In this document: piece by piece, positions 1-64,000 of the stretch
Numbering within the stretch: the stretch's first letter is position 1
Layout of the letters: every line of letters starts with the position of its first letter
Assembly: GCA_003164095.1 (NCBI GenBank)
Contig: PLRX01000036.1
Span: 1 to 64,000 of the forward strand
Length of the DNA stretch: 64,000 nucleotides
Origin: Acidimicrobiaceae bacterium
Lineage (GTDB): Bacteria > Actinomycetota > Acidimicrobiia > Acidimicrobiales > RAAP-2
Direction: 5' to 3'
Position numbers and translations under genes: made by a program
The notes under the pieces: generated by a model
The model's database searches: none
Told to the model about the DNA's origin: nothing
Seen by the model: the letters and a program-made list of their open reading frames with translations, nothing else

Positions 1-878
1 TCGTCGTAGCGGACGCCCTGGAGCAGCTCGCCGTCGGTGATCCCGGTGGCGGCGAAGAAGCAGTTGTCGCCCTTGACCAGGTCGTCCGTGGTGAGCACGG
101 CGTCGAGGTCGTAGCCGAGGTCGAGCGCGGCCTGCTTCTCGCCTTCGTCGCGCGGGTAGAGGCGGCCCTGGATCTCGCCGCCCATCGACTTGAGCGCCGC
201 CGCGGCGATGACGCCCTCGGGGGTGCCGCCCACACCGACCAGCAGGTCGACACCGGTGTCGGGCCACGAGGTGGCGATGGCGCCGGCCACGTCGCCGTCG
301 GTGATGAGGCGGATCCGGGCTCCGGTGCTGCGCACCGTGGCGATGAGCTCCTCGTGGCGGGGGCGGTCCAGGATGACCACGGTAAGGTCGCGCACCGAGG
401 TTCCCTTGGCCTTGGCCACCGCGTCGAGGTTGTCCCGTATGGGCCGGGTGATGTCGATGGCGCCGACGGCTCGGGGCCCGACGGCCAGCTTCTCCATGTA
501 CACGCACGGGCCCGGGTCGAACATCGTGCCCTCCTCGGACACGGCGATCACGGCCAGCGCACCGCCCCGGCCGAGCGCCGTCGAGGTCGTCCCGTCGATC
601 GGGTCCACAGCGATGTCGGCCTTCGGCGGCGTGCCGTCACCGATCCGCTCGCCGTTGAAGAGCATCGGGGCGTCGTCCTTCTCGCCCTCGCCGATCACCA
701 CCACACCGTCCATGGCGATCGAGGACAGCACGATGCGCATGGCGTTGACCGCGGCCCCATCGGCCCCGTTCTTGTCGCCCCGTCCCATCCACCGGGACGC
801 GGCCAGTGCCGAGGCCTCGGTGACGCGGACGAGTTCCATGGCCAGATTGCGGTCAGGGGCCTGAGGGGTGGCGTTCAC
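1..878 (-). CDS. glpX: Class II fructose-1,6-bisphosphatase GlpX (3' end beyond window)
   Basis: Reverse-strand translation [48 protein letters not shown]...[24 protein letters not shown]...DPIDGTT is typical GlpX; partial at the window edge. Confidence 0.93.
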
Positions 879-971
879 GCTCACCGACGATACTTCCTGG
901 CACCGGTGTCCCACGCCCCCTTGTCCCCCGGACCTCGTCCCCGGGGTCGGAAACGTCCCTATGCTGGCCCG

Positions 972-2654
972 ATGACCGACGTTGCCGCCTCCGCGGGGTT
1001 CGAGGCCTGGTTCGCCGCCTACGGCGCGGCCACGCTGCGCGACGCCGACTTCGAGACGATGTCCGGGGTGCCCCTCGAGCCGGTCTACGGCCCGAGGGAT
1101 GCCGGCGGCGCGCCGGAGGACCCGGACCCGTCGGTGTCCTGGCCCGGGCAGTTCCCCTACACCCGCGGCCCCTACGCCTCGATGTACCGCTCGAAGGCGT
1201 GGACGATGCGGATGTTCGCCGGTTTCGGTACGGCCGAGGACACCAACCTGCGCTTCCGCGACCTGCTGGCCGCAGGCGGCGACGGTCTCTCGGTGGCCTA
1301 CGACCTGCCGACCCTGATGGGGCGCGACTCCGACGACCCGATGTGCGAGGGGGAGGTGGGCAGGTGCGGGGTGGCCGTCGACACGCTGGCCGACACCGAG
1401 GACCTCTTCGCCGGGATCGACATGGGCACCACCACCACGTCGATGACCATCAACTCGCCGGCCCCGATGTGCTTCGCCATGTACGTGGCCGCCGCCGAGG
1501 CCGCCGGCACCGAGCGACGGCTCCTTGGCGGCACGCTCCAGAACGACATGCTGAAGGAGTACCAGGCGCAGAAGGAGTACATCTTCCCGCCCCGCCCCTC
1601 GATGCGGCTGGTCACCGACGTCATCCGGTTCACCTCGGCCGAGATGCCCCGCTTCCACCCCGTCTCGGTGTCCGGCTACCACATCCGCGAAGCCGGCTCC
1701 ACGGCCGCGCAGGAGCTCGCCTTCACCCTGGCCAACGGCTTCGCCTACGTGGAGGCGGCCCGTGCCGCCGGACTCGGGGTCGACGAGTTCGCCCCCCGCC
1801 TGTCCTTCTTCTTCAACGCCCACATCGACTTCTTCGAGGAGATCGCCAAGTACCGGGCCGCCCGGCGCATCTGGGCGCGCTGGCTGCGAGACCGCTACGG
1901 CGCGACCGATCCGCGCTCGATGATGCTGCGCTTCCACACCCAGACGGCGGGAGCCTCACTGACAGCCCAGCAGCCGGAGCTCAACATCGTGCGCACGGCC
2001 GTCGAGGCCCTGGCCGGTGTGCTCGGGGGCACGCAGAGCCTCCACACGAACTCGATGGACGAGGTCCTGGCGCTGCCCACCGACAAGGCGGCCCGCATCG
2101 CCCTACGGACCCAGCAGGTGATCGCCTCGGAGACCGGTGTGGCCCACGTGGCCGACCCGCTCGGCGGCTCCTGGTTCGTCGAGGAACTGACCGACCAGCT
2201 CGAGGCCCAGGCCGAGGCGGTGTTCGCCCATCTCGAGGAGCTGGGCTCCGGCTCGCTCCTGGACGGCGTGGTGGCCGGCATCGAGGCCAACTGGTTCCAG
2301 GGGGAGATCGCCGACGCCTCCTACCGCTTCCAACGCAAGGTGTCGTCGGACCGGATGGTGATCGTGGGCGTCAACGGGTACACGGGGGGCAACGAGGACA
2401 GCCAGCTGCCCACCCTGACCATCGGCCCCGAGGTCGAGGAGGCCCAGCGGAAGCGGCTGGCCGAGGTGAAGCTGGCCCGGTCGGACGGCGCCGTGCGCGA
2501 CGCGCTCGCCCGACTGGCCGAGGACGCCGGTCACGCCGAGCGCAACCTCATGCCGGCCATCTTCGAGTCAGTGCGGGCCTACGCGACGGTGGGGGAGATG
2601 GTGGGCGCACTGGCCGGGGTCTTCGGCCGGTGGGAGGAGACCGCGGTCATCTGA
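972..2654 (+). CDS. Methylmalonyl-CoA/isobutyryl-type acyl-CoA mutase large (catalytic) subunit, no B12 domain
   Basis: [13 protein letters not shown]...[28 protein letters not shown]...[18 protein letters not shown]...[29 protein letters not shown] ends without a C-terminal B12-binding (DxHxxG) domain. Confidence 0.9.
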
Positions 2655-2773
2655 CCGGTCAGGGGGTCGGCCCCGTCGGCATGTGGGGGCCGTCGGCTGT
2701 CTGACCTGCGGTTCCACCGCACGGCCCCCCGGGGTCTGCTGGGCGGGGGTCGCGGAGGGTCCATACTGGAGCC

Positions 2774-4054
2774 GTGGACCGCATCGTCGTCACCCCCAGC
2801 GGGCCGCTGTCGGGCACGGTCCGTGCCGGGGGCGCCAAGAACTCCGTCCTCAAGCTCATGGCCGCCTGCCTGCTGGCCGAGGGTCGCCACGTCCTCACCA
2901 ACGTGCCGCGGATCTCGGACGTCGACATCATGGCCGAGGTGCTCGAGGCCATGGGGGCCGTCGTGTCCCGGGGCGACCGGCCGGACGAGTTGGTCGTCAC
3001 GACGCCCACCGATCTCGTGCCCGAGGCCCCCTACGAGCTGGTCGAGAAGATGCGGGCCTCGGTGGTGGTCCTCGGGCCCCTGCTCACCCGGTGCGGCTGG
3101 GCGCGGGTGTCGATGCCCGGCGGTGACGACTTCGGTCCGCGGCCCATCGACATGCACCTGCGGGCGCTCGAGGCCATGGGCGCCGAGTTCACGACGTCCC
3201 ACGGCAACGTCGAGGGCCGGGTCACCTCCAGCGTCGGCGGATCGCCGCGGCTGGTGGGCAACCGGGTGGTGCTCGAGTACCCGAGCCACACCGGGACGGA
3301 CAACGTGCTCATGGCGGCCGTCCTGGCCAAGGGAACCACCGTCATCGAGAACGCCGCACGCGAGCCGGAGGTGCGGGACCTGGCCGACTTCCTCAACGCC
3401 ATGGGGGCGAGGATCAGCGGGGCGGGCACGTCGCGCATCGAGGTGGAGGGCGTCGACCGCCTGGACCCGGCCACCCATGCCGTGATCCCCGACCGCCTGG
3501 TGGTGGCCACCTTCCTGGTCGCCGCCGGGCTGACCGGGGGCGAGGTGACCGTCGAGGACGGGCGGCCCGAGCACATGGACATGCTGCTGCGGAAGCTCAC
3601 GGCGACCGGTATGGAGATCACCTTCGGACCGGAGGGCCTGCGTGCGTCGGCCGCCGGCTTGGGACGCCTGCAGTCGACCGACGTCGCCACGCTGCCCTAT
3701 CCGGGCTTCGCCACCGACTACAAGCCGCTGTTCGTCACCCTGCTGACCGTGACCGAAGGCGTCGGGATCGTCACCGAGAACCTGTTCTTCGGCCGCTTCC
3801 GCTATGTCGAGGAGCTGCGGCGCATGGGTGCCGACATCCGGACCGAGGGCCACCACGCCGTCGTACGTGGGGTGGGTCGCCTGTCCGGCGCACCGGTCAG
3901 GGCCTTCGACGTCCGGGCCGGAGCGGCGCTGGTCCTGGCCGGCCTGGTGGCCGACGGCGAGACGGTCATCAGCGACGCGCACCACGTCGACCGGGGCTAC
4001 GAGGACCTGGACGGCAAGCTCGTGGCGCTCGGCGCCAAGGTCCTCCGGGTCTGA
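2774..4054 (+). CDS. murA: UDP-N-acetylglucosamine 1-carboxyvinyltransferase MurA
   Basis: VRAGGAKNSVLKLMAACLLAEG...MPGGDDFGPRPIDMHLRALEAMGAEF...; GTG start. Confidence 0.93.
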   Translation: MDRIVVTPSGPLSGTVRAGGAKNSVLKLMAACLLAEGRHVLTNVPRISDVDIMAEVLEAMGAVVSRGDRPDELVVTTPTDLVPEAPYELVEKMRASVVVLGPLLTRCGWARVSMPGGDDFGPRPIDMHLRALEAMGAEFTTSHGNVEGRVTSSVGGSPRLVGNRVVLEYPSHTGTDNVLMAAVLAKGTTVIENAAREPEVRDLADFLNAMGARISGAGTSRIEVEGVDRLDPATHAVIPDRLVVATFLVAAGLTGGEVTVEDGRPEHMDMLLRKLTATGMEITFGPEGLRASAAGLGRLQSTDVATLPYPGFATDYKPLFVTLLTVTEGVGIVTENLFFGRFRYVEELRRMGADIRTEGHHAVVRGVGRLSGAPVRAFDVRAGAALVLAGLVADGETVISDAHHVDRGYEDLDGKLVALGAKVLRV

Positions 4055-4089
4055 CGACACCTCCGTCTCCCGGATACGCTCCTTCCTCC

Positions 4090-5067
4090 ATGGCTGCCCG
4101 CAGAAGTGCCGATCCAGCGACGCTGTTCGACGCCGCCCGCGCCGGTGACCGGGTGGCGCTGCCCCGCCTGCTGTCGCTCATCGAGCGAGGCGGCGACGGT
4201 GCCCGGGCGGTGGCCGGCATCGCCTACCGGTCGCCCGGGCAGGCGTACACGGTGGGGATCACCGGGGCACCGGGGGCCGGCAAGTCGACGCTGACCGACC
4301 AGCTCATCAAACGGGCGCGGACCCGCGGCCTCGACGGAAGCGACCAGGTCGCCGTGCTGGCCATCGACCCGTCGTCGCCGTTCTCGGGGGGCGCCATCCT
4401 GGGCGACAGGGTCCGGATGCAGAACCACGCGCTCGACGACAAGGTCTTCATCCGCTCGATGGCCACCCGCGGCCACCTCGGGGGACTTGCCGTCGCCGTG
4501 CCCGATGCCGTGCGGGTCCTGTCCGCGGTGGGCGTGCCCGTCGTGCTGCTCGAGACGGTGGGCGTCGGCCAGCAGGAGGTGGCCGTGGCCGCGGCGACAG
4601 ACACCACCATCGTGGTGGTCAACCCGGGGTGGGGCGACGCCATCCAGGCGAACAAGGCGGGCCTGCTCGAGATCGCCGACCTCTTCGTCATCAACAAGGC
4701 CGACCGGCCCGGTGCCCGCGAGACCCGCCGGGACCTGGAGCTCATGCTCGACCTGACGCAGCTGGGGGATTGGCGGCCGCCCATCGTCGACACGGTCGCC
4801 TCCTCGGGCGAAGGCGTCGACGACCTGTGGACGGCCATCACCGACCACCGGTCCCACCTGATGGCGTCCGGCGCGCTCGAGGCGTCGCGGCGCGCCCGAC
4901 TGGCGCGCGAGTTCCACCAGATCCTGCTGGCCCGGGTCGAGGAGCACCTCGACGAGCTCCTGGCCGGCGACCGGTTCGCACCGGTGGTGGCCGACCTGGC
5001 CGCCGGGACGATCGATCCCTACGAGGCATCCGACCGTCTGCTGGGCGGGCTGCTGCCGGAGTCGTGA
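4090..5067 (+). CDS. meaB: Methylmalonyl-CoA mutase-associated GTPase MeaB/ArgK family
   Basis: GITGAPGAGKSTLTDQLI, AVLAIDPSSPFSGGAILGDRVRM, LLETVGVGQQEV, NKADRPGA. Confidence 0.93.
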   Translation: MAARRSADPATLFDAARAGDRVALPRLLSLIERGGDGARAVAGIAYRSPGQAYTVGITGAPGAGKSTLTDQLIKRARTRGLDGSDQVAVLAIDPSSPFSGGAILGDRVRMQNHALDDKVFIRSMATRGHLGGLAVAVPDAVRVLSAVGVPVVLLETVGVGQQEVAVAAATDTTIVVVNPGWGDAIQANKAGLLEIADLFVINKADRPGARETRRDLELMLDLTQLGDWRPPIVDTVASSGEGVDDLWTAITDHRSHLMASGALEASRRARLAREFHQILLARVEEHLDELLAGDRFAPVVADLAAGTIDPYEASDRLLGGLLPES

Positions 5068-5214
5068 GGCCCGTCCGGACCTGATCCGTGGCACGTCGAA
5101 CGGATCGGTCGGTGGACAGTGACGGCATGGCGCGCGATCTCCCGCCGGAATTCCTGCACGCGGATCCTGGTCCGACGCACCCGGACCCGGTGGGGCGTCG
5201 GATAGCGTGCGCAG

Positions 5215-6912
5215 GTGACCGCCGTGCCCCCATTCCCGACCGGACCGCTGCCGTCCGCCGAGGACGATCCCCTCTGGTTCCAGCGCGCCGTCTTCTACGA
5301 GGTCTTCACCCGCGGGTTCTTCGACGCCAACAACGACGGCGTCGGCGACATCCCGGGCCTCATCGCCAAGCTCGACTACCTGCAGTGGCTCGGTGTCGAC
5401 TGCCTGTGGCTGCTGCCCTTCTACCCGTCACCGCTGCGTGACGGCGGCTACGACATCAGCGACTACACGTCGGTGCACCCGGAGTCGGGCACGGTCGAGG
5501 ACATCAAGACCCTCCTGACCGAGGCCCACGCCCGCGGCATCCGGGTGATCGCCGACCTGGTCATCAACCACACCTCGGACCAGCACCCGTGGTTCGTCGA
5601 GTCCCGGCAGAGCCGCGACAACCCGAAGGCCGACTGGTACGTGTGGAACGACGACGACCAGCGGTGGCCCGAGGCCCGCGTCGTCTTCGTCGATGTCGAG
5701 CGGTCCAACTGGTCCTACGACGGCGCCCGTGACCAGTACTACTGGCACCGCTTCTACGCCCACCAGCCCGACCTCAACTACGACAACCCCGACGTGGCCG
5801 ACGCCATGCTCGAGGTGGTCCGGTTCTGGCTCGACCTCGGCCTGGACGGGTTCCGGCTCGACGCCGTCCCCTACCTGTACCAGCGGGACGGCACGGCGGG
5901 GGAGAACCTGCCCGAGACCCACGCCTTCATCAAGCGGGTGCGGGCCGAACTCGACGCCAAGTACCCGGGACGGATCCTGCTCGCAGAGGCGAACGGCTGG
6001 CCGGCCGACGTGGCCGACTACTTCGGCGACGACGACGAGTGCCACCTGTGCTTCAACTTTCCCCTCATGCCCCGGCTGTTCCTGGCCGTCCGACGCGAGC
6101 AGGCCTACCCGATCACCGAGATCCTGTCCCAGACGCCGGAGGCGCCGGCCGGGGCCCAGTGGGCCATCTTCCTGCGCAACCACGACGAGCTCACGCTCGA
6201 GATGGTGACCGAGGAGGAGCGTGACTTCCTCTTCGCCGAGTACGCCAAGGACCCCCGGATGAAGCGCCACATGGGGATCGGCCGACGGCTGGCGCCACTG
6301 CTCGACCGCGACCGCCGGCTGTCCGAGCTCCTGTTCTCCATCCTCTTCACCCTGCGCGGAAGCCCGGTCCTGTACTACGGCGACGAGCTCCAGATGGGCG
6401 ACAACCTCTACCTGGGTGACCGTGACTCGGTGCGGACCCCGATGCAGTGGTCCCCCGACCGTAACGGCGGGTTCAGTCGGGCCGACTTCGCCCAGCTCTA
6501 CCTGCCCCCGCTCATGGACCCCATCTACGGGTTCGCCGCGGTCAACGTCGAGGCCCAGCAGCGCAACCCGAGTTCGTTCCTCCACTGGATGCGCCGCATG
6601 CTGGCCGTGCGCCGCCAGTTCCCGGTGTTCGGCACGGGCTCGGTCCAGATGGTGACGTCGGCCAACCCCTCGGTGCTGGCCTTCGTGCGGGCCGACCGCC
6701 GCGCCCCCGAGGCGGGCCGGGAGGTCACCGCGCCCGTGCTCTGCGTGCACAACCTCAGCCGAATGGCCCAGCCGGCCACCGTCGATCTGGCCGATTGGGC
6801 GGGGCGCCAGCCGGTCGAGCTACTGGGACGTGTGGCCTTCCCGCTGATCGGGAGCGAGCCGTACGCCGTCACGCTCGGCCCCTACGGGTCGCTCAGCTTC
6901 GAGCTGGTCTAG
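5215..6912 (+). CDS. treS: Trehalose synthase / maltose alpha-D-glucosyltransferase (GH13)
   Basis: WFQRAVFYEVFTRGFFDANNDGVGDIPGLIAKLDYLQWLGVDCLWLLPFYPSPLRDGGYDISDY...DGFRLDAVPYLYQRDGT...LRNHDELTLEMV. Confidence 0.92.
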   Translation: MTAVPPFPTGPLPSAEDDPLWFQRAVFYEVFTRGFFDANNDGVGDIPGLIAKLDYLQWLGVDCLWLLPFYPSPLRDGGYDISDYTSVHPESGTVEDIKTLLTEAHARGIRVIADLVINHTSDQHPWFVESRQSRDNPKADWYVWNDDDQRWPEARVVFVDVERSNWSYDGARDQYYWHRFYAHQPDLNYDNPDVADAMLEVVRFWLDLGLDGFRLDAVPYLYQRDGTAGENLPETHAFIKRVRAELDAKYPGRILLAEANGWPADVADYFGDDDECHLCFNFPLMPRLFLAVRREQAYPITEILSQTPEAPAGAQWAIFLRNHDELTLEMVTEEERDFLFAEYAKDPRMKRHMGIGRRLAPLLDRDRRLSELLFSILFTLRGSPVLYYGDELQMGDNLYLGDRDSVRTPMQWSPDRNGGFSRADFAQLYLPPLMDPIYGFAAVNVEAQQRNPSSFLHWMRRMLAVRRQFPVFGTGSVQMVTSANPSVLAFVRADRRAPEAGREVTAPVLCVHNLSRMAQPATVDLADWAGRQPVELLGRVAFPLIGSEPYAVTLGPYGSLSFELV

Positions 6913-6961
6913 GAACGTCCGTCGGGCCGGACGGCGCGACGGACGGCGCGACCGGGAGGGG

Positions 6962-7954
6962 TCAGCCGGTCTCGGCGACCCGTTCCGGTGCAGCCAGTTC
7001 CTCGGCGGCCTGCTCGGGGTTCACGATGTTGATGAGCACCCCGGTGCCCAGTTCGAAGCCGGCCACGGTCGTCAGCTTCGGCACCACGTGGACGTGCCAG
7101 TGGTACGGCTCGGGTGCCCGGTAGGGCGCGGAGTGGAAGACGAGGTTGTAGGCGATGTCGCCCAGCACCGCCCGCAGCCGTCCGAGGGCGATCTTGAGTG
7201 CCCGCCCCACGGCCAGGAGATCGGTCGTCGGGCTGTGATGGAGGTGGGGACCGTGGGCCCGGGGGATCACCAGCATCTCGTAGGGGGAGCCGCTCCAGAA
7301 CGGGCAGACGACCAGGACCTGCTCGTCGGAGTACACGACCCGGTGGCCCACGTTCTCCTCGGCGTCGACCGTCGTGCACAGCAGGCAGCGCCCGGCGAAC
7401 CGGGCGAACCCGGCCTGCTCCTCGACGAGCTCGCGGGGGACGAAGGACATCCCGAGCAACTGCCCGTGGGGGTGCTCGATCGAGGCGCCGGCCTCCCGCC
7501 CGGCGTTCACGATCGCCTGGCTGTAGCGCAGCCCCGGTATCGCGGCGTGCTCGTTGATCCGGTCGCTGATGGCCCGCATGACGGCGCCGGTCTGGTCGTC
7601 GGTCAGCATCGACCACGAGTTCTGGTGGTCGGGGGAGAGGATGAGCACCTCGTGGATGCCGCCCGCCGTTGCCTGGGTGAAGACCGGGCCGCGGTTGGTG
7701 ACCACGAAGGGCGCGTCACCCTCGAATGCGGGGTGCAGGTTCGGCACCACCCGGACCCGCCACTTGCCGTCGGGGCCCAGCGTCTCGAGCGTGGGTGAGG
7801 TCGACTCCTCGTTGCCAGGGCAGAAGGGGCAGGGGCGGGACGTGTCGGCCTGGATGGAGGCCATCCGCGGGGCGAAGGCCCGGGGCCGGTTGGCGCGGTC
7901 GGTGCTGACCACCACCCAGCGCCCCGTCAGGGGATCGAGTCGGAGCTGGTTCAT
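6962..7954 (-). CDS. galT: Galactose-1-phosphate uridylyltransferase
   Basis: LDPLTGRWVVVSTDRANRP...CPFCPGNE...HPHGQLLG...YHWHVHVVPKL (HxHxH histidine-triad motif). Confidence 0.88.
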   Translation of the reverse strand: MNQLRLDPLTGRWVVVSTDRANRPRAFAPRMASIQADTSRPCPFCPGNEESTSPTLETLGPDGKWRVRVVPNLHPAFEGDAPFVVTNRGPVFTQATAGGIHEVLILSPDHQNSWSMLTDDQTGAVMRAISDRINEHAAIPGLRYSQAIVNAGREAGASIEHPHGQLLGMSFVPRELVEEQAGFARFAGRCLLCTTVDAEENVGHRVVYSDEQVLVVCPFWSGSPYEMLVIPRAHGPHLHHSPTTDLLAVGRALKIALGRLRAVLGDIAYNLVFHSAPYRAPEPYHWHVHVVPKLTTVAGFELGTGVLINIVNPEQAAEELAAPERVAETG

Positions 7955-8149
7955 CGGAGGGGAACGGCACTCCTCGGCATTCGTCGGACGTCTCTCACCT
8001 GGCTGCTACCTCGGTATCCGTCGTCGATCCACAGCGCGGGCCTGCGCCAACGGTGCGTCGTCGACCCGCGCCCAACCTAGCAATTCCCTGGCGGGGTGCG
8101 GTGCAGGGTGCGGGTGGGCCGGTGCCGACCAGGATGCCAGACTCACAGT

Positions 8150-8728
8150 GTGCCCTCCGTCGACCCGGCCCATCTGGTCCATCTGGTCCAGCTCGTGGGC
8201 GGCGTCGACGACAATTCGGCCGCCTACGACCTCGTCCTGCTCGCCCACGTACTGAGCGCGGTGGTCGCCATGGTCGCCGTCGTGGTCGCCGGGGGGTTCG
8301 CCCTGACCCTGCGCGCGGCACTCCGTCAGGACGGCCCGCTCCCTGTCGCCGTGGTCCGGTACTTCCGTACCGGCGTCAACTGGGTGGGCCGGGTGCTGTT
8401 CCTCGTTCCGGTGCTCGGCGTGGTCCTCATCGCCATGAGCGAGGGCCAGTGGGGCTACTCGGACGGCTGGGTGACGATCGGGCTCGGCGTCTGGGTGGTG
8501 GTGGCGATGATCGCCGAGGGCGTCCTGTGGCCGGCCGAACGCCGGCTCCAGGAGGTGGTTGCGGCCAGGGAGCGCGCCGCCGGTCCGACCGAGGTACCAC
8601 CGGACGGGCCGGGGGGCGGGGCCCCCGTGACCGACCCCGGCGCGCTGTGCCTCCGCTCGGGCCTGTTGGGGATGGGCCTGGCGGTGGCCCTCGTGGCGGT
8701 GGCCGTGCTGATGGTCGCCAAACCGTAG
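8150..8728 (+). CDS. DUF2269-like integral membrane protein
   Basis: GTG start; multiple hydrophobic helices (LLAHVLSAVVAMVAVVVAGGFALTLRAAL, VLFLVPVLGVVLIAM...). Confidence 0.6.
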   Translation: MPSVDPAHLVHLVQLVGGVDDNSAAYDLVLLAHVLSAVVAMVAVVVAGGFALTLRAALRQDGPLPVAVVRYFRTGVNWVGRVLFLVPVLGVVLIAMSEGQWGYSDGWVTIGLGVWVVVAMIAEGVLWPAERRLQEVVAARERAAGPTEVPPDGPGGGAPVTDPGALCLRSGLLGMGLAVALVAVAVLMVAKP

Positions 8729-8780
8729 CTGCGGGACCCGGTCCGAGGCAGCGGTGCCGACGGCGACGGCCGGGTGCCCG

Positions 8781-10025
8781 TCAGCGGGAGAACGAGACGG
8801 GCAACGCCGCCAGGCTGCGCAGGACGAGGGTGCCGGAGTAGCTGACCTGGTCGGTGTCGAGGGCGATGTCCGGGGCCCGGCGGACCAGCTCGGCAAAGGC
8901 CACCTGGGCCTCGAGCCTGGCGAGCGTGGCGCCGAGGCAGTGGTGGATCCCGAAGCCCATGCCGAGGTGGTTGTTCGGGGTGCGACGTACGTCGAAGCGG
9001 TCCGGGTCCTCGAAGGCCTCGGCATCGCGGTTCCCCGACGCCAGCAGGAGGATGGCGAACTCACCGGCGCGCAGCGTGGCGTCACCCACTTCCATGTCCT
9101 CGAGCATGTAGCGCCCGGTCAGCTGGACGGGGGAGACGTAGCGCATCATCTCCTCGACCGCCGTGCGGATGGTCGACGGGTCGTCGCGGAGCACGGCCAT
9201 CTGGTCGGGGTGCTCGAGCAGGGCGAGGGCGCCGCCGGTGATGAGGTTCACCGTCGTGCCGTGCCCGGCCGTCAGGAGCAGGATGCACGTGGCCAGCATC
9301 TCGGGCTCGGTCAGCATGCTCCCGTCCTCCTCGGCCGCCACCAGGCGGCTCAGGAGGTCGTCGCCCGGGCGACGGCGCCGCTCGGCCAGGAGCTCGACGA
9401 AGTACTCGGCGAACTGGGTGACGGCCTCGGCCCGGGCGGCCACCACGTCCTCGGTCAGCAGGAAGCTCGGGTCGAAGCCACGGGCCAGGGCATCGGACCA
9501 CAGCCGGAACAGGGGCTCGTCCGACTGGGGCACGCCGAGCAGCTCGCAGATGATCCGGACCGGCAGCGGATAGCCCAGTGCCTCGGCGAGGTCGACGTGT
9601 CCCGCGTCGATGGCCGCGTCCAGTAGTTCGGTCACGATCTCTTCGACCCGGGGGCGGAGGGACTCGACCACCTTAGGCGTGAAGGCCTTGGAGACGAGCC
9701 CCCGCAGGCGGGTGTGGTCCGGGGGGTCGAGGAAGACGAAGGGGCGCATCTCGAGGAACGCTTCGGACATCGGGCCCGACAGCGGGGAGTCGCTCGTGGC
9801 GCTGTCCGAACTGGCCCGCTTGTCGCGCAGGACGGCGAGGCAGTCGGCATGGCGGGCGAGGACCCACAGGCCGGCCGCGTCGTTGCGGTGGATCGGCGCC
9901 TCACTGCGCAACTCGGCGTAGATGGCGAACGGATCGCTGGACCACCGGGGGTCGGAGATATCGAGCGCCGGCTGCCCCCCGACGGGGGGATCGTCGACGA
10001 CGGGTGCGTCGTGCGTGGGAGACAT
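8781..10025 (-). CDS. Cytochrome P450
   Basis: ILLLTAGHGTTVNLI (I-helix), EEMMRY, FDVRRTPNNHLGMGFGIHHCLGATLARLEAQVAF (heme Cys motif). Confidence 0.95.
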   Translation of the reverse strand: MSPTHDAPVVDDPPVGGQPALDISDPRWSSDPFAIYAELRSEAPIHRNDAAGLWVLARHADCLAVLRDKRASSDSATSDSPLSGPMSEAFLEMRPFVFLDPPDHTRLRGLVSKAFTPKVVESLRPRVEEIVTELLDAAIDAGHVDLAEALGYPLPVRIICELLGVPQSDEPLFRLWSDALARGFDPSFLLTEDVVAARAEAVTQFAEYFVELLAERRRRPGDDLLSRLVAAEEDGSMLTEPEMLATCILLLTAGHGTTVNLITGGALALLEHPDQMAVLRDDPSTIRTAVEEMMRYVSPVQLTGRYMLEDMEVGDATLRAGEFAILLLASGNRDAEAFEDPDRFDVRRTPNNHLGMGFGIHHCLGATLARLEAQVAFAELVRRAPDIALDTDQVSYSGTLVLRSLAALPVSFSR

Positions 10026-10200
10026 CGGCGCCGATGGTAGTTGTCCCCGGGGGCCGAACCGGCGATCGACGCCCCGCCGTGCATCCCGTCGCCCGTCGCC
10101 CCTGCACCCGGGGGTGCGCTGGGCCTCAACGGGTGCGCCACCTAGGCTGGCGGCATGGGACCGAGCCTGGACGGCGTATGGGCGTGCGGGAATGTTTCAA

Positions 10201-10227
10201 AACCTGATCGGGTTAGTCATGTATAGT
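10201..10227 (+). promoter_or_regulatory. Candidate promoter/operator upstream of cysH
   Basis: Near-palindrome AACCTGATCGGGTT (one mismatched pair) followed by a -10-like TATAGT; AT-rich patch in an otherwise GC-rich intergenic region. Confidence 0.4.
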
Positions 10228-10367
10228 TCCACGCGGTGTCGACCGGTGCTGAGGGGGACTGGTCGAAGGTGCCGGCACGGCACCGAGTGCAGTTGAGGCT
10301 GGACCGCAGGGACGGAACGGGTCGCACGGCTGCGACCCCCGGCCCCGGCGGGAGAGGAAGAGTCGAC

Positions 10368-11084
10368 GTGAAGCTGAGCGTGGTGGACAATCGGACGAGG
10401 CTGGCCGGGCTGGCCGTGGATCCGGCGGTGGCGCGCCTCCGGGTGGAGATGGCCGAGCAGTCGGCTGCCTTCGAGACCGCGCCGGCGGGCCTGGTACTGG
10501 CCTGGGCCGTGGAGCGGTTCGGCTCCAAGCTCGCCCTGTCCTGCTCGTTCCAGGAGGCGGTCCTCATCGACATCGCCGTCGGCGTGAACCCCGACATCGA
10601 GGTCGTGTTCCTCGACACCGGCTCGCACTTCGAGGAGACGCTCGACTACGTGGAGACGGTCCGGGCGCGCTACGGCCTGAACCTGACGGTGGCCCATCCG
10701 GTGGAGGGCGCCGAGGACCACCCCTGCGGCACCGCCCAGTGCTGCGAGTTCCGCAAGGTGCGCCCGCTGCGGGCCGCCCTGGCCGGCAAGGACGCCTGGG
10801 TGACCGGTCTCAAGCGCGCCGACGCGCCCACCCGGCGCCACGCCCCGATCGTCTCCTACGACGACAGCTGGGGCATGGTCAAGATCAACCCGCTCGCCAC
10901 CTGGACCCACCAGGACCTGGTGGGCTACGCGAACGACCACGACATCCCCCAGCACCCGCTGCGCTCCCAGGGCTACGTGTCCATCGGCTGCGCACCGACC
11001 ACCAGTCCGGTGGCCGAGGGGGAGGACCTGCGTGCCGGCCGGTGGGCCGACTCGGACAAGGTCGAGTGCGGGCTGCACGTCTGA
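10368..11084 (+). CDS. cysH: Thioredoxin-dependent adenylylsulfate (APS/PAPS) reductase, Fe-S type
   Basis: LALSCSFQEAVLIDIA, FLDTGSHFEETLDYVE, HPCGTAQCCEFRKVRPL (CC), SIGCAPTT, C-terminal ECGLHV; GTG start after GGAGAGGAAG. Confidence 0.9.
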   Translation: MKLSVVDNRTRLAGLAVDPAVARLRVEMAEQSAAFETAPAGLVLAWAVERFGSKLALSCSFQEAVLIDIAVGVNPDIEVVFLDTGSHFEETLDYVETVRARYGLNLTVAHPVEGAEDHPCGTAQCCEFRKVRPLRAALAGKDAWVTGLKRADAPTRRHAPIVSYDDSWGMVKINPLATWTHQDLVGYANDHDIPQHPLRSQGYVSIGCAPTTSPVAEGEDLRAGRWADSDKVECGLHV

Positions 11085-11101
11085 GATGACCGGGCGCTGA
11101 C

Positions 11102-12892
11102 GTGACCAAGGACCGGGACGAGCTGTACGGGTTGCATCTGCGCGGGACCGACCGCCCCATGCCGTTCATCAACCCCTACCGCAAGACGGGGGAGCTGAAC
11201 GAGATCGAGCGGTTCAAGCTCGAGCGGCACCCTCTCGAGATCGCCGACGCGATCATCGACACGTACTCGAAGGAGGGTCCTGCCGGCATCGCCAAGGTGC
11301 CCGGCGAGGTCGAGCGCCTCAAGTGGGCCGGCGTCTACCCGCAGAAGCAGGGCGGCGACAACTTCATGATGCGGGTCAAGGTGCCCGGTGGGTTCCTCAC
11401 CGCACCCCAGGCCCGGGAGATCGGTGTGGCCGCAGACGCCTTCGGCGAGGGCCCCGACGGCACCGAGTCGCGGATGTTCGGCGCCCGCTACGCCGACCTC
11501 ACGACCCGCCAGACGGTGCAGATCCACTGGCTCCGGATCGAGGACATCCCGCGGATCTGGCGGCGGTTCGCCGCAGTCGGGCTGACCACCGTCCAGGCCT
11601 GTGGCGACTCGGCCCGCAACGTGCTGTGCTGCCCCGTCTCCGGCGTGGACGCCGACGAGGCGTTCGACGCCCTGCCCATCGCCCGGGCCGTCTCCGACTT
11701 CTTCACCGGGAACCGTGAGTACGCCAACCTGCCCCGGAAGTTCAAGATGTCCGTGTCGGGCTGCACCGAGGACTGCGCCCAGGCCGAGATCAACGACATC
11801 GGGCTGTGGCCGGCACGCGCCGTGGACGGCTCCCTCGGGTTCAACCTGCTGGTGGGCGGCGGCCTGTCCGACGGCGAGCGGATGGCCTCGGACATCGACG
11901 TCTTCGTCGCCCAGGATCAGGCCGTCGAGGTGACCCGGGCCGTCGCTCAGCTCTTCGGTGAGCTCGGCAACCGCGAGAACCGTGGCCTGGCCCGCATGCG
12001 GTACCTGGTCCAGGAGCTCGGCCCGGAGGGCTTCCGCGAGGAGCTGGCGAAGCGGGCCCGCTTCGACCTCGTCCCCGCGGGCGAGGAGCTGACCCGGCGC
12101 TACCGCGGGGACCACGTGGGCGTCCACCGCCAGAAGGAGGACGGCTACTTCTACGTCGGCTGCTCCGTCCCGGTGGGGCGGATGCAGGGTATGGAGCTCG
12201 TCGAGGCGGCGCGGCTCGCCGACGCCTACGGCGACGGGACCCTGCGGGTCGGCACCGACCAGAACATCACCTTCACCGGCGTCCACGGCGACAAGCTGGA
12301 CGGACTGCTCGCCGAGGAGCTGCTCGCCAAGTACTCGCCGTTCCCGGGACCGTTCAGCCGTGGCGTCGTGGCGTGCACCGGGTCCGAGTTCTGCCGCTAC
12401 GCCATCGTCGAGACCAAGGAGCGTGCGGTCAAGTGGGCCCGCTTCCTCGACGACCAGCTGGCCGGTGAGCCGGTGGGCGCACCTCCGACGCCGGGGGAGT
12501 TCTCGCCCAAGGGGGACGACGCCGGCGTGATCCGCATGCACTTCTCCGGATGCTCGGCCAGCTGTGCCCAGCCCCAGATCGCCGACATCGGGTTCCGCGG
12601 CGACGTCGCCCACGTGGGCAACCACCTGTCCGAGGCCGTCGACATCGGGATGGGCGGGTCGCTCGGCGCAGACGCCGGCTTCATCGACTGGATCGAGGGC
12701 GCCCGCCCGGTCAACGACGTGCCCGACGCCCTGCTCCGGGTGGTGCGCCGCTACCAGTCGGAGCGGCGTGCCGACGAGCCCTTCCACAACTGGGCCCGTC
12801 GGGTGCCGAACGACGAGCTACGGGCCACCCTTTCCGCCGAGGGCACCGGCACACCGGTCAGCCTGGGCACGAAGCCGGGAGGTGGTGCATGA
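11102..12892 (+). CDS. Siroheme [4Fe-4S] sulfite/nitrite reductase (ferredoxin type)
   Basis: LTTRQTVQIHWLRIEDIPRIW, CGDSARNVLCCPVSGVD, KFKMSVSGCTEDCAQAEINDIG, ACTGSEFCRYAIVETK, MHFSGCSASCAQPQIADIGFRG. Confidence 0.93.
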   Translation: MTKDRDELYGLHLRGTDRPMPFINPYRKTGELNEIERFKLERHPLEIADAIIDTYSKEGPAGIAKVPGEVERLKWAGVYPQKQGGDNFMMRVKVPGGFLTAPQAREIGVAADAFGEGPDGTESRMFGARYADLTTRQTVQIHWLRIEDIPRIWRRFAAVGLTTVQACGDSARNVLCCPVSGVDADEAFDALPIARAVSDFFTGNREYANLPRKFKMSVSGCTEDCAQAEINDIGLWPARAVDGSLGFNLLVGGGLSDGERMASDIDVFVAQDQAVEVTRAVAQLFGELGNRENRGLARMRYLVQELGPEGFREELAKRARFDLVPAGEELTRRYRGDHVGVHRQKEDGYFYVGCSVPVGRMQGMELVEAARLADAYGDGTLRVGTDQNITFTGVHGDKLDGLLAEELLAKYSPFPGPFSRGVVACTGSEFCRYAIVETKERAVKWARFLDDQLAGEPVGAPPTPGEFSPKGDDAGVIRMHFSGCSASCAQPQIADIGFRGDVAHVGNHLSEAVDIGMGGSLGADAGFIDWIEGARPVNDVPDALLRVVRRYQSERRADEPFHNWARRVPNDELRATLSAEGTGTPVSLGTKPGGGA

Positions 12893-14166
12893 AGGCCTAC
12901 CGCCTGCGCGAGGAGATCAACGGGATCGAGGAGCCGCCGGGCAAGACCTGGTTCTTCGAGCTCCAGGCCGGGGTCATCGACGCCGGACGCTGCATCCAGT
13001 GCGGCACGTGCGTGGCCGCCTGCCCGTCGAACTCCATCGGGATCGACGAGGACACCGACCTGCCCGAGCTGGTCAAGATGTGCACGGGCTGCTCGCTCTG
13101 CTGGGACTTCTGCCCCCGGGGCGGCCTCCGCTACGAGGCCCTGTGGCCGCCGTCGACGGTGCTGCCCGGTGCCTCGGCCGACGACGTGGCCGTCGCCTCC
13201 GTCGAGCGGGTCGACGCCAGCGACACCTACTGGAAGATCACGGGCGGGCCGCCCGGCGACGGCCTCGGCGCCGTCACCGAGGCGTACGCAGTACGGGCGG
13301 GTGCCCGTCCCGACGGGGCGCAGGACGGCGGTGTGGTGTCGGCGCTGCTGATCGCCGCCTTGGCCGCGGGCGACATCGACGGTGCCCTCGTCACCCGGCC
13401 GAGCGACGACCCGGAGGAGCCCTGGAAGGGCGTGGCGCACCTGGCCACCACGGCGAAGGAGATCGTCGACTCCGCCGGGTCCTTCTACAACCAGACCATG
13501 GCGCTGGCCGAGCTGGACCTCTCGAAGTACGACCTGCCGGCCAAGCCACGCATCGCCGTGGTCGGGACGCCGTGCGAGATCCAGGGCATCCGGGCCATGC
13601 AGTCCCGCCGCTGGCCGACCGGCGCCCACCGGATCGACGCGGTGGTGCTGACGATCGCCCTGCTCTGCACCAAGAGCTTCGACTACCGGGGCCTGATGCT
13701 GGACCTGCTCCAGAAGGACCGCGGCATCGACATCGAGCGCGTGTCCAAGGTCGACGTCATCCGGGGACGGATGATCGTCGAGTACCGCGACGGCGAGCTG
13801 GCCGTCGACGAGCCGATCAAGAACTTCCACGGCGCCGCCCTGAAGGGCTGCGACGAGTGCGCCGACTTCCTCGGCCGCAGCGCCGACCTGTCGGTGGGCA
13901 GTGTGGGGTCGATCGACGGATGGAGCAGCGTCCTGGTGCGCTCCGAGCGGGGCCACCGAGCCCTGGACAATGCCCGCGGCCGCCTCGACTTCCGTGACCT
14001 CGACACCCCTGAGGCACTGGTGAAGCTGGACGCCTTCGACAAGCGGGTGGCCTTCGACAGCCTGCGCCGGCCGTTCGACCCGGACGCGCCGCTGTTCATC
14101 GACTACGCCGAGCACATCGCCAACTACGAGGGCACCGACCGCGCCCCCGTCGTGGCGGGCCGCTGA
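12889..14166 (+). CDS. Coenzyme F420 hydrogenase beta subunit-like (FrhB/FpoF family) protein with 2x[4Fe-4S] ferredoxin domain
   Basis: CIQCGTCVAACPSNSI and CTGCSLCWDFCPRGGLRYE ferredoxin motifs, then DGGVVSALLIAALAAGDIDGALV, VGTPCEIQGIRAMQ, CTKSFDYRGL, GCDECADFLGRSADLSVGSVGS; ATGA overlap with the upstream sulfite reductase. Confidence 0.88.
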   Translation: MKAYRLREEINGIEEPPGKTWFFELQAGVIDAGRCIQCGTCVAACPSNSIGIDEDTDLPELVKMCTGCSLCWDFCPRGGLRYEALWPPSTVLPGASADDVAVASVERVDASDTYWKITGGPPGDGLGAVTEAYAVRAGARPDGAQDGGVVSALLIAALAAGDIDGALVTRPSDDPEEPWKGVAHLATTAKEIVDSAGSFYNQTMALAELDLSKYDLPAKPRIAVVGTPCEIQGIRAMQSRRWPTGAHRIDAVVLTIALLCTKSFDYRGLMLDLLQKDRGIDIERVSKVDVIRGRMIVEYRDGELAVDEPIKNFHGAALKGCDECADFLGRSADLSVGSVGSIDGWSSVLVRSERGHRALDNARGRLDFRDLDTPEALVKLDAFDKRVAFDSLRRPFDPDAPLFIDYAEHIANYEGTDRAPVVAGR

Positions 14167-14196
14167 GGGCGAACCGAGCGATGGGGGAGGGGTAGC

Positions 14197-14547
14197 GTGG
14201 GCCTGGTGACCGATGTCGACGACGAGGCCGAGGCCGCTGCAGGCCCCCGGCTCGGGGTCCCCGAGGAGCCCGAAGAGCTGCGGATCGCGCTACGCGACGA
14301 GCTACTGGCCGGTGGCGACTGGCGCAGCGGGTTCTCCGACGACATCTGCATCGGCGTCTGGCTGTGGAGCCACTGGCAGCCGGCCCTCGAACCGGCCGGG
14401 TGCACGCGCGAGGACTTCGTGACCATCGTGATGTCCACGCGTCGGGAGCTGTGGCTGTGGCTGCTCGGCGACCGCCGGTGGGAGCAGTACGTGACCGGCC
14501 TGGCCGGTCGGGTCGTGCGCCGCCTCCCGGCCGCCGGCACGTCGTGA
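14197..14547 (+). CDS. Hypothetical protein
   Basis: 116-aa GTG-start ORF between same-strand genes; GC3-rich codon use. Confidence 0.5.
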   Translation: MGLVTDVDDEAEAAAGPRLGVPEEPEELRIALRDELLAGGDWRSGFSDDICIGVWLWSHWQPALEPAGCTREDFVTIVMSTRRELWLWLLGDRRWEQYVTGLAGRVVRRLPAAGTS

Positions 14548-14590
14548 CCCGTCGGCCGCGTCCCGCGGCCGCGCCGTCGAGGAGGATCCG

Positions 14591-15112
14591 ATGCCCAACG
14601 TGAGTGTGCCCGACGGTGCGGACCCGCTCGTCCACGTGTGGACGCAGCTGGCCCCGAAGCTGACCACTGCGGCCGGGGGGTACTCGTCCGCCGTCTACGA
14701 GCACTCGAGCCTCTCACTCCGCGAGTTCGAGGCGGCCCGGATCACCATGGCCCGCATCAACGACTGCGCCCTGTGCCTCGACTGGCGGACGGCTCGTGAC
14801 GTGCCGTCCCGTGGGGCGCACCCCGACGAGGTGCCCGAGTCGTTCTACGGGGCGGTCGGGTCCGACGACGGGTCGCTGACCGAGCGTGAGCGCCTGGCCG
14901 CCGAGTTCGCCCGCCGCTACGCCACCGACCACCGGGGCATGGACGGCGCCTTCTGGGCGCGGTGCCACGCCACCTACACCGACGACGAGCTGGTCGACCT
15001 CGCCCTGTGCGTCGGGTCGTGGCTGGCGCTCGGCCGGTTCAACCAGGTGTTCGACATCGACGGTGCCTGCCGGGTACCCGCCGTGCACGGCGGCCCGGCG
15101 GCCCGGGGCTGA
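14591..15112 (+). CDS. Carboxymuconolactone decarboxylase/AhpD-like protein
   Basis: Helical fold pattern with ARINDCALCLDWR (CxxC) and LALCVGSWLALGRFNQVFDID. Confidence 0.75.
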   Translation: MPNVSVPDGADPLVHVWTQLAPKLTTAAGGYSSAVYEHSSLSLREFEAARITMARINDCALCLDWRTARDVPSRGAHPDEVPESFYGAVGSDDGSLTERERLAAEFARRYATDHRGMDGAFWARCHATYTDDELVDLALCVGSWLALGRFNQVFDIDGACRVPAVHGGPAARG

Positions 15113-15122
15113 GGGAACCGGC

Positions 15123-15854
15123 GTGGAGAAGGTCATCGCCCTGGTGTGGGGCCCGGGGGATGCCGAGTCGGGGGACGCGCTCCGCCAGCATCTGCTGGCG
15201 GACACGCTGCCCCGGCTGCGTCGGGGCGGTGCCCGGGCCGCCACGTTCAACGTGCACGACTCGGCTGCCGATCGGGCGCCGTCGCCGGCGCCGGCCCCCG
15301 AGGGCGAGCAGCCACACGTCGCCCAGGTCTCGATGTGGCTCGACTGCTACGAGCGGACCGCCGAGATCGACGACGCCCTGGCCGCCCTGCGCCTGCCGAC
15401 GGCCAGCTACCTGGTCGTCGAGTCGCTCTACGAGGACTACGGCACGACCCCGCACGCCGGGCCCCGGGACTGGCCCGACGGGGAGCGCTCGCCGGGCGTG
15501 CTCACCGTGGCCCTGATCCACCGTCCCGAGGGACTCGACTACCGCGAGTGGATCACCCGGTGGCACGGGACCCAGTCGCCGGTGTCCGCCGAGCTCCAGC
15601 CCCGCACCCGGTACGTGCGCAACGAGGTGGTGCGGTCGCTCACCGACGGCGCACCCGAAATCGGCGGCATCGTCGAGGAGGCGTGGCCGTCGGTGGAGCA
15701 CGTCGTCGACCCCAGGCTGTTCTTCAACGCCGCCACCGACGAGGAGCTGGGCGTCAACGTGGGTCGCATGATCGAGAGCGTGTCGGCGTGCCTCGACCTC
15801 GACCGGCTGCGCAGCTCCACCATGAGCGAGTACCTGGTGGCCCCCCTGGGCTGA
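15123..15854 (+). CDS. EthD-domain-like protein
   Basis: GTG start; VALIHRPEGLDYREWITRWHGTQSPVSAELQPRTRYVRNEVVR. Confidence 0.6.
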   Translation: MEKVIALVWGPGDAESGDALRQHLLADTLPRLRRGGARAATFNVHDSAADRAPSPAPAPEGEQPHVAQVSMWLDCYERTAEIDDALAALRLPTASYLVVESLYEDYGTTPHAGPRDWPDGERSPGVLTVALIHRPEGLDYREWITRWHGTQSPVSAELQPRTRYVRNEVVRSLTDGAPEIGGIVEEAWPSVEHVVDPRLFFNAATDEELGVNVGRMIESVSACLDLDRLRSSTMSEYLVAPLG

Positions 15855-15952
15855 ACCGCCCGGCCCCGTGAACGGGCCCGGCCGGCCATCACCTACGCTC
15901 GCTGTCTGGCCCCCGCCGGTCGGATCCGGCGGCGACATCGGAGGAAGCACCC

Positions 15953-17038
<1,086 letters not shown>

Positions 17039-17141
17039 GAGGTCCGGTCGAGGGGCGGGGCGCCGACCGCACGGGACGAGCCGTGAGCCCACCGCTAACC
17101 TGACGCGCCGGCGCCCGACGACCTGGACGAAGGAGGAACCC

Positions 17142-19448
17142 GTGCCCCGCATCGACCCTGCAGCCGTCCTCGCACAACTCGACCTGGAGGAGAAGGCGTC
17201 ACTCCTGTCGGGATCCGGGTTCTGGCACACCCGTGCCGTCGAGCGCCTCGGCATCCCCTCGATCATGGTGGCCGACGGCCCCCACGGCCTGCGGAAGCAG
17301 CCGGGAGCGGGTGACCACGTGGGTGCGGGGGACAGCGTGCCCGCGACGTGTTTCCCGACGGCGGCCGCCCTCGGCTCCTCGTTCGACGTCGACCTGGTCC
17401 GCCGCGTGGGCGAGGCCATCGGCCAGGAGGCTCGCGCCCAGGGCGTCGCAGTGGTGCTCGGTCCCGGCATCAACATCAAGCGGACCCCCTTGTGCGGGCG
17501 CAACTTCGAGTACCTGTCCGAGGACCCACTCGTGTCGGGGGTCCTGGGGGCCGCACTGGTCGACGGGGTCCAGAGCCAGGGGGTCGGGACGTCGCTCAAG
17601 CACTTCGCAGTCAACAACCAGGAGACGGACCGACTCCGGGTCAGTGCCGTGGTGGACGAGCGCACCTTGCGGGAGATCTACCTGGCCGGCTTCGAGCACG
17701 TCGTCCGCACGGCGCGACCGTGGACGGTCATGTGCAGCTACAACCGGGTCAACGGCGTCTACGCGTCCGAGGACCCGTGGCTGCTCACCACGGTGCTGCG
17801 CGACGAGTGGCAATTCGATGGCCTGGTGGTATCGGACTGGGGTGCCGTGGACGACCCGGTCGCCGCCGTGGCCGCCGGCCTCGACCTCGAGATGCCGTCG
17901 TCCCACGGAGGAGGCCCGACCCGCGTGACGGCCGCTGTCGGATCAGGTGCGCTCGACGAGTCGGTCGTCGACCGCGCCGTGGAGAGGTTGTTGCAGCTGC
18001 TCGACCGGGTGGCTCCGGGCACCTGGGCGGGCGACGGCTTCGACGAGGACGGGCACCACGAGTTGGCCCGGTCGGTTGCGGCCGAATGCGCCGTCCTGCT
18101 GACCAACGATCACGGACTGCTTCCCCTGCGCGACGACCTCACCCGGGTGGCGGTGGTCGGGGAGTTCGCGCGGAGCCCACGGTTCCAGGGTGCCGGAAGC
18201 TCGAAGGTCAGCCCGACCCGGGTCGACGACGCTCTGAGCGCGCTGCATGGCCGCCTCGGGGAGATTGTGCAGATCGAGTTCGCCCCCGGTTTCGGGGTGG
18301 ACGACCCGGAGGCGGACGAGGATGCACTACGCACCGAGGCCGTGGAGCTCGCCGCCGGGGCGGACGTCGTCCTCGTGTTCCTCGGGCTGCCCCCGAGCTT
18401 CGAGTCCGAGGGCTTCGACCGCGACCGCATGGATCTTCCCGACGAGCAGATCCGCCTACTCGAGGCGGTGGGCGGCGTGACCGACCGCGTCGTGGTCGTG
18501 CTCGCCAACGGCGGCGCGGTGACCACCGCCCCGTGGCAGCACCATGCCGGCGCCATCCTGGAGGGGTGGCTCGGTGGCCAGGCCGGCGGCGGTGCCATCG
18601 TCGACGTGCTGGTCGGCGACGTCGACCCATCGGGCAGGCTGGCCGAGACGATCCCGGTGCGGCTGGTCGACACCCCGGCCTTCCCGACGTTCCCCGGACG
18701 GGACAGTGAGGTCGTGTACGGCGAAGGCGTGTTCGTCGGGTACCGCTACTACGACCTGGTGGACCGTCCGGTGAGCTTTCCGTTCGGGCACGGCCTGTCG
18801 TACACGACCTTCGAGTACTCCGACCTGGAGGTCGATGTGGTGAACGTGGTCGGGGATCCCGACCCGTCGGCTGACTGGCGCGGCCCGGCCCGGATCACCG
18901 CCAGCGTGCGGGTGACCAACACGGGGGAGCGGGCAGGCAAGGACGTGGTGCAGCTCTACGTCGGCGCACCCGACACCCCTCGGCCCCGCACGGTCCGGGA
19001 ACTGCGTGGATTCGCCAAGGTGGCGCTGGCACCGGGAGAGTCGAGGGAGGTCTCCTTCACCCTGACCGAGCGGGACCTGTCACAGTGGTCGACCCGAGCG
19101 CACGACTGGGTGCTCGAGCCTGGTCGCTTCGCGGTATCGGTAGGGGCGTCGTCCCGGGACATCCGGTGCACGGCGGTGGTCACGGTCGAGGGGCCGCGTC
19201 CCGTCCTTCCGCTCGGCCGCAACAGTACGTTGGCCGAGTGGCTCGACCACCCCGTGGGCAGGGGAACGATCGAGGAGGCGCTCCGGTCCGCCCCGGGAGG
19301 CGACATGACGCCGCTCCTGGCCGATCCGGAGACCTTGCGGATGCTCGGCTCGTTCCCCCTGACCCGACTGGTCGTGATGCTCGGGGACGCGATGGGCGAC
19401 CGTCTCGTCGACCGGCTCCTGGCCGAGGTGACGGGCGGTTCCGAGTAG
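17142..19448 (+). CDS. Glycoside hydrolase family 3 (beta-glucosidase-like)
   Basis: VADGPHGLRKQ, GINIKRTPLCGRNFEYLSEDPLVSG, KHFAVNNQETDR, GLVVSDWGAVDD, GHGLSYTTFEYSDL; fibronectin III-like C-terminus. Confidence 0.93.
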   Translation: MPRIDPAAVLAQLDLEEKASLLSGSGFWHTRAVERLGIPSIMVADGPHGLRKQPGAGDHVGAGDSVPATCFPTAAALGSSFDVDLVRRVGEAIGQEARAQGVAVVLGPGINIKRTPLCGRNFEYLSEDPLVSGVLGAALVDGVQSQGVGTSLKHFAVNNQETDRLRVSAVVDERTLREIYLAGFEHVVRTARPWTVMCSYNRVNGVYASEDPWLLTTVLRDEWQFDGLVVSDWGAVDDPVAAVAAGLDLEMPSSHGGGPTRVTAAVGSGALDESVVDRAVERLLQLLDRVAPGTWAGDGFDEDGHHELARSVAAECAVLLTNDHGLLPLRDDLTRVAVVGEFARSPRFQGAGSSKVSPTRVDDALSALHGRLGEIVQIEFAPGFGVDDPEADEDALRTEAVELAAGADVVLVFLGLPPSFESEGFDRDRMDLPDEQIRLLEAVGGVTDRVVVVLANGGAVTTAPWQHHAGAILEGWLGGQAGGGAIVDVLVGDVDPSGRLAETIPVRLVDTPAFPTFPGRDSEVVYGEGVFVGYRYYDLVDRPVSFPFGHGLSYTTFEYSDLEVDVVNVVGDPDPSADWRGPARITASVRVTNTGERAGKDVVQLYVGAPDTPRPRTVRELRGFAKVALAPGESREVSFTLTERDLSQWSTRAHDWVLEPGRFAVSVGASSRDIRCTAVVTVEGPRPVLPLGRNSTLAEWLDHPVGRGTIEEALRSAPGGDMTPLLADPETLRMLGSFPLTRLVVMLGDAMGDRLVDRLLAEVTGGSE

Positions 19449-19492
19449 TCGGTCACCGAGTCGGTCGATCGGATCGACCCTGACCACAAATG

Positions 19493-19657
19493 CTACGGGC
19501 AGCCGAGGTCGTGCTCGGTCGCGCACGACGGGCACAATCGGACGGGACCACCGGGGGCAGCATGCTGGGTCGCCACTGGCGCGCCGCACCCCACACAGGG
19601 CCCGTCGGTCCCACGGATCGGTGCGTGGTCGGCGGCTGCGGGTGGCGGGGTCCCCAT
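19493..19657 (-). CDS. Small zinc-ribbon-like protein (54 aa)
   Basis: Reverse strand MGTPPPAAADHAPIRGTDGPCVGCGAPVATQHAAPGGPVRLCPSCATEHDLGCP; two CxxC knuckles. Confidence 0.35.
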   Translation of the reverse strand: MGTPPPAAADHAPIRGTDGPCVGCGAPVATQHAAPGGPVRLCPSCATEHDLGCP

Positions 19658-19819
19658 CGGATGGGAGTCTGCGGTCACACCGGCGATGGTAGTCACCGAC
19701 AGGTCGACGCCGGCAACCGTGGCGGTGCGCGGCACCCGACCCCGCGTTGTCCAGTGCCGGGCGAGTCCCGACGGCGCGCCCCACAGCGGGTCGGGCCGCA
19801 CGCGGACATCCCCGCGCTG

Positions 19820-20404
19820 ATGTGTAGTCTTCGCCACGTGGCGGCAGATCGGAGTGCTCACCGGTTCCGTGTCGTCGCCGCCGTCCTCGTCGCTCTGGCC
19901 GCTGTGTCCACGGCGTGCGGCAGTTCGGGCGCCACCGGTCCTACGGGCAGCACGGGGACTAGCGGCACGGCGGTCAGCTCGACGACGGCGCCAACGTCGT
20001 CGGATCCGTCGGTGTCGACGACAGCGGGTCCGCTGACCGCTCCGGTGGCGTCGGTGGAGCAGGACACCCGGTACTTCACCGAGGTCGGCGAGGTCGACCC
20101 GACACTCGCCACCTATGAGCAGAAGCAGGGCAACGTGGCGCTGCGCGCCCTCCTGACGGACGGGTCGGCGTTCTGTGCGTTCCTCGCCCGCGGCGGAGGT
20201 GTCGACCAGGCATTGGTGGCCGATGCCGAAGGGGCCGATGGCGACGAGTCCCAGACGCACCTCCCCCTGTCCGTGACGACCTTCAACGCGGTCGAGGCAG
20301 TCGCACTCCTCACCCTGTGCCCCTCTGAGCAGAGGTTCCTGCCGGCGGCCGACCGCACCAAGATCGGCAACCTCGGCGCGTCGCTCACCGGCCGCTCCGG
20401 CTGA
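19820..20404 (+). CDS. Putative lipoprotein
   Basis: VVAAVLVALAAVSTACGSS lipobox followed by a Ser/Thr-rich linker; ATG 19820 or GTG 19838. Confidence 0.6.
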   Translation: MCSLRHVAADRSAHRFRVVAAVLVALAAVSTACGSSGATGPTGSTGTSGTAVSSTTAPTSSDPSVSTTAGPLTAPVASVEQDTRYFTEVGEVDPTLATYEQKQGNVALRALLTDGSAFCAFLARGGGVDQALVADAEGADGDESQTHLPLSVTTFNAVEAVALLTLCPSEQRFLPAADRTKIGNLGASLTGRSG

Positions 20405-20622
20405 GCTGTCTGAGCGACGACGCGCCGCCGTTCCGGCACATCACGCTCCCGTCACACGTCACGCTCCCGTCACGGTGTCCGTCGATGTCCCTGGTCAGCG
20501 GATCGACCACTCCGCCGCTCCACGATCCGGCGTCGCCGGTTCGGAATCTGTTCATGCAGAGATAAGCGATCGATAGCACATCGTCATCGCGGCAGTAACC
20601 CGCCGACGTTAGAACGAAGCAC

Positions 20623-23586
20623 ATGAAACTCCCCATCATGTTCAGGCGGCATCGTGTGCGGACGGCGGGAATGCTCGTCGCAGCCTCAGCGGTCGCACTC
20701 ACCAGCGTCGGTGTGTCCGGAGCACTTGCGGGCGCTTCGGCGACGTACACGGGCACGACTACCTGCCCTGCGGGCGCCAGCCTCGAGCAACCGACCGGCG
20801 GATCGCCGGGTCAGGCACAGTGCGTCATCACCTCGACCGGTACCCCCGTCGGCGCAGTCAAGCACGTCTGGTTGTTCATCGAGGAGAACAAGTCCTACGA
20901 CGAGACGTTCACCGGTCTCAACCAGAACAGCTACCTGTGGCAGACGCTCCCCCAGCAGGGCGCCCTGCTCACCAACTACTACGGCACCGGCCACTTCAGC
21001 ATGGACAACTACATCTCGCTGGTGTCCGGACAGTCCCCGTCGTACGCCACGCAGGACGACTGCTCCACGACGGCGAACATGACGAACAACAACAGCGGGA
21101 TCATCACCACCGGCACGGTGGGCACCCAGACCGACACCGACCACACGACCGACACGTCGGGGACCAACACGGGGGCGCCGCAGCCGACCGCAGCCGGCAA
21201 CGGCAACGATGGCCAGCTCCTGGTGCACGGCGGCGTCGACGCACCGCTCGGCAGCAACGGCTGCGTCTTCCCCACGGACGTCACGACGCTGTTCAACCAG
21301 TACAACGCGGCGGGCGTCACGTGGAAGGCCTACGCCCAGGACCTCGGTGGCGCCCAGCCGGTCGGGTCCACGAGCTACGTGACCGGTTCCACCCCCGGCG
21401 TGTCCGACACGGTGCCCGGGCGTGACGACGGTGTCTGTGGCTACCCGGGGACCACGGCGAGCGACCCCGTCACGAACCCCACCAACCTGGTGGCCCCCAC
21501 CGGCGACGTCTCGTCCTTCACCGGCGCCCAGCCCGCCAACGCCAACAACAACGGCGATCCGGCCGACCAGTTCGTGGCCAAGCACTTCCCGACCGGCTGG
21601 TTCACCGCCCTGACCGGTCAGTCGGCCGGGACGCAGAACGGTGTCACCTACACCGCCCAGTCGGCGCTCAACCAGCCGACGACCTCCGAGTACGACGGGC
21701 CCAGCGCTCCGACGGACGGGTCGACCGACACCAACTGCGACGCCAACCACGTGGCCAACCTGGACGATCCGACCTACGGCCTGGCGCACGACCTCACGCT
21801 CCCGGCCAACGAGGTCCCGGCGTTCAACTGGATCACCCCGAACAACTGCAGTGACGCCCACGACGCCACCTGCCAGGGCAACAACCTGTCGGGTGCCTTC
21901 ACTGCCGACGGCTCGCCGAACTACACCCCGAGCGGTCTGCCGGCCGACGACCCCGAGGCGACGAAGCCGAGCAACTACACGGGCGGCCTGTATGCGTCGG
22001 ACCTGTTCCTGCGCTACTACATCCCGCTGATCGAGCGGTCCGCGGCCTTCGCCGACGGCGGCCTCATCGACGTCACCTTCGACGAGGCCAACCCGCCGTT
22101 CACCGTCGGGAACAGTTTCAACAACGCGCCTGCCGCCGGTGACGTCACCACGGCCACGGCGCCTGCCGACCAGCCGACCTACGGCTCGGCGGGCACCACG
22201 GCTCCCGGTGCCACAACTCAGTACGGTGCCTACGGCCTGCTGGCCGACGCCGCGGGCGAGAACATCGACGGTCACAACGTCAGCACCGAGCCGACCGGGC
22301 CGAACGATCCCGAGGTGACCAACAGCTCGGGACAGCAGCTGCAGCCCGGGCCGGGTGCGTCCGGCTTCATCGACCGCCCCACGGGACTGGTCGGCGAGAG
22401 CCCCTACCTGAGCGGATCGCCCGGCACCGCGACCGAGCCGGCCCTGGTGTCCCCGGGCTCGAGCATGGTCACCGACCCCAAGATCAACGCCGATGACACC
22501 GGTCGGCTCGTCTCGGGAACGGACGTCAACGGCAACACCATCCCGCCCGACACCTTCGTCGGGGCGGTCAGCGACACCGGCCCGGTGGCCCTCTCGGGCA
22601 ACGCCAGCACCACCACGGCGTCGAACAACTACGCCAAACCGTGGGTCGGCTCCTACCAGCTGCTCAACGACAGCGGCCAGCCGGTGACCATCCCGGGCGG
22701 CTTCGACGGCAACGTGACCCTCGGTGCAGAGGGCGCGACCTCCACGGTCGGCGGCACCAGCTGCCCGAGCGGCAGCGAGGCGGCGACCACCAGCGGTTGC
22801 GTCACCGCCGACCCGCTGTACGACCCGACCGACTTCACGGCGGGCGGCGGCGACACCGGGACGGTGCTCATCAGCCCGCTGATCAAGCCGGGCACGGTGT
22901 CGAGCACGTACTACAACCACTACAGCGCACTGCGCACGCTGGAGGACCTGCTCCTGACCGGGCGGACCTGCAGCGAGCCGTCCAACGGCGACACCCCGCT
23001 GGCCGCGGGCACGGTCTGCGGTGGCCTCGACGGCAAGGGGCACATCGGCTACGCCGCCCAGGCCGGACTGGCGACCTTCGGGTCGGACGTGTTCACCGCA
23101 CAGTCGTACACGCCGGTGGCCGTGCCGCCGGGGTTCACGGCGGTCAAGGGCACGACCGGCGCCGGCACCCTGTACTGCCCGGTCCACGTGAAGCTCGGGC
23201 ACAGCGGCCTGGCCGGCAAGCCGGGCAAGGGCTCCTTCGCGGGGACGGGTGGCACCGGCGGAGCAGCCGGGTGCGGCAGCGTCGGCGGCAAGGGGGGCAA
23301 CGGCGGCAAGGGCGCCAGCGCAGGCGCAGCCGGTGGCAACGGCGGCAACGGCGGCGCCGGGGCCTGTCCGCCCGAGGAGTGGGCAGGCGGGACGTGGTTG
23401 ACCGCCACCGGCGGCCAGACGACGCCGTCCGACACCCCGCCGTGCGACGGCACCGGCGGCACCGGCGGCAAGGGGGGCAACGGCGGTAACGGCGTGGGGA
23501 CGACGCCGGGCACCAACGGGGGCCCCGGCGGCGCCGGTTCCCCGGGCTCGCCCGGCACACCGGGCCAGAACGGCACCGACGGCTAG
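20623..23586 (+). CDS. Secreted phosphoesterase (acid phosphatase/phospholipase C-like) with Gly-rich C-terminal tail
   Basis: N-terminal signal peptide; VKHVWLFIEENKSYDETFTGLNQNSYLWQTLPQQGALLTNYYGTGHFSMDNYISLVSGQSP matches the phosphoesterase family; C-terminal GGKGGNGGKGASAG...GGNGGNGGAG. Confidence 0.85.
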   Translation: MKLPIMFRRHRVRTAGMLVAASAVALTSVGVSGALAGASATYTGTTTCPAGASLEQPTGGSPGQAQCVITSTGTPVGAVKHVWLFIEENKSYDETFTGLNQNSYLWQTLPQQGALLTNYYGTGHFSMDNYISLVSGQSPSYATQDDCSTTANMTNNNSGIITTGTVGTQTDTDHTTDTSGTNTGAPQPTAAGNGNDGQLLVHGGVDAPLGSNGCVFPTDVTTLFNQYNAAGVTWKAYAQDLGGAQPVGSTSYVTGSTPGVSDTVPGRDDGVCGYPGTTASDPVTNPTNLVAPTGDVSSFTGAQPANANNNGDPADQFVAKHFPTGWFTALTGQSAGTQNGVTYTAQSALNQPTTSEYDGPSAPTDGSTDTNCDANHVANLDDPTYGLAHDLTLPANEVPAFNWITPNNCSDAHDATCQGNNLSGAFTADGSPNYTPSGLPADDPEATKPSNYTGGLYASDLFLRYYIPLIERSAAFADGGLIDVTFDEANPPFTVGNSFNNAPAAGDVTTATAPADQPTYGSAGTTAPGATTQYGAYGLLADAAGENIDGHNVSTEPTGPNDPEVTNSSGQQLQPGPGASGFIDRPTGLVGESPYLSGSPGTATEPALVSPGSSMVTDPKINADDTGRLVSGTDVNGNTIPPDTFVGAVSDTGPVALSGNASTTTASNNYAKPWVGSYQLLNDSGQPVTIPGGFDGNVTLGAEGATSTVGGTSCPSGSEAATTSGCVTADPLYDPTDFTAGGGDTGTVLISPLIKPGTVSSTYYNHYSALRTLEDLLLTGRTCSEPSNGDTPLAAGTVCGGLDGKGHIGYAAQAGLATFGSDVFTAQSYTPVAVPPGFTAVKGTTGAGTLYCPVHVKLGHSGLAGKPGKGSFAGTGGTGGAAGCGSVGGKGGNGGKGASAGAAGGNGGNGGAGACPPEEWAGGTWLTATGGQTTPSDTPPCDGTGGTGGKGGNGGNGVGTTPGTNGGPGGAGSPGSPGTPGQNGTDG

Positions 23587-23596
23587 CCGGATCCGG

Positions 23597-24190
23597 ATGC
23601 CGTCGACGCACTCCGCAGAGTCCGTGCAGGGGCGCAACCGGTTCCGGGCCTTCGGGCCCGGAACCGGTTGCGTTCTCGCCGTGCTGCTGGTCGCCGTCCT
23701 GGTCGCCGGCTGCGGCGGCAGCACGTCGGCCTACCCGTCGTTCCTCCCGAAGAAGACACTCGCCCCCCAGGTCGACGCGGCCCTCGTCGGGACCGAGGCC
23801 AGGCCCGCGCTCCAGGTCGAAGGACTTCCCGTCGACGTCCACACGACGCGCTTCGACGTCAGGGTCGTCGTGAGCGGACCGGTCGTCCCCGGCGAGGGTC
23901 TTCCGGTGCAGCAGGCGGCGACCACCTGCACGTGGACGGTGACGATGGACCACGCCACGGCCGACGTGCCGGTGTCGGCGGCGGACTTCCACAGTGTCGA
24001 TCACCTCGGCTCCGTGTTCCTCATGGGCCTCGTACCGGGTGAGCAGACACCACCACCCGTGCTCCACCCCGGACAGACGCTGACCTTCCGGCTCCGCGCC
24101 TACGAGCTGACCGGTGAGGGCATGATGCAGTGGGCACCCGACCACGAGCACGTGGTGGGGAACTGGGACTACACGGTCGAGAACGACTGA
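23597..24190 (+). CDS. Putative lipoprotein; true start possibly GTG 23681 rather than ATG 23597
   Basis: VLLVAVLVAGCGGSTS lipobox; the longest ORF runs through the hairpin at 23633-23672. Confidence 0.55.
   Translation: MPSTHSAESVQGRNRFRAFGPGTGCVLAVLLVAVLVAGCGGSTSAYPSFLPKKTLAPQVDAALVGTEARPALQVEGLPVDVHTTRFDVRVVVSGPVVPGEGLPVQQAATTCTWTVTMDHATADVPVSAADFHSVDHLGSVFLMGLVPGEQTPPPVLHPGQTLTFRLRAYELTGEGMMQWAPDHEHVVGNWDYTVEND
23633..23672 (+). terminator. Perfect 18-bp stem / TTCG tetraloop hairpin
   Basis: CGCAACCGGTTCCGGGCC-TTCG-GGCCCGGAACCGGTTGCG, followed by TTCTCGCC; 46 bp after the phosphoesterase stop. Confidence 0.8.
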
Positions 24191-24258
24191 CGCGTCGCCA
24201 CGCCCCGCCCGGAGCCGGAGCGAAGGTCTGCATTCGTGTGGGCTCCCCTGGGCTCCGT

Positions 24259-25113
24259 ATGCTGGCCGATCGCATGCCACACTCCCGACCGGCCGACCCG
24301 AAACCGTCTCATGACGCCGGTGTGACCCCGGTGGTGCGGCTGGAGGGCGTGGCCGTCGTGCGCGACGGCGTCGCCCTCCTCGACGACGTCAGCTGGACGG
24401 TGGGACCGGGGGAGCGGTGGGCGCTGCTCGGCCCCAACGGGTCGGGAAAGACCACGCTGCTGCGGGTGGTGGGTGCCGGACTCTGGCCGACGCGCGGCAG
24501 CGTCCAGATCCTGGGCGAGACCCTCGGCAGGGTCGACATGCGCGAGCTGCGCAGGCGGATCACCGTCGTCAGCGCCTCGGTGGGGCGGACCCTGCGCCCG
24601 GCCCAGCCCGCCCTCGACGTGGTCCTGACCGGCCGCCACGCGGCGCTCGAGACGTGGTGGCACGAGTACACCGACGACGACCGGGCCCGGGCCGCCGCAC
24701 TACTGGCCGACGCCGGATTCGGGACCACCGCCTTCGGCGAGCGGGCGTTCGGCCTGCTGTCGGAAGGCGAGCGCCAGCAGGTCCTCCTCGCCCGGGCGCT
24801 CATGGGCGACCCCGAGCTGATCCTCATGGACGAGCCGGCGGCCGGCCTCGACCTCGGGGCCCGCGAGGGACTGCTCGGGCGGCTGGCCGCACTGGCCGGC
24901 GACCCGACCGTGCCGCCCCTCGTGCTGGTCACCCACCATCTGGAGGAGATCCCGCCCGGGGTCACCCATGCCGCGCTCCTGCGCTCGGGTCGCCTCCTGG
25001 TGGCGGGGCCGGTGGACGAGGTGCTGACGGACGCCGCGGTGTCCGACGCCTTCGGGGTCCAGGTGGCCGTCGAGCGGCGCGGCGGCCGCTGGGCGGCCCG
25101 GGCCCGGGCATGA
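24259..25113 (+). CDS. ABC transporter ATP-binding protein
   Basis: Walker A LLGPNGSGKTTLL, signature LSEGERQQVLLARAL, Walker B LILMDEPAAGLD, H-loop VTHHLEEI; start uncertain (24259 or 24274). Confidence 0.9.
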   Translation: MLADRMPHSRPADPKPSHDAGVTPVVRLEGVAVVRDGVALLDDVSWTVGPGERWALLGPNGSGKTTLLRVVGAGLWPTRGSVQILGETLGRVDMRELRRRITVVSASVGRTLRPAQPALDVVLTGRHAALETWWHEYTDDDRARAAALLADAGFGTTAFGERAFGLLSEGERQQVLLARALMGDPELILMDEPAAGLDLGAREGLLGRLAALAGDPTVPPLVLVTHHLEEIPPGVTHAALLRSGRLLVAGPVDEVLTDAAVSDAFGVQVAVERRGGRWAARARA

Positions 25114-25177
25114 CGTCGACCTCAGGGGCGCGCCCGTCGCGATCCGGGACACGGGAACACCACGGACGACCGAGACG

Positions 25178-25867
25178 TTGGACCAGCTACCACCACACGA
25201 GGAGTTGACGTTGACCACCACGACTGCCACCGCACCGACCGGTTCCGGGACCGACGCCACCGGGCGCACGGTCGCCGACTTCTGGTTCGACCCGCTGTGC
25301 CCCTGGGCGTGGATCGCCTCGCGTTGGATCCTCAACGCCGCCGAGGTGCGCGACCTCGACGTCCACTGGCACGTGATGTCGCTGGCGTACCTCAACTCCG
25401 ACAAGGAGGATCTGACCGAGGAGTACCGGGAGCTCCTGTCCAAGGCCTGGGGCCCGGTGCGCGTCGTGGTGGCCGCCGAGCAGGCCCACGGTCCTGACGT
25501 CGTCCTACCGCTGTACACCGCCCTCGGCACCCGTCGCCACGTCCAAGGAGCGGAGCTCGACCGGGACACGATCGTCGCAGCCCTGGCCGACGTCGGCCTG
25601 CCGGCCGAGCTGGCCGACGCCATGGACACCGACGCGTACGACGAGGCGGTCAAGGCCTCCCACCACAGCGGTATGGACCAGGTCGGGATGGACGTCGGCA
25701 CGCCCGTCATCGCGGTCGAAGGGGTGGCCTTCTTCGGCCCCGTGGTGACCCCCGCCCCGAAGGGCGAAGATGCCGGGAAGCTGTGGGACGGCGTACTGCT
25801 CGTGGCCGGGACCCCCGGCTTCTACGAACTGAAGCGCACCCGGACCGCCTCACCCAGCTTCGACTGA
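25178..25867 (+). CDS. DsbA-family thioredoxin-fold protein, mycothiol-dependent nitroreductase-like
   Basis: VADFWFDPLCPWAWIASRWIL (CPWA active site), GTPVIAVEGVAFFGPVVTPAPKGEDAGKLWDGVLLVAGTPGFYELKRTRT. Confidence 0.8.
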   Translation: MDQLPPHEELTLTTTTATAPTGSGTDATGRTVADFWFDPLCPWAWIASRWILNAAEVRDLDVHWHVMSLAYLNSDKEDLTEEYRELLSKAWGPVRVVVAAEQAHGPDVVLPLYTALGTRRHVQGAELDRDTIVAALADVGLPAELADAMDTDAYDEAVKASHHSGMDQVGMDVGTPVIAVEGVAFFGPVVTPAPKGEDAGKLWDGVLLVAGTPGFYELKRTRTASPSFD

Positions 25868-25931
25868 CCCGCCCGCCCGCCCCCGACGACCGGCGCAGCC
25901 CGTCCGGTCCACCGTGGATCCGGCCGCCGGC

Positions 25932-26603
25932 TCAGTGGAGCAGTGACAGCACCAGTAGTCCCTGGGCGAGGTGGTAGGTCACGTGCACGGCCACGTTGCC
26001 GTGGGGCAGCGGTCGCACGAAGCGGTTGACGGCCAGGATCGTGTCGGACCCCACGAAGAGCGCGGCGCCGGCCAGCGCCATCGGCACACCCACGTTGGCC
26101 GCCAGCACGGCCATGGTGAGGATCACGACCAGGTAGACGGCGACGGGGGGCACGAGCGCGCGTTGCCCGTCCCGCACGAGGGCGCGGAAGATGAGCGTGG
26201 CGGGTGCCACCCCGTAGGCGACGGCGACGACGGCCGCCACCACCAGACCGGTCGTCGAGAATGCGAAGGGTGGCGCCCCCGGGGGCGACGGCGGCTGGAG
26301 CAGGCCGCCGATGTAGAGCAGGTGACCGACCAGGAACGCTCCCAGGCCTGCCACGAACAGGTCGCGGGGCAGCATCAACAGGACGTCGCCCGCCAGGCAG
26401 AGCACCAGGGCGGCCACGAACCACCACTTCCGGTCGACCAGGTCGGTGTGGTGGTCCGGCAGCACCGCACAGGCTGCGGTGAGTGCGACGAGCACGCCCG
26501 GCTTGGCCAGGTACTCGAGGCGAGCGTCGTCCCGGGCGACGGCCACCCAGTCGACGAATGCCACCCCCGCCGCCATTGCCATGAGCGTCCAGAAGGCGAT
26601 CAC
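25932..26603 (-). CDS. YhhN/lysoplasmalogenase-family membrane protein
   Basis: AKPGVLVALTAACAV, WWFVAALVLCLAGDVLLMLPRDLFVAGLGAFLVGHLLYI, GAALFVGSDTILAVNRF. Confidence 0.8.
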   Translation of the reverse strand: MIAFWTLMAMAAGVAFVDWVAVARDDARLEYLAKPGVLVALTAACAVLPDHHTDLVDRKWWFVAALVLCLAGDVLLMLPRDLFVAGLGAFLVGHLLYIGGLLQPPSPPGAPPFAFSTTGLVVAAVVAVAYGVAPATLIFRALVRDGQRALVPPVAVYLVVILTMAVLAANVGVPMALAGAALFVGSDTILAVNRFVRPLPHGNVAVHVTYHLAQGLLVLSLLH

Positions 26604-26708
26604 CCGGACGACGCTAGTTCCGTGGTGGAGCCACCACGCTGAGCATCCACCACTGCGGAATTCGTCGTCTGTAGTTTTTCTGCTGGTAACAGGTCGGTCG
26701 AGGAGCTG

Positions 26709-27497
26709 ATGCCTGTGGTGCTCGTGATCATCATCGTGGCGGCCTGGGTCGTCATCCTGGGCCCGAACCTTCTCAAGCGCCGCGCCCGCAGCGGTGGCAA
26801 CCAGTCGATCACGCACTTCCACTACCAGCTGCGCGTCCTCGAGCAGCGCGCCCCCGAGCCGATCGTCGCCCCCGCCTACCGGCTGCGGGCGGTCGACGGG
26901 AGCGGTACCCCGACCTCCATCCACTATCCGAACGACGGGCGTCCCCCGGTGCTCACGGTGGTGGGGGCGAAGGAGCTCCCCCGGCCGGCACTGGCCTTCC
27001 TGGGTGATCCCGAGCCCGAGGTCACCGCGCCGCTGGCCGAACCGCCCGTCGAACACCCGCGCCCGGTCCGGCAGGACAGCGGCGTCCACGGGTACGCCGA
27101 GTCCCGCACAGATGCCTACGGGCGTGAGCACCGCTCCTACGACCCGCCGGTGGAGCTCGACCACGGACACCGCACCACCGAGTCGTTCACCCGCGCCCAG
27201 GCTCGGCGCCGCCGTCGCGACACGCTGGCCGTGCTCGCCGCCGTCTTCTGTGTGACCGCGCTGGCCGGCCTGGTCACCGGCTCGACGGTGGCGTGGGCCA
27301 TGGCCGGCCTCGACGGCGTCGCACTGGCCGCGTATGTCGCACTCCTCGTGCACCTGCGCCGCATGGCACTCGAGCGCGAGCTGAAGCTCCGCTACCTCGA
27401 CCCCTCTGCCGGTCGCCCGGCCCGGGCCGACGGGCCACCGACCTACAGCAGTGGTCGCTACGCCCACCCGTCGAGCCAGCACGCCGTCGCCCACTGA
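26709..27497 (+). CDS. Membrane protein of unknown function
   Basis: N-terminal TM (VVLVIIIVAAWVVILGPNLLKRRARS) plus two TMs near residues 160-210. Confidence 0.6.
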   Translation: MPVVLVIIIVAAWVVILGPNLLKRRARSGGNQSITHFHYQLRVLEQRAPEPIVAPAYRLRAVDGSGTPTSIHYPNDGRPPVLTVVGAKELPRPALAFLGDPEPEVTAPLAEPPVEHPRPVRQDSGVHGYAESRTDAYGREHRSYDPPVELDHGHRTTESFTRAQARRRRRDTLAVLAAVFCVTALAGLVTGSTVAWAMAGLDGVALAAYVALLVHLRRMALERELKLRYLDPSAGRPARADGPPTYSSGRYAHPSSQHAVAH

Positions 27498-27558
27498 GGC
27501 GGGGCAGCGCGGCCGTCCGCACCCGGGCATCGGACTGCACGCAGGGGTAGGGTTTCGC

Positions 27559-28257
27559 ATGACCCACGACACCCGTGCCGATGCCACCGACCCGCAGGCC
27601 CGACTGGCCGACGCGGTCGCCTCCAGCCTCGATGGGCGCCTGCTGCTGACCCACCCCTTCTACCGACGGTGGGAAGCGGGCGAGCTCGAGTCCCAGGAGC
27701 TGGCCGAGTACGCGGTCCACTACCGGGCCTTCGAGGCCGTGCTGCCCACGGTGCTGTCCGACGTGGCCGACCGTCTGGCCACCGACGGCCGGACGGCCGC
27801 CACCGACCTGGTCGGCCGCAACCTGGCCGACGAGCTGGGCAGCCCGCGCCCGCACCTCGAGCTCTTCGACGAGTTCGCCGGCGCCCTGCCCGACCGGGCG
27901 GTGGCCACCTCCCCCGGCCCGGCCGCCACGGCGTTGGCCGAGACGTACCGGACGCTGGCCGAGGAGTCGCCGGCCGCTGCCGTCGCCGGACTCGCCGCCT
28001 ACGAGACCCAGGCCGCGGCCATCGCCGCCACCAAGGGCGACGGGCTGCGCCGCTGGTACGGCATGGATGCAGCAGGCACCGCGTTCTGGGACGTGCACGC
28101 CACCATGGACGCCGACCACGGCGACTGGGCGGTCGAGGCCCTGGCGCTGATGGATGCCGACCCGGACGTGGTGGCCGACGCCGCACGGCGGGCCGCTGAC
28201 GCCTGGTGGGCGTTGCTCGACGAGCGCGAGGCGGAGGCGCCGGTAGGCGTCGCCTGA
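27559..28257 (+). CDS. Heme-oxygenase-fold TenA/PqqC-like iron-containing redox enzyme
   Basis: LTHPFYRRWEAGELESQELAEYAVHYRAFEAVLP...AAYETQAAAIAATKGDGLRRWYG...FWDVHATMDADHGDWAVEAL. Confidence 0.7.
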   Translation: MTHDTRADATDPQARLADAVASSLDGRLLLTHPFYRRWEAGELESQELAEYAVHYRAFEAVLPTVLSDVADRLATDGRTAATDLVGRNLADELGSPRPHLELFDEFAGALPDRAVATSPGPAATALAETYRTLAEESPAAAVAGLAAYETQAAAIAATKGDGLRRWYGMDAAGTAFWDVHATMDADHGDWAVEALALMDADPDVVADAARRAADAWWALLDEREAEAPVGVA

Positions 28258-28278
28258 GTCGCGGACGGTCTTCCTGCG

Positions 28279-28569
28279 GTGACCAACCGGCTGCTGCGGC
28301 CATCCGTCGGGGGGCGTGTGGTGCGGTCGATCGGCCTGCTGATGGTCGCGGGAGGAGTGCTCACGCTCGCCGGTTCGCTCACCGTGCACGCGACCGGGAG
28401 GCAGGAGGTCGCCGGGATCGGTCTCGCCGTCATCATGACCGGCCTGATGGTCCTGCTCCTCGGCAACTACCTCCGTCACGCCTCCGAACGGACGCGGGAG
28501 GGCCCCGGTCCGGCTCAGCCCAGCTCGGTGCCGACCACCGAGACGAACGAGACCATCTCGCCCGGGTAA
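28279..28569 (+). CDS. Small membrane protein
   Basis: Two TM segments; 3' end overlaps the convergent thiolase 3' end by about 55 bp. Confidence 0.4.
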   Translation: MTNRLLRPSVGGRVVRSIGLLMVAGGVLTLAGSLTVHATGRQEVAGIGLAVIMTGLMVLLLGNYLRHASERTREGPGPAQPSSVPTTETNETISPG

Positions 28570-29705
28570 CCGCCGAGGTTGTGGGTGAGCGCCAACTTCT
28601 TGTCCGTCTGGATCTGGCGCTCGGGCGTGGCCTCACCACGGAGCTGCAGCCACGCCTCGAAGAACATCCGCAGGCCCGAGGCGCCCACCGGGTGCCCGAA
28701 GCTCTTGAGGCCACCGTCCGGGTTGACGGGCAGCGCGCCGTCACGGTCGAACGTGCCAGCCAGCACCTCCTTCCACGCAGTTCCGCGTGCGGCGAATCCG
28801 AGGTCCTCCATCAGGACCAGCTCGGTCGGGGTGAAGCAGTCGTGGACCTCGGCCATGGCGAACTCGTTGCGCGGGTCGGTGATGCCGGCCTGGGCGTAGG
28901 CATCCTGGGCCGCCGTCGCGCACTCGGGGAACCACGTGTAGTCGTACTCGGGGTCGATGAGTCCCGCACCGCTGCCCGCGGCGAACGACAGCGCCTTGAT
29001 GTAGATCGGCTTGTCCGTGTACTTGAGGGCGTCCTCCGCCCGCACCACGATGGCTGCGGCGGCGCCGTCGGCCACGCCTGCACAGTCGAACACGCCGAGC
29101 CGGCCGGCCACCCGGGGTGAGGCGCAGATGGTCTCGGTGGAGACCTCCTTGCGGAACTGGGCCCGGGGGTTGCGGGCACCGTTCTGGTGGTTCTTCCACG
29201 AGATGCGGGCGAGCACCTCGGTGAGCTCGTCCTCGCCGACGCCGTACTTCTTGCCGTAGGCCGGGGCCACCATCGAGAACATGGCCGCCGCCGTGAGCGT
29301 GCGGGCCGTGCCGTCGTTCGGGATGGGGAAGGCGTTGAGCCCCTGGTACCCGGAGTCCTTCACCTTTTCCGCGCCCACGGCCATGGCGATGTCGTAGGCA
29401 CCGGAGGCCACGGCGTAGGCCGCGGCCCGCAGCGCCTCGGACCCGGTGGTGCAGTAGTTCTCGACCCTGGTGACCGGCTTGCCCTGGAGCTGCAGCGGCC
29501 GGGCCAGGGTGATGCCGCTCATGCCGGACTGGGCGGTGCCGAACCAGTAGGCATCGATCTCGTCCTTGGTCAGCCCGGCCGAGGCGAACGTCTCCTCGGC
29601 GGCGTCGACGATGAGGTCGTCGAGGCTCTTGTCCCAGTGCTCGGCAAAGCGGGTGCACCCCATGCCGATGATCGCCACCCGGTCCTTGATCCCATGCGAA
29701 GCCAT
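28515..29705 (-). CDS. Thiolase / SCP-x-type acetyl-CoA acetyltransferase
   Basis: VAIIGMGCTRFAEHWDKSLDDLIVDAAEETFASAGLTKDEIDAYWFGTAQSG...ENYCTTGSEALRAAAYAVASGAYDIAMAVGAEKVKDSG...GGLKSFGHPVGASGLRMFFE. Confidence 0.93.
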   Translation of the reverse strand: MASHGIKDRVAIIGMGCTRFAEHWDKSLDDLIVDAAEETFASAGLTKDEIDAYWFGTAQSGMSGITLARPLQLQGKPVTRVENYCTTGSEALRAAAYAVASGAYDIAMAVGAEKVKDSGYQGLNAFPIPNDGTARTLTAAAMFSMVAPAYGKKYGVGEDELTEVLARISWKNHQNGARNPRAQFRKEVSTETICASPRVAGRLGVFDCAGVADGAAAAIVVRAEDALKYTDKPIYIKALSFAAGSGAGLIDPEYDYTWFPECATAAQDAYAQAGITDPRNEFAMAEVHDCFTPTELVLMEDLGFAARGTAWKEVLAGTFDRDGALPVNPDGGLKSFGHPVGASGLRMFFEAWLQLRGEATPERQIQTDKKLALTHNLGGYPGEMVSFVSVVGTELG

Positions 29706-29769
29706 TGCTCTCCTTGGAGGTGTGTGCAGCTGTGGTGTCCCGGGCGGGGTGCCCGGGACGGTGCGGTGG

Positions 29770-31200
29770 TCAGCCGGCCGTGGCAGTGCGCACGGGCGTG
29801 GCCTTCCAGAAGTAGTCGTGGATGCCGTCGGAGGTGTAAAGCTTGCGGAACGTCATCCGCACCCGGTCGCCGATGTCGACGGTGTCGGGGTCGACGTCGG
29901 TGAGCTCCACCGGGAACCGGCCGCCTCCGTCGAAGTCGAGCACGGCGAAGACGATGGGCGGGCTGGGCGAATACGCCAGCCGGTCGATCGTGTAGGTGGC
30001 GATGGTCGCCTCGGCGTCCGCCCGGTCGACCGGCACCATGTCGTCGACTGCGCCGCCCTGCATCGACACCCGAGACGGCGGCAGGTGGACCGCACCCGAC
30101 GTGCGGTCCTGGGACCCGACGAAGCCGAACTTCCAGTCCTCGTTGCGCCAGGCGGCCGAGGACGACACCCGCTGGGGCTCGGGGCGGCGGGGCGGCTCGG
30201 GTGTGACCATGCCCCGCCAGGTGAGGAACTTGCCGTACGGGAGGTCGGCGCCGGCGGCGACCTGGTCGGCCACCGGGTCGGTGGGGGACCAGTCGGCGAG
30301 GGCCCCGGTCGTGCGGAACACGAGGACGTCGGCCCCGTCGGCCAACGACACCACGGCCACGACCTCGCCCGGTGCGGACTGCTCGAGGAGCGAGGCGAGC
30401 ACCAGGCCGGCGTGGGCGGCACCGGTCTGTCCGACGGTGGTCGACAGGTCGTCGGCGAGCGCGCCGTCGCGTACGCCGAGCTTTCGACCGAGGGCCTTGG
30501 CGGCCCGTCCGTGCATTCCGGTCACGACGACGCGGTCGACCTCCTCGGCAGTCACACCTGCCGCCTTCAGTCCCGACTGCCAGGCGTCGGCGCCGAGCGG
30601 CACGTACCGCGTCTCGCCGAAGCGCTCCTCCCATGTGCGCGAGCGCCGGTCGCCGGGCGTGCGCCAGCGGTCGAGGAACTCGTCGGTGACCGAGGCCCCG
30701 CCCAGGAACTCGGCGATGACGGGGGTACCAGGTGCGTCGTCGCCGACCAGGACGGCGGCGGCGCCGTCGCCACCGGCCGCCTCGTCGCCCGAGGTCGGCA
30801 GGCCGTCGCGCAGGTCGGCCACCACCACCAGGGTGGTGCCGGACCCGGTGGCGTCGAGGGCCGAGCGCAGGGCACCGGGACCCGAGCGCAGGGCACCGCC
30901 GAAGTCGAAGGCGGCCACCTCGGCAGGCTGGCGCAGTGCCGCGTGGAGGGTGGCGGCGTTGGTCTTGTCGAGGTAGGCCGGGGTGGCCGTGGCGAACCAC
31001 AGCGCGCCGGGGGCCGCTCCGGGGGCCGAGCGCAGCGCCCGGCGGGCGGCCTCGACACCCATGGTCGTGGTGTCCTCGTCGTGGGAGGCGACCGAGCGGG
31101 CGCCCTTGCCCCCGCCGCTGCCGAACACCTTGGCGACCTCGGCCCGCTGCAGGCGGCGGTAGGGGACGTAGCCGGCGATGCCGACGATGCCGCGGGTCAT
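29770..31200 (-). CDS. HMG-CoA synthase-like / KAS III-like protein fused to OB-fold (DUF35) domain
   Basis: MTRGIVGIAGYVPYRRLQRAEVAKVFG...GARSVASHDEDTTTMGVEAARRAL; C-terminal VFAVLDFDGGGRFPVELTDVDPDTVDIGDRVRMTFRKLY OB-fold. Confidence 0.85.
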   Translation of the reverse strand: MTRGIVGIAGYVPYRRLQRAEVAKVFGSGGGKGARSVASHDEDTTTMGVEAARRALRSAPGAAPGALWFATATPAYLDKTNAATLHAALRQPAEVAAFDFGGALRSGPGALRSALDATGSGTTLVVVADLRDGLPTSGDEAAGGDGAAAVLVGDDAPGTPVIAEFLGGASVTDEFLDRWRTPGDRRSRTWEERFGETRYVPLGADAWQSGLKAAGVTAEEVDRVVVTGMHGRAAKALGRKLGVRDGALADDLSTTVGQTGAAHAGLVLASLLEQSAPGEVVAVVSLADGADVLVFRTTGALADWSPTDPVADQVAAGADLPYGKFLTWRGMVTPEPPRRPEPQRVSSSAAWRNEDWKFGFVGSQDRTSGAVHLPPSRVSMQGGAVDDMVPVDRADAEATIATYTIDRLAYSPSPPIVFAVLDFDGGGRFPVELTDVDPDTVDIGDRVRMTFRKLYTSDGIHDYFWKATPVRTATAG

Positions 31201-31364
31201 GCCCGGGATCCGGTGGGCTGCTGCTGCTCCATGGGGTGGTGGTCCCTTCGTCGTGATGTCGGGGCGGGCCGGTGCCGGGGCGAGGCCCCGGCAGACGAGC
31301 GGCACGGACCGCTGGCTGCGGACCGCTGGCCCCGTCTGTCCGCCCATTCTATGATGGCAACAGT

Positions 31365-31405
31365 ATCTGACGGTCAGTCAGGTAACATCTGACGGACAAT
31401 CAGAT
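31365..31405. promoter_or_regulatory. Tandem 19-bp palindromic operators in divergent promoter
   Basis: ATCTGA-CGGTCAG-TCAGGT (31365-31383) and ATCTGA-CGGACAA-TCAGAT (31387-31405), 22 bp centre to centre, between divergent genes starting at 31200(-) and 31451(+). Confidence 0.75.
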
Positions 31406-31450
31406 CACACCGACGGCACCCGCCGTACCGCAGAGGATGGAGGCCAGGCC

Positions 31451-32632
31451 ATGGACTTCGAGTTCACCCCCGAGCAGCTCGAGTTCGTCAAGGACGTGGA
31501 GCAGTTCCTGGACGACAACTACGACCCCGAGGTCTTCGACGTCACCCGGGAGAACATGGCCCAGATCGTCGACACGCCGAAGCGTCGTGCCTTCATGGCC
31601 AAGCTGGGCGAGCAGGGCTGGCTCGGCATCACCTGGCCCGAGGAGTACGGCGGTAAGGACGGCGACGGGGTCTACGAGTACCTGCTCAACGAGGCGCTGG
31701 CCGCCCGTGGCGGGCCGCAGATCGGCAAGGGCGTCGGCATCATCGGCAAGACCATCATCAGCCACGGCAGCGAGACGCTGAAGGCCGAGTTCCTGCCCAA
31801 GATCCTCAAGAACGAGGTCGAGTTCGCGGTCGGCTACTCCGAGCCCAACGCCGGATCGGACGCCGCCTCGATGCAACTCAAGGCCACCAAGGTCGACGGC
31901 GGGTGGATGCTCAACGGTCAGAAGACCTGGACGACGTCGGCGCACTTCGCCGACTGGTACTGGGTGGGCGCCCGCACCGACACGGACGCGCCGAAGCACA
32001 ACGGGATCACGCTGTTCCTGGTGCCGATGAACCACCCGAACATCACCATCAAGGCCATCTGGACGATGGGCGACGAGCGGACCAACGAGGTCTACCTCGA
32101 CGACGTCTTCGTGCCCGACGACTACGTGGTCGGCGAGCTCAACCGGGGCTTCCAGTACATCTCCGAGGCTCTCGACCTGGAGCGGTTCACCCTGTTCACG
32201 TACTCGCCCACAGCTCAGCGTCTCGACCTGCTGACCGAGTACGTCAAGGGGGCCACCCGGGACGGCCAGCCCATGAAGGACGACCCGGTGGTGCGCTCCA
32301 AGGTCGCCAACCTCCACACGGAGGCCGAGGTGGCCCGCGTGCTCGGGCTGAAGTTCGTGGCGGCCTCGACCGCCGGCGGCGCCCCGCCCACCACGCAGGC
32401 CTCGGAGTACAAGCTGTTCACCACCGAGTTCTCGCGTCGCCTGGCCAACGCCTCAATGGACCTCGCCGGCCCCGGCGGTCAGCTGCGTGTGCACACCGAG
32501 GAGGCGCCGATGGCCGGTCGCTCCGAGTCGACCTACCGCTACACGGTGATCGACACCATCGGTGGCGGCTCGTCCGAGGTCCAGAAGAACATCCTGGCCC
32601 GCCGCAAGCTCGGACTGCCCAAGAACTTCTGA
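31451..32632 (+). CDS. Acyl-CoA dehydrogenase
   Basis: LGEQGWLGITWPEEYGGKDGDGVYEYLLNEALA...GYSEPNAGSDAASMQLKATKVDGGWMLNGQKTWTT...IGGGSSEVQKNILARRKLGLPKNF. Confidence 0.95.
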   Translation: MDFEFTPEQLEFVKDVEQFLDDNYDPEVFDVTRENMAQIVDTPKRRAFMAKLGEQGWLGITWPEEYGGKDGDGVYEYLLNEALAARGGPQIGKGVGIIGKTIISHGSETLKAEFLPKILKNEVEFAVGYSEPNAGSDAASMQLKATKVDGGWMLNGQKTWTTSAHFADWYWVGARTDTDAPKHNGITLFLVPMNHPNITIKAIWTMGDERTNEVYLDDVFVPDDYVVGELNRGFQYISEALDLERFTLFTYSPTAQRLDLLTEYVKGATRDGQPMKDDPVVRSKVANLHTEAEVARVLGLKFVAASTAGGAPPTTQASEYKLFTTEFSRRLANASMDLAGPGGQLRVHTEEAPMAGRSESTYRYTVIDTIGGGSSEVQKNILARRKLGLPKNF

Positions 32633-32644
32633 GGCCTGCCGAAC

Positions 32645-33889
32645 GTGACCCCGATGCCCACCTCCTCTACCGCCGCGCCCACCCTGCCGCTCGAGCGGCG
32701 CGGGCCGACGGGGCCGCTCGACGGGGTCGTGGTGCTCGACCTGGCCACGTTCGGCCCGGCGGCGCGGTGCACCCGGATCCTGTCCGACTACGGGGCGACG
32801 GTCGTGAAGGTCGGGGCCGTGGCCGGCAGCGGGGTGGAGACCCACCGCACGCCCTACTACCTCTACAGCGGTGCACGGCACCTCCGACACGTCTCGTTCG
32901 ACCTCAAGGCACCCGCCGGCCGCGACGCCTTCCTCGCACTGGTGCGCGGGGCCGACGTCGTGGTCGAGAGCTTCCGACCGGGCGTGGTCGACCGGCTCGG
33001 CATCGGGTTCGAGGCGCTGCGCGCCGTGAACCCGCGGGTGATCCTGTGCTCGACCACCGGTTACGGCCAGGACGGCCCGCGGGCGGCGTGGGCCGGCCAC
33101 GACATCAACTACCTCGCGGTGGGTGGCTACCTCGGTGCCACCGAGCCTGCGGCCGACGGTGGGCCTCCGGTGTCCGGCGCGACGGTGGCCGACGCCGCGG
33201 GCGGTGGGATGCACGCGGCACTTGCCGTGATGGCCGCACTGATCGGGCGCAGGGCGGACGGGCCCGGGGTGCACCTCGACGTCTCCATCGCCGACGGTGT
33301 CCTGTGGCTCACCTCGCTGCCGGTGGACGAATACCTGGCGACGGGTGCGCCGGTCGGATTCGGCCACGACGTGATCAGCGGCAGGTACGCCTGCTACGAC
33401 ACCTACCGGTGCGCCGACGGCCGGTGGCTGGCGGTGGGCGCCATCGAGCCCAAGTTCTACGCCAACCTGTGCCGCTTGCTCGGGTGCGAGCAGTGGCTCG
33501 GCGTCCAGCGCGACGACGCCGTGCAGGACGCGGTCCGGGCCGACTTTGCCGCCGCGTTCGCCACCCGTGACCGCGACGCCTGGGTCGACGTGCTCGCCCC
33601 GGCCGACACCTGCGTGAGCCCGGTGCTGGACGCCGCCGCATTGGCCGGGGACGTCCAGTTCGCCTCACGGCGGGCCTTCGTCGAGGCCACCGTTCCCGTG
33701 AGGGCGCGTGGCGACGGTGTGCCGGCCACGTTCCGGCAGGTCGGCCCGGTGCTCGCCGGGATGGCCGGCGTGGGCGAGCCGGTCGAGGCCGGGGACCCGT
33801 CCCGGTCGGACGTCGAGGAGCTGTTGGGGGCCGCCGGCATCGCGGCCGGAGAGATCGCCGAGCTGCGGTCGGAAGGAGTGGTGGCATGA
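32645..33889 (+). CDS. CaiB/BaiF family III CoA-transferase
   Basis: GPLDGVVVLDLATFGPAARCTRILSDYGATVVKV...SFDLKAPAGRDAFLALVRGADVVVESFRPGVVDRLGIGFEALRAVNPRVILCSTTGYGQDGPRA...AGHDINYLA. Confidence 0.93.
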   Translation: MTPMPTSSTAAPTLPLERRGPTGPLDGVVVLDLATFGPAARCTRILSDYGATVVKVGAVAGSGVETHRTPYYLYSGARHLRHVSFDLKAPAGRDAFLALVRGADVVVESFRPGVVDRLGIGFEALRAVNPRVILCSTTGYGQDGPRAAWAGHDINYLAVGGYLGATEPAADGGPPVSGATVADAAGGGMHAALAVMAALIGRRADGPGVHLDVSIADGVLWLTSLPVDEYLATGAPVGFGHDVISGRYACYDTYRCADGRWLAVGAIEPKFYANLCRLLGCEQWLGVQRDDAVQDAVRADFAAAFATRDRDAWVDVLAPADTCVSPVLDAAALAGDVQFASRRAFVEATVPVRARGDGVPATFRQVGPVLAGMAGVGEPVEAGDPSRSDVEELLGAAGIAAGEIAELRSEGVVA

Positions 33890-34413
33890 GCGCCATCGGG
33901 ATCGACGACATCGAGGGACTCCTCGGCGTCGCACAGTACGAAGAGGTGGGGGAGTTTCCCGTCGAGCAGGGGTATGTCTGGACGACCTGCTCGTCGGTCG
34001 AGAACGGCAACCCGCTCTTCTGGGACCCGGAGGTGGCCGAGGAGGTGACCGGGGGCCCAATTGCTCCGCCGACCATGGTGTCGGTGTGGTTCCGCCCGCA
34101 CCACTGGGCGCCGAACCGTTCGACGCCCGGCCTGCCGCTGCAGATCCACTTCGACCTGAAGGAGGGACTCGGCCTGCCCGAGGCCGTGATGAGCGACAAC
34201 ACGATCGTCTTCTACGAGCCGGTACGTCCGGGCGACCTCCTGCGGACCAGCCAGATCCTGAAGTCTGTGAGCGACGAGAAGACGACGAAGCTCGGCACCG
34301 GCCGGTTCTGGGTGATCGACGTCGAGTATCACAACCAACGGGGCGACCTCGTCGCCGTGGAGAGCTATACCGGCTTCGGCTACCGCCGAGCCGGGACGGA
34401 GGAGGCATCGTGA
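33886..34413 (+). CDS. MaoC-like (FAS1-type N-terminal hotdog) dehydratase subunit
   Basis: VTGGPIAPPTMVSVWFRPHHWAP...FYEPVRPGDLLRTSQILKSVSDEKTTKLGTGRFWVIDVEYHNQRGDLVAVESYTGFGYRR. Confidence 0.85.
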   Translation: MSAIGIDDIEGLLGVAQYEEVGEFPVEQGYVWTTCSSVENGNPLFWDPEVAEEVTGGPIAPPTMVSVWFRPHHWAPNRSTPGLPLQIHFDLKEGLGLPEAVMSDNTIVFYEPVRPGDLLRTSQILKSVSDEKTTKLGTGRFWVIDVEYHNQRGDLVAVESYTGFGYRRAGTEEAS

Positions 34414-34889
34414 CCACGCCGACGCTGCTCCAGGGCCAGGTGACCGCGGGCGAGGCACTGCCGGAGCTGGCCTACCCGGTGACCGCCACCACCGTCGTCC
34501 TCGGCGCGCTGGCCGCCCGCGACTGGCGGCCGATGCACCACGACAAGGAGTTCGCCGTCACCCGCAACGGGACACGGGACATCTTCCTGAACACGCCGAA
34601 CCTGGCCTCGTGGTTCGAGCGCTACATCACCGACTGGACCGGCCCCTTCGGCCGCCTGCAGCGGGTCACCTTCCGGATGAAGGGCTCGATCTTCCCGGGG
34701 GACACCATGGTCTTCCGAGGCGTCGTGGCCGACACCGGCGTCGACGACACCGGCTGCGGCTGGGCCGCGCTCGAGATCACGGTGTCGGTGGACGGCGACA
34801 CCAAGACGTCCTGTACCGCCCGGGTGGCCCTGCCGGTCTCGGACGGCGACAACCCGTGGTCCCGCGCGGGCGACCGCTGGGTCCCCTGA
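34410..34889 (+). CDS. MaoC-like hotdog dehydratase subunit
   Basis: GTGA overlap with upstream gene; ARDWRPMHHDKEFAVTRNGTRDIFLNTPNLASWFERYITDWTGPFGRLQRVTFRMKGSIFPGDTMVFRGVV. Confidence 0.85.
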   Translation: MTTPTLLQGQVTAGEALPELAYPVTATTVVLGALAARDWRPMHHDKEFAVTRNGTRDIFLNTPNLASWFERYITDWTGPFGRLQRVTFRMKGSIFPGDTMVFRGVVADTGVDDTGCGWAALEITVSVDGDTKTSCTARVALPVSDGDNPWSRAGDRWVP

Positions 34890-34959
34890 CCCCGACGTTC
34901 CGCACGCACGACCAGACATCCACGACACATATGCACGCACCACCAGAGGAGAACACGAC

Positions 34960-36090
34960 ATGTTGGACCTGACCTTCAGCCCCGAGCAGGAGATGCTCCG
35001 CGAGACGGTGCGCGGCGTCGTCGCCACCACCAGCCCGCTCAGTGTGGTGCGCGAGCTCGAGGACGACCCGACGGGCTACTCGCCCGAGCTGTGGAAGCAA
35101 CTGGCCCACCTCGACCTCATCGGGCTCCAGCTGCCCGAGGAGTTCGGCGGCTCGGGCATGACCACCCTCGAGACCGTTGTCGTCTACGAGGAGTTCGGTC
35201 GCGCCATCGCGCCGTCGCCGCACTTCGTCAGCTCGATCCTGTGCGGCGGCTCGCTCGCCCGCTCGGGCAGCGCGGACCAGAAGCAGTCCTGGCTTCCCGG
35301 CATCGTCTCGGGCGAGGCCATCCTCACCCCGGCGTGGCTCGAGCCGGAGAACACCTCGGGCCCGACCGGCGTGCAGCTGCGGGCCGTGCCCGACGGGGAC
35401 GGGTGGACCCTCACCGGCGTCAAGCGGCACGTGGCCTTCGCCTCCTCGGCCACTCGCCTGGTGGTGCTCGCCCGGACGGGCGACGCGCCCGACGCCGTCG
35501 ACCTGTTCCTGGTGGACCCGGCCGACCCGGGTGTCACCCTCACCCAGCAGATGACCATCGCGTCCGATGCGCAGTACAAGGTGGAGCTGGCCGGGGTGCG
35601 CGTCACCGAGGCCGACCGGATCGGCGCCGCTGGCGCAGGGTGGACGACCTGGAGTGCCGTGATGCACGAGGGGATCATCCTGACTGCCGCCCAGGCCGTC
35701 GGCGGCGCCCAGTACGCCATGGAGATCACCACCCAGTACGCCAAGGACCGCCACCAGTTCGACAAGCCGCTGGGCGCCTTCCAGGCGCTGGCCCACTACC
35801 TCGCCGACGCCACCACTGCGGTCGACGGCGCCGAGGTCCTGGTCCACGAGGCAGCGTGGGCACGGGCCGAGGGCCGCCCGGTGGCCAAGCTCGCCCCCAT
35901 GGCCAAGCTGTATGCCTGCAACACCTTCCGCGACGTGACGGCGATGGCCCAGCAGATCTTCGGCGGCATCGGCTTCACCGTCGAGTTCGACATCCAGCTC
36001 TACTTCCGTCGGGCCAAGGAGCTGCAGCTGTCGTGGTGGGACCCGCGGACGCTCGAGGAGCTCATCGCCGCGCAGGTGCTGGACGGCTGA
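34960..36090 (+). CDS. Acyl-CoA dehydrogenase
   Basis: MLDLTFSPEQEMLRETVRGVV...LDLIGLQLPEEFGGSGMTTLETVVVYEEFGRAIAPSPHF...QIFGGIGFTVEFDIQLYFRRAKELQLSWWDPRTLEELIAAQVL. Confidence 0.93.
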   Translation: MLDLTFSPEQEMLRETVRGVVATTSPLSVVRELEDDPTGYSPELWKQLAHLDLIGLQLPEEFGGSGMTTLETVVVYEEFGRAIAPSPHFVSSILCGGSLARSGSADQKQSWLPGIVSGEAILTPAWLEPENTSGPTGVQLRAVPDGDGWTLTGVKRHVAFASSATRLVVLARTGDAPDAVDLFLVDPADPGVTLTQQMTIASDAQYKVELAGVRVTEADRIGAAGAGWTTWSAVMHEGIILTAAQAVGGAQYAMEITTQYAKDRHQFDKPLGAFQALAHYLADATTAVDGAEVLVHEAAWARAEGRPVAKLAPMAKLYACNTFRDVTAMAQQIFGGIGFTVEFDIQLYFRRAKELQLSWWDPRTLEELIAAQVLDG

Positions 36091-36156
36091 CGGGTTGACG
36101 GGTTGACGGGCTGACGGCTGGAGGCCGGCGAGCTCGTCGCCGGCGTCAACCCGTCA
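36088..36156 (+). terminator. Nested inverted-repeat terminator after acyl-CoA dehydrogenase operon
   Basis: TGACGGGTTGAC (present twice in overlapping copies) pairs with GTCAACCCGTCA 36145-36156; inner GCCGGCGA-GCTCG-TCGCCGGC hairpin at 36124-36144. Confidence 0.6.
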
Positions 36157-36245
36157 GTCGTCGATTCGGTATCCGGCCCTGTGCCTGCGCTACGGTCATG
36201 GCTGCGCCCCGGGGAGGGCGGTAACGGACAGTTTGGGGGAGTCAG

Positions 36246-38087
36246 ATGGCTGCAGACACTGCAACGGCGGCACCGGCGGCGAACGGCGGCAAGGAGCGCA
36301 GCGGACTGGCGAAGTTCCTGTTCGTCCACGAGATCGACGAGTACCCGACCACGGGCAGGCGGACGGGCTACCTGGCCCTGGCCGTGCTCGCCACGATCGT
36401 CCTGTACTACACGTACTACACGCAGACCGGGGTCACCCCAAACATCCTGGTCTCGTACCACATGTCCTTCTCGTTCTACGTGTGGATCGTGGTCATCTCG
36501 AACGCCATCGGCGCCTTCGCGTCGCTGCCTGCATCCAAGACCGACAAACTCGGGCGGTCCAACGTCGTCATCTACGGGCTGCTGATCATCGGCCTGCTCG
36601 TCGCCGTCGGCGTCCCGCTGTGCCAGACGGAGTGGCAGTTCGCCACCGTCATCTGCGTCCTCGGGCTGGTCGAGGGCGCCATCCTGGTGGCCACCCCGGC
36701 GCTGGTGCGTGACTTCAGCCCGCAGCTCGGCCGTGCGTCGGCCATGGGCTTCTGGACCGTGGGGCCGGTGGCCGGCAGCCTGATCACCTCCATCGTGGCC
36801 GCCCACACGCTCGACTCGTTCATCAGCCATCACGGGCCGGACGCCTGGAAGAGCCAGTTCATCATCTCCGGCGTCACCTCCCTCATCGTGTTCCTGCTCT
36901 CGCTGGTCTTCCTGAAGGACCTGTCGACTCGCCTGCGCGGCGAGCTCATGGTGAGCGAGCATGACCGTGCGCTCGTGGAGGCCAAGGCACGTGGCCTGTC
37001 GACAGAGGAGGTCATCGCCGCCACCGCCCACCCGTGGCGTCAGATCCTCAAGTGGGACCTGGTCGGCTCTGCGCTCGGCATCTCGGTGTTCCTCCTGCTC
37101 TACTACGCGGCATCGGCCTTCTTCACCATCTACTGGGCCACCGTCTTCAAGAATCCGAGCGGACTGAACCTCACCACGTCACAGGCCAACGACCTGAACA
37201 CCTGGTTCTGGGCTGCCGACATCGTGGCGCTCATCGTCTTCGGCCTGCTCTCCGACCTCCTCAAGGTCCGCAAACCGCTGATGCTCGTCGGGGCCATCGG
37301 CTCCATCGTGATGCTGTTCTTCTTCATCCAGCGCGCCAACCACCCCTACTCGAGCTTCCACCAGATCATCTTCATCGAGGTGCTCCTGGCCTCGTTCATC
37401 TCCCTGACGTTCGCGCCGTGGATGGCCGGTTACACCGAGATGGTGGAGGCGAAGAACCCGGCGCTCGTGGGCACCGGCCTCGCCCTGTGGGGGTGGGTGC
37501 TGCGGTTGACCGTGGCCCTGTCGTTCATCTTCCTGCCCGTGGTCGTCAACTCGGTCAACCCTGTGGTCGACAACCTCCAGTACTCGCAGGCCACGATCAA
37601 CGGCCAGCCGTTCAACGCCCAGGAGTTCCAGATCGAGCACCCGCAGTCGGTCGCCTTCGCCGAAGCCAATGCCAGCTGGCTGAAGGTCCTCCAGAAGCCG
37701 GCCAACGCGCCGATCGTGGCTGCCGCCAACTCGAGTCCGACGGCGGCCAACCTCGCCGCACTCACCAAGGCAGTCGGCCCGGTGGTGTTCGCCAAGGTCG
37801 TCGCCAATCTGACCAAGTTGAAGACGCTGGTCGTTCCCTACGAAGCCCAGCTCGGCTACCTGGCCGCCCATCAGAACCAATTGGACAACCTGCTCAAGGG
37901 CGTGGCGAAGTCCCCCAAGCAGTGGCAGAACTGGTTCTGGGTCTGCATGGTCGGCATGGTGCTATTCGTCCCGACCATCTGGCTCAACCGTGGCCGGTGG
38001 AACCCGTCCAAGGCCCGTCAGGACGAGCTCAAGCACGAGGCGGACGTCCAGGCCGAGCTCAAGCAGCTGGTCGGGGCCAACGCCTGA
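36246..38087 (+). CDS. MFS transporter with large insert before last TM helix
   Basis: Multiple TM helices; SLPASKTDKLGRSNVVIYGLL loop; about 110-aa Ala/Asn-rich hydrophilic segment (NPVVDNLQYSQATINGQPFNAQEFQIEHPQSVAF...LLKGVAKSPKQWQNWFW). Confidence 0.85.
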   Translation: MAADTATAAPAANGGKERSGLAKFLFVHEIDEYPTTGRRTGYLALAVLATIVLYYTYYTQTGVTPNILVSYHMSFSFYVWIVVISNAIGAFASLPASKTDKLGRSNVVIYGLLIIGLLVAVGVPLCQTEWQFATVICVLGLVEGAILVATPALVRDFSPQLGRASAMGFWTVGPVAGSLITSIVAAHTLDSFISHHGPDAWKSQFIISGVTSLIVFLLSLVFLKDLSTRLRGELMVSEHDRALVEAKARGLSTEEVIAATAHPWRQILKWDLVGSALGISVFLLLYYAASAFFTIYWATVFKNPSGLNLTTSQANDLNTWFWAADIVALIVFGLLSDLLKVRKPLMLVGAIGSIVMLFFFIQRANHPYSSFHQIIFIEVLLASFISLTFAPWMAGYTEMVEAKNPALVGTGLALWGWVLRLTVALSFIFLPVVVNSVNPVVDNLQYSQATINGQPFNAQEFQIEHPQSVAFAEANASWLKVLQKPANAPIVAAANSSPTAANLAALTKAVGPVVFAKVVANLTKLKTLVVPYEAQLGYLAAHQNQLDNLLKGVAKSPKQWQNWFWVCMVGMVLFVPTIWLNRGRWNPSKARQDELKHEADVQAELKQLVGANA

Positions 38088-38154
38088 CCGTCGGGTGGGT
38101 CCCGTCGCGCCTCCGTCGGGCACGGCGGGACACCCACCCTCTACGGTGTTCCCC

Positions 38155-38799
38155 ATGGAGTCCTCCGCAGTCCCCGGCCCGGGCTTCGCCGTCGTCGACC
38201 TCGAGACGACCGGATTCAGCCCGTTCCAGGAGCGGATCGTCGAGGTGGCCGTGGTCGTGCTCGACGCCTCCGGCCACGAGGTCGACGCGTTCTGCACCCT
38301 CGTCGACCCCGAGCGGGACCCGGGCCCGACGCACGTCCACGGCATCACCACCGAGATGCTCGCCGGTGCCCCGACCTTCGCCGCCGTGCATCCCTACGTG
38401 GCCGGCCTCCTCTCGGGTCGAGTGGTCGTCGGGCACAACGTCGACAGGTTCGACCTCGCCTTCCTGTTGGCCGAGTGCCGGCGCCTCGGTGACGAACGCG
38501 TGCCCGACGGTGTCGTCACACTCGACACGCTGCTCGTGGCCCAGACCTACCTCGACCTGCCGGGCAAGGCCCGCCTCATCGACTGCTGCGACCGCTACTC
38601 GCTGACGTGGGCGGACCACCACAGTGCCCTGGGGGACGCCCGGGTCACGGCTGAGCTGCTCGGCGCCATGCGGTCGGAGCTGGGCGACGACCTGCTCGGT
38701 CTGGACCGCCTCCTCGACGACAGCAGGTCCAGGGCATGGCCGGGAGCGACGGACGCCCGGCCCGCCGCCTGGGGACGCTCGTACAGCCAATCCGCCTGA
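38155..38799 (+). CDS. DnaQ-like 3'-5' exonuclease
   Basis: FAVVDLETTGFSPFQERIVEVAVV (ExoI), VVVGHNVDRFDLAFL (ExoII), HHSALGDARVTAELL (ExoIII). Confidence 0.88.
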   Translation: MESSAVPGPGFAVVDLETTGFSPFQERIVEVAVVVLDASGHEVDAFCTLVDPERDPGPTHVHGITTEMLAGAPTFAAVHPYVAGLLSGRVVVGHNVDRFDLAFLLAECRRLGDERVPDGVVTLDTLLVAQTYLDLPGKARLIDCCDRYSLTWADHHSALGDARVTAELLGAMRSELGDDLLGLDRLLDDSRSRAWPGATDARPAAWGRSYSQSA

Positions 38800-38833
38800 G
38801 GTCCGGCCGGGCCTCAGGGCCACGCCCTACGAC

Positions 38834-39820
38834 TCAGGGCAGCGCCTCGATCGGTGGCACGACCATGGCCCGTTCGCGGGCACCGGCGAGCATCTCGTCG
38901 GACCCGTCCCCGTCGCCCGAGCCGGCCACGAGGGGTGAGCGGGTGAGCACCACGACGCCGGCCACCAGTACGGCCAGGGCGGCGAGCTCGAGGGCGACCC
39001 ACAGGGCGCCGCCCCGCAGGACGTCGCCGAAGAGGGTGACACCGATGACGATGCTGATCAGCGGGTTGAGGGTGACGAGGGTCGTCCGTGACGCGGTGAT
39101 CGGCCCGGCGTGCAGCGCGTTCTGGAGGAGGAACACCGTCCCGAGGCCGGTGACCGCCAGCATGTAGGGCTGGAAGTGGGTGAAGACGTGCCCCCACCCC
39201 TGCGACACGTAACCCGTGATGGCCTTGGTCAGCGACGCGCCGAACGCCGCAGTCACGGCCGTCGCCGCGCCGAAGGCGGCGGCACGCCACCAGCGCGGGC
39301 CCCGCATGCCGGCGGCGATGCACGCGGCGATGGCGCTGATCAGGATCGCCGAGGCCACCACCCACTGCGAGGTCGAGGGCAGCAATTGCCCGCCGTGGGG
39401 CCGGGCGGCCAGGAAGAACCCCCCGAGGCCCCCGACCACCAGGAGCGCACCGAGCCACTCGCGCGCCCCGAGCCGGTAGCGGAACCAGACAGCCAGGATC
39501 AGCAGCAGGAAGAGCAGCTCGGTGGTGAGGACCGGTTGGACCACGCTGAGCTCGCCGAAGCGCAGGGCGGTGGCCTGCAGGCCGAACTGCACGAGCATGA
39601 GGGCGAAGCCGACGAGCCAGATGCCCCGCTTGATGGCGTGGGACATGAGGCTGAGGCGGAGGGCCGACGACTCCGGGGCAGACTCCACGCCGATGCGTTG
39701 GAGCACGGAGGTGACGGCACTGGTGAGGGCTGCGAGAGCCGCCAGGAAGAATGCCACGGCCCCCGTTGTAGTCGGAATCGGTTGTCGGGGTGGAGTGGAC
39801 CTGGCTGGGCCCGGGTCCAC
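38834..39820 (-). CDS. DMT/EamA-type membrane transporter
   Basis: About ten hydrophobic helices; LRFGELSVVQPVLTTELLFLLLILAVWFRYRLGAREWLGALLVVGGLGGFF. Likely start is a downstream GTG. Confidence 0.75.
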   Translation of the reverse strand: MDPGPARSTPPRQPIPTTTGAVAFFLAALAALTSAVTSVLQRIGVESAPESSALRLSLMSHAIKRGIWLVGFALMLVQFGLQATALRFGELSVVQPVLTTELLFLLLILAVWFRYRLGAREWLGALLVVGGLGGFFLAARPHGGQLLPSTSQWVVASAILISAIAACIAAGMRGPRWWRAAAFGAATAVTAAFGASLTKAITGYVSQGWGHVFTHFQPYMLAVTGLGTVFLLQNALHAGPITASRTTLVTLNPLISIVIGVTLFGDVLRGGALWVALELAALAVLVAGVVVLTRSPLVAGSGDGDGSDEMLAGARERAMVVPPIEALP

Positions 39821-39823
39821 CCG

Positions 39824-40378
39824 CTACGCGTCGTCGGTGGTGCCGGTGGAACCGTCCATGTGGAGGCCGAGGTGGTAGCCCTCGAGGAACAGGTCGGCAT
39901 CGTGTCGGCGCGGGTAGCGGGCCTCGAGTTCGCGGAAGCGGGGCGAGTGGTTGGGCTCGAGGAGGTGGGCGAGCTCGTGCACGACGACGGCGTCGAGCAC
40001 CCAGGGGGGCGCGACCTTCAGCCGCGAGGAGATGCGGATCTCGCGTGTGGCCATGGTGCAGGAGCCCCAGCGCTTGGTCTGGTTCGTGGCCCACCGGATG
40101 GAGGACGGCGCCACCCCGTCGAGATAGGTGCGCCCGAGCTGCAGTGCCCGCTGCTCCAGCTCCGCATCCGAGGCGTGCAGGTGGGGCCGGTGGCGGGTGA
40201 GTCGGCGGGTGAGGTGCTCGACCATGTCGTCCCGGGCCGACCCACGCAGGTGCGAGGGCACGACGACGACGATCCGGTCACCCTCCCAATGCGCCCCGGC
40301 CGTCTTCTTCCGCCTCGTCGACACCCGGACCTCGACGTCCGGGGCGAACAGGGTGCTTGGCTGGGGGATCGAGGTCAT
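39824..40378 (-). CDS. YgjP-like (DUF45) metallopeptidase
   Basis: RRKKTAGAHWEGDRIVVVVPSHL...NQTKRWGSCTMATREIRISSRL...VVVHELAHLLEPNHSPRF (HELAH). Confidence 0.9.
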   Translation of the reverse strand: MTSIPQPSTLFAPDVEVRVSTRRKKTAGAHWEGDRIVVVVPSHLRGSARDDMVEHLTRRLTRHRPHLHASDAELEQRALQLGRTYLDGVAPSSIRWATNQTKRWGSCTMATREIRISSRLKVAPPWVLDAVVVHELAHLLEPNHSPRFRELEARYPRRHDADLFLEGYHLGLHMDGSTGTTDDA

Positions 40379-40444
40379 GGCGCCACGCTACGGCCGGGCT
40401 GTGACGGGTGTGTCGGTGCGGGTGCCGGAAGCGGGCGGCCGGCG

Positions 40445-41257
40445 CTACTGGCCCGGCATCTCCCGCTTGCCGTAGGGCGCCGGTGCGACCTCCTCCGACT
40501 CCTCCAGGGTGTCCTCGTCCGACTCGGGCCGCAGGACCTTCCAGATGGCTGCCCCCAGGACGCCGCCTACGAGCGGGAAGATGATGAAGACCCACAGCTG
40601 GTCGAGCGCCCAGCTGCCCTGGAAGATGGCCGTGGCCAGCGAGCGGGCCGGGTTGACCGAGGTGTTGTCGATCGGGATCGAGATCAGGTGGATCACCGTC
40701 AGCGTCAGGCCCACGGTCAGCCCGGTCATGCCGACCGGCATGGACTTGCGGCTGGTGGAGGCGATGATGAACACGAACACGGCGGTGAAGAACACCTCGG
40801 CGAGCATGACCGCCCCGAGGGGGAACCCACCCGGCGAGTGGATGCCGTAGCCGTTGGAGGCGAAGCCGGACGCCTTGGCGCTGAAGGTGCCGACGTGGGA
40901 GGCGGTGGCCGACTGCACGCGGGTGGCGCTGGCGATGATGTAGATGATCAGGGCGCCCACGATGCCGCCGATCACCTGGCCGACGATGTAGAACGGCAGC
41001 TCCTTCGTCTTGGTCTTGCCGATCACCCACAGGCCGACGGTCACGGCCGGGTTGACGTGGCAGCCCGAGATGGAGCCGATGGCGTACGCGGCCACGAGGA
41101 GGCTGAGGCCGAAGGCCAGGGCGACGCCCAGGATGCCGACCGAGCTCAGGGGCCCCGAGAAGTGCCCGGTGGCGAGAATCGCAGTCCCGGCGCCTCCGAC
41201 GACCAGGATCATGGTGCCGACCGCCTCGGCGATTCCGATGCGCACGCGCTCGTTCAT
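40445..41257 (-). CDS. MIP-family aquaporin
   Basis: AEAVGTMILVVGGAGTAIL, SGCHVNPAVTVGLW, DNTSVNPARSLATAIF (two NPA motifs). Confidence 0.93.
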   Translation of the reverse strand: MNERVRIGIAEAVGTMILVVGGAGTAILATGHFSGPLSSVGILGVALAFGLSLLVAAYAIGSISGCHVNPAVTVGLWVIGKTKTKELPFYIVGQVIGGIVGALIIYIIASATRVQSATASHVGTFSAKASGFASNGYGIHSPGGFPLGAVMLAEVFFTAVFVFIIASTSRKSMPVGMTGLTVGLTLTVIHLISIPIDNTSVNPARSLATAIFQGSWALDQLWVFIIFPLVGGVLGAAIWKVLRPESDEDTLEESEEVAPAPYGKREMPGQ

Positions 41258-41413
41258 GGGGGGGGGTCTCCTTTTCCTCTGGCGGTCCGCGCCTCAGTGC
41301 TCCGTCCGGAGCAGGCCGGACCAGTGCTCCGCAGGCTAAACAGCCGGTCCGGCGCAGCGGTGGATGGACGGAGCCGAATGGGACCCCGGTGCCTCGCCCG
41401 GTACGATGGTGGG

Positions 41414-41920
41414 GTGCGCCGCTACCTCACCCCCCGGTGCCTCGCCCTGCACGCGACGTTACTGATCCTCCTGCCCGCCTTCGTGTGGCTGACCGACTGG
41501 CAGTACCGTCGCGCCACCGGAGGCAACACGCTGAGCTGGGCCTACGTCTTCCTGTGGCCGGCCTTCGGCGTCTATGCGGTCTACACGTGGTGGAACCTGG
41601 TCGAGGATCAAGTGGCACGCCAGGAGGGGCGTTCGCGCAGCGGGGCCCGGGCGACCACGGCGGGTGCGGTGGACGCTGACGGGGCCACCGTCACCCCGCA
41701 CACCGGACGGGCGCCCGGCTGGGCGCTGACCGGCGGACGGAAGAAGAACATCGCCATCGCCGCCTCCGCACCGATCGACGCCGAGACGGGCGGCAAGGGG
41801 GAGCGGTACACCGCCCAGACGCACGAGGAGGCAGCAAGGCTCGCCGCCTACAACCGCTACCTCGAGTCGCTCAGCGCCGAGGACGAGCGGGCCGGACGTG
41901 CGACGGGCGGCGGGAGATGA
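41414..41920 (+). CDS. Small membrane protein
   Basis: GTG start; two TMs then hydrophilic C-terminus; ATGA overlap with next gene. Confidence 0.55.
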   Translation: MRRYLTPRCLALHATLLILLPAFVWLTDWQYRRATGGNTLSWAYVFLWPAFGVYAVYTWWNLVEDQVARQEGRSRSGARATTAGAVDADGATVTPHTGRAPGWALTGGRKKNIAIAASAPIDAETGGKGERYTAQTHEEAARLAAYNRYLESLSAEDERAGRATGGGR

Positions 41921-42342
41921 GCGACCTCCTGGTCTTCAGGGGCGACCGGGCGATGCACGGCGCAGTCGTTCGCTACCGCGTCATGGCGTTCATCGTCGGG
42001 ACCGCACTGCTCGTGCTGACCGCCATCGTGATCTGCCAGTACGGGTTCGGCCTGAGATCGCAGATGAAGACCCCGGAGAAGATCGTGGCCCCGATCCATG
42101 GCTACCTCTACCTGCTCTACCTGGTGGTGGCGGCCGACCTCGCCCGCAGGGCCCGCTGGGGCCTCGGACGCATCCTGCTCGTCGTGTGCTCTGGTTTCGT
42201 CCCCTTCCTGGCCTTCATCGTCGAGCACCGCGTGTACCAGCAGATGCTGGCCGAGTGGGCGGCCGAAGGCACCGACATCACCGGAGGCACGGGCGGCGTG
42301 GGACCGGGTTCTGCGGCTGTGGCCCCCGATCCCGTCGGCTGA
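41917..42342 (+). CDS. DUF3817-like membrane protein
   Basis: VVRYRVMAFIVGTALLVLTAIVI...IVAPIHGYLYLLYLVVAADLARRARWGLGRILLVVCSGFVPFLAFIVEHRVY. Confidence 0.75.
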   Translation: MSDLLVFRGDRAMHGAVVRYRVMAFIVGTALLVLTAIVICQYGFGLRSQMKTPEKIVAPIHGYLYLLYLVVAADLARRARWGLGRILLVVCSGFVPFLAFIVEHRVYQQMLAEWAAEGTDITGGTGGVGPGSAAVAPDPVG

Positions 42343-42372
42343 GCGCGTCGGAACGGCCGGCGCCCGAGATCC

Positions 42373-44097
42373 CTACCGGGCGCCGCGCACCAGCGCGCCC
42401 GGGCGGGCACCCGTGTCGACGCCGTCGCGGAAGGTCGTCACCCCGGACTTGATCGTCTCGACGTAGCCGACCGCCCCCTGCAGCAGGCGCTTGCCGCCGG
42501 CGGGCAGGTCGTCCACCACACGCGGGTTGGTGAGCTGCAGGTGGTCGTAGTCGATGAGGTTGAGGTCTGCGAGCATGCCGGGCTCGATCGTCCCCCGGTC
42601 GGTGAGTCCGTAGAGCCGGGCGGTGTCGAAGGTCTGCTTCTTCACCATCCACTCGAGGGGCAGGCGCTCGCCCCGGACCCGGTCGCGTGTCCAGTGGGTG
42701 AGCATGAAGGTCGGCTGCGACGCGTCACAGATCACGCCGCAGTGCGCACCACCGTCGCCGAGGCCGGCTGCGGACCGCGGGTGGAGCAGCATCTCGCGTG
42801 CCGCGTGGAGGTCGCCGTCGGAGTAGTTGAGGATCGGCACGTACAGGAGGCCCCGGCCGTCGTCCGCGAGCATGGCGTCGTAGGCGACGGACAGCGGGGG
42901 CCGGCCCGTGGCCGCGGCGATGCCGGCCAGGGACCGCTCGGGCCCCGGCTCGTACTCGGGCGGGTCGCCCAGGATGTAGGTCGTCTCGAAGGCCTGGTCC
43001 ATGCGCTCGGCCGTCTCGGGGTCGGGCCGCCAGGACTCGATGGCCTCGCGCACCTCTGCGGTGCGGAGCGCGGTGACCAGGTCGTCGGCCGACAGGCCCC
43101 GGGCCTTCAGCTCCTGGTAGGCCGGGATCTGGTCCAACAGGCTGTAGGTGGTGAAGTGGCCGGACAGGAGGCCGAAGCCGCGCCCCGCCACCTGGGGCCA
43201 GAGGTCGGCGCCGTCGGCCACCGCACGGAGCGACTCGTCCATGAGCTCGCGCCACAGGTCGGGTGCGGCATTCACCTGGACCATGGCGAACGTGACGGGC
43301 CGCTGGATGGCGGCCGACAGCCGTCGCATCCAGTCGACCTCCTCCTTCGGGGCCAGGATGTCCTCGCCCGCCGTGCCGGCCGGTGCCAGCTCGAAGATGC
43401 CCGTGCCGAGCTCGCCCAGGGCGGCACCGATGCCGAAGAGCTCGTCCTCGGCAGCAAAGGTGCCCGGGACCGGCTCGCCGTCGATGGCCCGGTGGGCCAG
43501 GGTCCGCGACGTCGAGAAGCCGAGGGCGCCGGCGGCGACCGCCTCCTTCACGAGCCGCTTCATGGCGGCGATGTCCTCGGGTGTGGCCGGCTCGTTGAGC
43601 GCGCCCCGCTCGCCCATCACGTAGGAGCGCACGGCCCCGTGGGCGATCTGGGTGCCGACGTCGACGGTCCAGCGCCGCTCGTCGAGGGCGTCGAGGTACT
43701 CGGGAAACGTCTCCCAGCCCCAGGTCATGCCCTCGGACAGTGCGGTGCCGGGGATGTCCTCCACGCCCTCCATGAGCCCGATCAGCCACTCGTGGCGGTC
43801 GGGACGGGCGGGTGCGAAGCCGACCCCGCAGTTGCCGGTGACGAGGGTGGTTACCCCGTGCCAGCTGCTGGGGGCGAGGACCTCGTCCCAGGTTGCCTGG
43901 CCGTCGTAGTGGGTGTGGATGTCGACCCAGCCCGGTGTCACGAGCAGGCCGTCGGCGTCGACGGTGCGGACCGCCTCCTCGCCACGGTGGTCGCCCACCC
44001 CGGTGATGCGGCCGTCGCTCACGGTGATGTCCGCTATGCGGGCCGGTGCTCCGGTCCCGTCGACGACGGTGCCCCCCTGGATGACGAGGTCGTGCAT
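42373..44097 (-). CDS. D-aminoacylase-like amidohydrolase
   Basis: MHDLVIQGGTVVDGTGAPARIADITVSDGRITGVG...VTPGWVDIHTHYDGQATWDEVLAPSSWHGVTTLVTGNCGVGFAP...GLGDGGAHCGVICDAS. Confidence 0.9.
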   Translation of the reverse strand: MHDLVIQGGTVVDGTGAPARIADITVSDGRITGVGDHRGEEAVRTVDADGLLVTPGWVDIHTHYDGQATWDEVLAPSSWHGVTTLVTGNCGVGFAPARPDRHEWLIGLMEGVEDIPGTALSEGMTWGWETFPEYLDALDERRWTVDVGTQIAHGAVRSYVMGERGALNEPATPEDIAAMKRLVKEAVAAGALGFSTSRTLAHRAIDGEPVPGTFAAEDELFGIGAALGELGTGIFELAPAGTAGEDILAPKEEVDWMRRLSAAIQRPVTFAMVQVNAAPDLWRELMDESLRAVADGADLWPQVAGRGFGLLSGHFTTYSLLDQIPAYQELKARGLSADDLVTALRTAEVREAIESWRPDPETAERMDQAFETTYILGDPPEYEPGPERSLAGIAAATGRPPLSVAYDAMLADDGRGLLYVPILNYSDGDLHAAREMLLHPRSAAGLGDGGAHCGVICDASQPTFMLTHWTRDRVRGERLPLEWMVKKQTFDTARLYGLTDRGTIEPGMLADLNLIDYDHLQLTNPRVVDDLPAGGKRLLQGAVGYVETIKSGVTTFRDGVDTGARPGALVRGAR

Positions 44098-44174
44098 GGA
44101 ATCTCCCCCTGTAGTGCCTCCGATGATGCTGGCACGGCCCCGGGTGGGGCGCAATGGCGGGGGAGGGACCCGGG

Positions 44175-44593
44175 TCAGCGGGGTGGGATGGAGTAGGTGA
44201 CCTGGGCCTTGGCCACCAGCGCGTCGTCGGCCGTCGAGTGGAGGGCCACGTCGACGACGCCGAGCCTCGATCCGAGCTTGAGCACGGTGCCCGCGGCCAC
44301 GACGTCGACCAGGGCCGGCTTGCGGAGGAAGTCGATGTGGAGGCTGGTGGTCACCGACAGAGCCACGGGCCCGATCTGGCCCACCACGGCGAGCCACGCG
44401 GCACAGTCGGCCAGTGCCATCAGCGACGGGCCCGACACGGTGCCGCCGGGCCGGACGTTCGACTCGTCGACCGACAGCCGCAGCCGCACCCCGCTGTCGC
44501 TGACCTCTTCGACCGTGTACGGCAGGTCGCCGGGGAACGCGGCGTCCAGGAACACCTGGAGCTCGGCGACGTCCATGGCGGGCGGGGGCGGCA
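44175..44593 (-). CDS. PaaI-like hotdog thioesterase
   Basis: RPGGTVSGPSLMALADCAAWLAVVGQIGPVALSVTTSLHIDFLRKPALVDVVAAGTVLKLGSRLGVVDVAL. Confidence 0.85.
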
Positions 44594-44734
44594 TGCGGAG
44601 GGATCGTACCCAGTCGGGGACCGTGCCCGGTCGGGGTACCGCCCGAGGCCGTCCCGCGGTGCGCCTCCGTCGGGCAGACTGTCCGGCGGACCGGGCCACG
44701 AGGTTCCGGACGGGAACGATGCGGGGGATGGCCA

Positions 44735-45481
44735 GTGAGCGACGACGAGGCAGCGGCCGAGCTGGCCCACCGGGCGGGCCAGGTACTGCGTGAGCTCCAG
44801 GACGGCCCACTCGAGGGCAAAGAGCTCGGGACGGCGGGCGACCGGCGCTCACACGAACTGCTGCTCCGACTGCTGGCCGAGCGGTTTCCGGGGGACCGGG
44901 TGCGGTCCGAGGAGGACGATCAGGCCACGGAGTTGGCCGAGCCGGACGGGCGGGTGTGGATCATCGATCCGCTGGACGGGACCCGCGAGTACTCCGAGCG
45001 CCGCACCGACTGGGCCGTGCACGTCGCCCTGGCCGTCGACGGCCTCCCCGTGGTCGGAGCGGTGGCTCTGCCGGGGCTCGACCTCGTGCTCGACACCGGG
45101 AGCCCGCCCGCCCTGGCACCGCTGCCGCCGGTCCCCCGGCTGGTGGTGAGCCGGACCCGGCCCCCCGACTTCGTGCCCTTCGTGGCCGAGCGGCTCGGTG
45201 CCGACACGGTCCCCATGGGGTCCGCCGGCGCCAAGATCTCGGCGGTCATCCGGGGCGAGGCCGAGGTCTACGTCCACGCCGGGGGGCAGTACGAGTGGGA
45301 CTCGTGTGCACCCGTGGCCGTGGCCCTGGCCACGGGGCTGCACGCGAGCCGCATCGACGGCACGCCTCTGCGCTACGCCCGGGCCGACCCGTGGCTGCCC
45401 GACCTCGTGGTGTGCCACCCGGCCCTGGCCGACGCGGTGCTCGCCGCGGTTGCCGACTCGGGGCTGGCGGGGGGCGGGTGA
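44735..45481 (+). CDS. cysQ: CysQ-like 3'(2'),5'-bisphosphate nucleotidase / inositol monophosphatase family
   Basis: VRSEEDDQ, WIIDPLDGTREYSERRTDWAVHVALAVDG, YEWDSCAPVAVALATGLHAS. Confidence 0.85.
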   Translation: MSDDEAAAELAHRAGQVLRELQDGPLEGKELGTAGDRRSHELLLRLLAERFPGDRVRSEEDDQATELAEPDGRVWIIDPLDGTREYSERRTDWAVHVALAVDGLPVVGAVALPGLDLVLDTGSPPALAPLPPVPRLVVSRTRPPDFVPFVAERLGADTVPMGSAGAKISAVIRGEAEVYVHAGGQYEWDSCAPVAVALATGLHASRIDGTPLRYARADPWLPDLVVCHPALADAVLAAVADSGLAGGG

Positions 45482-45485
45482 CCCG

Positions 45486-46676
45486 ATGACAGAGGCACCA
45501 TCCACGCCGCCGGCCGTCTTCGACCCGGCCCCGCTCGGGCCGCTGACGCTCAAGAACCGCATCATCAAGTCGGCCACCTTCGAGGGGGCCTCGCCCCGAG
45601 GCGTGGCGACCGACGACCTCGTCGCCTTCCACGAGCGGGTGGCCCGCGGCGGGGTGGCCATGACGACGGTCGCCTACCTGGCCGTGTCGCCGGAGGGGCG
45701 CACCGACCGGCACTGCATCCAACTCGGCCCGGATGCCCTCGACGGGCTGTCCCGGCTGACCGCAGCCGTCCATGATGCCGGCGCTCTCGCCTCCGCACAG
45801 ATCGGTCACGCCGGGCCGGTGGCGAACTCGAAGTCCAACCGTGCGCCTTCGCTCTCCCCCAGCCGCCGCTTCGGCGCGTCCGGGGCGCTGACCCGGGCCG
45901 CCACGCCGGCGGACATCGCGAGGATCATCGACGACTACCGGCGGGGAGCGGCGGTCGCCGCCGAGGCCGGGTTCGACTGCATCGAGATCCACCTCGGGCA
46001 CAACTATCTCCTGAGCTCGTTCCTGAGCCCCCGGCTCAACAAGCGGACCGATGGATGGGGTGGATCGCTCGAGCACCGGGCGCGCTTCCCCCGCGAGGTG
46101 GTGGCCGCTGTGCGCGAGGGTGCCCCCGACACTGTGGCGGTCACCGCAAAGCTCAACATGGCCGATGGTGTGCCGGGTGGCTTCGACCTGCCCGAGAGCA
46201 TCGACGTGGCCGCCATGCTCGAGGCCGACGGGCACCTCGACGCCCTGGAGCTGACCGGGGGCAGCTCGCTGTCGAACCCGATGTACCTGTTCCGGGGGGA
46301 CGCCCCGCGGGCGGAATTCGCCGCGACACTGGCCCAGCCCCTGCGGCTCGGCTTCAACGTGGTGGGGAGGCGGTTCCTCAAGGAGTACCCGTTCGAGGAG
46401 GCGTACTTCTCGGACCAGGCGCGTAAGTTCCTGGCCGCGCTCGACCTCCCGCTGATCCTGCTCGGCGGGGTGAACCGTCTGGACACGGTGGAGGAAGCCC
46501 TGACCGAAGGGTTCTCCTTCGTGGCCATGGCCCGGGCCCTGCTGCGCGAGCCCGACCTCGTCGGCCGGTGGGCGCAGGGGCAGCGTGACGATGGGCTCTG
46601 CATCCATTGCAACCGCTGCATGCCCTCCATCTACAGCGGCGCCCGCTGCACGGAGCTGCGGACCGGGTCCGCCTGA
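45486..46676 (+). CDS. NADH:flavin oxidoreductase (Old yellow enzyme family)
   Basis: FDPAPLGPLTLKNRIIKSATFEGAS...FDCIEIHLGHNYLLSSFLSPRLNKRTDGWGGSLEHRARFPREVV...LCIHCNRCM. Confidence 0.93.
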   Translation: MTEAPSTPPAVFDPAPLGPLTLKNRIIKSATFEGASPRGVATDDLVAFHERVARGGVAMTTVAYLAVSPEGRTDRHCIQLGPDALDGLSRLTAAVHDAGALASAQIGHAGPVANSKSNRAPSLSPSRRFGASGALTRAATPADIARIIDDYRRGAAVAAEAGFDCIEIHLGHNYLLSSFLSPRLNKRTDGWGGSLEHRARFPREVVAAVREGAPDTVAVTAKLNMADGVPGGFDLPESIDVAAMLEADGHLDALELTGGSSLSNPMYLFRGDAPRAEFAATLAQPLRLGFNVVGRRFLKEYPFEEAYFSDQARKFLAALDLPLILLGGVNRLDTVEEALTEGFSFVAMARALLREPDLVGRWAQGQRDDGLCIHCNRCMPSIYSGARCTELRTGSA

Positions 46677-46679
46677 GCC

Positions 46680-47021
46680 TCAGTCCAGCGTCGGCTGGCC
46701 GTCGGTGTCCTCGACGAAGCCCTCGGCGTCGCCCGGCACGATCGGTGCGTCGAGGTCCCACCCCTCGGGGTCATCCTCGCGTGCACGAGTCAGCCTGGAT
46801 GGCTCACCCAGGCCGTCGGGGTCGTCGATGACCCCGTCGAGCGTGGCGATCTGCTCGGGGTCATCGAGCTCGGCGCCTGCCTCCTCGAGCTCCTTCTCGT
46901 CGACCTGGAAGTGCGGGTCGAGCGAAGGGTCGAGTTCCATCTCTTCCTGGAACTCGGGATCGAGCCGCGACGCCTCGTCGGCGGCATCGTCGCCCTGATC
47001 GAAGGTTTCAGTTCCGCTCAT
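46680..47021 (-). CDS. Acidic hypothetical protein
   Basis: MSGTETFDQGDDAADEASRLDPEFQEEMELDPSLDPHFQVDEKELEEAGAELDDPEQI..., highly acidic. Confidence 0.5.
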   Translation of the reverse strand: MSGTETFDQGDDAADEASRLDPEFQEEMELDPSLDPHFQVDEKELEEAGAELDDPEQIATLDGVIDDPDGLGEPSRLTRAREDDPEGWDLDAPIVPGDAEGFVEDTDGQPTLD

Positions 47022-47040
47022 TGTCACTCCGGTGTCTCGT

Positions 47041-47059
47041 GCCCGGAACGCTTCCGGGC
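47041..47059 (-). terminator. Hairpin between MFS and acidic-protein genes
   Basis: GCCCGGAA-CGC-TTCCGGGC perfect 8-bp stem. Confidence 0.45.
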
Positions 47060-47147
47060 CATCCGGCAGCTGCCGGCCACGTCACGATCGTAGGGGTTCC
47101 GGGCGAAGGTGACCCAGGGCCATTCGTCCCGAGTCGATCCGCCCCAC

Positions 47148-48611
47148 TCAATACTCTGCGATCGACCCGCCCGGCACGACGGCCAGCTCTGCGTGCTCGA
47201 GGTGGTGGGCGAGGTCGGGATCGGCACCGGCGCCGGGGCCCCTCGGGATGAGCAGCGCGGCCACGACGGCCACGACGGTCATGACGGCCAGAAAGAAGAA
47301 GCCCCTGGTGTAGTCCGACTCGGCCGGGTACCCGTCCCTCAGGATCTCGGAGGCCACGATGCTCGACATGACGGCGGCACCGATGGCCCCGCCGATGGTC
47401 CGGATGTTGGCGTTCATGCCGCTGGCCACGCCGGTCTGGGCCGGGGGGACGGCCTGGACGATGAGGTTGGACATGGCCGAGAAGGCGAGACCGAGTCCGA
47501 CGCCCAGCAACGTGCTGGCGAGGTAGATCTCCCACTTCTCGCTGTGGGCGAAGGCGAGCAGCAGATACGCACCGGTGGAGGCGGTCGAACCGATGATGAC
47601 CGCCGACTTCGATCCGATCGTCGCAGCGAGGCGCCCGGACAGCAGCCCCCCGATGAACATGGTCACGGTGAGGGGCAGCAGGAACAGTCCCGACTGGATG
47701 ATGCTGGCACCGAAGCCGTAGCCGGTGGACGTGGGGGTCTGGACGAACTCGGGCAGGAAGCCGATCACCGAGTACATGCCGATGCCGAACATGAATGCCA
47801 CCAGGTTGTTCGTCCATACGGCCCGGCGCCGCATCATGTGCATGTCGACCAGCGGCTCGACGGCCCGGAGTTCGACCCACACCCAGGCGACGGCCAGGAC
47901 GGCGGCCAGTGCGACCAGTCCGAGGACCTTGGGCGAGCCCCAGCCCCACGACGGCGCCTCGCTCACCCCGAGCAGGAGGGCGACCAGCCAGCCCGACAGC
48001 AGGACGGCCGCCAGCCAGCTGACCCGACCCGGGGTGCGCAAGGGGGACTCCGGCACGAACAGCCACGCGCACAGGGTGGCGATGACGGCGATCATCAACG
48101 GGATCCAGAACAGCCAGTGATAGTTCAGGTGACTCACGATGGGTCCGGCCAGCACGATGCCTGCCCCACCGCCGACGGCGGCCATGGCGGCGATGATGCC
48201 GACGGCGCCGGCCACCTTCACGCCGGGGAACTCGTCGCGCACGATGCCGAACGACAGAGGCAGGACGGCACCGCCGATGCCCTGGATCGCCCGGGCGATG
48301 ATGAGCACCGTGATGCTGTGGGCGAGGCCGGCGACGACGGAGCCGGCGGCCAGCGCGGCGAGCGTGACGACCAGCATGCGCTCCTTGCCGACCATGTCGC
48401 CCACCCGTCCGAGGATGGGGGTGAAGATCGACGCCGACAGCAGGAACGCGGTCAGCACCCACGTGACCGTGTTCTGGGTGGTGTGGAGATCGTGCTGGAT
48501 GGTCGGCAGGACCGGCGACACCAGCGACTGGAGGAGTGAGTACGCGATCGTCCCGAGCAGCAGGACGGTGAAGGTGACCTGGTAGCTGGACCGCGTCGAG
48601 GTGACGGCCAT
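47148..48611 (-). CDS. DHA2-type MFS drug transporter
   Basis: VSPVLPTIQHDLHTTQNTVTWVLTAFLLSASIFTPILGRVGDMVGKERML...IARAIQGIGGAVLPLSFGIVRDEFP. Confidence 0.92.
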   Translation of the reverse strand: MAVTSTRSSYQVTFTVLLLGTIAYSLLQSLVSPVLPTIQHDLHTTQNTVTWVLTAFLLSASIFTPILGRVGDMVGKERMLVVTLAALAAGSVVAGLAHSITVLIIARAIQGIGGAVLPLSFGIVRDEFPGVKVAGAVGIIAAMAAVGGGAGIVLAGPIVSHLNYHWLFWIPLMIAVIATLCAWLFVPESPLRTPGRVSWLAAVLLSGWLVALLLGVSEAPSWGWGSPKVLGLVALAAVLAVAWVWVELRAVEPLVDMHMMRRRAVWTNNLVAFMFGIGMYSVIGFLPEFVQTPTSTGYGFGASIIQSGLFLLPLTVTMFIGGLLSGRLAATIGSKSAVIIGSTASTGAYLLLAFAHSEKWEIYLASTLLGVGLGLAFSAMSNLIVQAVPPAQTGVASGMNANIRTIGGAIGAAVMSSIVASEILRDGYPAESDYTRGFFFLAVMTVVAVVAALLIPRGPGAGADPDLAHHLEHAELAVVPGGSIAEY

Positions 48612-48844
48612 GCGTGCTCCGATCGGGGACGGCGCCGGCGGGTGCCGGACGGGTCCCATTGTGCCACCCGGGGTGCAGGCCCCGATCGCACATATGTGCT
48701 GTCCGGGCGCCTGGATCGGCCGGGCGGGCGCGCAGTACCCCGGCCGGATGCGCCCGTGCGGTAGGACGCACCGCCCGACCTCGGGGGTAGCGTGCGGGGC
48801 CGACGGACCACCGACGGGGGACCGGATCGACGAGGGAGCACCGT

Positions 48845-49423
48845 ATGCCCGAGCCAGCACCACAGGGTCCGGTCGTGGCGCCGGGGGTCGGATCGGGCGC
48901 CGCACCGGGCTGTGTCGTCGACCGGTCGACGGGACCCGAAGGTGCCGCGACGGCCACCTTCGACCCCTCCCGCACCTACCGCTACCGCCTGTCGCGTGCC
49001 TGGGACCCGGCCGGTCCGGTGGTGGCGTTCGTCATGCTCAATCCGTCGACCGCTGATGCCGCGTCACTGGACCCGACGGTACGCCGATGCATCGGGTTCG
49101 CCCGGGCATGGGGGTTCGGTACCCTCGAGGTCGTCAACCTCTTCGCCTTCCGTGCCACGGCCCCGGCGGACCTGGTCCGGGCCCCGGAGCCGGTGGGCGT
49201 GGGCAACGACCGGGCCATCGTCGACGCCGTCCGCCGGGCCGACCGGGTGGTGGTGGCCTGGGGCACCCGGGGGACCCACTTGGGCCGTGGCGTTGCGGTG
49301 TCCGCCCTCCTCGGGAGCTGCCGGGTGCGTCCGGTGGCCCTCGGGACCACGAGGGACGGCCACCCTCGGCACCCGCTCTATGTCCGTGGCGATACCGCTT
49401 CGGAGCCGTGGCTGCCAGCCTGA
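48845..49423 (+). CDS. DUF1643-family protein
   Basis: YRYRLSRAWDPAGPVVAFVMLNPSTADAASLDPTVRRCIGFARAWGFGTLEVVNLFAFRATAPADL. Confidence 0.88.
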   Translation: MPEPAPQGPVVAPGVGSGAAPGCVVDRSTGPEGAATATFDPSRTYRYRLSRAWDPAGPVVAFVMLNPSTADAASLDPTVRRCIGFARAWGFGTLEVVNLFAFRATAPADLVRAPEPVGVGNDRAIVDAVRRADRVVVAWGTRGTHLGRGVAVSALLGSCRVRPVALGTTRDGHPRHPLYVRGDTASEPWLPA

Positions 49424-49521
49424 CCAGGGAGTTCCCGACCGATTCCTGGTCACGCGGCGAGGAGCGGCAACCAGTGGTGCGGCACGGACCGTAAACACCT
49501 GTAGACATCCGCAACTCCGAG

Positions 49522-50361
49522 GTGCATGATGGGATTGTGGAACCAGACGAGACGGCGGGAGCGGCTGGTGGCCAGGCGGCGTCCGAGGTCTGGACGAGGA
49601 AGCGCCAGCCGAAGAGCGAGCTGCGCCAACTGATGCTGGACACCGGCCGCGAGATCCTCCAGGAGGAGGGCATCGAAACCAGGTCGAGCAATCTCACCTT
49701 CAAGCGGGTGTTCGATCGGGTGGAGCGCGACACGGGCCGCCACCTGACCAACGCCTCGGTCATCAAGCGCATCTGGGAGGATCAGTCCGACTACCAGGCC
49801 GACGTGCTGGTGTCCATCGCCCAGGACGAGAACCGGCCCGAGGTCGGCGCAACGATGGCCGCTGTCGAGGACGTGCTGGCCTCCACCGACCTGTCGAGCG
49901 TCGAGGGTCGGTTACGGGGGATGTCCCAGCTCTGCCGGGTGGCCGGTGCGGCCAGCCGCGAGGCCATTGCCGCGTCGACCAACTGGCCGCTGTGGGTCAG
50001 CGTCGTGGCCATCGCCTCGACGTCCACCAACGACGACCAACGGGAGCGCATGCGCGCGGCGCTCGCCGAGGGATACGAGCTGGTGACCGAGTTCTGGGAG
50101 GGGGCCTACGGGGGGCTGATCGCCCTCCTCGGGCTCCGTCCCCGCGCACCGCGGACGGTCCGACAGTTCGCCATCGCCGTCTCCGCTCTGTCCGAGGGGG
50201 ACTCGTTGCGCCACCATGTCGACCGGACGCAGGTGACCGTGGACCTGCCCACCGGACGGGACGGCCAGATCCAGGAGTGGACGCTCTACTCGCTGGCCGT
50301 CGACGCCGTGGCCCAGCAGTTCTTCGAGGTCGACCCCGACTACGTACCGCCCGGCTCCTAA
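49522..50361 (+). CDS. Atypical TetR-like regulator (paralogue of 52820..53647)
   Basis: LRQLMLDTGREILQEEGIETRSSNLTFKRVFDRVERDTGRHLTNASVIKRIWEDQSDYQADVLVSIA; C-terminal TVRQFAIAVSALSEGDSLRHHVD. Confidence 0.7.
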   Translation: MHDGIVEPDETAGAAGGQAASEVWTRKRQPKSELRQLMLDTGREILQEEGIETRSSNLTFKRVFDRVERDTGRHLTNASVIKRIWEDQSDYQADVLVSIAQDENRPEVGATMAAVEDVLASTDLSSVEGRLRGMSQLCRVAGAASREAIAASTNWPLWVSVVAIASTSTNDDQRERMRAALAEGYELVTEFWEGAYGGLIALLGLRPRAPRTVRQFAIAVSALSEGDSLRHHVDRTQVTVDLPTGRDGQIQEWTLYSLAVDAVAQQFFEVDPDYVPPGS

Positions 50362-50385
50362 GCGGGCCCGTTCGGTCCGTCGGCC

Positions 50386-51468
50386 TCAGTAGGGGGGCAC
50401 CGGCGCCTCATTGCCGAAGCCGAAGCCGGCCCGGATGAGGGGGAGGTCGGCCATGGTGCGCACCCCTGCAGGAGCCGCGCAGAGCGCCGGTATGGCGTTG
50501 ACCGCCTGCATGGCCGTCGCCACGCTGGCCGCCCGCACGTGCTCGGCCAGCGGGAGGGGCCGCTCGTAGGACATGAGGGTGAGGAGGTGGGCCCGGATGG
50601 AGGGCTCGCCCTCCAAGGTGAGCGTCCAGCCGTCGAGCGGGGTCGGCCAGTGGATCGGGTACTCACCCCCTACGGTCCACAGCGTCTCGATCTCGACGAG
50701 GCACCGGCCGGCGCGCAGGCCGCGCCAGTGCCAGCGCTGACCGGCCACGGTGCCGGACGGCAACGTGATCCCGAAGATCTCATGGTCCTCGGTGGCCAGC
50801 GTCAGCTCCACCTCGGAGGTGATGTCGTCGAGCCCGGCGCCGAGCGACTCGCCGATGAGGGCGACCTCCTCCATGAAGATGCCGCTGTTGAATCGGAGGA
50901 AGTCACTGGCCTCCTCGGTGACCTCCCCGGGGGGTCGGCCGAAGCGCATGTTGTCGAAGGTGATGTGCGTCGACTCGTAGAAGGACCAGTCGGCCCGCTC
51001 CTGGAGGGTGACCTTGTCGATCGACCGGGACATGCCGGATAGGGCGAGTGGCAGCACCCCGCTCAGGTTCCCCGGATTGAGCCCGGTGCCGTGGACCGAC
51101 GAGTCGCCCACCGCGCAGGCGGCCTCGAGACGCTCCAGGTCCGGGGCCGGGAGCGAACGCGGGTGGAAGAGGAAGGCGGTGGTCGCTACGTTGGCGCCGC
51201 TGGTCAGGATCCGGCAGACCTCGTCGAGGGACGCGTGCCGGGGGAAGTAGGCCACGCAGTCGGCGCCGAGGGCGAGGAGCTCGTCGATGTCGCGTGTGGC
51301 GAGCACACCGCACGGCCGGCGCCCGGCCAGGACCGCCGCGTCGACACCGTCCTTGTCGGCGGCGTAGACCTTGGCGCCCACCAGCTCCATGTCGGGACGG
51401 TCGAGCACGGCGCGTATGGCCTCGACCCCCTGGTTGCCGGTGGCCCATTGGACGACCCGATAGCTCAT
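50386..51468 (-). CDS. Dihydrodipicolinate-reductase-like NAD(P)-binding oxidoreductase
   Basis: MSYRVVQWATGNQGVEAIRAVLDRPDMELVGAKVYAADKDGVDAAVLAG...VHGTGLNPGNLSGVLPLALSGMSRSIDKVTLQERADWSFYES. Confidence 0.85.
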   Translation of the reverse strand: MSYRVVQWATGNQGVEAIRAVLDRPDMELVGAKVYAADKDGVDAAVLAGRRPCGVLATRDIDELLALGADCVAYFPRHASLDEVCRILTSGANVATTAFLFHPRSLPAPDLERLEAACAVGDSSVHGTGLNPGNLSGVLPLALSGMSRSIDKVTLQERADWSFYESTHITFDNMRFGRPPGEVTEEASDFLRFNSGIFMEEVALIGESLGAGLDDITSEVELTLATEDHEIFGITLPSGTVAGQRWHWRGLRAGRCLVEIETLWTVGGEYPIHWPTPLDGWTLTLEGEPSIRAHLLTLMSYERPLPLAEHVRAASVATAMQAVNAIPALCAAPAGVRTMADLPLIRAGFGFGNEAPVPPY

Positions 51469-51587
51469 GTGCGGCCTTTCCGACGTCAGGTGATTCGGTC
51501 GTTGCGCATCGTACGGCCGGGAGCGGGCCGACGCGAGACCGGTCGCACCCGTGTCATCCATCGGACGCCCGGCTGCGACTACTTCAC

Positions 51588-52139
51588 ATGAGCGTCGACG
51601 CCGTCACCTACCAGCAGCTGTCGTCCCGGCTGGAGATCGAGGACATCGACTTCGCCTCCTTCCGGGAGCGTCCGTTGCCCCCCGATGCACTGCGCTGCCT
51701 CCGGTACATGCACGACGTGGAGAGCCACACCGTGTGCTAGCTCCGTGACATCCTCGTGACGCGGGCCCACCGCGACCCCGACATCACCTCGTTCCTCACG
51801 TTGTGGAATTACGAGGAGTTCTGGCACGGCGACGCCATCGGCCGGGTGCTCGCCCCGCACGACGACGCCGCGACCGCCCGGATCGCCGCCCTCCGTCAGC
51901 ATCTCCCGAAGGGCGACCGGTGGCGGCCGCTGGGCTTCCAGCTCGCCCTCGGCGCTCACGCCCCACCTGGCCCCCGTGCACATGACGTGGCCCCCGTGCA
52001 CATGACGTGGGGCGCGGTCAACGAGTGGACCACGCAAGCCGCCTATGCCCGGCTGGCCAAGGTGGCCGACCACCCGACGTTGTCGGTCCTGCTCCGCCGC
52101 TTCTGGGCGCCGGTCGGTTCCGGCATCGCGGCAGCCTGA
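51588..52139 (+). pseudogene. Ferritin-like diiron protein pseudogene (in-frame TAG, 20-bp tandem duplication, degraded C-terminus)
   Basis: MSVDAVTYQQLSSRLEIEDIDFASFRERPLPPDALRCLRYMHDVESHTVC*LRDILVTRAHRDPDITSFLTLWNYEEFWHGDAIG continues in the same frame through TAG 51738-51740; EExxH motif; GGCCCCCGTGCACATGACGT duplicated at 51969-52008. Confidence 0.8.
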
Positions 52140-52200
52140 GGACCGGCCGATGTGCATCGGGGCGCATCGAACGGCCGGCCCGACGCGCCTTCGTGGTGCG

Positions 52201-52700
52201 GTGCGGGCGCAGGTCAACCGCGTCGCCGTCGTCGGCACCCTCCTGATCGTGCTCCCGGTGGTCATCGTCGCCGGGCGGGTGCGGCGGTTTGGACGCCGGG
52301 CGGGTGCGGCGGGGTGCGTGCGTGCTGGCCGCACTGTGCGGGGTCAGGTTCGAGGCCCGCGGCCGTCCGGGACCGGGTGGGTCGGTGGTCGTGGCGAACC
52401 ATTCGAGCCCGATGGACATCCCGGCGCTCCTCCGGGCGGATCCTGACGTGCGGTTCGTGGCGGCGGCGGACCTGTTCCGCATCCCGTTGCCGGCCTCGGC
52501 GATGGTGCGATCGGGACGCTACCCATCGACCGACGCGACCACGACCGGGCGACCGACCAGCTCGACGGCATGGTGGCGCGGGGCGATGCCGGCGGTCATG
52601 GCGACCTCGCGGTCTTCGCGGAAGGTGGGACCGCCACGCCCTCCGCGACCGTGTCCACGAGGTCGTCCGGGCTGCAGCCGAGGCCGCATGACGCCATCTG
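52201..52700 (+). pseudogene. PlsC-like acyltransferase pseudogene (multiple frameshifts)
   Basis: RVAVVGTLLIVLPVVIVAGRVRRF (frame 1), then GGSVVVANHSSPMDIPALLRADPDVRFVAAADLFRIPLPASAM (NHxxxxD, frame 2), then IGTLPIDRRDHDRATDQLDGMV...LAVFAEGGT (frame 3). Confidence 0.78.
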
Positions 52701-52819
52701 GACGGCCGGCCGGGGAACCGACCTGCACCATGCCGGTCCCCACCTGCTAGAACGGATGACAGTCGTCGGGTCGGCGGTGGCCCGACGGTGGATCGCCCGA
52801 TGATCGAGGAGTGGGGGAC

Positions 52820-53647
52820 ATGACCAACCGCCGTCCGCAATTGCGCCGCGAGGAGACCCGGGCCCTGTTCGTCGAGGCCGGCCGTGCCATCCTCAAGGAG
52901 AACGGTCTGGGTGCCGGTGGGGACGTACTCACGCTGAAGCGGGCACGTGACCGGGTGGAGTCGGACTTCGGTGTCCGATTCGTCAACGCGTCCCTCATCG
53001 GCCGGATCTGGAGGGACCAGTTCGACTACCAGACCGAGGTCCTCGAGACGATCGCCGCCGACGACAGCATCGCCGAGGTCGAAGCATCGCTCGACCAGGT
53101 GACGTCGATGCTGGCGAACCTGGACGTGCGGTCGGCGTCCTCGCGCCGATGGTCGCTCCAGGAGATGTGCCGGGTCGTCAGTGCGGTTCACCTCGACACG
53201 CTCCGGGGGTCGACGGACTGGGCCCTGTGGATCGGCATCCTGGCCACGACCGCAGTGGGCTCCGACTCCTCGCGCCAGGAGCGGATCGATGCCTCCCTGC
53301 GGAAGTCCTACGAGGACGTCACCACCCAGATGGAGGCGATCTACTCGTCACTCCTCGAATTCATCCGCTACCGCGTCCGGCACGGGCTCACGGTCCGCCA
53401 GTTCGCCATCGCTGCGGCGGCGCTGACCGAGGGCTGCGTGCTGCGTGACCGCGTCGACTCGGTGGAGATGAACGGGATCGTCAGACCAACGGGTCGAATC
53501 GGCGAAGATCAGGAGTGGACGCTGTTCGGGCTCGCCCTCCACGGGTTGGCCGAGCAGTTCTTCGAGATCAACGTCGAGTGGGAGTTGGAGCACGCGCTGC
53601 TGCAGGCCCCCGACAGCGGACTGGCCGGCGACCCGGGACTCGCGTAG
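52820..53647 (+). CDS. Atypical TetR-like regulator (paralogue of 49522..50361)
   Basis: TRALFVEAGRAILKENGLGAGGDVLTLKRARDRVESDFGVRFVNASLIGRIWRDQFDYQTEVLETIA; TVRQFAIAAAALTEGCVLRDRVD. Confidence 0.7.
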   Translation: MTNRRPQLRREETRALFVEAGRAILKENGLGAGGDVLTLKRARDRVESDFGVRFVNASLIGRIWRDQFDYQTEVLETIAADDSIAEVEASLDQVTSMLANLDVRSASSRRWSLQEMCRVVSAVHLDTLRGSTDWALWIGILATTAVGSDSSRQERIDASLRKSYEDVTTQMEAIYSSLLEFIRYRVRHGLTVRQFAIAAAALTEGCVLRDRVDSVEMNGIVRPTGRIGEDQEWTLFGLALHGLAEQFFEINVEWELEHALLQAPDSGLAGDPGLA

Positions 53648-53755
53648 CCCGGAACGCCCGGCGGTGGCCACCGGGTGCCACAACGCTGCTGGACCGACAT
53701 CACCCGATCGGCGGACGGGACGCACCCCACAGGGCGTTCCGGGAACGGAGTCACC

Positions 53756-55111
53756 ATGGGCAGGACCGAACTCGATCCCCGTGCGGTGTCGCGGGTGATC
53801 GCCGCGTACGGGTTCGAGGCGCTCCGAGGCCGCAAGGGAACCGGATCGGGTGCCGCCCCCGCCCACCGACTCGCCGAGCTCCATCTCGACGGGTTCGACT
53901 CCGACAAGCGGACCGTGGCCAGGAAGGCCGCCCGGGGCATGCCGCCCGGCGCTCCTCCGGCGTCGACGGCCACGCCGTTCGACTTCGCCATGGCCGCCCA
54001 GTTCGACTGGTCGAGGAACGGCGGGCAAGCCAGCTTCCAGGCGGCACTGGAGATCATCGGCGAGGTGTTCCCCCCGCTCGGGCCCGAGGACCTGCTCGCC
54101 GCCATCGCGTCGCTGCTCCGCCTGACGGTCCAGGTCGAGCTCGACGATCCAGACGCTCGGTTCCTGACGGCGTCCGGCGTCCAGGCCGTGGCGCTCGACT
54201 ACATCCGGAGCCAGGGCATCCGGCAGGCCGCCGGACCGACATCCGGTCGAGCCGCCTCCGAGGAGTCGCTCGCGTGGGCTACATGGCTCGTCGAACAGCG
54301 GCGCCAGGAGTCGCGTCAGACATCGGGGGGCTACGAGGCGGTGCTGACCTTCGGTCTGCTCCTGCTCCGACGCCGGCCCAAGCCGGGGTACTCGATCACC
54401 GGGATCGTCCGCTCGGCCCAGTCGCTGTGGGTCGGCGGGATGCACCGGGCCTTCCTGGAACCGGAGCTGTACCCGGAGTACCACCGGAAGCGCCCGCCCG
54501 CCGAGGTGTCCGCGGCGACCGGGCTGCCTCCGGGGGACGGGCAGATCGAGCGCGCCATGATCGACCTGATCATCGGGATGACCGAGGAGAGCCTCTTCGC
54601 CGTCAATCGGAGCGACCTCGAGAGCAGGGTGATCGTCGATGCCCTCGACAACTACCGGACGGCGGGAAGCGCCGTCCGATTGGACGCGGTCACGGAGGCC
54701 ACGGGCGCGGACATGGCAGTGGTCAGGGAGCGGTTCCCGACCGACGAGGACCTTGCATCGGCATGCCTGCGCTGGCTGGCGGGGGAGTGGACGGGGTTCG
54801 ACGTGTTCGCACGCCAATTCCGGAACGCTGCGTCGGGGGGCGTCGTGATACTCCTCGACTGGGTGAGCGGCGTGAGGCGCGAGTACCCGGCCCTCCTCGA
54901 CGCGGCGGGCTTCGCCGCGGGAGACCCGGCGTTCGACGAGGTCGTCGCGTTCGTATCCGTCGTCCTCGGGCAGACGACCGCGGGGAGGAGTGCCGTGCCC
55001 AGCCCGGCTGATGTGAAGCGGGCCCGTGCCTGCGTGGGGGAGGCGGCCCGTGGAGGTGACTGGCGGGTGCTGGCCCGCCTCCCGGGCAGGCGATCCACTC
55101 CGGCGCGCTGA
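53756..55111 (+). CDS. Large TetR-like regulatory protein (two putative regulator-like halves)
   Basis: 452 aa; C-terminal half VIVDALDNYRTAGSAVRLDAVTEATGADMAVVRERFPTDEDLASACLRWLAGEW resembles a TetR HTH; first half ends in a TetR-C-like helical region. Confidence 0.5.
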   Translation: MGRTELDPRAVSRVIAAYGFEALRGRKGTGSGAAPAHRLAELHLDGFDSDKRTVARKAARGMPPGAPPASTATPFDFAMAAQFDWSRNGGQASFQAALEIIGEVFPPLGPEDLLAAIASLLRLTVQVELDDPDARFLTASGVQAVALDYIRSQGIRQAAGPTSGRAASEESLAWATWLVEQRRQESRQTSGGYEAVLTFGLLLLRRRPKPGYSITGIVRSAQSLWVGGMHRAFLEPELYPEYHRKRPPAEVSAATGLPPGDGQIERAMIDLIIGMTEESLFAVNRSDLESRVIVDALDNYRTAGSAVRLDAVTEATGADMAVVRERFPTDEDLASACLRWLAGEWTGFDVFARQFRNAASGGVVILLDWVSGVRREYPALLDAAGFAAGDPAFDEVVAFVSVVLGQTTAGRSAVPSPADVKRARACVGEAARGGDWRVLARLPGRRSTPAR

Positions 55112-55429
55112 CTGACCGGAACGGGTCGGACCCGCGAGCCACCGGGTGGTCACCACAAAATGCTCACTGGTGAGCATGGGACCGGGGTGACACTGGCGGT
55201 GGGCGGCGGACGCGCCTGCACTTGCGGCGGAGTGGGAGTTCGAGGGGGCCGGGCGGGAACCTCGGCGGGATGGCTGACGGTCGGCGGACCGGCGGCCCCC
55301 GCCCGGCCCTCTCCACTCCCCACCGGTCAGGACGCGGTGCTGCCAGGGATGCCGTGTCATCCGGATCCTGGCATGACATGCACGTCACGGGGCCCGACCT
55401 GGTCGCCGCAGGAGTCGCACACCAGGACG

Positions 55430-55561
55430 AGACGGCTGACCGTGACCGGACGGACCATCCATGTCGGACGCAGCACGGCCACCGCGGAGGGCCGGGTCGA
55501 CTACGAGGACGGATGGTTGGTCGCGCACGCCACGACCACCTGCATCATCCTCCGGCCTTGA
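55430..55561 (+). pseudogene. 3' remnant of PaaI-like hotdog thioesterase
   Basis: LTVTGRTIHVGRSTATAEGRVDYEDGWLVAHATTTCIILRP* resembles the C-terminal strands of PaaI thioesterases; no upstream half recognisable. Confidence 0.6.
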
Positions 55562-55660
55562 ACGGCGCGACGGACTCGGCGTGACCCTGGGTGCCGGGTC
55601 GGGGTGGCACCCGGCACCTGTGATGCACCCGAGGTCCGACCGGGTCGGGCCACGTCGTGT

Positions 55661-57199
55661 TCAGCCGTAGTGGCGCAGGTCACTCCAGAATGACGACCAC
55701 GACCCACGGGGTCCTGTGCATGTCCAGATACCAGTTCCGTTCTCGTCGTTGTCCACGTTGTCCGGGCCGCGGATCGTTCCGCTGTACCGACAGTCGGCGA
55801 AGTGGGGGCGGAGCTGATCCACACTGCCGACGGCGATGACAACCTGGTCGAGCGCATCGCCGGGGCCCCAGAGCCAGTAGGTGTTGTGACCAGAGAGCGG
55901 TTCCGGGAGGCCGTAGCTCCGCCCGTAGACATCGAGCGCACCCGCCTCTCCATAGTTGGCCGTGAAGATCGAGGTCTCCTCGCGCTCCCGCACGGGTAGC
56001 CCGTCGTACACGGTAGCCACCTGCGCAGTGAGTCGAGGCCATCCGACCGTCTCTCCGAGGTCGTAGCTGGTCTTGTGCAAGAACGTCATCCGGGCGAAGG
56101 ATGACATCGGCAACACCGGCAGGACGAACGCCACCGTGAGCACCGCCCCGACGATCGGCGCGGCGAGCCAGAGCCTCCGGCGGGTCCGCGCCGATCGGTG
56201 GTGCTCGACCCAGCATCCTCCGGCCGCGAACAGGAGGGGAAGTGTCCCGGCTGTGTAGTACGGACGACCGGGAATCACCACGAACACGTACGCCACGACG
56301 AGCCCGATGGTGACCAGTGCGAAGTGGAGCTCCCGACGCTGCATCAGGTGGCGAATGCCGACGACCACGATCGGGAACGCCAGGAGTCCGACGAGGATCA
56401 CCTGGGCGGGCACGAAGCTCGCGTAGTCGCCCGATCCGGAGTGCTCGATGCGCAGCGAACGCGCCATCGCCAGACCCGGCAGGTTGTTCGTGAGCTGCCA
56501 CACCAGGTTCGGCGACCACAACACGAGGGCGACGCCACCCCCGATCCATGGCCACCGCGTCGCCAGCGCCGATCGGGCAGACGTGGCGAGGAGCCCGATA
56601 CCGAGGGCGATGCCGAAGAGGAGGATCAGGTCCTTGTTCTCCAGACCGATTCCGGCGACGAAGCCCACGGCCAGCCAGTAGCGCGGCCGTCCGTGCACGA
56701 CGGACCGCAGGACGAACAGGATCGCGAACGTCCAGGCAGCCAGGTCGTAGACCGTCGTGCCGGCAAGATGGGCTGATCCGAGCAGGATCGGGGTACACGC
56801 CATGGCGACTGCGGAGAGGAGTTGGGCAAACCTCTTTCCGCCGAGCTCCCCGGCGGTGAGGCCCGTGCCGACCACGACGACACCGCCCGCCAGGGCCGGA
56901 ACGACGCGGACGGCAGTGGGAGTGGTGCCGAGCAGGGTCGTGCCGAGCCGCGTCAGGAGCGGGGCCAACGGCGGTTGGTCGACGTAGCCGAATGCCGGGT
57001 GTCGACCGCTGGCGATGAAGTAGAGCTCGTCACGATGGAAGCCGTAGCGGGCGCTCACGCCCAGTTCCAGCGCGACCAGGGCACCAGCAACCCACCAGAC
57101 ACCGGTGTAGAGAGCGCGGTCCATCTGGCGATCCGTCTGCGAGCCTCGCCCCGCCACCTCAGCTACCGGCCCAGTTGGCGAATCGACGTCAGTCGACAC
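55661..57199 (-). CDS. ArnT-like glycosyltransferase family 39 membrane protein
   Basis: YGFHRDELYFIASGRHPAFGYVDQPPLAPLLTRLGTTLLG...VVPALAGGVVVVGTGLTAGELGG; about ten TM helices; GTG start. Confidence 0.85.
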   Translation of the reverse strand: MSTDVDSPTGPVAEVAGRGSQTDRQMDRALYTGVWWVAGALVALELGVSARYGFHRDELYFIASGRHPAFGYVDQPPLAPLLTRLGTTLLGTTPTAVRVVPALAGGVVVVGTGLTAGELGGKRFAQLLSAVAMACTPILLGSAHLAGTTVYDLAAWTFAILFVLRSVVHGRPRYWLAVGFVAGIGLENKDLILLFGIALGIGLLATSARSALATRWPWIGGGVALVLWSPNLVWQLTNNLPGLAMARSLRIEHSGSGDYASFVPAQVILVGLLAFPIVVVGIRHLMQRRELHFALVTIGLVVAYVFVVIPGRPYYTAGTLPLLFAAGGCWVEHHRSARTRRRLWLAAPIVGAVLTVAFVLPVLPMSSFARMTFLHKTSYDLGETVGWPRLTAQVATVYDGLPVREREETSIFTANYGEAGALDVYGRSYGLPEPLSGHNTYWLWGPGDALDQVVIAVGSVDQLRPHFADCRYSGTIRGPDNVDNDENGTGIWTCTGPRGSWSSFWSDLRHYG

Positions 57200-57415
57200 C
57201 TCCCGGATGGTAGCGATGGGACACTCGACGTGCTCGGCTCGACAACGGACACCCACGGGCAGGATCTCGGGTCGTCTGCAACCGGTGGCAGTCGCGCATC
57301 TGTCATGGCGCAAGGCGAGCTGGAGGTTGGCGTCGCTGCGACGTCGGCCGACGGGCCTGGAACCTACGGAGCACTCGGAGTCCGTTCGGAGCGGTCCGAG
57401 CCGCTGGCGAGCCGG

Positions 57416-58309
57416 TCAGTCCGCTCCTGGTCCGGACTCACTCGGGACGCAGAGGATGACGGCTCCCGAGTCCGAAGCCACCACCCACCTCGTTCCGAGA
57501 TGGACGACCTCGTAGCTGCTCCTGTCGCGACCAGTGGACCAGACCCCGTGCTCGAACGCTTGGATGTAGAACCGACGCATCGTGGGGGCGACCTGGGGGT
57601 CCTTGGTCCCACTGCCAAGGCATTTCGCGAATTGACTCGTCGCCATCGAGCTCATCCGTACGCGAGACGGATCGACAGTCGAGCGCAGGAGGTCGATCGG
57701 AAGCGGTTCCCCCCGATCGGGTGGACGAACGGCGCGCCCGGCGCCGAACCTCGACGGCTGGCGGGCGAACACCTGCGTGGGCGTCCGCTCGTAGTGCCGA
57801 GTCCGGTAGCCGACGACGGTCCGGCCGTTCGGACTCAGATAGATCGTGAACTTCTCAGCGGTCAGCGTCAGTCGGCCGGAATCCTGCCGCACGACACCAC
57901 CCTTCTCCACCGCCTTTGCCGCCAGGAAGCGGATCTCTCGAATCGCGACCTCGGGCAGGACCTGGTGGCGGGTGGTGAATGCGCGCTGAGCTGTCGCCGA
58001 CACCAGAAGCGACCCACTGTGGATCGGGGGAATGACGTCGTCGACATACTCGTCGTCATCGTCGTCATCGTCGTCATCGATCAGATCGAAGTCTTCGTCG
58101 ACAGTCAGTCGCGGCCTGGCGATCCCCATCGGGAGGGAGGTGCGGCCGGGGGCCATCCTCTCGGGTTGGGGTGGAACGACGTGTTCCGGGATGCCACAGT
58201 TCTGGGCGTCGATGGCCACCGGGCGATCACAATCTGCTCCGGTGAGCTCACGGCAGCGAAGTTTTGGAGACGTCACGACGGGCTCGTCTGCATCCCGCCA
58301 GAATGCCAT
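57416..58309 (-). CDS. Hypothetical protein with polyAsp tract
   Basis: DEDFDLIDDDDDDDDDEYVDDVIPP; longest ORF on this strand; no recognisable family. Confidence 0.5.
   Translation of the reverse strand: MAFWRDADEPVVTSPKLRCRELTGADCDRPVAIDAQNCGIPEHVVPPQPERMAPGRTSLPMGIARPRLTVDEDFDLIDDDDDDDDDEYVDDVIPPIHSGSLLVSATAQRAFTTRHQVLPEVAIREIRFLAAKAVEKGGVVRQDSGRLTLTAEKFTIYLSPNGRTVVGYRTRHYERTPTQVFARQPSRFGAGRAVRPPDRGEPLPIDLLRSTVDPSRVRMSSMATSQFAKCLGSGTKDPQVAPTMRRFYIQAFEHGVWSTGRDRSSYEVVHLGTRWVVASDSGAVILCVPSESGPGAD
58051..58080. repeat. 9-bp tandem repeat (CGTCGTCAT)x3 encoding polyAsp on the minus strand
   Basis: Read directly: CGTCGTCATCGTCGTCATCGTCGTCATCGA. Confidence 0.9.
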
Positions 58310-58539
58310 GACTCGAACCGGTCAGAAGCCCTCGACCGTCGGGGCTATGAGGCAGGCGAGTGTCGGGAGCTTCCGAGTCGGCACAGTGGAGCATCGCCCG
58401 AGGGGGTCTCGTTCGAGTGCACTCGGCGTGGGCTGATGCACGATCTATACGCGGAACCCGACACGGAGGTTCACGCGGAAGTCCCGCCCACGTGGGAGGG
58501 GGCCAACACGTCTGGTGACTGGGCGCAGCGGATCTCTCG

Positions 58540-58573
58540 GAACGCGTAAGGGCCGTTTTCAGAACGCGTAAGG
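58540..58573. repeat. Direct repeat GAACGCGTAAGG x2, 22-bp period
   Basis: GAACGCGTAAGG at 58540-58551 and 58562-58573, followed by TTCGCGTAG. Confidence 0.75.
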
Positions 58574-58726
58574 TTCGCGTAGCTCTGATTGTGCTGCCCG
58601 TACCCAATCTCCCGTTCTGCGAGACATGACTCTCCCCAGGGACCTTTGCCCTTTCCCTTCAGTCCCTGGGCGCTCGCGCCGATGATCAGCCGCGCATTCG
58701 GCGCAAGGCGATGAGCGAAGGTCGGT

Positions 58727-59174
58727 GTGGGACTTCAGAAGCGATTCAACCGTGGGCGGTCGCGTGGGCGCTGTCGGAGCTCGATCCGGCGGATTGCCAT
58801 GCTCACATTCGTCGGCCTGATTGCCATGCCTGCTGTGGGAGCGCTTGGCCTGGCGTCAGGCCAAGATTCCGCATTCGCCGCCGTGTCGGCGAATCCCCTG
58901 GCAGGAGACCACCAACGCGGAGCTGTTGCGCACGTGCTCCGTCCGATGGACGTCAGTGTTCTCTCTGACATCCCGAATCCGGCAGCCAACCCAAGCGACC
59001 GACCTGCGTGGTCATCGTGTGCCCGCGGCGCCGACATGGACAACTCCCCAAAGTGCACCAGCGTCGTTCTCACCTACATCGACGTCGGTCGCGCGAACAT
59101 CGGAGTCAAGCCGATGGTGGCTGGCTGCTTCCGATGGCGGCATCTTCGCCTTCGATGCACCGTTCTTGGGGGCG
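58727..59174 (+). pseudogene. Mosaic remnant: secreted-protein N-terminus joined out of frame to an 'ASDGGIFAFDAPF' repeat unit
   Basis: MLTFVGLIAMPAVGALGLASGQDSAFA signal peptide, RPAWSSCARGADMDNSPKCTSVVLTYIDVGRANIGVKPM, then in another frame WLAASDGGIFAFDAPFLGA (59118-59174). Confidence 0.55.
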
Positions 59175-59468
59175 GGAAGACCGAACTTGACTCATCCGGC
59201 AGCGCGAATCTTTGGGCACCACAACGTGACTGAATGCAAGCAACCACCACAGGAGCGGAGAGGCCTTCCTTCGCCATCGACATCCACCAGCCGCCCGAGG
59301 CGGATGACGTGCTCAGCCACTCCTGGGGGTGCTGCGAACCAACGGGAACAGGCCCAACCGCGGACTCCTATCCCACCACCGGACTCAGCACGCCGCACAC
59401 TAGGCTCCGACTGGGCAGCCTGCCCGTGGGCCGGGCTCGAAAAGCAAGAGCGGAAGGAATTTCGAACA

Positions 59469-60398
59469 GTGGCCACTTCAAGGACGATTCTCTTTCTCGG
59501 TCCGATTGGCAATTCTGATCAACGAGCCGCTGAGTTCTTTGTCCGAGGTCTCGGTGATCTTGCTCTGGCTGTGAGTTCCCTGGATGAGATGTTGACCACG
59601 GTCCCGGCCGAAGGGACGTTCTGCGTCATCCCGATGGAGGACAACGTCAGGGGTGAATTTACCGATGTTCTGCGAAGGGTAATCCTCGAAGTAGAACTGG
59701 CGATCATCATGGACACGTTTGTGCTCTCGGAGATGATCAGTGGCTACGGATTCCCATCAGAAATCGCTCCGAGGGTGGCACTGTCTCATCCGGATGTACT
59801 GGAACGTAACGCGCGGACACTGAAAGAACTCGAGATCGAGCCGCGTAGTACGCCGACCACCGAAGAGGCATGTCGAATCGTGAAGCTCCAGGGCAATCCG
59901 GAATGGATAGCCCTGGCACCAGAGGTAGTAGCTGTCGGCCGGGGCCTGCAGCGGCATCGGGTGTTTGGGAGTATCGAGTCCGAGTTTCGAACTCGATACG
60001 GCCTCCTTTCGATGTCGGCCGTGACCAATGTCGAAGCAACCCACTCATTGATCCTCGTCTGGCCGAGCGAAGAGACTGTCGGCACTCTGGCTGCGGTCAT
60101 TAGGGCATTCTCGGATAACGACCTTGACATGACATCGCTGAAGAGTATGAAGTTCTCGGAAGTTCGCCCGACAGCATTTCTGATTGAGATCCGAGCTCCC
60201 CTGATTGACGCCGGATTGCAAATAGCCATCCGGTCCCTCGTTAAAGCAGGTGCAGCCATCAAGCTCCTTGGGTCATACCCAAGCCGGGAAGCTGTGACAG
60301 AACTCTCGGAAATCGAACCGCGAGGATTGATCAGGGATGGCGTCGAGCTGGGAAGTCTGCTCGACAGTTTCCGACTTCGCGGTGAAGACCAGTCATGA
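59469..60398 (+). CDS. Divergent prephenate dehydratase-like protein with ACT-like domain (copy A)
   Basis: GTG start; ILFLGPIGNSDQRAAEFF, FCVIPMEDNVRGEF, VALSHPDVLERNA, TTEEACRIV, FRTRYGLLSM; C-terminal ACT-like VGTLAAVIRAFSDNDLDMTSLKS. Confidence 0.72.
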   Translation: MATSRTILFLGPIGNSDQRAAEFFVRGLGDLALAVSSLDEMLTTVPAEGTFCVIPMEDNVRGEFTDVLRRVILEVELAIIMDTFVLSEMISGYGFPSEIAPRVALSHPDVLERNARTLKELEIEPRSTPTTEEACRIVKLQGNPEWIALAPEVVAVGRGLQRHRVFGSIESEFRTRYGLLSMSAVTNVEATHSLILVWPSEETVGTLAAVIRAFSDNDLDMTSLKSMKFSEVRPTAFLIEIRAPLIDAGLQIAIRSLVKAGAAIKLLGSYPSREAVTELSEIEPRGLIRDGVELGSLLDSFRLRGEDQS

Positions 60399-61336
60399 CG
60401 GGAGACCGCGAATGCCTCTTCCTGGGACCCGAAGGCAGCTTCTGTCATCAAGCCATGTCGAGGCTTCAGACATCATCACTGGAGCCGAAGCCGGCCGCTG
60501 ATGTTCAGTCGATTGTGCGCGCGGTGGAATCGAACGACGTTGCATTTGGACTCGTCCCGGTGGAGAACAGCGTCGATGGAGAAGTGACATCGACAGTGGA
60601 TAACATCGTATTTGACACCGAGAGCATCCTTGTCAGGGAAGAGGTAGTCCTTCCAGTTGCTTTCGATGCCTTCGTCCTCCCTGGTTCGCGGCAATTCACT
60701 AGCGTCATCAGTCATCCAGTTGCCTTGGCCCAGTGTCGCAGGTTCATAGACAAGCATGGTCTTCGCGAGGAGAAGACGTCATCAACCAGCGAAGCCTGTC
60801 GGTTGATCGCTGATGAAGCGAGAAGCGATGCCGTCGCGCTGGCGTCACCGATGGCAGGCGACCTGTATGGGCTGGCTCGGTTCGCAAGTGGTGCACAGGA
60901 CAATGATGCCGCTCATACCAAGTTCTTCCTACTCTCGAAGGCACTTGCTCCGTTCCAGGAGGGGGTGAGGTACAGAACGTGGATTGCTGTCATTCCTCAG
61001 AGCAATCGGACGGGCATCCTCGCGCAAATCCTGGAGTGCTTCGCCGACAGAATGCTCTCGATCTTTTCCTTGAGTACTAGGCCACTGCGGGCCGATATCG
61101 GCGCGTACTGCTTCATTGCCACGGTGGAGGGCTGGGTGGATTCCGATGAATTCAAAGGGGCGCTGGCGGACGTGTTCGAAATGGGATCGTTGGTGAGGGT
61201 GCTTGGGTCGTTCCCCAGCTGGAACGGGCCGGGGGTCGTGTCGAGCGTCCTGGGTCTGGGCGGCCTCGCCCCGTCTCGCAACCCAGCATTCAAACGCGAC
61301 GTGCATTCTCTGGCATCAACCCTCACGATCAGCTAA
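60395..61336 (+). CDS. Prephenate dehydratase-like protein with ACT domain (copy B)
   Basis: CLFLGPEGSFCHQAMSRL, FGLVPVENSVDGEV, VISHPVALAQCRRFI, AAHTKFFLLSK, ACT TGILAQILECFADRMLSIFSLSTRP; ATGA overlap with copy A. Confidence 0.82.
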   Translation: MTGDRECLFLGPEGSFCHQAMSRLQTSSLEPKPAADVQSIVRAVESNDVAFGLVPVENSVDGEVTSTVDNIVFDTESILVREEVVLPVAFDAFVLPGSRQFTSVISHPVALAQCRRFIDKHGLREEKTSSTSEACRLIADEARSDAVALASPMAGDLYGLARFASGAQDNDAAHTKFFLLSKALAPFQEGVRYRTWIAVIPQSNRTGILAQILECFADRMLSIFSLSTRPLRADIGAYCFIATVEGWVDSDEFKGALADVFEMGSLVRVLGSFPSWNGPGVVSSVLGLGGLAPSRNPAFKRDVHSLASTLTIS

Positions 61337-61989
61337 TGACGGCTACATCGATTCGACAGATGTCGGTATCTGCCGGCGCACTCTTCTTCGCTGTCCTGTC
61401 GATTCTCATTATTCCATGGGCTCACAAGTATGGGATTGTGGGCGGGCTTGTTGCGGTCATTCTCGCCACCGCGGGCATTTCACTGTTCGTCGTATGGGTT
61501 CAATATCTTCTCTTGTCCTACTGGGCTCGAAGTTTCCTCGGGACCTGGTTCTACATCTCTGATGCCACGTCACTGAAGCCCGGAGGTCATTACGGATACG
61601 CGACCTTCAACATTCGCGGTGGGCAGATCCAGTACGTAGTGGAGCTGTATTCCCTTGAATCCATAATCCGTCTTGCCTCTGGAGATAAGAGCGGGGGCGC
61701 TGACGCGGCCGGTCGAGCTTCATCGGATGTAGTGATCTTTGATGGAAGTGGATCGATCCGAGCTCTCTATGACTACACGCCGTTCAACGACAGCGAAGGT
61801 GGCCTTGGAGTCTTGGACCTCACGGCACTTCAGGGAGACGCAATGACTGGGACGTGGGTGACTGCCAGACGCAGCGGAATACCTGGTTCTGGGACCCACC
61901 GGTGGTTTCGCAAGGAGATGTTCCTCAGGCAACTCGAGAGGAGCATTCCTACAGAGTTTGCTGAGGCGATGAAGGTGATCCAGTCTTGA
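61336..61989 (+). CDS. 2TM + beta-strand-rich membrane protein (S-2TMbeta/Cap15-like architecture, tentative)
   Basis: Two N-terminal TMs (LFFAVLSILIIPWA, VGGLVAVILATAGISLFVVWVQYLLLSYW), then SFLGTWFYISDATSLKPGGHYGYATFNIRGGQIQYVVELYS...ALYDYTPF...GVLDLTALQGDAMTGTWVTAR; TAATG overlap with copy B. Confidence 0.6.
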   Translation: MTATSIRQMSVSAGALFFAVLSILIIPWAHKYGIVGGLVAVILATAGISLFVVWVQYLLLSYWARSFLGTWFYISDATSLKPGGHYGYATFNIRGGQIQYVVELYSLESIIRLASGDKSGGADAAGRASSDVVIFDGSGSIRALYDYTPFNDSEGGLGVLDLTALQGDAMTGTWVTARRSGIPGSGTHRWFRKEMFLRQLERSIPTEFAEAMKVIQS

Positions 61990-63014
61990 CCGGCGACCCT
62001 CCTGCTCGCGTTGGCGTCGTTGGCCTCGGGCTCATCGGAGGCTCCATACTTCGTTCACTCGGGAATCTCGAGGGATTCGATGTCATGGGATTCGATTCCG
62101 CTCAGGGTGTGCATGCCCAGGTTCGTGATGCAGGGTTCGGTGTCTCTGAGAGTTTGGCTGCGCTCGTCCGGTGGTCGGATGTCCTCGTCCTGTGCGTTCC
62201 TATAGGTGCAGAAGCTGCTGTGCTGGACGAAGTTGCCGCTCACGCGGTCTCACGGGGCCAGGTGGATAAGCCGCTGGTCGTGACTGACGCTTCCTCCGTC
62301 AAGTTGGACCTTGACTCTGCGATCCTCCAGCAGGCCAAGCAAGAAGGCTCACTCGTCTTCGTTCCGGGTCATCCGATGGCGGGAACCGAAAAGGCGGGCT
62401 TCCAGGCGTCGCTGGATGGTCTTTTCGGGGGCGCCGTGTGGGTACTGTGCCCAGACCAGGGTGAGACTGAAGAGTATGTCGTGGCCTTGATGGGGATCAT
62501 CTCGGCCCTGAATGCTCGAGCTATCTGTTTGACGGTATCCGACCACAACAGGATCGTGGCCGAGATCAGCCACCTTCCGTACGTTCTCGCGGCGACCGAA
62601 GTGCTTGCAGTAAGTGATGGCCGTGAAGGTGAGCAATCCCTGCGGCTGGCCGCATCGAGTTTTCGTGATGTCACAAGGGTGGCGAGCTCACCTCCATCGC
62701 TGTCGGCAGCCATGACGGGTTGGAACCATCAGGCACTTCGGCAAGCTCTGGACCGAGCGCAGGAGGCCATCGACCAGTTCCGGAGCGCAATGGATGCAGG
62801 GGGGGTCGTCGCCGTCGCCCAGCTTGAAGAACTGTTCGAAGCGGCTCGAGCAAAGCGAACGCGCTACCTCGGCATGAGGTCTGAGACTGTCGTGAAGGAG
62901 GCAGACGTGGCGAAGGGAACACTCGTGTCCGCCTGCCTCGAACTCGGTTCGCTCGGGCATACCATCCGGTCGGTTGAGGATGGTGGTGCGACATGGCGCC
63001 TGTCCTCGGACTAG
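61986..63014 (+). CDS. tyrA: Prephenate dehydrogenase (TyrA family)
   Basis: VGVVGLGLIGGSILRSL, VLVLCVPIGAEAAVLDEV, VTDASSVK, FVPGHPMAGTEKAGFQASLDGLFGGAVWVLCP, SDHNRIVAEISHLPYVLA; TTG start overlapping the upstream TGA. Confidence 0.9.
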   Translation: MTGDPPARVGVVGLGLIGGSILRSLGNLEGFDVMGFDSAQGVHAQVRDAGFGVSESLAALVRWSDVLVLCVPIGAEAAVLDEVAAHAVSRGQVDKPLVVTDASSVKLDLDSAILQQAKQEGSLVFVPGHPMAGTEKAGFQASLDGLFGGAVWVLCPDQGETEEYVVALMGIISALNARAICLTVSDHNRIVAEISHLPYVLAATEVLAVSDGREGEQSLRLAASSFRDVTRVASSPPSLSAAMTGWNHQALRQALDRAQEAIDQFRSAMDAGGVVAVAQLEELFEAARAKRTRYLGMRSETVVKEADVAKGTLVSACLELGSLGHTIRSVEDGGATWRLSSD

Positions 63015-63088
63015 GGGGCCATACTCAGCCCCGTGATCAAGGGGCCAGCCGATCGCAGGCCAAGCTCCCTACGGCCTACGGTGTGGTT

Positions 63089-63328
63089 ATGCCGGAAGAG
63101 CGAGTCCCAGAGGTGATCCCTCCGGCGCTCGTGGCTCAGGCCGACCAACTGCAGGCAAATGCCGCGGCCAAGCGCCAAGAGATTGACGCCCTGATGTCCG
63201 AGGCCAAGGCCGATGCAGTCGAGCAGGTGGAGGCCGGCGAGAGTCCACTGAAAATGGATGAGTTGGAAGATCTGGTCCAGGGGATGATCTGGATCGAGAA
63301 CATCTCGAAGCTCGAAGACCTCGACTAG
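63089..63328 (+). CDS. Small hypothetical protein
   Basis: MPEERVPEVIPPALVAQADQLQANAAAKRQEIDALMSEAKADAVEQVEAGESPLKMDELEDLVQGMIWIENISKLEDLD; helical. Confidence 0.5.
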   Translation: MPEERVPEVIPPALVAQADQLQANAAAKRQEIDALMSEAKADAVEQVEAGESPLKMDELEDLVQGMIWIENISKLEDLD

Positions 63329-63362
63329 TTGAACCGCCCCAGGAATCCTGGGCCAGGTCACG

Positions 63363-63578
63363 ATGTCAACCAAACCGACAGCAGACCCCCTGCAGTTGTT
63401 CGCCGAGTGGTTCGGCAACAGCATCACTGCAAACATCAGGGCGCAACGGGGACTGATCCCGAGCCAGATCAAGACTCCGGCCCAGGCATCTGCCGTCTTG
63501 CTGATCCACTCGGTCACGCGTACCGGCGCGCCCGCTTCGCCGAGGCGAGGCGACCCGACCCGTTCACCTGGCGCCTGA
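63363..63578 (+). CDS. Short hypothetical ORF
   Basis: MSTKPTADPLQLFAEWFGNSITANIRAQRGLIPSQIKTPAQASAVLLIHSVTRTG; weak support only. Confidence 0.25.
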   Translation: MSTKPTADPLQLFAEWFGNSITANIRAQRGLIPSQIKTPAQASAVLLIHSVTRTGAPASPRRGDPTRSPGA

Positions 63579-63651
63579 ATGCCCGCACTAGCCTGAACCG
63601 CAGGACGGAACTGATTCTGATGGGTGTTGGCCCACTGTTCAGCCCCCTTCC

Positions 63652-63724
63652 GCCCACGTAGCTCAGGGGATAGAGCGTCGGTTTCCTAAACCGTGCGTCG
63701 CAGGTTCGAATCCTGCCGTGGGCA
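63652..63724 (+). tRNA. tRNA-Arg (anticodon CCT)
   Basis: GCCCACG acceptor stem pairs with CGTGGGC; D-arm GCTCAGGGGATAGAGC; anticodon loop TTCCTAA (CCT); T-arm GCAGGTTCGAATCCTGC; discriminator A. Confidence 0.93.
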
Positions 63725-63908
63725 CATTTTTCGCATTTGGTGGGAATAGAGACAGAGACCGGGCAAACGCCCCTAGCCCGGTTGGGCGACTCCTGACACT
63801 CCAATTTGGCGACAGCGTCATCCTTGGTTCCCGAACGGAGGGGTCTGCTGCACGATCCGGTGACATCTGATCTGTGGCGCCTAGAGGCGCTGCTGGAAGG
63901 ATGTCTGC

Positions 63909-64000
63909 ATGCCGAAGCCCTATCCGAAGGAGATCCGGGATGACGTCGTGGCAGTTGCCCGGCGCCGTGATCCCAAGACGACCCTGAAGCAGATCGCCAC
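63909..64000 (+). mobile_element. IS3-type transposase OrfA, 5' end (truncated by window)
   Basis: MPKPYPKEIRDDVVAVARRRDPKTTLKQIA: typical IS3-family OrfA N-terminus. Confidence 0.75.

Follow-up and report, generated by a model that had tools for sequence, protein, structure and literature searches.

In the F420-dependent sulfite reductase Fsr of methanogens (PDB 7np8, 7npa), one chain combines a siroheme reductase with an FrhB module that carries two [4Fe-4S] motifs at its N-terminus; the reductase half consists of one Dsr-type repeat into which a ferredoxin domain is inserted. Haloarchaea were predicted to have a two-gene counterpart, aFsr, composed of an aSir subunit and an Fsr-N-type subunit (Susanti and Mukhopadhyay 2012, PMC3448663), and the Fsr-N homologues named in a tree legend of that paper include Thermobaculum terrenum and, from Rubrobacter xylanophilus, Rxyl_0964. 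Our literature search, which left subscription journals mostly outside its reach, found neither an assay of any aFsr nor a later paper devoted to it. Assimilatory reductases of the NirA/SirA type (Mycobacterium, PDB 1zj8) are ferredoxin-dependent and have no FrhB-like partner gene. FrhB-type subunits with a two-cluster N-terminal domain are also known from the F420-reducing CODH and formylmethanofuran dehydrogenase of Ca. Ethanoperedens (PDB 8riu, 8rja; PMC11493965), i.e., on enzymes that use ferredoxin elsewhere. In the tables of a 2021 F420 review (PMC8498797), the bacterial F420 enzymes belong to the FDOR, LLHT and Fno types, and its list of FrhB-type redox-coupling enzymes is drawn from Euryarchaeota only.

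The window (the whole 64,000-nt stretch of DNA analysed here) contains cysH, sir and an frhB-like gene, adjoining in that order on the plus strand (Table 1). We consider it quite probable, judging from sequence comparisons, that sir and the frhB-like gene together encode an aFsr-type enzyme, a putative assimilatory sulfite reductase dependent on F420H2. The observations behind this reading are the gene order, motifs and conservation, the clade shared with haloarchaea, the F420 genes and the linkage to them in Rubrobacter. As the two-gene aFsr idea is already published for haloarchaea, the window pair is a further, bacterial member of a predicted family; what is added here is the wide and strict pairing in Acidimicrobiia and Rubrobacteria, a separate clade of paired Sir proteins and an operon link to F420 biosynthesis. 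An initial annotation of this DNA had already noted that the stop of sir overlaps the start of the frhB-like gene and that the pair follows cysH, and both points were confirmed from the sequence. The coding sequence of sir opens with GTG and that of the frhB-like gene with ATG, the latter immediately preceded by GGGAGGTGG, and the start of cysH is probably the one tabulated, a longer reading from 10236 being possible. CysH itself keeps the CC motif of iron-sulfur APS reductases, and GCAPTT stands in place of the GCxPCT that is usual in these enzymes; the same GCAPTT occurs in nearly all Acidimicrobiia relatives listed, and the fourth cluster cysteine seems to have been lost.

Table 1 Features of the cysH-sir-frhB locus (window coordinates, amino acid numbering per protein)
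Feature	Position	Strand	Basis
cysH, (P)APS reductase, 238 aa	10368..11084	+	NCBIfam PRK02090, E=6e-70, above its cut-off
sir, predicted assimilatory-type siroheme [4Fe-4S] sulfite reductase, alpha (aFsr-alpha type), 596 aa	11102..12892	+	Pfam NIR_SIR/NIR_SIR_ferr; PDB NiR/NirA relatives; paired-clade tree
Arg136, predicted sulfite-binding residue	11507..11509	+	NiR alignment; R in 40/40 paired rows having a residue there
Arg172, predicted sulfite-binding residue	11615..11617	+	NiR alignment and paired-row conservation, as for Arg136
Lys213-x-Lys215, sulfite-type Lys/Lys pair	11738..11746	+	Alignment with 3b0l; invariant in 41/41 paired rows
CTGSEFC, first half of siroheme-[4Fe-4S] motif CX5C...CX3C	12374..12394	+	C425, C431 invariant
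CSASC, second half of siroheme-[4Fe-4S] motif	12551..12565	+	C484, C488 invariant
ATGA shared by sir stop and frhB-like start	12889..12892	+	Sequence
frhB-like gene, predicted electron-input subunit (aFsr-beta type), 425 aa	12889..14166	+	Pfam FrhB_FdhB_N/C and Fer4; best PDB relatives Fsr N-half, F420-reducing CODH subunit, FrhB
N-terminal [4Fe-4S] motif 1 (C35, C38, C41, C45)	12991..13023	+	Invariant, 44-row alignment
N-terminal [4Fe-4S] motif 2 (C65, C68, C71, C75)	13081..13113	+	Invariant, 44-row alignment
FrhB core; C229, C260, C321, C324 = FrhB C104, C134, C192, C195 (cluster beside FAD)	13312..14004	+	Alignment with 3zfs; invariant
R292-G293-R294 = FrhB turn K165-G166-K167, proposed F420-phosphate holder	13762..13770	+	294 R/K in 44/44 rows; 292 R/H/K in 43
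GSVGS = FrhB S209-V210 loop contacting F420 ring	13897..13911	+	S338, V339, G340 invariant, 44 rows

By its family matches (Pfam NIR_SIR 1.5e-52, NIR_SIR_ferr 1.6e-35) and predicted active-site residues, Sir is a duplicated aSir/NirA-type, i.e., assimilatory, reductase. Against PDB structures it matches NiR at 1e-89 and NirA at 4e-67, and Fsr weakly (1e-8 to 1e-5). It has the fold and active-site residues of NirA/SirA, with ca. 34-41% identity to actinobacterial SirA, yet falls in a separate clade, and R136, R172, K213 and K215 together with the four siroheme-[4Fe-4S] cysteines are invariant in paired and unpaired Sirs alike. The Arg/Arg/Lys/Lys set is shared with Fsr too, whereas the two enzymes differ in the type of reductase and in the number of chains, one in Fsr and two here: sir and the frhB-like gene lie in different reading frames, and no single-chain fusion of the two occurs among 78 loci checked. 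We rejected an origin by fission of an Fsr gene, as the window reductase is not of the Dsr type found in that enzyme. The initial annotation had proposed a split F420H2-dependent assimilatory sulfite reductase; on the genomic evidence an F420H2-fed, two-gene assimilatory enzyme is the best-supported reading, and the derivation from a split Fsr had to be given up.

The substrate deserves separate attention, since the second lysine of the pair (K215) corresponds to Asn in plant nitrite reductase (alignment with 3b0l), which makes sulfite the likelier substrate. That the enzyme instead reduces nitrite with F420H2, or serves chiefly to detoxify sulfite outside sulfate assimilation, appears very unlikely to us. 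Such a role would agree with the name 'ferredoxin--nitrite reductase' given by NCBI to the haloarchaeal alpha subunits, with the rhodanese-like parts on two of these (one beside nosZ) and with the ANME FsrII, which proved to be a nitrite reductase (PMC9295563), but it is at odds with the sulfite reductase Lys-Lys pair, with the presence of cysH 5' of sir in most bacterial loci and with the Rubrobacter loci, where sat and cysC follow 3' and siroheme genes are nearby.

The partner protein matches FrhB_FdhB_C (7.9e-36), FrhB_FdhB_N (2.7e-18) and two Fer4 motifs, so that the two [4Fe-4S] motifs and the FrhB motifs attributed to it by the initial annotation are borne out. The N-terminal motifs fit CxxCxxCxxxC (residues 35-45 and 65-75), all eight cysteines being invariant, and the FrhB core lies C-terminal to both. 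Over this core the closest solved relatives are all F420 enzymes: the Fsr N-half (7e-37; ca. 25-30% identity to Fsr in the FrhB part), the F420-reducing CODH subunit (2e-36) and FrhB (3e-31). The Ca. Ethanoperedens subunits share with it the combination of an FrhB-type protein with a two-cluster N-terminal domain, and differ in the partner enzyme and in the direction of electron flow. Of the residues whose roles are described for FrhB, including the F420-contacting S209-V210 loop (PMC3591093), Tyr76 is kept throughout the 44-row alignment and Lys75 is replaced by Phe or Tyr. The basic turn proposed to hold the F420 phosphate reads R-G-R or similar, except in the one haloarchaeal protein examined, where it reads as non-basic (DVLNGDMMV). 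With the four core cysteines, the S-V loop and Tyr76, minus Lys75, the subunit carries the FAD, [4Fe-4S] and F420-site residues of the FDRC family.

HCAR, which is ferredoxin-dependent, has the same fold as the FrhB-like protein. Our structure model of the latter is middling (pLDDT 64, pTM 0.71), with an N-terminal cluster domain modelled too poorly for the spacing of the clusters to be read from it; the fold comparison made with this model retrieves the same relatives as the sequence, with HCAR at a Foldseek E of ca. 1e-14, so the fold alone is no proof of F420. The subunit could accordingly be conceived as an adaptor or flavin storage unit for Sir, fed by reduced ferredoxin (like HCAR or the BciB vinyl reductase) or by NAD(P)H, with F420 uninvolved, and the ferredoxin dependence of the NirA/SirA relatives of Sir would be in keeping with this. 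We regard it as unlikely, given that an FAD module would be superfluous for a ferredoxin-fed Sir, that the sequence match to HCAR is marginal (E=0.055 vs 1e-37 for Fsr) and that the Rubrobacter operon links the pair to cofD, cofC and cofE. On the same marginal match, and despite the common fold, an assignment to the chlorophyll-type FrhB homologues (HCAR/BciB) was rejected.

The initial annotation had suggested looking for the pairing of the two genes in other Acidimicrobiia. It was found in all 78 relatives uncut by a contig end, some of them from outside that class. A scan of genome contigs yielded 80 related loci (Acidimicrobiia, Rubrobacter of the Rubrobacteria and one Chloroflexota MAG), with sir directly 5' of frhB in 78 and frhB at the contig end in the remaining two (L056, L059). 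In 69 of the 78, a reading with a 1-4 nt overlap of the two genes is possible, a count biased towards overlap by our choice of the start codon nearest the sir stop, and cysH lies 5' of sir in most bacterial relatives. Across the phylum this sir clade is present in 36 of 396 genomes and this frhB clade in exactly the same 36; 82 genomes have other SirA matches and lack this frhB clade, three of them (G087, G167, G274) with a divergent pair (39-41% for frhB) beside siroheme genes. With 78 of 80 loci paired and both clades confined to the same 36 genomes, we rejected the idea of chance neighbours.

The same pair occurs on haloarchaeal plasmids, with the aSir-type alpha gene directly followed by the Fsr-N-type beta gene as in the predicted aFsr. 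Both window subunits are 42-53% identical to these plasmid-borne pairs and cluster with them in the trees, separated from unpaired SirA and from the remaining FrhB proteins; the haloarchaeal rows are plasmid-borne pairs rather than sequences from the genomes cited by the 2012 paper. The paired Sirs form a clade of 42 rows (support 100/98) separate from the unpaired SirA of Mycobacterium and Streptomyces. One row of this clade, L157, was included as an unpaired Sir; its contig stops right after sir, leaving no flank in which to judge a partner. The window pair differs from aFsr in its bacterial host and in being joined to cysH (in Rubrobacter also to F420 biosynthesis genes), and neither the rhodanese part of some alphas nor the long N-terminal extension of the Haloferax mediterranei beta is present in it. 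This extension (L121 5479-7203, length per the annotated start codon) comprises ca. 170 residues with repeated Cys/Gly/Ser-rich stretches and is absent in bacteria. The two haloarchaeal alphas annotated as rhodanese-like are at L123 1326-3866 and L168 1544-3943, the former with a long rhodanese-like N-terminal part followed by the reductase, and the Natronococcus pair adjoins nosZ.

A check of the genome for F420 biosynthesis, proposed in the initial annotation, for which a lack of such genes would have counted against the idea, recovered FbiC (466 bits, CofH half), CofD (310 bits) and NpdG/Fno (197 bits) in the same assembly, all above curated cut-offs in family searches, FbiC and CofD being on contigs other than that of sir-frhB. 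F420 synthesis in the own genome is necessary but weak evidence, because nearly all Acidimicrobiia encode it, and for the same reason co-occurrence within that class carries little weight. CofH was above cut-off in 38 of 50 carriers of the pair and CofD in 10 of the other 12 (together 48/50); in the phylum sample, which overlaps with these 50, the corresponding numbers were 29 of 36 and 5 of 7 (together 34/36). Each sample thus has two carriers with neither protein above cut-off, all of them drafts, one of the phylum pair being rated 90% complete. CofH is more frequent in carriers (29/36) than in other genomes (159/360; Fisher p=3e-5), a difference weakened by shared ancestry, as most carriers belong to one family. 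The genome also encodes a second FrhB-like protein of 376 aa (L087 8176-9303, minus strand, corresponding to ca. 35200-36300 of contig C125 of G000), from a separate clade common in Actinobacteria; its gene adjoins apparent genes for a histidine phosphatase and a DUF3090-type protein. Among PDB structures this second protein matches the F420-reducing CODH subunit best (E=1e-49), and it is perhaps, by sequence, another bacterial F420 enzyme.

A closer link to F420 is seen in Rubrobacteraceae only, where the genes lie on a single strand in the order cofD-cofC-(aroG)-cofE-cysH-sir-frhB-sat-cysC (gene families confirmed in L149). Wherever the flank is long enough (13 distinct loci), CofE lies 5' of the pair, and in all 14 genomes that have fbiC and the pair on one contig the two are 8-16 kb apart; for comparison, unpaired SirA and fbiC are 0.28-4.4 Mb apart in 12 genomes. 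As all these loci belong to one family, the linkage may represent one evolutionary event rather than 14. The aroG-type DAHP synthase gene within the F420 biosynthesis cluster was seen in two Rubrobacteraceae genomes (L149 3820-4878; L150).

For the window pair we infer that the two subunits would form a complex, with FAD bound in the FrhB-like one, F420 as donor, electrons flowing towards Sir and sulfite as substrate. F420 would be recycled to F420H2 by NADPH via NpdG/Fno; F420H2 would dock in the FrhB-like subunit and pass its hydride to FAD, which would split it into single electrons for the [4Fe-4S] cluster of the FrhB core, then the two N-terminal [4Fe-4S] clusters and finally the siroheme-[4Fe-4S] centre of Sir. 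There, sulfite made by CysH would take up six electrons, giving sulfide for cysteine synthesis, and the FrhB-like subunit would replace the ferredoxin of NirA/SirA and the CysJ flavoprotein of E. coli.

We lean, with some reserve, towards the broader view that whole bacterial lineages (Acidimicrobiia, Rubrobacteria) depend on F420H2 as the obligate donor for sulfate assimilation. The enzyme would then be the first of the FrhB family (FDRC) to work outside Euryarchaeota, and F420 would be genetically coupled to sulfur assimilation in these lineages. If F420H2 does feed a bacterial sulfite reductase, the 2012 aFsr prediction becomes testable in a named bacterial strain, Rubrobacter taiwanensis, one contig of which (L063) has cofD, cofE, cysH, sir and frhB. 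It would also explain why F420 biosynthesis genes are kept beside the sulfate-assimilation genes of Rubrobacter, and F420 would gain a role in the core metabolism of non-methanogen bacteria.

Follow-up and report, generated by a model that had tools for sequence, protein, structure and literature searches.

A horizontally acquired prephenate-branch operon in an Acidimicrobiaceae bacterium, with a putative dehydratase pseudoenzyme and a membrane protein predicted to resemble S-2TMbeta barrels

What is a small membrane protein doing among the enzymes that channel prephenate toward phenylalanine and tyrosine? The question is raised by a contig from an Acidimicrobiaceae bacterium (assembly GCA_003164095.1, contig PLRX01000036.1), of which 64,000 nucleotides, here called the window, were analyzed. 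The first-pass annotation of this stretch described an overlapping operon of four genes, encoding two unlike prephenate dehydratases (PDT1 and PDT2), a membrane protein with a layout reminiscent of the CBASS effector Cap15, and the prephenate dehydrogenase TyrA. It proposed a horizontally acquired system that may make or sense a prephenate-derived molecule; as a simpler alternative, it considered a Phe/Tyr operon native to the host into which an unrelated gene had been inserted.

All four reading frames and all three junctions were found as described (Table 1). PDT1 starts with GTG, its frame being open further upstream, and TyrA starts with TTG. The two dehydratases are indeed unlike, the Pfam match being weak for PDT1 and strong for PDT2. 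Chance assembly of these genes is excluded because the three enzymes recur jointly elsewhere and the full quartet, with like overlaps, is present in a second genome (L154).

Table 1. Positions of the operon genes, their junctions, and the remains of the resident tyrA; positions refer to the window unless a contig is named.
Feature	Position	Strand	Evidence or remark
PDT1, divergent prephenate-dehydratase/ACT paralogue, probably non-catalytic	59469-60398	+	PF00800 E 1.5e-6; operon-PDT1 clade
PDT2, prephenate dehydratase with ACT domain	60395-61336	+	PF00800 E 1e-42; conserved motifs
2TM-beta membrane protein, 217 residues	61336-61989	+	L154 homologue, AF2 model, fold matches
TyrA, prephenate dehydrogenase without C-terminal ACT	61986-63014	+	PF02153/PF20463 (PDH_N, PDH_C)
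PDT1-PDT2 stop/start overlap ATGA	60395-60398	+	same overlap in L154
PDT2-membrane protein stop/start overlap TAATG	61334-61338	+	L154 has ATGA there
Membrane protein-TyrA start/stop overlap TTGA	61986-61989	+	L154 has ATGAGTAG overlap there
Resident tyrA scraps	G000:C45:16791-17120 (in L124)		between aroH and aroA; several internal deletions

The GC content of the operon (0.56-0.61) is lower than that of most of the window (about 0.70), as first noticed; toward the contig end it drops gradually from 0.70 to 0.56. As to the neighbors that had been named, a tRNA-Arg (63652-63725) and an IS3-like element were found, and the pseudogenes were not confirmed: the stretch at 58727-59233, upstream of the operon, is possibly a broken secreted-protein gene and has no Pfam match. 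The IS3-like element begins at about 63909 (window 63909-64000) and continues in L040 (8910-9930), with an OrfA carrying HTH_Tnp_1 and an OrfB carrying an rve domain in a broken frame. Apart from the tRNA, no Rfam element was found, and a search for att-like direct repeats flanking the operon found none. Just downstream of TyrA lies an ORF of 79 residues (63089-63325) with a weak CHASE3-type match below the cut-off; to the left of the operon, the minus strand carries a glycosyltransferase of the PMT_2 family (55664-57313).

Homologues of PDT1 occur in at least 32 of the 397 genomes of the order Acidimicrobiales, in families f3, f9, f32, f39, and f46; within the host's own family (f1) the host is the only genome to have one, among the matches listed. 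In each of the 23 regions mapped first, and at the G105 locus too, the gene adjoins tyrA. The order PDT1-PDT2-TyrA is found in the f3 genomes, in G177, and in G105, and where the operon holds a single PDT the canonical one sits elsewhere in the genome. Leaving the host aside, 28 of 29 operon genomes possess exactly one canonical-type and one divergent PDT, the exception being G295, in which a single PDT was seen. Trees place the PDT1 of the window inside the operon-PDT1 clade (support 100) and its PDT2 among the operon PDTs, together with those that come second in tandem operons; both are separated from the resident PDTs with full support, and the TyrA likewise falls outside the resident clade, long branches making finer placement unsure in these trees. 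In three f39 genomes (G144, G098, and G207; loci L142, L143, and L144), the non-operon PDT has a very long branch and is separate from the other resident PDTs.

The closest relatives of the operon among the matches listed, L154 and L155, were found by a genome scan with PDT2-type sequences. Both are metagenome-assembled genomes (MAGs) whose names suggest a lake or reservoir origin, with GC contents of 0.54 and 0.59, respectively. L154, a diverged freshwater relative, has PDT1, PDT2, a homologue of the membrane protein, and TyrA, with an overlap at every junction and ordinary metabolic genes all around. L155 has the trio PDT1-PDT2-TyrA without the membrane gene. The combination of two dehydratases, membrane protein, and TyrA therefore occurs in at least two genomes; the neighborhood suggested by the first-pass annotation does recur, though in only one further genome among the matches listed. 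In a concatenated tree the window groups with L155 (98/98), and L154 joins both (100/100).

The question whether the host keeps canonical genes of its own has a different answer for each enzyme. Its draft genome (G000; about 95.5% complete, in 163 contigs) contains three PDT genes, namely PDT1, PDT2, and a canonical one on contig C110, and only one match to PDH_N, the TyrA of the operon; a second TyrA was not found. Given the completeness and fragmentation of the draft, a further TyrA could be missing from the assembly. In all eight genus relatives compared, tyrA occupies a syntenic locus; in G008 it lies between the chorismate mutase gene (aroH) and aroA, as read from the translations. At the corresponding place in the host the flanks are intact, and in place of about 1.16 kb spanning tyrA there is about 0.33 kb with short colinear scraps, so that the resident tyrA has decayed and the operon is left with the only TyrA found in the host. 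Since the other genomes of the genus and family lack the operon and only these scraps are left of the resident gene, the operon was acquired horizontally, as had been proposed, and has replaced the host's own tyrA. The simpler alternative mentioned above is contradicted, as the operon is not ancestral to the genus and its membrane gene is shared with L154. A transferred operon together with a decaying resident tyrA clearly exemplifies how a core biosynthetic gene is replaced. Because it supplies the only TyrA found, its role should include ordinary phenylalanine and tyrosine synthesis, plus something extra.

The drop in GC toward the contig end and the lower GC of the freshwater-type MAGs nearest to the operon could also be read as a binning or assembly chimera, the end of the contig coming from another bacterium. 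The shift is gradual, however, and the host tyrA has decayed on a different contig, as expected if the operon supplies TyrA, so that a chimera is highly improbable.

PDT2 keeps the active-site motifs GSF, ENS, SHP..AQC, and T.F. In PDT1 the conserved active-site motifs are not intact, despite a PF00800 match above the cut-off. The GTF motif has lost its invariant F throughout the operon-PDT1 group; all 16 single-operon members and the window protein have S instead. At the Q of AQC, the 16 single-operon members have L and the window protein has R. PDT1 retains E in the PxEN motif and TR in the TRF motif. Zhang et al., in 2000, are said to have found some of these positions to be needed for catalysis in E. 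coli PheA. With these residues lost, PDT1 looks like a pseudoenzyme. The ESRP-type motif of its ACT domain is lost as well in the window, L154, and L155, which suggests that PDT1 may not sense phenylalanine or tyrosine.

Prephenate decarboxylases are relatives of PDT, and the mixture of retained and changed motifs would also suit an active PDT1 with altered prephenate chemistry, for instance a non-aromatizing decarboxylase of the BacA/SalX type, in which case the operon would make a special metabolite. It is a decidedly unlikely reading: the operon contains no tailoring, transport, or NRPS genes, and PDT1 still has an ACT-like region at its C-terminus, is a constant companion of TyrA, and has degenerated furthest in the clade of the window.

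The TyrA of the window has both PDH_N and PDH_C, and the catalytic residues H129, H187, and R231 are invariant among operon TyrAs. A presumed allosteric extension at the C-terminus is found in many actinobacterial TyrAs (PMC1173090). An ACT domain is present in 24 of 25 resident TyrAs vs. none of the 26 operon TyrAs, and its absence from all of the latter suggests that PDT1 may supply regulation in trans. The proposal that PDT1 may regulate an ACT-less TyrA in this way is drawn from a correlation across one lineage. In the consistent pairing of a PDT pseudoenzyme with ACT-less TyrAs, a regulatory domain may have passed from one protein to its partner. At the C-terminus of operon TyrAs, PDH_C is followed by an extension (for example, window 62800-63011 and L036:8074-9126) that has no Pfam match and varies from lineage to lineage.

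The membrane protein is known from at least two sequences, those of the window and of L154. The L154 homologue (tblastn E 9e-32, 34% identity) occupies the same operon position, and the idea of an orphan insert was rejected on this ground. Single-sequence searches of the genome contigs, viral contigs, plasmids, phages, the order, and the phylum yielded no real homologue, and neither the L154 homologue nor the two-sequence alignment found one among viral contigs, plasmids, and phages. Weak matches looked like chance alignments on inspection; one, in L079, overlaps an apparent glyceraldehyde-3-phosphate dehydrogenase gene. On the topology of the tree, the simplest history is that the common ancestor of the three operons had the membrane gene and that L155 lost it; the absence from this sister operon implies that the gene is dispensable. 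To judge from the sequences compared, it is neither a unique insert nor indispensable.

A gene that can be lost might simply be an unrelated passenger, kept by shared descent within an otherwise ordinary transferred pheA-tyrA operon. This would account for its absence from the L155 operon and from all other tandem operons, and for a membrane protein without known function. Its constancy argues the other way: in two operons that share only about 33% identity in PDT1, it lies between the same two neighbors and has a stop/start overlap with each of them. We consider a passenger unlikely.

The fold of the membrane protein was predicted with AF2. A model made without an alignment was too poor (pLDDT 49.5) and was set aside; the two-sequence alignment with the L154 homologue gave a model of middling confidence, with a pLDDT of 75.4 and a pTM of 0.64. 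It consists of two membrane helices (3-31 and 33-68), an eight-stranded barrel, and two C-terminal helices, so that the S-2TMbeta/Cap15 architecture of two N-terminal helices followed by an eight-stranded barrel is present in the prediction. The N-terminus and the stretch that follows the second helix (a helix that is weakly hydrophobic in L154) carry positive residues, which suggests that the barrel is cytoplasmic. In the viral library BFVD, the top match is a full-length one, to an S-2TMbeta protein (E 7.7e-7, about 212 columns), with an E-value more than 100-fold lower than that of the next. In the PDB, Cap15 (7n34) is among the top structures (Foldseek E 7e-4; VIA Z 10.4 over 103 residues), where nitrophorins (Foldseek) and designed or de novo barrels (VIA Z) score as well. 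Small eight-stranded barrels are common.

Sequence profiles give no such identity. PF18153 has no match in the host genome at E<=10, nor to either membrane-protein homologue; Pfam gave nothing significant for the membrane protein, NCBIfam and PADLOC gave no match, and a PDB sequence profile search found nothing. The protein is therefore likened to S-2TMbeta by predicted fold and not placed in that family, and the likeness to Cap15 first noticed in the sequence stands for the fold (Foldseek, VIA, and BFVD) and fails for PF18153.

Does this fold make the operon an immune system? Cap15 in CBASS and OptE in Panoptes are gated by cyclic nucleotides from a partner cyclase, and in Panoptes such barrels can be toxic on withdrawal of a constant ligand (PMC12657218, PMC12657230). 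A defense or guard system on this model would have a membrane-disrupting barrel that is checked or triggered by a metabolite of PDT and TyrA, disturbed metabolism then killing the cell, and both the S-2TMbeta-like predicted fold and horizontal transfer near an IS would fit it. The gene content points elsewhere: the operon, made up of PDT, PDT, membrane protein, and TyrA genes, includes no CD-NTase or mCpol cyclase, and its proteins have no PADLOC match. In addition, PF18153 is unmatched, the L154 copy lies among metabolic genes, and most related operons lack the membrane gene. The immune connection raised by the first-pass annotation is thus not upheld, and a guard role is very unlikely.

The reading that we favor, and hold to be probable if only narrowly so, is that of a transferred operon for the prephenate branch of phenylalanine and tyrosine synthesis, in which PDT1 is a regulatory pseudoenzyme and the membrane barrel tethers or tunes the branch point. 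PDT2 would make phenylpyruvate and TyrA hydroxyphenylpyruvate. PDT1 would have lost prephenate dehydration and would bind TyrA, PDT2, or both as a regulatory subunit, replacing the ACT domain that TyrA lacks. The membrane protein would be a membrane-anchored barrel, probably exposed to the cytoplasm, which could bind a pathway metabolite or an operon enzyme and so tether or tune the branch point; sensing of a prephenate-derived molecule, putative as it is, is possible. In our judgment a metabolic sensor or membrane tether is likelier than a passenger, and a passenger likelier than a guard.

More generally, it is conceivable, as a tentative and rather doubtful proposal, that S-2TMbeta-type barrels extend beyond cyclic-nucleotide immunity, the barrel at the prephenate branch point sensing a metabolite or an enzyme while a PDT pseudoenzyme regulates an ACT-less TyrA in trans. 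A literature search found no earlier report tying a Cap15-like barrel fold to amino-acid synthesis, and none, among the papers searched, joining prephenate dehydratase with an antiphage role or with a pseudoenzyme. A Cap15-like membrane barrel outside immunity would bear on the origin of such receptors.

Each component has a familiar counterpart. PDT2 aligns from end to end with PheA proteins carrying an ACT domain (PF00800; 3luy, 4lub, 3mwb), shares conserved motifs with them, and differs in its tandem arrangement with a degenerate paralogue and in having TKF for TRF and STRP for ESRP. TyrA matches known prephenate dehydrogenases (PF02153/PF20463; 3ktd) over most of its length and keeps their catalytic motifs, but does not have the C-terminal ACT domain carried by the resident TyrAs of Acidimicrobiales. 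The membrane protein shares with Cap15/S-2TMbeta (PF18153; 7n34, 7n35) the two N-terminal membrane helices and the small eight-stranded barrel of the model, whereas it has extra C-terminal helices and belongs to an amino-acid operon with no cyclase. Similarly, the 2TMbeta protein OptE of Panoptes has the same predicted architecture, and it is conceivable that here, too, a partner enzyme controls the barrel through a ligand; the partner there is an mCpol cyclase, whereas here the partners are the PDT and TyrA enzymes.
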